IMG/VR virus record: IMGVR_UViG_3300012920_000264
Location: 1-23,846 of that record
Reading direction: 5' to 3' (one strand)
DNA length: 23,846 bases
From: a virus
Within the stretch, counting starts at the first letter, position 1; each line of letters starts with the position of its first letter. The translations under genes and the position numbers were made by a program. Below the pieces are notes generated by a model. That model was not told the origin of the DNA. It ran no database searches and worked only from the letters and a program-made list of their open reading frames with translations. Of this stretch, positions 1-23,846 are shown one piece after another.

Positions 1-708
1 TATAGGTGAATTACCTGCTGTTGGATGAGAAATAACACAAGTAAGAATAGTGGTTCCAATAGTTGCAGAAGAAAATGTAAGTGTTGGTGTTGTAGCACCA
101 CTTACTCTATCACCATCAACTAAAGCAACTCCATCCTGATGCCATCTATAAAGAATATCACTATTATCAGATGATGATGCAGTTACAGAAAATGTTGCAG
201 ATTTTCCTTGTCCAGCAGTAGCATCCGCAGGTTGAGTAGTTATAGAAATAGTTGGATTTACTGTGATAGTAATTTCGCTAGTATCCAAGGGTTGATTGGA
301 TGCTTTACCAGTTGATCTTGCAATACCAGCAGTGATTGCACCTTCTTCAGATTGATAGGCAGACTCAGTATAAGTTGCACGTAAAAATGCTGTTTTACCA
401 GTTTCTGATGGATTTTGAAGATCTTGAATTGTCAGTATTCTAGTTTGAGATCCACTTATTTTACCAGAAATATCTTCAGCAATCGCACCATCAATATACC
501 ACTGATATTCAATACTACCAGTATTAGTAACTCTCTCACCAGGTATTGTTGATGGATTATGTTTAAATTCTTCTACTGCAAGTCCTGTTAATGTAACACT
601 ATCTCCAGTATCAACTGTGACAGACTCTGGACTCTCAGTGAACCTTAAGAAAGGCCCATTTAAGTCCAGAGTTGTATTGTGACTGTTATAGAATGCTAAT
701 CCTATCAT
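1..708 (-). CDS. Ig-like domain virion protein (partial, C-terminus outside window)
   Basis: This frame is open for 236 codons with no stop and leaves the window at base 1, so the C-terminus is missing. The start is ATG at 708-706, which overlaps the stop of the preceding fibre gene in an ATGA arrangement, typical of translational coupling. Residues about 22-130 and 150-236 each look like an immunoglobulin-type beta sandwich. They contain the signatures SVTVDTGDSVTL, EYQWYIDG and LTIQDL, then TTQPADATAGQ, ILYRWHQDG, LTFSSAT and TCVISH: a Trp in the middle strand and, in the second domain, a late Cys or hydrophobic position. Ig-like domains are common on phage tails and capsids, where they are thought to aid weak binding to surface glycans. 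Directly following the 1959-residue fibre, it is probably a fibre accessory or a further surface protein. The domain class is fairly secure; the role is inferred. Confidence 0.75.
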   Translation of the reverse strand, partial: MIGLAFYNSHNTTLDLNGPFLRFTESPESVTVDTGDSVTLTGLAVEEFKHNPSTIPGERVTNTGSIEYQWYIDGAIAEDISGKISGSQTRILTIQDLQNPSETGKTAFLRATYTESAYQSEEGAITAGIARSTGKASNQPLDTSEITITVNPTISITTQPADATAGQGKSATFSVTASSSDNSDILYRWHQDGVALVDGDRVSGATTPTLTFSSATIGTTILTCVISHPTAGNSPI

Positions 709-3700
709 GCGAAGTTTTGTCCTCCAACTACACCAAACAGTGTTGATCCACCATCGAATGTCTTGAATGAATAGATATCCGATTTGCTAGCGGTGGTGGT
801 AACGATGGGTAAGACACCACCTGCAGGGAACTTAACATCAATAGATGATCCTCCACTATCTTTAAAGGTGGCGATACCGACAGAATAACCAGTGCTATCC
901 TGAGTAATAAGAATAGAGAATGCAGTGGCACCTGATGGAGGGTTGAGAAGAGTGAATTGTGTCACTGCCTCATCAACAGTTAAGGTAAAGGATTGTGCCA
1001 CAGACAAGTCAACATTTACGTTTCCTCCAGAGATGTCAAGAGTCTCAACATATTCGGAGTATGTCTTAAATTTAGCAGATCCTTCAATGTCAACTTTTGC
1101 TCTAGGTGATGCAGTTCCAAATCCAGTTTTATTACTAGAAGTAGAAAGTGCAGTGCCAACAACAATATTGGTTGCTGTAATAATACCAGTGCGAATCTCT
1201 CCAGATGTACTATCTAGTTTATGATTGGCAGTGGTAATAATTCCGGTAACACTTACATTATTAGCAAGTAAACTACCATCAATATTAGCAACGTTTCTAA
1301 CATTAAGATCGGTAGATCCAGTTCCAGTTGTACCAACATCAAGTGTAAAGTGTGGGACAGAGGTACCAACACCTACGCGAGCAAGGTTATTGGGGAAAAT
1401 ACCTGTACCAACTCCAGCAGCAACTCCACTAAAGAGACTGTCGTTCTGAAGATTAACAAGTCCTGCACCATCTCCTACAAAATTTGTAGCGGTGATAACA
1501 CCAGCAGAATTAATATTACCTTTTATGTAAGAATCACCCTCTACTCTAAACTGGAATCCATTTGCGGATGTTCCAACACCAACTCTTCCGCTTGTATCAA
1601 CAGAAAATTCAGTTGATCCATTTCCAACCTTGAAAACATTATTTCCTGGTGTAGTTGTCGCAATACCAACCTTATCAAAGATTGCAATATTGAGATTCTT
1701 AGCAATGCTTACACTACCAAAACGATACCAGTCATTCTCAGTTGAGTAAATCCAACCAACATATCCACCCTTAGTAGGATTGGCATTGTAAACTACATCA
1801 CCGGGGTTACCCGAAAGTGAAGGAGTTGCAATTCCAACTGTATACTTTCTAGAAACAGTGGTATCACCTTGCAAGAACAGAGAGTTAGACTCAATACCCT
1901 TAGCAGAAGTAGAAGTAATCTTTTCGTTGAAAATTACAGGGCCGTCAAACTCAGAAACAATATTTCCTTCAGGGCCACCTTCAACTCTCAATGAACGACT
2001 AATCGATGCTTCTAGTGGAGTGAGAACGTCAAATCCAACACTAATACCACTACTTGATACATCTTCACCAGTTACAGTTGGGATAGGAGCATCAAAGACT
2101 TCTTCTTGTCCAGTGGCAGAACTTACTTTTTTATTACCAACATAGAAGTCACCAGCATCGTTCATACCGGTGTAGACATTAACACCACCATCATACTTCA
2201 GTGACTGAGCAATCAATGATTCTCTTGTGGTAAGAGATCTATCTTGTCTTTCAGGAAGAGATGTTGAATAGTTACCAGGGCCATAACCAACATATTCAAA
2301 CGTGTGTCCAGATGCACGAATGATAGAGTTTCTTCTAAATTCAATTGGACGACAGTTAATTTTTCTGATAACTGAGTTATTATCATGAGTAACTGCTCTT
2401 GTTCCAAGAACTCCTCTGAATACAGTAACTGGGTTACCTGTTACAGTGCTCTTGACTCTTAAAATTTCCTCATCAATTAAGAGATAATCTCCAATTTCAA
2501 TATCGGTATCTGTAACATTTAAAATGTCAATACTAGTTGTTGATGCAGTAACAATAGAGGACGAAATAGTGGTTGTTATACCAGCATATGTTGTTTGCTG
2601 TCTACCACTTAAGTTTTCGTTATCATTGACGACATTACCGCCTGCAGATGCATATCTGTAAGGATATACCCTTATAGTTCCTGAAGGATCTGGAGCAGTA
2701 GTTCCTACACCTACATTAATTTCAAAAGAATTTTTTGCTTCTGTTTTCTTAATAATATATTCGCCTTTATAAAGTGCTTGCTCAATACCATCAAGTTGAA
2801 TTTTATTATCTACTCTTAGTCCATGATTTTCAGTTGTTGTAACAACACCAACTCCAGATACCATATTATAATTGAAGGAACTCACACTTAAGGATCTACC
2901 ATTCAATTGAACAGATGCAGAACTTAGATTAGTAATACCAATACCTGAAGCACCATTGATTGTAGAAGCGGATGCAACTTGAACTTCTTTAGCAGAACCT
3001 GCAGTTATTCCAGTGATTCTGTAAAGAGTATTGTAAGGATGATTAGACTTGGGTTTTGCATTGTGTAATTGAACTGTATCACCCACGTTACTATAAATTG
3101 AAGTAACTGTAACAACACCTACTGAGAATCCAGAAGTAGTTCCAACACCAACAACCTGAAGAGAATCACCAACGGTATATGCACTACCACCGTCCATAAT
3201 TTTGGCAGCGACAATGTTACCGGAAGAGTTGACTTGCAATCTTGCAGTAGCATTCTGTCCCTGAGTGTGTGCTAAACCAGAAGAAACTAACCTTGCATTA
3301 TAGAGGAATCCAGCACTTCCATTTCCATATCCAGCACCACTATTGGCAATACCAATATTAACAACTTGATTCAGTCCATGATCAATTGTTGTAAAGAATG
3401 TATGTGCTGTGCCAGCAGTATTTGACTGTATTGCAGTGACACCGAAACCAATATTATAATCAAATACTTGAGATTCAATAGTTTCTTTAGTAATACTGTG
3501 CTGTAGTTCATCAGTTACTGTTTCACCAACAGGGGTTGCTAGAGCAAATGATGAAGTTGCTTGCGGATCATTCTGTGGGTTATCTCTGTTAGTTTGTGGA
3601 TAAAGTTGTTGAATAGACTGAGAGAATCTTTCAGTGGAGAATGGAGCTACTGTTGGAGAGGTTGAATTATTAACAATCAGCAGATGATAGATACCATCTT

Positions 3701-6584
3701 GCTCACCAGCAACATATCTTTGAACCTGTTGTGAACGATATACTTGATATGTTCCTTTTGTTCTTGTTTGAGTGAACGTAGGTAGACTTGTAGTTCTGGC
3801 AGATGTATCATTAGTAAATGCACCCGGCCCTACTGAATTTACAAGGGATACAGTAAACTCTCTTGCACTAGAAATTCCAGTGACGTTGAATTTTCCATTA
3901 AATCCCGAATTAGCAGTTCCAACTGGATTATTTGCACTAATAATATTTTTTATTTCAACTTCAGAACCAATCTTTAGATCGTGTGGAAGTTCAGTTAAGA
4001 TATTGGCAACATTGTTGTTCCAACTAGCATGAGCAATAAATCTGAAGTTTCTTTGCTCATTTGAGTTACCAAGAGTTACAGTTGTAGGACTATAGTAAGA
4101 CGCTACTTCAGCATCACTCTTTCCTATAGTTAATGAAGAATCTTGAATAACATATCCATCAACTGGTGGACGAGCAGAGGTAATACCAGATCCTGAAGGA
4201 ATTACATAACGTGCTCTGTAAACCGTGTCAATAACATTTCTTGTGTCAGGTTTACGTTTGATAAAGGTTCTAGGAGTTGCAGCTCCAAGAGAAGTTGTTC
4301 CTAAAGAAACAAGGGTTGGATAAATGCTATTATCTGATGATGCAGTTCCAACGGTAACATACCATTGAGATTCTGTTGAGTCAAATTGAATTGGGTGTCC
4401 AATATCACCTGCTGACTTATCAGATACTCTACTTTGTACCTCTAAGAAACCACCTTTATTGTTAATTGTAAGTGCGTCACCATTGATAGAGTCATTAAGA
4501 GTTTTTGCAATCTTAATTTGATCTGTTCCAACGCCAGAAGTAATTGCAAAGTAAATATTATTTGATTCTAATCCGTCAGGAAGATGTCCATTTTCTGCAA
4601 CAACACGAATACTCTCTCCAGACAATAAATTGTGTGGACTTTGGAAAGTAATTGTGTTTGAAGTAATACTATTAATACCAGAAGTTCTTCCAACTGACTG
4701 TGTTTTTTGGAAAGTGTCCTGAGTTGTATCTAACTCAGTATCTGGCATCACAATACGAGCAGAATAATTTGTAGGAGTTCCAGAACTATCTGGAATCAAA
4801 ACATTCAGAGTATCATTTCTCTTAGCACCAACTCTGTAACCTTCAAGGACACTATCTGGTGCAGCATCCTGGTTTGTTTGATTATAGAGATAAAGTCTGC
4901 TGGTAGATCCAACACCAACAACAGTTTTCTGGACATCTATTGCATTAAATTCAATCGCACCTTCTGTTGTTTCAAGATGTTTAGGTGGAATAATGTGAGT
5001 AATATATCCAACGTCGTCTCTGGCAAATGCATTGTTCTTATAACCCTTAGAAACCAGTGCTTTTGCACCAAAGTTAGAGTTAGAGTTTGTAACTGATAAG
5101 TCACCACCACTTTCGGTTACAAAGTGTTGAGCATATCCAATAGCGAAACAAGATACAATTTGAATAACTGAATCGTTCGATGCCTTAATATGGAAGTTTT
5201 CATAATCAGGTTTGAATACAGCTGAACTATCCTGATTAATATTTGAGTTTCCAGCAAATGTAGAATCTTTATATTCTCCACTTGTAGGATTATATTTTAC
5301 AAACGCATTAGCATCTTTTTGAAGTCCAATACCTGTGAACTGTGCCACAACCATTGACTTAAATCCAGCTGCCTTACTACCATCGGCGTGCATACCACAC
5401 ATGCCAAAGACAGAACGTAGAGAGATGTTAAAGATGTATGGTGAGGCAGATGTTACCGAGTCAGACTGTAATGTAACTTCAGAACCAGTTATTGTAGGTA
5501 ATGCATCTTGTGGAGCATTAGATACATTATACTTGAATGAGGTTGTTCCATCAGCATCAGATGTCAAAACATCACTTACAACGAACTGTCCATTATAAGA
5601 ATCAGTTCCTACATTTGAAATCTTAAATGCAGTATCAACATCCAATCCAAATAGTCCACTATTAAGATTGACAGTGACTTCTGTTGTTGGAATTACGCCA
5701 TTACCAGATCTAATACTTGAAATTCCAATTGAACCACTTTTAGGGCCAACAATACGGAATTCATCAATTTTAGGTTGAATATCAAGTCCCGAATCAGGAT
5801 AATTTGGTGTGATCTCTCTACCAGAAGAAGCACCATACGCTAAACCAATCTTCTCATAATACATGTCAAGATCAGTTCTGGCACCATCAAAGTTACCAAT
5901 GAAAGCATCATTAATTTTAACGTTGTTTACACCATCTGCGTATTCAAAACAAGTTAGTTTATGGTGTGAGAAGTTTGGTACGAATACGTTTGATGAATAG
6001 TCTTTATAAACTGTTCCGTTTGGATCTCCATCGAACAAGGAAAACTGCCAAGCATAGCAAGTGCCAGTTACTCTGAATATAGCAGATCTTTCAATATTTG
6101 AATTTTCTGGATCAGGAACATACTTAGGACGAATCTTTGTTTTACGAAGATCTAAACCTACCAAAGATGTTCCTCTAGGTAGAATAACTCCACCATGAAC
6201 ACTGTTAAGCTTATATAAAGCGTTATCTTCTGTTGTGAGATCAAAATTAGTTGTAAGAGAGAACGATGGGAAGTCTGAAGAGTCTAATCCATTTCTTTGT
6301 TTGAAATTGCCAGAACCATCAGGAATCCATCCTGGACGATTATCGACAACATGTTCTCCTGGATATAATAAGATAGTAGTTTTACTAAATCTATCGTTAT
6401 CTAATCCACTTTGATAAGAAAATCTAGCTGCTTCAATAAGTGCCCTTTGAATTGTTTTAAAAGGACGTGCTAATGAGTTTCCTTGATTCTCAATAGAATC
6501 TGTGGCGTCTAAATCGTTAGGACTGACGTAGAGAATGTTGCCACGCGCATTCTTTAAAAAATTATCTAGACGACTAAGAGGCAT
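705..6584 (-). CDS. giant tail fibre-like virion structural protein (1959 aa)
   Basis: The ATG at 6584 lies in the right arm of a long inverted repeat. Residues about 16-85 (ILYVSPNDLDATDS, ARPFKTIQRALIEAARFS, TILLYPGEHVVDN) match the start seen in right-handed beta-helix, pectin-lyase-like fibres of T4-like cyanophages. The middle holds many Gly/Ser/Thr/Asn-rich beta modules, including ANSGAGYGNG and DGGSAYTVGD motifs that resemble repeats in the gp5-like protein upstream. From about residue 1600 short repeats of the VGVGTS type alternate with GVITATNFVG and TGIITATNIVV, a pattern usual in trimeric fibre shafts. The last 110 residues form a Thr/Val-rich, probably globular tip. It is most likely a peripheral tail fibre or baseplate appendage that binds the host surface. 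No enzymatic residues are recognised, and the Ig-like gene is translated directly after it. Family assignment is good; receptor specificity cannot be read. Confidence 0.85.
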   Translation of the reverse strand: MPLSRLDNFLKNARGNILYVSPNDLDATDSIENQGNSLARPFKTIQRALIEAARFSYQSGLDNDRFSKTTILLYPGEHVVDNRPGWIPDGSGNFKQRNGLDSSDFPSFSLTTNFDLTTEDNALYKLNSVHGGVILPRGTSLVGLDLRKTKIRPKYVPDPENSNIERSAIFRVTGTCYAWQFSLFDGDPNGTVYKDYSSNVFVPNFSHHKLTCFEYADGVNNVKINDAFIGNFDGARTDLDMYYEKIGLAYGASSGREITPNYPDSGLDIQPKIDEFRIVGPKSGSIGISSIRSGNGVIPTTEVTVNLNSGLFGLDVDTAFKISNVGTDSYNGQFVVSDVLTSDADGTTSFKYNVSNAPQDALPTITGSEVTLQSDSVTSASPYIFNISLRSVFGMCGMHADGSKAAGFKSMVVAQFTGIGLQKDANAFVKYNPTSGEYKDSTFAGNSNINQDSSAVFKPDYENFHIKASNDSVIQIVSCFAIGYAQHFVTESGGDLSVTNSNSNFGAKALVSKGYKNNAFARDDVGYITHIIPPKHLETTEGAIEFNAIDVQKTVVGVGSTSRLYLYNQTNQDAAPDSVLEGYRVGAKRNDTLNVLIPDSSGTPTNYSARIVMPDTELDTTQDTFQKTQSVGRTSGINSITSNTITFQSPHNLLSGESIRVVAENGHLPDGLESNNIYFAITSGVGTDQIKIAKTLNDSINGDALTINNKGGFLEVQSRVSDKSAGDIGHPIQFDSTESQWYVTVGTASSDNSIYPTLVSLGTTSLGAATPRTFIKRKPDTRNVIDTVYRARYVIPSGSGITSARPPVDGYVIQDSSLTIGKSDAEVASYYSPTTVTLGNSNEQRNFRFIAHASWNNNVANILTELPHDLKIGSEVEIKNIISANNPVGTANSGFNGKFNVTGISSAREFTVSLVNSVGPGAFTNDTSARTTSLPTFTQTRTKGTYQVYRSQQVQRYVAGEQDGIYHLLIVNNSTSPTVAPFSTERFSQSIQQLYPQTNRDNPQNDPQATSSFALATPVGETVTDELQHSITKETIESQVFDYNIGFGVTAIQSNTAGTAHTFFTTIDHGLNQVVNIGIANSGAGYGNGSAGFLYNARLVSSGLAHTQGQNATARLQVNSSGNIVAAKIMDGGSAYTVGDSLQVVGVGTTSGFSVGVVTVTSIYSNVGDTVQLHNAKPKSNHPYNTLYRITGITAGSAKEVQVASASTINGASGIGITNLSSASVQLNGRSLSVSSFNYNMVSGVGVVTTTENHGLRVDNKIQLDGIEQALYKGEYIIKKTEAKNSFEINVGVGTTAPDPSGTIRVYPYRYASAGGNVVNDNENLSGRQQTTYAGITTTISSSIVTASTTSIDILNVTDTDIEIGDYLLIDEEILRVKSTVTGNPVTVFRGVLGTRAVTHDNNSVIRKINCRPIEFRRNSIIRASGHTFEYVGYGPGNYSTSLPERQDRSLTTRESLIAQSLKYDGGVNVYTGMNDAGDFYVGNKKVSSATGQEEVFDAPIPTVTGEDVSSSGISVGFDVLTPLEASISRSLRVEGGPEGNIVSEFDGPVIFNEKITSTSAKGIESNSLFLQGDTTVSRKYTVGIATPSLSGNPGDVVYNANPTKGGYVGWIYSTENDWYRFGSVSIAKNLNIAIFDKVGIATTTPGNNVFKVGNGSTEFSVDTSGRVGVGTSANGFQFRVEGDSYIKGNINSAGVITATNFVGDGAGLVNLQNDSLFSGVAAGVGTGIFPNNLARVGVGTSVPHFTLDVGTTGTGSTDLNVRNVANIDGSLLANNVSVTGIITTANHKLDSTSGEIRTGIITATNIVVGTALSTSSNKTGFGTASPRAKVDIEGSAKFKTYSEYVETLDISGGNVNVDLSVAQSFTLTVDEAVTQFTLLNPPSGATAFSILITQDSTGYSVGIATFKDSGGSSIDVKFPAGGVLPIVTTTASKSDIYSFKTFDGGSTLFGVVGGQNFA

Positions 6585-6630
6585 CTTACTAACGCACTAT
6601 TTCTGTTGTTAGTTATTTAGTAAGGTGCCT
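6579..6630. repeat. 14-nt inverted repeat spanning fibre-gene start codon
   Basis: The arms at 6579-6592 and 6617-6630 are complementary at 13 of 14 positions, with a 24-nt loop. In the minus-strand RNA the only mismatch is C against A. The distal arm contains the start codon of the 1959-residue fibre gene, so a folded transcript would hide it. The late-promoter-like CTAAATA at 6620-6614 overlaps the proximal arm. It could act as a translational brake for transcripts arriving from the upstream oxygenase gene, as a weak terminator (there is no U tract), or as a protein-binding operator. Confidence 0.6.
6614..6621 (-). promoter_or_regulatory. candidate T4-type late promoter before fibre gene
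   Basis: The minus strand reads ACTAAATA, six of eight positions matching the T4 late consensus TATAAATA and containing the CTAAATA form. It lies about 30 nt upstream of the fibre ATG, in a 76-base intergenic gap. Late promoters of this type need only a -10 element, recognised by a gp55-like sigma factor. Position supports it, but the motif is short and AT-rich. Confidence 0.45.
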
Positions 6631-6660
6631 ATTGATTAGATTTAGGATCCCTCAAATAAT

Positions 6661-7185
6661 CTACAAAGGCAATCCGTAAAAATTAAAATTTAGTACAATT
6701 CTATGTTTTGTATCAAGTTGACTTACACCTCGATGTTTTATTGAATTGCTAAACAAAATAAGACGATTAGCAATAGACTTAATAATAGTTCCATCTTCAA
6801 ACTCCGTGTAACCGTCATTTGTGTTCACGTAGTAAATTGCAACCATCATATTTTCATCTGGTTCATCTTTGAAATGATAATCCCAATGAAATTGACTTTT
6901 ATATCTTTCCTGCATAACAGGTTGAAAGTTTCCTTTAATCCTTGATAATGCAGTGATTCTATAAGTTTTAAAATTAATTGCAGATACTAATGGTTCAACT
7001 AAATCATAGGCACTACTATATCCACCATTCTGAAAACTAAAGAACCTATGAATAAACTGATAATTATACAGTTCATCTTCGCTTCCAGATTTTGATGGAT
7101 TAAACCACCATGGGATGTCCTCTATCATCCTATCATGAATATAATTTGCATGATCTTGATTAACAAAATCGTCAATAACAATCAT
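6661..7185 (-). CDS. 2-oxoglutarate/Fe(II)-dependent oxygenase, prolyl-4-hydroxylase-like
   Basis: The protein has 174 residues from the ATG at 7185. The frame stays open 14 codons further upstream, but that extension would run into the tRNA gene, and MIVIDDFVNQ is the usual N-terminus of this family. The Fe(II) triad is visible as H100-W-D102 in the FHWDYHF segment and H151 in KHRGVSQ. The 2-oxoglutarate-binding Arg is R162 in KHRIVLNFNF. A YTEFEDGT strand corresponds to the GGxTxF region of prolyl hydroxylases. The enzymes couple oxidative decarboxylation of 2-oxoglutarate to hydroxylation of a protein or small substrate. They are frequent in T4-like cyanophages, but their substrates are unknown. 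It is the last gene of the small cassette that follows the strong sigma70-like promoter, and the only obvious soluble enzyme among structural genes. Confidence 0.85.
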   Translation of the reverse strand: MIVIDDFVNQDHANYIHDRMIEDIPWWFNPSKSGSEDELYNYQFIHRFFSFQNGGYSSAYDLVEPLVSAINFKTYRITALSRIKGNFQPVMQERYKSQFHWDYHFKDEPDENMMVAIYYVNTNDGYTEFEDGTIIKSIANRLILFSNSIKHRGVSQLDTKHRIVLNFNFYGLPL

Positions 7186-7200
7186 AATGTATGAGAACAA

Positions 7201-7285
7201 TAGGAGTAGGGGGACTTGAACCCCCACGACTTATATAGTCAACAGATTTTAAGTCTGGTGCGTCTACCAATTCCGCCACACTCCC
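7201..7285 (-). tRNA. tRNA-Leu(UAA)
   Basis: The 85-nt cloverleaf folds by eye. It has a 7-bp acceptor GGGAGTG/TACTCCT (with G-U at the first and last pairs) and a leucine-type D arm GCGGAATTGGTAGACGC. The anticodon loop CTTAAAA gives anticodon UAA. A long variable arm (GACT/AGTC) marks a class II tRNA. The T arm is GGGGG-TTCAAGT-CCCCC and the discriminator base is A. The 3' CCA is not encoded. There is no intron, unlike many cyanobacterial tRNA-Leu(UAA) genes. The 5' end directly abuts the stop codon of the preceding 52-residue gene, so the tRNA must be processed out of an mRNA. It reads UUA/UUG codons, which are frequent in this AT-rich genome. Confidence 0.95.
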
Positions 7286-7444
7286 TCAATTATTCGACTT
7301 CCAAGTAGGAGGATGAAAAGCACAGTATTCGTTAAACGTTATCTTCATCTCTTTGAGAGTTAGTCCGCAATTTTTCGCTGCTTTTGGTAAATTCCATTTC
7401 GCTGCGAATAACATTTCCATAGATTGTCGGGTTTCTGGCCTCAT
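7286..7444 (-). CDS. small conserved cyanophage-type protein (52 aa)
   Basis: The ORF runs from ATG at 7444 to TGA at 7288-7286, just before the first base of the tRNA. An in-frame TAG lies a few codons upstream of the start, so the frame cannot be much longer. The product is soluble and basic in the middle: MRPETRQSMEMLFAAKWN, then LPKAAKNCGLTLKEMK, TFNEYC and a HPPTWKS tail. The LPKAAKNCGLTLKEMK stretch resembles a short helix-turn-helix. I recall proteins of this size and shape in T4-like cyanophages and marine cyanobacteria, without a known function. It lies between the 60-residue gene and the tRNA in the cassette behind the sigma70-like promoter. Confidence 0.8.
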   Translation of the reverse strand: MRPETRQSMEMLFAAKWNLPKAAKNCGLTLKEMKITFNEYCAFHPPTWKSNN

Positions 7445-7479
7445 ATTCGTAACACTTAAGAATTTCTAGGTAAAGATTT

Positions 7480-7662
7480 TCAGAGTGGATTAGCATATGC
7501 TATTGCTTCATCAGGGGCAGTAGAGCGAATAAAAGACATGACATTCATAAACTCATCCATAGTCGTGCAATCTACGACATGAGATCCGCCTTCACTAGAA
7601 TAAAGATAAAAACTACGGGCAGAAGGATCAATGACGACTCGGGTGAGATACTCGTCTTGCAT
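7480..7662 (-). CDS. small conserved hypothetical protein (60 aa)
   Basis: The product starts MQDEYLTRVVIDPSARSFYL and ends AIAYANPL. It alternates beta-type segments (LTRVVIDP, SFYLYSSEGG, HVVDC) with one helix (TMDEFMNVMSFIRS), a compact alpha/beta fold of unknown function. It is the first gene after the consensus sigma70-type promoter, whose -10 box lies about 26 nt before the ATG. An AAGGGA at a spacing of 7 nt is a reasonable ribosome binding site. Proteins of similar length and sequence seem familiar from marine T4-like phages, but I cannot name one. The function is unknown; that it is a real gene is supported by its promoter, its binding site and the tight spacing to the next gene. Confidence 0.75.
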   Translation of the reverse strand: MQDEYLTRVVIDPSARSFYLYSSEGGSHVVDCTTMDEFMNVMSFIRSTAPDEAIAYANPL

Positions 7663-7687
7663 GGGGTGTTCCCTTGATTACCCACAT

Positions 7688-7716
7688 ATTATAGGGTACT
7701 CAGGCGTCCTTGTCAA
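7688..7716 (-). promoter_or_regulatory. consensus sigma70-type promoter for accessory cassette
   Basis: The minus strand carries TTGACA at 7716-7711 and TATAAT at 7693-7688, separated by exactly 17 nt: a perfect match to the bacterial housekeeping consensus. Transcription would start near 7681, about 20 nt before the ATG of the 60-residue gene. The -35 box lies in the last codons of the upstream 81-residue gene. It could drive the two small ORFs, tRNA-Leu and the oxygenase from host RNA polymerase, independently of late transcription. Confidence 0.8.
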
Positions 7717-7945
7717 GCAATTCGCCTATGATCATATAATAGCAGTCCACTGGAAGTCCATTGGTAGAGAGAACGATCTCCCTACCCTGATGACGTTTCA
7801 CACGCAAGGCTTGATACGATCCAACCTGCGTAAGATGTATTGTTATGGTGCTCATATCAACGTCTTCCTCCCAAAATTCTGGAAGGGTAATTATTTTACT
7901 AGTTGTTCTGCCGTGTAAAAATTGAAGGTTTTGTTTATTCATCAT
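7700..7945 (-). CDS. small virion-type protein, stand-alone copy of the LPE-W domain (81 aa)
   Basis: Nearly the whole protein corresponds to the C-terminal domain of the 334-residue protein two genes upstream. Shared landmarks in order are HGR/RGR, LPEFW/LPEYW, VD, IT, PVDCYY/PIDCFY and GE near the end. In phage tail and spike proteins this domain usually follows a conserved LEGP segment, which is absent here, so this is a trimmed copy. The ATG at 7945 overlaps the stop of the 500-residue gene by 11 nt, which suggests coupled translation. Its last codons hold the -35 box of the sigma70-like promoter. It probably adds to or decorates the same tail sub-structure as its longer relative. Homology is clear by eye, but the function is not known. 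Confidence 0.75.
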   Translation of the reverse strand: MMNKQNLQFLHGRTTSKIITLPEFWEEDVDMSTITIHLTQVGSYQALRVKRHQGREIVLSTNGLPVDCYYMIIGELLDKDA

Positions 7946-9437
7946 CTATTGTAGGAGTTACGTCTGCATTTTTAATAAATTTTCTTATATTTCTGAGTCC
8001 ACGCAACTCTTCATTTAACACACCCAACATTTTTCTGATACCGTGAATACCAAGTTGTAATGAATTTCTTTCTCTTCTAAGTGCTTGTGATGTATCCAAA
8101 AGTACACTAGTAATAGAACTTCTGTTTTTAAGATCCGTCTCAAAAGTACTAGAAATTCCTAAGGTGGTATTGATTAAACCCTGAACTTCAGTAGAACAAG
8201 AACTTAACTGAGTATATAACCCCCCACCTAAGTTAGTTGTAGCACTACTTACTATTCTTGTATCACCCTCTTGTGCTCTAACAGAACCTACCTTAAGGGG
8301 TGCATGTCCAAAACCAACTTTATAGATAGCTTGTCCAGCCCCCACCTCTGGTTCAAGAGTGCCACCTTGATCAAGTGGAAGAATTTTAAAATTAGAATCC
8401 CAAGATTGTGGATTAGACAAAGCTCCAGAGTTATCAAGAAAAACGGATACACCTCTTCCTACATTACCTGTAGATGCAATACTAATTGTTTGTGGAACAA
8501 ATGGATCTTGATCAAATGGTATGTCATATCGTCGTCTACCACCCTCCCTGAAGGCGACAGGATCATCCAATACCCTGAATTCTACGAAGGAACCATCAGC
8601 TTCTGGTGCTGATGCACCCGCTGAGCACTGAGTATCTAATTCTAAGACAAGCACAGTAGTACTTGTGCTTCCAATACCTGATGTTGGGATGGATCTAAGA
8701 TCTACATTATTCGTCGTAACTCCCACAATTTTTGCATTAAGTGGAAGTACATCAGTCTTACCTGTGCTAATAACAATTTGTCCTGTACCAAAAGTTACTC
8801 CAAGTCCCACATCTTGCATTACAGTAACAAAATTTGATGATATAGTGCATGTACCAATAAACTCACCAACTAACGTATCACCAATATCTTTATCATATGG
8901 TTCTGAATAATACTTCAACCCATATCTATTTCTTCTGTCAAAACCAAAGTAAGGATCATTTGTTATATCAGCAGAAGGGAATTCTTCTTCAAAAATATTT
9001 GCATAAGTTTGATTGACGGGATAATAAGTAACATTACCGCTTGTCCCAACAAAACCGACAGTGGCTCCAAGTCCGACTGTAAAATCTACTGTAGAAAGGT
9101 TACTGCCAGTTAATCTATATCCACCAAAATTTAAACGAGTACATTCTAAAGTATACTCAGGTAATTCTGTAACATTATTGACATCAATAACACGCCAAAA
9201 TAAATCAGATCTACAATCGCTATCAATCGCTGCTTGATATGCATTTGCAACATCATCAAATGATTTATTAACTGTTTCAATACTTACTAATACTGTTTTT
9301 TCAAGGCGTCTGATACCCTTGGAATATACTTTTTTTTGATCATCAGTTTCGATGATCTGATCTATAAGAGTATCAATATTCTCTCTCTTGAAGTCGATGT
9401 CTTCTTTAAGTCTTTTGAGTAAATCGTCAGATAGCAT
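7935..9437 (-). CDS. virion structural protein with terminal coiled coils (500 aa)
   Basis: I do not recognise a named family. Residues 1-75 are charged and helical (LLKRLKEDIDFKRENID, then RRLEKTVLVSIETVNKSF). Residues 80-400 are Gly/Thr/Val-rich beta sequence with segments such as VGLGATVGF and GIGSTSTTVLVLEL. Residues 410-490 are again helical (RRERNSLQLGIHGIRKML, LNEELRGLRNIRKFI), suggesting that both ends meet in a coiled coil around a beta core. This layout fits a trimeric baseplate or fibre-connector protein. It sits between two members of the LPE-W family, 5 nt after the 334-residue gene, with a GAGAGG-type ribosome site inside the end of that gene. The structural role comes from composition and neighbourhood only. 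Confidence 0.7.
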   Translation of the reverse strand: MLSDDLLKRLKEDIDFKRENIDTLIDQIIETDDQKKVYSKGIRRLEKTVLVSIETVNKSFDDVANAYQAAIDSDCRSDLFWRVIDVNNVTELPEYTLECTRLNFGGYRLTGSNLSTVDFTVGLGATVGFVGTSGNVTYYPVNQTYANIFEEEFPSADITNDPYFGFDRRNRYGLKYYSEPYDKDIGDTLVGEFIGTCTISSNFVTVMQDVGLGVTFGTGQIVISTGKTDVLPLNAKIVGVTTNNVDLRSIPTSGIGSTSTTVLVLELDTQCSAGASAPEADGSFVEFRVLDDPVAFREGGRRRYDIPFDQDPFVPQTISIASTGNVGRGVSVFLDNSGALSNPQSWDSNFKILPLDQGGTLEPEVGAGQAIYKVGFGHAPLKVGSVRAQEGDTRIVSSATTNLGGGLYTQLSSCSTEVQGLINTTLGISSTFETDLKNRSSITSVLLDTSQALRRERNSLQLGIHGIRKMLGVLNEELRGLRNIRKFIKNADVTPTIDDE

Positions 9438-9442
9438 TTTAA

Positions 9443-10447
9443 TTAATTCCTCTCCGTATCATAAGTGTAACCGGCAATTGAAGAGTGTTTAAGATCTCCT
9501 GGATAATCTGCAGGAGATTCTCCCTCATATTCTGCAATATTTTTTTCAATGTCTTTTCTTTCGCCATAAACATGATAAAAACAATCAATTGGTTTATTAT
9601 CTGCTTCATTAATGACTATCTTTTGGTTATCAACTTCCGTTATATTAAGATGAAGGTGTCTATCTCCAATCGGTTGTAATTGTACAGTTATACCATCAGA
9701 GTCAACTAAACCATTCCAATACTCTGGTAATTCTATCACATTCTTATCTTTAAGTCTACCTCTTACATATACATCAGATGTAGGGCCTTCCAAACATACA
9801 TGAGATAATCGATGTCCTTTTTTAGTGGGATGAGATATATCAAATTTTTTGTTGCCTAATGATGTACCTGTAAATATAGCGCCTTTAAAAATAGGTGCGG
9901 CACATGGTGCGGATACTTTTACAGGGCCTGCTAATGCTTTAGCAGACGCTCTAACCTCAGCCCCTGCTTGTGCCTGTGCTCCAGTTTCAACAGTGGCACC
10001 AGTATCAACCTGAACACCAAGTTTCTTCATTAATTTGACGATCTTAAGATCTAATGGAGAAATTGTTTTCTTTGAAACCATATTGATTTCAAGAACAATT
10101 GTGGTTGCCAATGTTAATCCAACTGGGCCTGCAGGATCACCAATTACTACATCAATTGGTGTCGATAACGGCGGCGGAAGTCCTCTAATATGAACAATTG
10201 ATGGTGCTATAGCAGCAAGGGGGTTTTCATCAGGAGATGGACGAGTAACCATCAATGATGCAGTATGTTTTGGAGGGAAAAATTTTCCACTACCAATTAA
10301 GACAGATCCGTTGAAATGCCCTGTGCCAGGAATTGCCGCAGCCCCAGTCAAATAAGGTTGTGTAAATCCAACCGTGGCATTTAATCCTTGAGGGGTATAT
10401 ACAACACTTAATTGTTTACCAACGTGTAAATCTGATACTTCAGCCAT
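9443..10447 (-). CDS. tail/baseplate structural protein with LEGP/LPE-W C-terminal domain (334 aa)
   Basis: The start codon follows the stop of the 206-residue gene with no gap. Residues 1-130 are Gly/Pro-rich beta sequence with no recognised motif. Residues 145-185 are a low-complexity Ala/Gly/Thr/Val linker. Residues 198-300 hold the conserved phage tail domain: SHVCLEGPTSDVYVRG, then IELPEYWNGLVD, ITVQLQPIG, IDCFYHVYGERKD. I know this LEGP-containing domain from tail fibre and spike proteins of many myoviruses, usually near the C-terminus, where it may assist folding or trimerisation; no catalytic role is evident. Its position after the OB-fold hub and spike-like genes suggests a tip, spike-associated or wedge component. 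An 81-residue gene nearby carries a trimmed copy of the domain. Confidence 0.7.
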   Translation of the reverse strand: MAEVSDLHVGKQLSVVYTPQGLNATVGFTQPYLTGAAAIPGTGHFNGSVLIGSGKFFPPKHTASLMVTRPSPDENPLAAIAPSIVHIRGLPPPLSTPIDVVIGDPAGPVGLTLATTIVLEINMVSKKTISPLDLKIVKLMKKLGVQVDTGATVETGAQAQAGAEVRASAKALAGPVKVSAPCAAPIFKGAIFTGTSLGNKKFDISHPTKKGHRLSHVCLEGPTSDVYVRGRLKDKNVIELPEYWNGLVDSDGITVQLQPIGDRHLHLNITEVDNQKIVINEADNKPIDCFYHVYGERKDIEKNIAEYEGESPADYPGDLKHSSIAGYTYDTERN

Positions 10448-11068
10448 TTATACAAATCCCTCTAATAATTTTTTAAGTCCTTCAGCTGTTTGTATGATAG
10501 AGTTTGCTCCTGATCCTGGAGCTGATGTAACAGGAGATACATCAGGTGTCTCTATCAACTTTAAAGAACCGCAAGAAATTTTACATCTTCCAGCAGCATT
10601 AAGGTTTAAGTTTCTTTCGGCGGCAATACCTATTGCATCATTAGCATTAATTCTAACTTCACTCGTGTTCATATCAATAGTTGAATTAGAATTGATATTT
10701 ACAAATCCACTATCAGCACCGTTACCAGTGGCAATAAGATCAATATCTTTTGCCATAATTCTAACTCTACCTCTGGGGGCAAATAAAATTATATCACCAT
10801 TCTCGGCATATGTAATTGCTGATACTCCATTCACTGGTTTTTCACCACAACGAACATTATAACATGCAGGAGCAGAAACATTAATAGATCCATTAAGTGT
10901 TCCACTCATCTGAAGTGAAATATATTGACTTCTTCTAAATGAAGGATTAGGAAAAATGCGACGAATTAAAATCGCCATTTTGTTATTTCTATCATCAATA
11001 TTTTCAAAGGTAATCTCACCTGTTGTATTACCTATTCTATTAAAATCAGGACATGCATCTTTTGCCAT
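10448..11068 (-). CDS. beta-helix central-spike-like protein (206 aa)
   Basis: The ATG at 11068 shares one base with the stop of the gp5-like gene (TAATG). Residues 85-172 have short alternating hydrophobic steps: GDIILFAPRGRVRIMAKD, IDLIATG, FVNINSNSTIDMNTSEVRI, IGIAAERNLNLNAAGRCKI. This is the look of the triple-stranded beta-helix needle in T4 gp5 and VgrG proteins. The tail ends in a Pro/Gly/Ser linker and a short helix (AEGLKKLLEGF). T4 gp5 carries the needle in the same chain as its OB fold; here it seems to be a separate protein encoded right after the OB-fold gene. The expected role is the membrane-piercing spike below the hub. The residue count is short but compatible with a trimer. 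A peripheral beta-helix protein is the main alternative. Confidence 0.65.
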   Translation of the reverse strand: MAKDACPDFNRIGNTTGEITFENIDDRNNKMAILIRRIFPNPSFRRSQYISLQMSGTLNGSINVSAPACYNVRCGEKPVNGVSAITYAENGDIILFAPRGRVRIMAKDIDLIATGNGADSGFVNINSNSTIDMNTSEVRINANDAIGIAAERNLNLNAAGRCKISCGSLKLIETPDVSPVTSAPGSGANSIIQTAEGLKKLLEGFV

Positions 11069-14000
11069 TATACCTTACCTACACAATCAATAACTTGTAT
11101 GGTTGGAGTTCCAAACGGAACAACAAATCCAGATTCATTTGGTTTAATAAATTTAAGAACAGGTTTCAAGATTGCATTATATCCGGTTCTTGTATTTATT
11201 GATATGTCTGGAAGCGTTGTAAATCCTATTCCAGGATTTGTAATTCTGACTCCGGTAATTGCACCATTTTCTATTATTAAGTCTCCCGATCCGTTTCCAT
11301 CACCTATCACAAGACTATCGTCATCACCATATCCAAATCCTGGATTAATTACAATAATATCATCAATAGTAGGGATAACTTCATAGTCTCCATCAGGACT
11401 ACCATCTCCATTACCATCACCGTCTCCATCTCCAATATTTCCAATTCCATCTGAGGGGGGTTGATTAGGATCTTCAGGAGTTCCAGGAGGACATCCTGGT
11501 GCTGTAAAAGTAACACTGAATTCAGGAATTTTACCCCAATTAGGATCGAGCAGTTTTTGTCTCATTTTTTCACCTACTCTTAAGAAAAATTTATTCTCAA
11601 GATAAAATCTTATATCTTGCTCAGTAAACCCTTGATCAAAAGCTCTTTGAGCATCCACATCTAAACCAAACTGATGTCTAATTCCATAATCATATCTTCT
11701 TCCAAAAGTATAATCAAAATTTTGCATGTCCTTAATTTTAGGATTGACACCATTTACAATGCAACCGGGAATCATATTTTCTTCAAAATTTTCATCAATC
11801 ACTACAGGATTTTGTCCTGGTAATGTAACAGTATCTCCATAAAATACAGTCACTGTTTGTCCATTACTATAGGGTGAATCCCAATCATAGTTTGCCCTTA
11901 ATACAGTGCTTTGACATCTATTCGCCCAAACTCTACCACTTCCACCTTTGTCACCATAGGGGAATCCTTCGTATCCATATCCAGGATTAGTAATTAAAAC
12001 ACCTCTAATCGGAGCAGTAGGTATCTCTTCCTCTTCTTCCTCAAATACTGGAAGAGAGACTTTAGTTATTTTAAATAAAAATTCTTCATCATCACTACCT
12101 TCTTTAATACCATAACCCTTAATATCAGGGAAAGTTAGAATATCACCAACTTTATAACCTTTTCCTCGATCAACAATTCTAAAAATAGCATAAGAAGTAT
12201 TATTAGGCCTGCCTTCTTTGCCTGCTAAAGCATCAAACCTAGCACGAACTTTTAATCCTGTTCCACTTCCACCAATTAAATTTATATTATCCGTAACAGT
12301 GTCATTCAAACTTTTCCAAAGATCTGCCTGTCCTCCAAACACAGATAGTGCAGGTTCTCCTAATTTTTTAGGATAAAACCCAGGAGGATTTCCTGTAGCA
12401 AAGGTATAGGTTTCTTTTAACTCAAAAGCAAGAACTCGTCCAGCTGGAGAAATAATATTTCTACCATCACCGTCAGGACTACCATCTCCATCATCTCCAT
12501 CAGGACTACCATCTCCATCATCTCCGTCATCATCTCCATCAAAAATATCATCCTCATCTTCAACATCAGGATTACCCATTACTGGTATTCCTATTGCCCC
12601 CTTTCCGTTACCACATGAATCTTTTATCTCCATTAGTGGTGGTGATGCATATTTTCCTGGAGTAATTATATCAACTCCAATAACTTCTCCTAGAGCATTT
12701 ACAATTGGATTGCCAGTGCCACCAGATCCATCTCCACCAAAAAATTCAACTGTTGGAGGGCCACACGGAACGGGGCCTACATCACATCTACCATTAATAA
12801 TACTATCGAATATATTTCCAACATTAATATCTCCAAGAGGATTAAAATCTGTCCCGTCATCTTTTCTAAATGTAAAATCATCAAGAAGATCATCAAAGGT
12901 AGCAGTCACATTTCCTACTGTGCTGGATACCGATTCAACAAATCCTTTCGTTTGATTAAAAATATTTGTAAAGTTTAATTCTTTTTTAGGAGCAGTTGAT
13001 CCATTTAAAAAATCCCACTCTTCTGCTTCAGGACACTCATTTTCTACAGGACAAGTAATAATATCAAGAAGATTTTTTACAAAATTTAAAACATCATTTG
13101 TTAAATTAATTGCTTCTCCTATAATTCCACCAACCGAAGACAATATAGAATTAATTCCACCCAATAAATTACCTAAAACATTACCAAGGATTCCACTCAT
13201 AATGTTTTCAATTAAACATTCTGCAGAGTTAAGAACTTTATTGATTATTGAACTTAATATATTACCAATCATGCCTTCAAGTCCCTTTAATACTCTATAA
13301 AAGAGACAAGAAATTGCAGACAATGCTTTGTCTGTAGCTTCATTAGCTAAAAATCTAACACTAATCGGTACGTTACCGATTAGATTATTAATAATTGCAC
13401 TTACTTTTCTTAAAATAAATCTTCTAGTTTGCTGTATTAAAGAAGAAATTATATTTGCGATATCACTTGAAGCGTTTGCTAGTGATATGTTAAAGGAATT
13501 ACCAAAAAGATCAACACCAACTGATGCACCATTTATCGCATTTTGTGTGTCTGATAAAAATTGCTGTGAGGTTGCAAGGAAACTATCCTCACCAACAATA
13601 CCAGTTCTTAAACTTTCGACATCTCTAATTAAACCATCAACTGCATCATTGACACCCGAAGTGTTTATTTTTTTACACGCACTAGTAAAAGCAGGAAGTT
13701 TTGTATTAAAAGAATGTTTGACATCTTCGTCAGATAATGCCCTTGATCCAAATAATTCAGCAGAATTTAAATCACCTTTAAAAACATATGTATCAGGAAC
13801 AATACTATCGTTGATTGGAAGAAATCCAGAATATGCCCGATCACCTTTACTGTCCTTATCATTATCCTTTAAGAGATCTCTAATATAATTAGGAACCACT
13901 CTTTCAATAAGATACGTGCCACTATTAGGATCCTTAGAAACATAGACGTAAGTATTGGGAGTATACTTAATTGTCCCCATACTCTGTCCACCTAAACCAC

Positions 14001-14238
14001 TAGAGATTTGAAGTGGGTAAGCTACAGGAAGCATGGACTCATCCTTGTCAGGAGGATCCTGTCCTAAGATTCTAATTTTATATCGTTGAGCAACAACTTC
14101 CCTTTCATCACCATCTAAATTATTAAAAGGTTGAGTTTGTAATTGTGTTACTGTGCCAACGATTACGGCAACCATTCTCTGGGTTTCAACCCAGAGTCTT
14201 GCTGTCGATTTGGCATCGTATTTCTTCTCTAATCCCAT
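11068..14238 (-). CDS. gp5-like baseplate hub protein, OB fold plus long extension (1056 aa)
   Basis: Residues 20-120 resemble the N-terminal OB fold of T4 gp5: VVAQRYKIRILGQDPPD, then LPVAYPLQISSGLGGQS, TPNTYVYV and YLIERVVPNYIRD. The T4 lysozyme domain is not recognisable. Residues 250-395 are instead a run of amphipathic Ile/Leu/Asn/Gly-rich helices. Residues 495-555, 660-775 and 955-1030 carry repeated beta motifs of the type ITNPGYGY, INPGFGYGD and TNPGIGF. Two acidic tracts of GDGSPDG repeats (565-592, 936-951) may bind calcium or act as flexible linkers. The gene follows the gp27-like and 75-residue genes and precedes the spike-like gene, the order expected for the central hub. At 1056 residues it is nearly twice the length of T4 gp5 (575). 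Similar long hub proteins are annotated as gp5 in cyanophages. OB-fold homology is likely; the role of the extension is unknown. Confidence 0.75.
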   Translation of the reverse strand: MGLEKKYDAKSTARLWVETQRMVAVIVGTVTQLQTQPFNNLDGDEREVVAQRYKIRILGQDPPDKDESMLPVAYPLQISSGLGGQSMGTIKYTPNTYVYVSKDPNSGTYLIERVVPNYIRDLLKDNDKDSKGDRAYSGFLPINDSIVPDTYVFKGDLNSAELFGSRALSDEDVKHSFNTKLPAFTSACKKINTSGVNDAVDGLIRDVESLRTGIVGEDSFLATSQQFLSDTQNAINGASVGVDLFGNSFNISLANASSDIANIISSLIQQTRRFILRKVSAIINNLIGNVPISVRFLANEATDKALSAISCLFYRVLKGLEGMIGNILSSIINKVLNSAECLIENIMSGILGNVLGNLLGGINSILSSVGGIIGEAINLTNDVLNFVKNLLDIITCPVENECPEAEEWDFLNGSTAPKKELNFTNIFNQTKGFVESVSSTVGNVTATFDDLLDDFTFRKDDGTDFNPLGDINVGNIFDSIINGRCDVGPVPCGPPTVEFFGGDGSGGTGNPIVNALGEVIGVDIITPGKYASPPLMEIKDSCGNGKGAIGIPVMGNPDVEDEDDIFDGDDDGDDGDGSPDGDDGDGSPDGDGRNIISPAGRVLAFELKETYTFATGNPPGFYPKKLGEPALSVFGGQADLWKSLNDTVTDNINLIGGSGTGLKVRARFDALAGKEGRPNNTSYAIFRIVDRGKGYKVGDILTFPDIKGYGIKEGSDDEEFLFKITKVSLPVFEEEEEEIPTAPIRGVLITNPGYGYEGFPYGDKGGSGRVWANRCQSTVLRANYDWDSPYSNGQTVTVFYGDTVTLPGQNPVVIDENFEENMIPGCIVNGVNPKIKDMQNFDYTFGRRYDYGIRHQFGLDVDAQRAFDQGFTEQDIRFYLENKFFLRVGEKMRQKLLDPNWGKIPEFSVTFTAPGCPPGTPEDPNQPPSDGIGNIGDGDGDGNGDGSPDGDYEVIPTIDDIIVINPGFGYGDDDSLVIGDGNGSGDLIIENGAITGVRITNPGIGFTTLPDISINTRTGYNAILKPVLKFIKPNESGFVVPFGTPTIQVIDCVGKV
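11386..11433 (-). repeat. GDG-rich repeat tract, distal copy
   Basis: This short tract encodes GDGDGDGNGDGSPDGDY in the gp5-like protein. Its core of over 20 bases, encoding GDGSPDG, is nearly identical to the tract at 12463-12537, about 1.1 kb away in the same gene. Such sequence could allow slippage or intragenic recombination. The protein motif resembles Asp/Gly calcium-binding loops. Confidence 0.65.
12463..12537 (-). repeat. tandem GDGSPDG-encoding repeat
   Basis: Two tandem copies encode DDGDGSPDG followed by DDGDGSPDG within a longer acidic run in the gp5-like protein. The unit is about 27-30 bases, with nearly identical DNA in each copy, which suggests recent duplication or slippage. 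A third copy lies at 11386-11433. Confidence 0.7.
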
Positions 14239-14241
14239 CTA

Positions 14242-14469
14242 TCAGTCGTCGTAAATTCTACATTCGTCTGCTTCAGGTTCCATCTCACAAAAAAGTTCAA
14301 GTGCAGTTGGATCATGATGATCCCCTGCTTCAATTTCTTTCTTGTGATTTTCAACATATACTTCTAATTCATGTAACTCGCCTTCGATATGGCGACGTTG
14401 CTGTGGCGAAGTAGTAGGATCTTGAAGAATCTCCTTATCTTTTTGAATGTGTTTTTCTACGCTTTCCAT
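14242..14469 (-). CDS. conserved acidic cyanophage-type protein (75 aa)
   Basis: The start is ATG at 14469, which shares one base with the stop of the gp27-like gene (TAATG). The open frame extends upstream, but only by overlapping the gp27-like coding sequence. The product is helical and acidic: MESVEKHIQKDKEILQ, then TTSPQQRRHIEGELHELEVY, EIEAGDHHDP and an ECRIYDD tail. The HHDPTALELFCEMEPEADEC stretch has two Cys and several acidic or His residues that could bind metal. I recall close relatives in marine T4-like phages, always without function. Its place between the gp27-like and gp5-like hub genes, with a 3-nt gap to the latter, suggests a hub-assembly chaperone or small hub component. 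That role is inference. Confidence 0.75.
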   Translation of the reverse strand: MESVEKHIQKDKEILQDPTTSPQQRRHIEGELHELEVYVENHKKEIEAGDHHDPTALELFCEMEPEADECRIYDD

Positions 14470-15767
14470 TAATTTGTAACTCCGTAAGAATCTCGTACTA
14501 AATTTAATCCAGTAAACGCCTGTGTTGGCGTACTGTAATGACACAAATCCGCTATCATATATATACCACTATCTTTAAGACTTCCAAAGACAGAGCGTGT
14601 TTGTGCTGTCCTAGGGAAGTTACAAAAGATAAGATCACCGGCATTTAATGAAAGATCTGCATCAATTACTATATTAGTCACCATACCGAACTTTTGTCTA
14701 TAATTTTGTAGCGATTGTAGTGATGTCTTGACAATATCAAAACTAGGTTCATCTATATTAGCTAACCCAACACCAGGAATAATTTTTTGTCCGTCATCTT
14801 TTGTACGATTTAATTCATCGGTTGGTTTTTCTCTATATTCTCTACTTAGAATAGGTAGATTTTGTCCAGCAATTATATTATCAGGAACACCATCCCCAGG
14901 TGAAAGTCTTTCTGTTTCTGTAAATCTTGAATCTTTTCCAAGTGAATCAAATAAATTTAGTTGAGCATTGTATGCTCCTTCTTCAAATTGCTTGAGAGTG
15001 TCATTAATTTTTAAAAAACTTGATTTAAGAATTTTTCCATTATATCCAGGTAAAATAGTTTGATCCGCAAATCCAGTTTCTACATATTTTTTGATAGTTT
15101 TTCCTGTTTTTTCAAACATTCTATCAAGTGATTTAAAATGATAACCTTCAGATGTTTCCCAGAAAAGATAACCAGCACTATCAATACCTAAAGGTTTTGA
15201 AACTTTTTGAACATCTAAACACATTTCAAAAGGATATCTATTATCACCATTAAATTGAATAGTATTTTCTGTTGTTTCTAGATAAAAATCTTTATCAGTT
15301 CCTAATGAATCTAATGCCGATTTAACAATAGCATTACCAGGGCCAATATATGAATCAGTCATTCTATTTTCTAGAAGAGTATTATCATATGCCTCTTTTG
15401 ATACAACCCTGATCATGACTGTGGATTGTCTATTATTAGTTGTTGCAAATGCTGTTTTTCCAACTTTTAAATCGGTGTCTTTTGATAGATCAATTCTATT
15501 CCCATATTGATCCTCTAATATTAATTTGAACTTTTCATCCGCCTGAAGTTTGATTGATTCTAATAATCCTATTGTTCCTCTTGAACCATCTGTTGCTGCT
15601 GATGCTGTTCCTGTATCAATTATGGTTAAATCAATCGTTAAATAAGGACTCAGGACACTCTCACGATATTCAAGCACAGGGACACCTGCTCTGATATCTA
15701 CAGCGGTATTATCTTCATTAGAAAATACTTCTAATTTTTTATAAAGTATGGGTTTATTACCTTTCAT
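14469..15767 (-). CDS. gp27-like baseplate hub protein (432 aa)
   Basis: The length is close to T4 gp27 (391 residues), and the position just before the gp5-like gene is that expected for the hub torus. Residues 10-110 are beta-rich (PVLEYRESVLSPYLTIDLTI, FKLILEDQYG). The middle has the recurring gp27/gpD-type segment YLFWETSEGYHFKSLDRMF. The end carries the typical closing motif SLNAGDLIFCNFPRT...DSGIYMIADLCHY, in which a small barrel presents a beta-strand face to the OB-fold partner. gp27-type proteins form a trimeric ring that joins the tail tube to the spike and lets DNA pass. It follows the M23-domain gene with a 1-nt gap. The fold assignment is by pattern and context; I found no competing identity. 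Confidence 0.75.
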   Translation of the reverse strand: MKGNKPILYKKLEVFSNEDNTAVDIRAGVPVLEYRESVLSPYLTIDLTIIDTGTASAATDGSRGTIGLLESIKLQADEKFKLILEDQYGNRIDLSKDTDLKVGKTAFATTNNRQSTVMIRVVSKEAYDNTLLENRMTDSYIGPGNAIVKSALDSLGTDKDFYLETTENTIQFNGDNRYPFEMCLDVQKVSKPLGIDSAGYLFWETSEGYHFKSLDRMFEKTGKTIKKYVETGFADQTILPGYNGKILKSSFLKINDTLKQFEEGAYNAQLNLFDSLGKDSRFTETERLSPGDGVPDNIIAGQNLPILSREYREKPTDELNRTKDDGQKIIPGVGLANIDEPSFDIVKTSLQSLQNYRQKFGMVTNIVIDADLSLNAGDLIFCNFPRTAQTRSVFGSLKDSGIYMIADLCHYSTPTQAFTGLNLVRDSYGVTN

Positions 15768-15768
15768 A

Positions 15769-18030
15769 TTAGGCGTTAATTGGGATGAATATGTTGTTTA
15801 CTTCACGTTTTACAGACATACCTTCACTAGAATATGATGTGGGTTGATCCAATCCTACACTACTAATTAGGTTAGATGAAGAAGTCTTTATTGAGGATAT
15901 TGAGGATTGATCTCGATTCATGTTTATTTGCTTTAAAAACTCAAGTGGATTAAGTGTTCCTTCAAATGCACCAGATTGTCCTGCCCTTCCTTTTCTTATT
16001 TCATAATGGAAAACACCAGTCATTTCAGAACCAGACTGAACAAGAGTTCCTCGATTGACAATATCTCCTTTCTTAACATGTATAATATTTCCCTCAGCGA
16101 TTCTTTCGGTAACTCCTAATTCAGCGTTGTAGATGTCCACAACATTTCCATATCCACCACCTGCATTTCTAGCATAGATAACCTCACCACCAATTCTTGA
16201 ATAGAACTTACTATTTCTATCATCAGCAGGATCAAAATCAACACCTGCGTGTTTTCTACCACCAGGACGAACAGCACCATATGCTTGTGCCCCTGTTCCT
16301 AGTGTGCCTGTGGGAGGAAGTGGTGGCATCACAGATGGAATACTAATCTTGGGAGTAGATGGTTGAACAGATGGTTGAACAGGTAATTGAGATGACATCA
16401 ATATGTCTACGTCACCACCAAGATATTCCGGCATTGCTGCAGCACTTATTGGATTATTTACGTCATAAATTGGTGTTGCACCAGAGACAGATATTGCAGT
16501 GAGTAATCCAGAAAGTTGTTTTATTTTCATTTCATTTATAGTCGTATCACCTAAAGCTATAACTTTATCTAGTTTTCCAAAAAAACTTTTTTGAAAATTT
16601 AATTCTTTTTCTAATTCAATATTTAACCTTTCAATATATTTTTTTTGATCTTCTTTAGATAATTGTAAAAATCTAGTAAGTCTCTTTTCAAGCAATGATT
16701 TACTATCAAATCCAATTGCTTCCAGTCCCCTATCCAACAACCACCCTGCAAAAAATTCTAAAAATACACCAATACCCATCTCTGCTCCAAATCTTCCAAA
16801 TTTTACAAAATTGGATGGTGTCATAAAACCCCTTGCATTACTCATCACCTTTTTTAATTTTGTCATTGCTGCAGCAGGTTTTAATTTTGAAAATTCAAGT
16901 TTACTACTTAATAATTTATTAAGTGGATAGATTGGTTTTGGTTTTGTATCAGGTTTAAATTTATAATCATCATCTAATAATTTTTCAACTGAAATACCGG
17001 TTTTTGATTTAGGTTCTACAAAATCCTCATCAAATAAAGAGTCTAAAAGAGATTTTTCAGTATATATTTCCTCAATTGCATCAGCAAGTCGGTTAATTCC
17101 GGCTTCTTTTTTTCTTACTCCTGCTGCTCGTTCTGCAAAAGTAGATTTCACCCCAGGTTCATCAGCAATAAAACCAGTTCCACCCTGCAAAGATTTACCT
17201 TCATATAACCCTTCAAGAAAAATTTTAGCGGTTTTGTCGGTTAATTTTGTACCAATAGGTAAATTCTGCCCAGGACTTTTAAAACTTGATGCTGCTGATG
17301 TTTGAAGTGCTTTCCTTCTCGTAGATTGCGCTATTGCTTTCTGTGCCACTGCTTCTGCACGTTTTATAGCTGCTTCTTGATTTAATCTAGTTAATTTAAT
17401 TTTTTCTATATTTTTTAATCGTTTTAATGCAACTGCTCTTCTCCCGCTAGCGCCAGCTGCCCCCTGTATTGCTGTTTTCGCAATGGGTTCACTTTGATTT
17501 AAAGCCTGCTCGCCACCATATAATCCCGTAATTATATTAGCAATGCCAAGAACACCAGTTAATACTTTATCTAATTGGTTTTGAAATGGAATAAATTTAG
17601 ATAAATCTGCATTTAAAATAGGAGATAATAAATCTTCTATTTTTTCCCTGTTCTCATCCAATCCCTCAAAGAAAGATGTTATTCCTCCAATTACTCCCTC
17701 TAAAAATTCTTTTGTCCCCTTTATAATATCACCTATTTTTTTGAGGATATTCTGTAATACAGGTAATATTGTTTTTAAATTTTGCAGAATAAATCCTGCC
17801 AACATAAAACCTAAAAACTTTTTTATATCTCCAAGGAAGTTTACTTTTTTGGATTGTTGTCCTTTTAATTTAATAAACCTTGCAGATTGTTTCTGTGCCT
17901 CAATCAAATCTTCTCTATCTTTCTTCTTTTTTGCTTGAATTGCTTTTCTTTCAGCAATAAATTTTTCCTTTCTAATTTGAAAGTTTTTCTTATAAGTTTT
18001 TACGATGGATCCAAAATTAGTAAATCTCAT
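15769..18030 (-). CDS. tape-measure/hub-type protein with degenerate M23 peptidase domain (753 aa)
   Basis: The ATG at 18030 overlaps the upstream stop (ATGA). Residues 20-60 are strongly basic and helical, followed by hydrophobic segments (FLGFMLAGFILQNLKTILP, 72-90) like those of tape-measure proteins that enter the host envelope. Residues 200-520 are Lys/Ala-rich helices with another hydrophobic stretch near 418-432. Residues 578-702 resemble an M23/LytM zinc peptidase: KHAGVDFD (H594, D598), GGGYGNVVDIY, VKKGDIVNRG and FHYEIRKG (H675). The three usual zinc ligands are present, but the two catalytic His, in the YxHL and HxH motifs, look replaced (RIAE at 643-646; V673 in VFH). It may therefore bind glycan or act weakly. 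It shares an N-terminal module with the 691-residue protein encoded just upstream. Confidence 0.7.
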   Translation of the reverse strand: MRFTNFGSIVKTYKKNFQIRKEKFIAERKAIQAKKKKDREDLIEAQKQSARFIKLKGQQSKKVNFLGDIKKFLGFMLAGFILQNLKTILPVLQNILKKIGDIIKGTKEFLEGVIGGITSFFEGLDENREKIEDLLSPILNADLSKFIPFQNQLDKVLTGVLGIANIITGLYGGEQALNQSEPIAKTAIQGAAGASGRRAVALKRLKNIEKIKLTRLNQEAAIKRAEAVAQKAIAQSTRRKALQTSAASSFKSPGQNLPIGTKLTDKTAKIFLEGLYEGKSLQGGTGFIADEPGVKSTFAERAAGVRKKEAGINRLADAIEEIYTEKSLLDSLFDEDFVEPKSKTGISVEKLLDDDYKFKPDTKPKPIYPLNKLLSSKLEFSKLKPAAAMTKLKKVMSNARGFMTPSNFVKFGRFGAEMGIGVFLEFFAGWLLDRGLEAIGFDSKSLLEKRLTRFLQLSKEDQKKYIERLNIELEKELNFQKSFFGKLDKVIALGDTTINEMKIKQLSGLLTAISVSGATPIYDVNNPISAAAMPEYLGGDVDILMSSQLPVQPSVQPSTPKISIPSVMPPLPPTGTLGTGAQAYGAVRPGGRKHAGVDFDPADDRNSKFYSRIGGEVIYARNAGGGYGNVVDIYNAELGVTERIAEGNIIHVKKGDIVNRGTLVQSGSEMTGVFHYEIRKGRAGQSGAFEGTLNPLEFLKQINMNRDQSSISSIKTSSSNLISSVGLDQPTSYSSEGMSVKREVNNIFIPINA
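15925..16299 (-). other. M23-like domain with missing catalytic histidines
   Basis: These bases encode residues 578-702 of the 753-residue protein. Expected zinc ligands are present (H594 and D598 in HAGVD; H675 in FHYE). The Tyr-x-His-Leu motif is replaced by RIAE (643-646), and the first His of the HxH motif is V673. The rest of the fold (GGGYGNVVDIY, VKKGDIVNRG) is intact, so this is not simple decay. Confidence 0.6.
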
Positions 18031-20102
18031 GATGCACTAACCATATCACCGATACCAAGATCTTTTGAAATAAGATCTCGCATTTTGTTACCAGACACTA
18101 CATTGAACGAGGGTATATCACCTTTTTGAATCGAGCTCTGATTTTGTTTAGGAGAATCAATAGGAGGTAATACGAAATTTTTAGTTTCTGTAGGTATATT
18201 AGGAGTGCCTACAGGAAGTGATCCTCCTCTCATCATTACCTGTATTTTTCTACCAAATCTTTGATATTCTCTTCTGGGAGCATTAACATAAGAATCGTAA
18301 TTACTACCAAAAGCAGGCCCATACATTTGCGAATCCATTGAATAACTTGATTTAGTCATTTTTGGAACGGATTGCAACCTTTGCGGAATGGGTGCGCCAA
18401 TATTTCTTCTTTCTAGATCATATGGTTTATTTTCTTGATAATACATGGAGAAGAAATTGTCATGTTCTGGATTTCTTAAAACATCATTTTCTTGCATATT
18501 ACCTTGCTGAGAAGTTCCAAAGAAATATGTTCTTCCTCCAACATGTTCTCTTGCTTTCTTTTGTAAATTGGTATTAGAGAGTGCTTTCTCAGTATCACTT
18601 AACATTTTAAGTGCGGTTTCCATAGTATATCCTGATTTTCTTCCCTTCTCAGAGTTCATTATAGCTATTGCCGCACTATTTCTATCAGTAATATTAAACC
18701 AATCTTGTGGATTTCCAAATGCTGGTTCATATTGTCCACCACCCGATTTACCCATGTCAGCTCTAGAGGTAATTATTGAAAATAAATCATTACCTCCCCT
18801 TTCATGTTGATAATAATTAGTCCCATAATTCTCGGCAGAGTATAATCTATTATATAAAGATTGTGCTACATCTGCTCTACCTTGAGGATCAGTATCTTCT
18901 AATGAAGTTATAGCAAGCAATGCATTGTAATCTCGATCTGTAATTTTAGGTGCATTCTTATCTACTATTCCACCACCCTGATATCTCATTACCTTTCCAA
19001 GTTTAGGACGGTTGGTTCCTCCACCCATCTTATTCATTGCCATCATGGTGTCGGCACCAAACATGTTGACAGCACCACGACTCATTATAAACTCGCCAGG
19101 AGTCAGCATAGCAGGGACTATATCTGTCCCCATGCTAAGTCCACCTCCAGATCTTCCTTCAACCGGTTTATTTAAACTAGGTAGTAATAACCTAGTAAAC
19201 AATTCAAGAAGATTAAATGGTTTAGACAACTCGTCTGCTGCTTCTTCAGGAGTAAACTCTCTACCTGCCTCTTCTTCTTCTCTTTCTATTATTTGTTCTG
19301 CTCCTGATTTAGTTCTTCGCCTTAATATCTCAGCACTAACACCAACACCTAGTGCAGCAGCAAGAATAGGATTTTTTGCAACGAGTAATCCAAGTTTTAA
19401 TAAAAATTTACCGACAGTTCCCACTACAAAATTAACTAGTTTACCAAAGGGTGTGAAAAAGTAAGCTAATGCCCCTAAAACAGCAGGCCAATAGTTTCTT
19501 AAAAATTGCTGTGTTGCAGCTATTTTTTCTTTATTTTCTGGATCAGTTAAAAAATTATAAAGTGTATTAATTAATCCGCTTAATAATGTAATTTTTAAAA
19601 ATTTCTTTAATTTTTCAAAAAACCCACCAATTTTACCTGTTTCTTTTTTTAAATTAAAAATAAAAATTTTAGATTCTTTTTTACCCTCAATCCTATCTTC
19701 TCTATCTTTTTTATTCTTTGCCTCTAGTTGTTTTTTATCTTCTTTTTGATCTTTCTTTTCTAACTTATTATCTTCTCGAATTACTTGAATGAGTTCATCA
19801 ATTTTATCGCCAAATTCTTCTCCGACTATATCAACATTATCAGGAATTATCTTTTTAGGATCTATTTTAACTTCTATTGGTTTAGCAACAACAGGAGGAG
19901 CACTAGGTAATCCAGGTGCTTGATATCTCTGTCCTTTTAAAGGATTGGAAAAAGTTTTTGTTTTAAAAAACTTATCAGTATCAATCTTACCACTACCAGT
20001 ATTATCTTCTCTGATAGATTTGAGAAGATCATCTAAATCCTTCCCTCCTTTAGAGTCATCATCTTCTTCTCTGATTGACTTTAAAAGATCGTCTAGATTC
20101 AT
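18027..20102 (-). CDS. tape-measure/hub-type protein with SleB-like hydrolase domain (691 aa)
   Basis: The ATG at 20102 shares one base with the stop of the preceding small ORF. Residues 3-12 and 23-32 are tandem copies of LDDLLKSIRE, with a looser third copy at 102-111 (DELIQVIRED). Residues 112-165 are a charged helix, and 168-262 hold hydrophobic segments (LLSGLINTLYNFL, WPAVLGALAYFF, FLLKLGLLVA, ILAAALGVGV). Residues 320-348 have the tail-protein motif DIVPAMLTPGEFIMSRGAVN, common in tape-measure proteins. Residues 388-530 resemble the SleB cell-wall hydrolase fold: LLAITSLED with candidate catalytic E402, QGRADVAQSLYNRL, LFSIITSRADMG and GGQYEPAFG. It is placed after the gp26-like chaperone genes and before the gp27/gp5 hub, where T4-like phages need gp29. 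Likely roles are length measurement, channel formation and local peptidoglycan opening. Confidence 0.7.
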   Translation of the reverse strand: MNLDDLLKSIREEDDDSKGGKDLDDLLKSIREDNTGSGKIDTDKFFKTKTFSNPLKGQRYQAPGLPSAPPVVAKPIEVKIDPKKIIPDNVDIVGEEFGDKIDELIQVIREDNKLEKKDQKEDKKQLEAKNKKDREDRIEGKKESKIFIFNLKKETGKIGGFFEKLKKFLKITLLSGLINTLYNFLTDPENKEKIAATQQFLRNYWPAVLGALAYFFTPFGKLVNFVVGTVGKFLLKLGLLVAKNPILAAALGVGVSAEILRRRTKSGAEQIIEREEEEAGREFTPEEAADELSKPFNLLELFTRLLLPSLNKPVEGRSGGGLSMGTDIVPAMLTPGEFIMSRGAVNMFGADTMMAMNKMGGGTNRPKLGKVMRYQGGGIVDKNAPKITDRDYNALLAITSLEDTDPQGRADVAQSLYNRLYSAENYGTNYYQHERGGNDLFSIITSRADMGKSGGGQYEPAFGNPQDWFNITDRNSAAIAIMNSEKGRKSGYTMETALKMLSDTEKALSNTNLQKKAREHVGGRTYFFGTSQQGNMQENDVLRNPEHDNFFSMYYQENKPYDLERRNIGAPIPQRLQSVPKMTKSSYSMDSQMYGPAFGSNYDSYVNAPRREYQRFGRKIQVMMRGGSLPVGTPNIPTETKNFVLPPIDSPKQNQSSIQKGDIPSFNVVSGNKMRDLISKDLGIGDMVSAS
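18513..18941 (-). other. SleB-like cell-wall hydrolase domain
   Basis: These bases encode residues 388-530 of the 691-residue protein. LLAITSLED places a Glu (E402) where SleB-type enzymes have the catalytic acid. QGRADVAQSLYNRL matches the following conserved helix with its Asn-Arg, and LFSIITSRADMG is the next typical segment. The domain should cut glycan strands of peptidoglycan. Confidence 0.6.
20007..20096 (-). repeat. tandem LDDLLKSIRE-encoding repeat
   Basis: The first 32 codons of the 691-residue gene contain two copies of a 30-base unit starting 60 bases apart (20096-20067 and 20036-20007). Both encode LDDLLKSIRE exactly, while the DNA differs at several silent positions. Keeping the protein sequence despite silent change suggests that the peptide itself is selected, for example as a docking helix. 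Confidence 0.75.
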
Positions 20103-20269
20103 TACCCTTGCTGCTGTTGCATTTTAAGTTTCTCTTCTTCCAAATGAGATCTTAGAAGTTCAACGTAAACATCTCTCTCCCAAGGTATCATATTTTCAAT
20201 CTCTGTTAATGAGTATTTATGGAACTGAATCAAAGAAAAATTTAATTTATAGTAACTCTCCAAATTCAT
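20102..20269 (-). CDS. small tail-assembly chaperone-like ORF, likely -1 frameshift extension of gp26-like (55 aa if free)
   Basis: The ORF encodes MNLESYYKLNFSLIQF, KYSLTEIENMIPWERDVYV, ELLRSHLEEEKLKMQQQQG. The PWERDVYVELL segment resembles the T part of tape-measure chaperones in long-tailed phages. It can be read in two ways. A free start at ATG 20269 has no good Shine-Dalgarno sequence and lies in the loop of a 7-bp hairpin. A -1 frameshift at 20293-20287 would instead join it to the gp26-like protein through the residues RLALSH, with no stop between, giving a product of about 299 residues. It directly precedes the tape-measure-type gene, as G/GT genes precede tape measures elsewhere. That the ORF is real is quite sure; the fused form is an inference from slippery site, spacer, stem and frame. 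Confidence 0.8.
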   Translation of the reverse strand: MNLESYYKLNFSLIQFHKYSLTEIENMIPWERDVYVELLRSHLEEEKLKMQQQQG

Positions 20270-20293
20270 ATGGGAGAGTGCTAAGCGAAAAAA
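20255..20293 (-). promoter_or_regulatory. programmed -1 ribosomal frameshift signal
   Basis: On the minus strand the gp26-like frame ends AGT TTT TTC GCT TAG. The heptamer T TTT TTC (20293-20287) fits the X XXY YYZ rule for tandem -1 slippage. A 7-nt spacer (20286-20280) follows, then a perfect 7-bp stem, ACTCTCC (20279-20273) with GGAGAGT (20261-20255), closing an 11-nt loop that holds the ATG of the next ORF. The -1 frame reads CGC TTA GCA CTC TCC CAT ATG and continues into that ORF. The loop AATTT could also pair with a nearby AAATT to form a pseudoknot; this is speculative. Confidence 0.75.
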
Positions 20294-21000
20294 CTAGAGA
20301 GTCCCTCAAGAACAACCTTGCCTTTCTTTTTAGTCTTTGGATTTAACACTTCAACTTCATGACTAAGTTTAGGCATAGTTGTAAAGAACTTTTCAATTTG
20401 CTTAAACTGTGCTGAATTCATTTGCTCTAAGAAATCAGTGATTTCTTTTTTAGTAAAGTCTTCAGATGTCCAAGCCTCATCCTCAGATACTACTTTATCA
20501 ACACAAGATGCTATTAAATCAAAAGATTGATCTACTTGATTTTCCTCTCCAAAATCAAAATTGTTTTTTACAAATTGATTTAGTGAGGGATATCTCATCT
20601 CCATCATCAATTTATTATCAATTTTGATTTGATTTGAATGTTCTTTATCTTTTGATACTTTAATATCATCGATGTTGATTTGAACTTCAGCATAAGTTTC
20701 TCCATCATCAGGACAGAGAACACTTACTTCGATATCCTCACCAACAGACTTACCGCGAATATTGAGGAACAAATATTCAATATCAAAAGTAGGTAGAGTC
20801 TCTACTTTAATACCGCGAGTCTGAATGCAATCTTTGAGAACTGCTTTAATAGCGTTGGTGATTTCTTTTGTATCGTCGCTCTCAAGTGCAAGAACTAATA
20901 ACTTTTCTTCTTTAACAAGGAAAGGACGAAATCTAATTGTTTTTCCAGTCGAAGGCAACTCCAACTCATAAGTTGGTGTTGAAATTTTTGGTAAAGGCAT
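20281..21000 (-). CDS. 26: gp26-like baseplate hub assembly protein (239 aa)
   Basis: The N-terminus YELELPSTGKTIRFRPFLVKEEKLLVLALES is the hallmark of the T4 baseplate protein family that includes gp26 (208 residues in T4). Later landmarks are LPTFDIEYLFLNIRGKSVGE, ALCPDDG-like VLCPDDGETY, MRYPSL and the conserved C-terminal FLEQMNSAQFKQIEKFFTTMPKL. In T4, gp26 is needed for hub assembly. The overall shape, with a beta-rich N-terminus, a helical C-terminus and a position just before the tape-measure-type gene, resembles G-type tail chaperones. The last in-frame codons before the TAG form a slippery heptamer, so part of the translation may extend into the next ORF. A late-promoter-like AATAAATA lies about 20 nt upstream of the ATG. 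Confidence 0.8.
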   Translation of the reverse strand: MPLPKISTPTYELELPSTGKTIRFRPFLVKEEKLLVLALESDDTKEITNAIKAVLKDCIQTRGIKVETLPTFDIEYLFLNIRGKSVGEDIEVSVLCPDDGETYAEVQINIDDIKVSKDKEHSNQIKIDNKLMMEMRYPSLNQFVKNNFDFGEENQVDQSFDLIASCVDKVVSEDEAWTSEDFTKKEITDFLEQMNSAQFKQIEKFFTTMPKLSHEVEVLNPKTKKKGKVVLEGLSSFFA

Positions 21001-21020
21001 GATATGTTATTCAGTATGAG

Positions 21021-21028
21021 TATTTATT
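21021..21028 (-). promoter_or_regulatory. candidate T4-type late promoter before gp26-like gene
   Basis: The minus strand reads AATAAATA, seven of eight positions matching the T4 late consensus. It overlaps the stop codon of the gp54-like gene and lies 20 nt before the gp26-like ATG, in one of the few gaps of the operon (26 nt). It would start the hub and tape-measure transcript. Confidence 0.5.
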
Positions 21029-21797
21029 AGGATCCAAGAATGTTAGGCCCAAAATCTCTTCCTCCTGCTTCTTCAAGTTGTTCAGCAAGTTGTGCAAGAG
21101 TTGGCCTTCCATCAGCAATCGTAACTGGTAATGTGCTTCCGTCAGCTCTTTGGAGATCTAGTTTTTGCGTTGCTGCTCTTTGAGTATTCACAATGTATCG
21201 AGAGAAGTTAAAGTTTACGGTACATACAAGCACCTGAGATGCATCATAACTCAAGGGCATTGTATTTATTGATATCGGATAAGCATTTAAAAATGTATAT
21301 TCTAAATTTCTATTTGCATAATTTTTTTCAAATTTTCTAATATAAATTTGAGATTTATATTCATCAGGAAAGTTTACTCTGTAAGTATAGTTATTATTTT
21401 CTAATTTTTTGTTAGATGTATCCTCATTAATTATAAATTTAATCCAGTTTTCAAAAAGAAGTATAGGGGTATATTTTGTGTCAACATAAAATTCAAATGA
21501 TGATATCCCTGAATATTGTCTTCTATACACATGTCTTTCTGTTACACCAGTAAAATCATTTAACTGTTCATGAGTTGCCAAGTTGGTTTCAGGAAGTGCA
21601 GCCGCTCTACAAGACAAACTAATTTTTTCCTCTTTTGAAGAATTTAAACTTCCACCAACTCCACTTCTACTAGCCATCCAATTTTTTACAGCAGTAGGAA
21701 ATACGAATGTTGTTTCGTAAGTTGATGTTAAAGATGGATTAAGTATGTTTGCCTTTAAATCAGCAACATTTCTTGCTCTTGGGTTTGGCGTTGCCAT
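21027..21797 (-). CDS. 54: gp54-like baseplate tail-tube initiator (256 aa)
   Basis: The protein fits the tail-tube fold shared by T4 gp19 and gp54. Landmarks are ISLSCRAAALPETNLATHEQ, FTGVTERHVYRRQYSGISSFEFYVD and FENWIKFI, then a beta-strand pair YTYRVNFPDEYKSQIYIRKFE, and the strongly typical close YTFLNAYPISINTMPLSYDA followed by VCTVNFNFSRYIV. In T4 gp54 the corresponding end reads like a tube subunit and starts tube polymerisation on the baseplate. The length (256) lies between gp19 (163) and gp54 (320). The last 45 residues are a polar tail. The gene is divergent from gp4 and opposite in strand to the gp48-like gene, its expected partner. A tail-tube protein proper is the main alternative, but the baseplate context favours gp54. 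Confidence 0.75.
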   Translation of the reverse strand: MATPNPRARNVADLKANILNPSLTSTYETTFVFPTAVKNWMASRSGVGGSLNSSKEEKISLSCRAAALPETNLATHEQLNDFTGVTERHVYRRQYSGISSFEFYVDTKYTPILLFENWIKFIINEDTSNKKLENNNYTYRVNFPDEYKSQIYIRKFEKNYANRNLEYTFLNAYPISINTMPLSYDASQVLVCTVNFNFSRYIVNTQRAATQKLDLQRADGSTLPVTIADGRPTLAQLAEQLEEAGGRDFGPNILGS

Positions 21798-21804
21798 CTA
21801 AATA
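21797..21804 (+). promoter_or_regulatory. candidate late promoter for gp4 operon in divergent gap
   Basis: The plus strand reads TCTAAATA, seven of eight positions matching TATAAATA, ending 22 nt before the gp4 ATG. The 29-bp divergent gap has to serve genes on both strands; on the minus strand only weaker AT-rich hexamers are seen. Confidence 0.45.
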
Positions 21805-21826
21805 GTTTTTACCGTATATATTATGT

Positions 21827-22288
21827 ATGGGAGTTAGTAAGAAAAGTATTTACCGCCCCTCCAATCCTCAAAAATATAAAGGTAATATTAATAATATAAT
21901 TTGTCGTAGTAACTGGGAAAGACAGTTCTGTGTATGGTGTGATAAAACTGATGCTATACTTGAATGGGGAAGTGAAGAGTTTTTTATTCCATACATTTCA
22001 CCAGTTGATAGAAGAGTTCATCGTTACTTTCCAGATTTTATAATTAAAGTTAGGGAAAGTAATGATCAAATTAAAACTTATGTTATTGAAGTGAAGCCTA
22101 AGAGAGAAACTATTCCACCTACCATTGGTAAAAAACAAAGGAAGACTCTTATCAGAGAGAGCACTACATATGCTGTAAATCAGGCAAAGTGGAAAGCAGC
22201 TCGCGAGTGGTGTGCAGACAGGAGAATTGAGTTTAAAATTATTACCGAAGACGAATTAGGTATCCGAACTTATGGCAAGAAGAGCTAG
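21827..22288 (+). CDS. 4: gp4 head completion protein, TnsA/PD-(D/E)XK-like fold
   Basis: The length (153 residues) matches T4 gp4 (150), needed to finish the DNA-filled head before tail joining. Landmarks follow the family: YRPSNPQKYKGN at the start, RSNWERQFCVWCD, WGSEEFFIPYISPVDRRVHRYFPDF, VIEVKPKRET, TTYAVNQAKWKAAREWC and ITEDELGI. The core of a PD-(D/E)XK nuclease is visible as E31, D70 in FPDF and E88-V-K90, so nuclease-like activity is possible, as in TnsA. The preferred ATG is at 21827, because an ATG four bases earlier meets a stop after four codons. Its 3' end overlaps the next gene by 17 nt. This is the first gene on the plus strand and marks the switch from hub genes to head-completion genes. 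Confidence 0.88.
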   Translation: MGVSKKSIYRPSNPQKYKGNINNIICRSNWERQFCVWCDKTDAILEWGSEEFFIPYISPVDRRVHRYFPDFIIKVRESNDQIKTYVIEVKPKRETIPPTIGKKQRKTLIRESTTYAVNQAKWKAAREWCADRRIEFKIITEDELGIRTYGKKS

Positions 22289-22766
22289 ACGAAGAAGATC
22301 AGGTGGCCCTTCTTATGAGGAAGTCAAAGCACAAATTGATGCAAAAGAGGCAGAAAAAAAACTAAAACGTGAGCAAAGACAAACTACTGATGAATTTCAG
22401 TTTGAAGAACAAGTAGGAGACAATCGTATAGAACCTGTTAAAGATTCTATCAGAGATTTAGGTGATCCTGAAGATATGATGACTGAGATTATGAGTGTTC
22501 TAAATGAAACTGTAATCATTCCTGATCCTGGTGAAGTCTACACCTATGTCTATAATGCAAAAACACCAAAACTTAAATATGATCAACATCCTTTAGTTGC
22601 AGTGTCTGGTGTATATCAATGGGGATTTAGCGGACTTAACTTTCACTGGAATCAAGTAAGAAACTATACCTGGAATGAGATACCAGGAAGTTTACACCTT
22701 GTAAGAATTAGTGAACTTCAATCACTTCTTGATATTCCTTATGCATATTATCTCACTAACCTCTGA
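22272..22766 (+). CDS. conserved hypothetical protein of tail/head-completion region (164 aa)
   Basis: I do not recognise a named family; it does not resemble T4 gp53, which follows gene 4 in T4. Residues 1-10 are almost all Arg (MARRARRRRSGG), followed by a charged helix (VKAQIDAKEAEKKLKREQR). Residues 90-164 form a compact beta-rich domain with many aromatics: TYVYNAKTPKLKYDQHPLVA, VYQWGFSGLNFHWNQVRNYT, LVRISELQSLLDIPYAYYLT. The basic tail suggests contact with DNA or an acidic protein surface. The start lies 17 nt inside the gp4 gene, so translation is probably coupled. The next gene, gp48-like, begins 24 nt after its stop. I recall this aromatic C-terminal pattern in other marine T4-like phages, but without function. 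Confidence 0.75.
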   Translation: MARRARRRRSGGPSYEEVKAQIDAKEAEKKLKREQRQTTDEFQFEEQVGDNRIEPVKDSIRDLGDPEDMMTEIMSVLNETVIIPDPGEVYTYVYNAKTPKLKYDQHPLVAVSGVYQWGFSGLNFHWNQVRNYTWNEIPGSLHLVRISELQSLLDIPYAYYLTNL

Positions 22767-22772
22767 TAAATA
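22765..22772 (+). promoter_or_regulatory. candidate T4-type late promoter before gp48-like gene
   Basis: GATAAATA matches seven of eight positions of the T4 late consensus, overlaps the preceding stop codon and lies 18 nt before the ATG at 22791. The same placement, overlapping the upstream stop and about 20 nt before a start, is seen before the gp26-like gene. Confidence 0.5.
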
Positions 22773-22790
22773 GAAAAAAACCCTCTTAAA

Positions 22791-23846
22791 ATGTCTGAAC
22801 GTTTAGAAAGTAAGAATTTTGTTTTTGAAGGTAAAACATATAGGACGGTTACAGTTATTGAGAATGGTAAACCTGAACCGAAAAAAACAATTCTTCGTAG
22901 GGTTATTTCAAAAAGTGAATATGATAAGATTTTAAAGGATGATGGTGCTACAGAATTGTCAAAATCTGATTCTGGCACGACTTATCTAGTTAATATAGGA
23001 ACAGTTAATGGGCCTATTAAATCACAAGGAAAGGATTTTGTTTATACACAATATGCAGACAATGATTTCAAAAAACTTATAAGCCAAACTGGTAAAAATT
23101 CACTTACAAAAAATTTAAACTCTGGATCTATTGAAATTATTAAAGATACTTTAAATTTAAGTAGAAAAGAAGTAAGAGAATTTTATCCTGAGTATGCCAA
23201 TACATTAGGAGAAAATGTTGTTGAAGGTATAAAATTTGCTTTAAATGATGAAAAAGTGCCTTTAAGTTTTACTACTAATAGAAGGAGAAAGACATACGAG
23301 AATCTTTTTTATCCTGAAGATATAGCAAGTTCAAAGCAGGATAGAATAAAATTTGGTATGCGTTTTATTTCAGGTAGAAGAGATATAAAATTTGACTTGG
23401 ATGCATCCAATCCATTATTCATTGGTAATAGAAACACAGAGAGAATAGAGGGATCTGTAACACTTCCAATTCCAGGAGGAATATCTGATCAAAATCGTGT
23501 AAATTTTGATGATGATAGTTTAGATATGTTTCGTGCGGCAAGTGCTGGTGCAGTTTTAAATCCAGGTGGTGCAGCAAGTGCTGTAGGAAATCTTTTGAGT
23601 AATTTTATTAATGCAAAACCAGAGGAACTTCAAGAGGCTCTTACCTCAGATAATGCAAAAAATATTATATCTGCATTAAGATTAGGATTAGCGGGGCAAG
23701 TTTCTGGATCAAATCTTTTTTCAAGACTTGGTGGAGGAATACTTAATCCAAATTTAGAATTATTATTTAAAGCACCTGCATTAAGATCATTTCGATTTGA
23801 ATTTCCTATGTCTGCTAGAAGTCAAACTGAAGCGTCTCAAATTAAA
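22791..23846 (+). CDS. 48: gp48-like baseplate tail-tube cap (partial, C-terminus outside window)
   Basis: The frame is open for 352 codons from ATG 22791 (MSERLESKNFVFEGKTYRT) to the window end. Residues 1-50 are charged. Residues 165-200 include LPLSFTTNRRRKTYENLFYP-type polar sequence, and residues 215-240 read VTLPIPGGISDQNRVNFD. Residues 245-300 are Ala/Leu-rich helices (AASAGAVLNPGGAASAVGNL). The last part, GGGILNPNLELLFKAPALRS, then FRFEFPMSARSQTEA, is the signature of the tube-like domain in gp48-type proteins, where T4 has a WDLTPRSTEDL segment. gp48 caps the hub and receives gp54, after which the tube grows. The missing C-terminus should carry the interface. The assignment is by pattern and context; a gp54-type homologue on the other strand supports it. 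Confidence 0.7.
   Translation, partial: MSERLESKNFVFEGKTYRTVTVIENGKPEPKKTILRRVISKSEYDKILKDDGATELSKSDSGTTYLVNIGTVNGPIKSQGKDFVYTQYADNDFKKLISQTGKNSLTKNLNSGSIEIIKDTLNLSRKEVREFYPEYANTLGENVVEGIKFALNDEKVPLSFTTNRRRKTYENLFYPEDIASSKQDRIKFGMRFISGRRDIKFDLDASNPLFIGNRNTERIEGSVTLPIPGGISDQNRVNFDDDSLDMFRAASAGAVLNPGGAASAVGNLLSNFINAKPEELQEALTSDNAKNIISALRLGLAGQVSGSNLFSRLGGGILNPNLELLFKAPALRSFRFEFPMSARSQTEASQIK

Follow-up and report, generated by a model that had tools for sequence, protein, structure and literature searches.

In the window, by which we mean the whole 23,846-nt stretch of viral DNA analyzed here, a gp26-like gene and the small open reading frame that follows it very probably yield two products, TAC-N and TAC-NC, by programmed -1 frameshifting, an appraisal that includes the case in which a little free C-domain is formed besides. 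The computed support consists of the phase of a slippery heptamer, its conservation, synonymous constraint, selection for RNA structure, homology and a predicted fold; slippage itself, its rate and the role in assembly are inferred. The gp26-like gene and the 55-aa open reading frame would constitute a single tail-assembly-chaperone (TAC) gene with two products. The majority of ribosomes would terminate at TAG, giving the short form TAC-N, which corresponds to gpG of phage lambda, while a minority would slip back by one base on T TTT TTC and then read the -1 frame, aided by a hairpin directly downstream and perhaps by a weak Shine-Dalgarno-like (SD-like) stretch upstream. The -1 product would be the long form TAC-NC, the equivalent of lambda gpGT, carrying the gp51 C-terminal domain of about 60 residues. 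If lambda is a guide, TAC-N would serve to coat the tape-measure protein, with tail-tube subunits being recruited by the C-terminal domain. The original prediction of a -1 frameshift, with the gp26-like protein as G and the small ORF as T, is supported by heptamer conservation, synonymous constraint, selection and covariation in the hairpins, the existence of relatives devoid of an ATG for the second gene and the predicted fold of the short form.

Layout of the probable frameshift site

Read directly from the sequence, the minus strand of the window has the arrangement GAG GGA CTC TCT AG[T TTT TTC] GCT TAG C ACTCTCC CATATGAATTT GGAGAGT, the heptamer being bracketed. The features of the site and of the genes next to it are as follows:

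21027..21797, minus strand: tail tube gene, directly upstream (phrog_45, E 5.4e-36; PF23849, E 9.7e-16)
20281..21000, minus strand: gp26-like gene, 239 aa, putative short form TAC-N (lambda G equivalent), from PF12322, phrog_150 and the AlphaFold2 model
20302..20307, minus strand: weak SD-like GAGGGA, 8 nt 5' of the heptamer, possible stimulator
20287..20293, minus strand: slippery heptamer T TTT TTC, X XXY YYZ phase, close to the 3' end of the gp26-like gene
20281..20283, minus strand: 0-frame stop TAG of the short form, from sequence reading
20280..20286, minus strand: 7-nt spacer GCTTAGC between heptamer and stem, from sequence reading
20255..20279, minus strand: downstream stem-loop, stem 20279-20273 with 20261-20255, loop 20272-20262
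20102..20292, minus strand: -1 frame from the slippery codons to the stop, putative TAC-C extension (T part), product FFRLALSHMNLESYY
20102..20269, minus strand: 55-aa ORF from the ATG in the hairpin loop, as conventionally called; a free product is possible but unsupported
18027..20102, minus strand: 691-aa gene, directly downstream (phrog_35029, a family of unknown function), tentative tape-measure candidate

With its X XXY YYZ phase at 20293-20287, the heptamer indeed lies in the right phase of the gp26-like frame, as had been claimed. It was also said to sit two codons before the stop; the position is correct, but that count includes the stop codon itself, and a single sense codon, GCT, lies in between, such that the gene ends with AGT TTT TTC GCT TAG. 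The 7-nt spacer, the stem of seven perfect base pairs and the 11-nt loop are all present as first described, and the ATG of the 55-aa ORF (20269-20267) does fall inside the loop. The -1 frame reads FF-RLALSH-MNLESYY... and contains no stop until 20102, in agreement with the predicted open passage through RLALSH into the 55-residue ORF.

Conservation and synonymous constraint of the heptamer

The set of relatives combines isolates with loci from five protein-guided scans of viral contigs that proved productive, two of which yielded only a handful. When viral contigs were scanned with gp26 queries, few loci were obtained with Cr30 and PX29 and none with Bakedbeans. For the heptamer count, 207 distinct homologous junctions with sufficient flank were retained. 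An in-phase T TTT TT(C/A/T) is present near the stop in 206 of these, the exception being phiA8-29, an Ackermannviridae phage. One codon separates heptamer and stop across the relatives; two do so in phiN3 alone. Each of the 206 relatives with the heptamer has a -1 frame that remains open for 44-71 residues, nearly all values being about 60-70 and the value of 44 reflecting a contig end. The alignment of gp26 stop regions that had been proposed as a check thus upheld both the heptamer and the openness of the -1 frame, whereas the 7-bp/11-nt stem turned out to belong to a small clade.

About 70 in-phase X XXY YYZ heptamers occur across 13 genes of the A+T-rich window, and because they are so common there, a lone heptamer means little. 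The above-chance signal is the conservation of the heptamer together with the synonymous constraint in the relatives, not the heptamer of the window alone. Over 207 aligned genes, the synonymous diversity of the two slippery codons amounts to 0.000 and 0.095 of that expected, the two lowest values of 224 codon columns, for which the median is 0.94; no column apart from the slippery pair falls below 0.35. The first slippery Phe codon is TTT in 206 of 206 cases and the second is TTC in 183 of the 187 loci that encode Phe at this position, while the other Phe columns of the gene are about 90% TTT. Likewise, the codon preceding the pair ends with T in all 206, whether it specifies Ser, Asp, Asn, Gly or Ala, and where the second codon has changed from Phe to Leu (TTA, 20 loci), the heptamer is kept as T TTT TTA. 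Such a pattern is expected if selection acts on nucleotides and not on amino acids. T TTT TTA is also the heptamer of HIV-1 gag-pol. The 20 loci with this variant belong to the L138-L170 group, and in many of them a strong hairpin, about 8 bp in length, lies 5 nt downstream.

RNA structure around the heptamer

Downstream RNA structure, a common though not universal stimulator of frameshifting, is present at these junctions in a form that depends on the clade. On its own, the hairpin of the window is a modest signal (-9.4 kcal/mol, z -2.17, with 6 of 200 shuffles equally good). Compared with synonymous redraws of the -1 frame, the 42 nt near the stop form the more stable structures; mean z was -2.3 for 182 TTC-type loci and -3.5 for 20 TTA-type loci, as compared to mostly -0.5 to 0.2, and once -1.2, for control segments up- and downstream in the same folding test. 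The commonest hairpin among the relatives of the window starts after a spacer of 10 nt and consists of 5 bp with a loop of AUAU or ACAU, and it covaries: in 66 distinct sequences, five of five pairs vary on both sides (39 cells, reached in 0 of 500 shuffles). The window does not have this majority hairpin; with a spacer of 7, 7 bp and a loop of 11 it resembles loci L001 and L002, and this form is specific to a small clade consisting of the window and a few near relatives. As a widely conserved element, the exact 7-bp/11-nt hairpin had to be rejected, its covariation not being above that of shuffles. Further hairpin forms are found in P-HM2-like and TTA-type phages, and our stem search downstream of the heptamer returned no simple stem of at least 5 bp in 20 of the 207 loci. 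Thus, the heptamer has stayed constant, while the hairpin has been rebuilt from clade to clade.

Upstream of the heptamer, pairing with the anti-SD is at -6.3 kcal/mol versus -5.3 kcal/mol for synonymous shuffles (207 loci). This gain of about 1 kcal/mol is modest and the Glu and Gly codons concerned are free of synonymous constraint, so the SD-like GAGGG was dismissed as a conserved stimulator.

With a stretch of T residues at the site, RNA polymerase might slip and give rise to mixed mRNAs, some of which fuse the two frames. Yet, in 202 of 207 loci the run is just six T long; it is preserved as T TTT TTC/A and has not been extended. An RNA hairpin selected at ribosome distance is also better compatible with ribosomal slippage, and transcriptional slippage can hardly be the explanation.

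Access to the C-terminal domain

Instead of being fused by frameshifting, the two reading frames could specify two separate proteins, with the short form ending at TAG and the 55-aa ORF being translated from the loop ATG, either independently or by coupled re-initiation. The window and 137 of 205 relatives do have an ATG in the -1 frame ahead of the conserved core, two ORFs are annotated in most isolates checked, corresponding to the arrangement in public records, and several more distant relatives exhibit TAATG or TGATG stop-start overlaps that would be suited to coupling. However, 68 of the 205 loci are devoid of an ATG before the conserved core, and 56 lack ATG, GTG and TTG altogether, which makes fusion the likely route to the C-domain. 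Moreover, the slippery codons are constrained although they lie upstream of any such second gene, and the annotated starts are scattered and cut into the conserved domain, as exemplified by a 31-codon gp51 in P-HM2. We consider it very improbable that the products are simply two separate proteins.

In public records, the C-domain is cut short, left out or assigned to another place in P-HM2 (L082), Asswx_1 (L257), where the second gene is omitted, and D528 (L258), which we ascribe to the frameshift not having been annotated.

It was correctly pointed out in the original prediction that the ATG of the 55-aa ORF in the window is not preceded by a Shine-Dalgarno sequence. The same is true for the gp26 start and most other starts in the window; the absence is thus uninformative either way and was discarded as evidence for a frameshift.

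A combination of both routes is also conceivable, in which the frameshift fusion is accompanied by a small amount of free C-domain made from the loop ATG in those clades that keep it. This ATG is retained in about two thirds of the loci, and His-Met resides within the loop of the covarying hairpin. On the other hand, it lacks a Shine-Dalgarno sequence and would be hidden by the hairpin, and His-Met is possibly kept for the sake of the protein or of the RNA fold, which cannot be separated on the basis of sequence. Such additional initiation appears unlikely, and frameshifting remains our preferred reading for the origin of the long form.

D528, 1.255.O and phiA8-29 (Ackermannviridae-type; the group of L089, L258, L259 and L260 with YC) deserve separate mention. 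Their -1 frame is open into a homologous C-domain and a canonical heptamer is absent, the site reading A CTT TTY, or G GCT TTC in YC. A TAATG stop-start overlap is found in D528, 1.255.O and YC. In Ackermannviridae-type relatives, the C-domain may be reached via a different slippery sequence or by coupled initiation.

Protein families and predicted fold

Judging from profile matches, the short form is a member of the T4 gp26/gp51 family (PF12322, E 1.6e-73; phrog_150, E 2.5e-78) and its C-terminal extension is common to gp51. The 55-aa ORF matches phrog_634, the gp51 family (E 1.4e-25), and also the C-terminal end of phrog_150 (241-280 of 282), and T4 gp51 itself matches phrog_634 with E 1.2e-23. 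NCBIfam gave no useful match. T4 gp26 comprises the N-domain only, and T4 gp51 combines a gp26-like N-domain with the C-domain of the 55-aa ORF, which implies that T4 has one gene for the short form and another for the long form. No slippery site is found at the end of T4 gp26. Within the Straboviridae, the two forms are separate genes in T4 (L090), 44RR (L256) and EC-F2 (L264), and the frameshift arrangement is kept in PX29 (L087) and Asswx_1. In a phylogenetic tree, two-gene and frameshift proteins are split by a branch with 91/96 support; the tree contains long branches and is midpoint-rooted only. T4 gp26 (L090, 4803-5429) also matches phrog_1140, the gp28 hub distal subunit, weakly (E 0.00094), a hint that gp28 might be related too.

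An AlphaFold2 model of the short form has a mean pLDDT of 87. Its best matches among solved structures are 3fgx, HK97 gp13 (2ob9) and YqbN (3klu) with Z scores of 7.4-7.9, each of which is individually weak (<8), followed by PICI ORF19 (5ir0). These top four cover residues 1-96 with Z scores of 7.9-4.8, all are TAC or TAC-like proteins, and the next match drops to 2.6; Foldseek E values were not significant, the best match to the gp26 model having E 0.67 and 2ob9 ranking third. The resemblance of the predicted fold to tail assembly chaperones such as HK97 gp13 and YqbN is suggestive and specific, not proof.

Neighboring genes

In lambda and many long-tailed phages, the G and GT chaperones are encoded just before the tape-measure gene. 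In the window, the tail tube gene directly upstream is clear, and the 691-aa gene directly downstream is a tape measure only tentatively: its matches to tape-measure families are weak (E 0.008 and worse, in the LTPGEF region), and neither of the two genes downstream of the 55-aa ORF showed similarity to T4 gp29 by phmmer or BLAST. These two consecutive genes, for 691 and 753 aa, occupy 15769-20102, share an ATGA overlap and both appear tail-interior-like; the 753-aa protein has a Peptidase_M23 match slightly below the Pfam cut-off. Further on, a gene for 1056 aa (11068-14238) matches baseplate hub/tail lysozyme (phrog_1922), and one stretch of it matches several tape-measure families.

Comparison with known systems

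A frameshift in T4-like marine phages had been put forward as undescribed, which does not hold in general for T4-like phages. The PRFect paper (PMC10885494) cites Vladimirov, Gautam and Davidson 2022 (Virology 566:9-15) for T4-like phages in which the long form is encoded, already fused, by a gene apart from the short one, and the paper on phage Adele (PMC12846349) credits the same study with poly-T slippery signals in T4-like TAC-N genes. Going by what these citing papers credit to it, the frameshift is already known in general terms for T4-like phages, and the T4-like tail assembly chaperones of that study very probably belong to the same protein family as those of the window. The TAC-N gene of phage Adele, a member of the Vandenendeviridae, likewise has a conserved poly-T motif close to its 3' end, with the -1 frame open; the motif, GTTTTT, and the phage family are different (PMC12846349). 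Our literature searches on frameshifting in cyanophages yielded no direct report, and the data on synonymous constraint and hairpin covariation at the cyanophage-type locus may be additions to the earlier work.

A frameshift would explain a gene pair that is listed as two 'baseplate hub' proteins in the sampled cyanophage records, the second being often truncated or missing. The long form should be sought in proteomes as a fusion and annotated as a joined gene. The long-puzzling hub proteins gp26 and gp51 of T4 would thereby be linked to the general tail-chaperone system. Furthermore, with more than 200 naturally occurring versions in which the heptamer is constant and the hairpin differs, this frameshift site provides a set for measuring what is required of a stimulator.

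In lambda, the G/GT heptamer is G GGA AAG. In 2004, Xu, Hendrix and Duda reportedly described frameshifts in tail assembly chaperone genes of phages, lambda G/GT among them. The window resembles systems of this type in the predicted fold of its gp26-like protein, which is similar to that of HK97 gp13, and differs from lambda in its heptamer, T TTT TTC, in the lack of a profile match of its protein to lambda G and in stemming from a myovirus. The gp26-like protein is also larger than lambda-type counterparts and has extra domains beyond the TAC-like N-terminus.

In T4, the baseplate hub assembly chaperones gp26 and gp51 correspond to the short and the long form, respectively, but unlike in the window they are encoded by separate, divergently transcribed genes without a slippery site. 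We tentatively propose, as a possibility that we do not rate as probable, that the frameshift is ancestral in T4-type tail chaperones and that the gp26/gp51 pair of T4 arose when a gene duplication with a fused copy took the place of the frameshift, while among the phages that retained frameshifting the heptamer stayed fixed and the hairpin was repeatedly rebuilt, tuning the ratio of the two forms.
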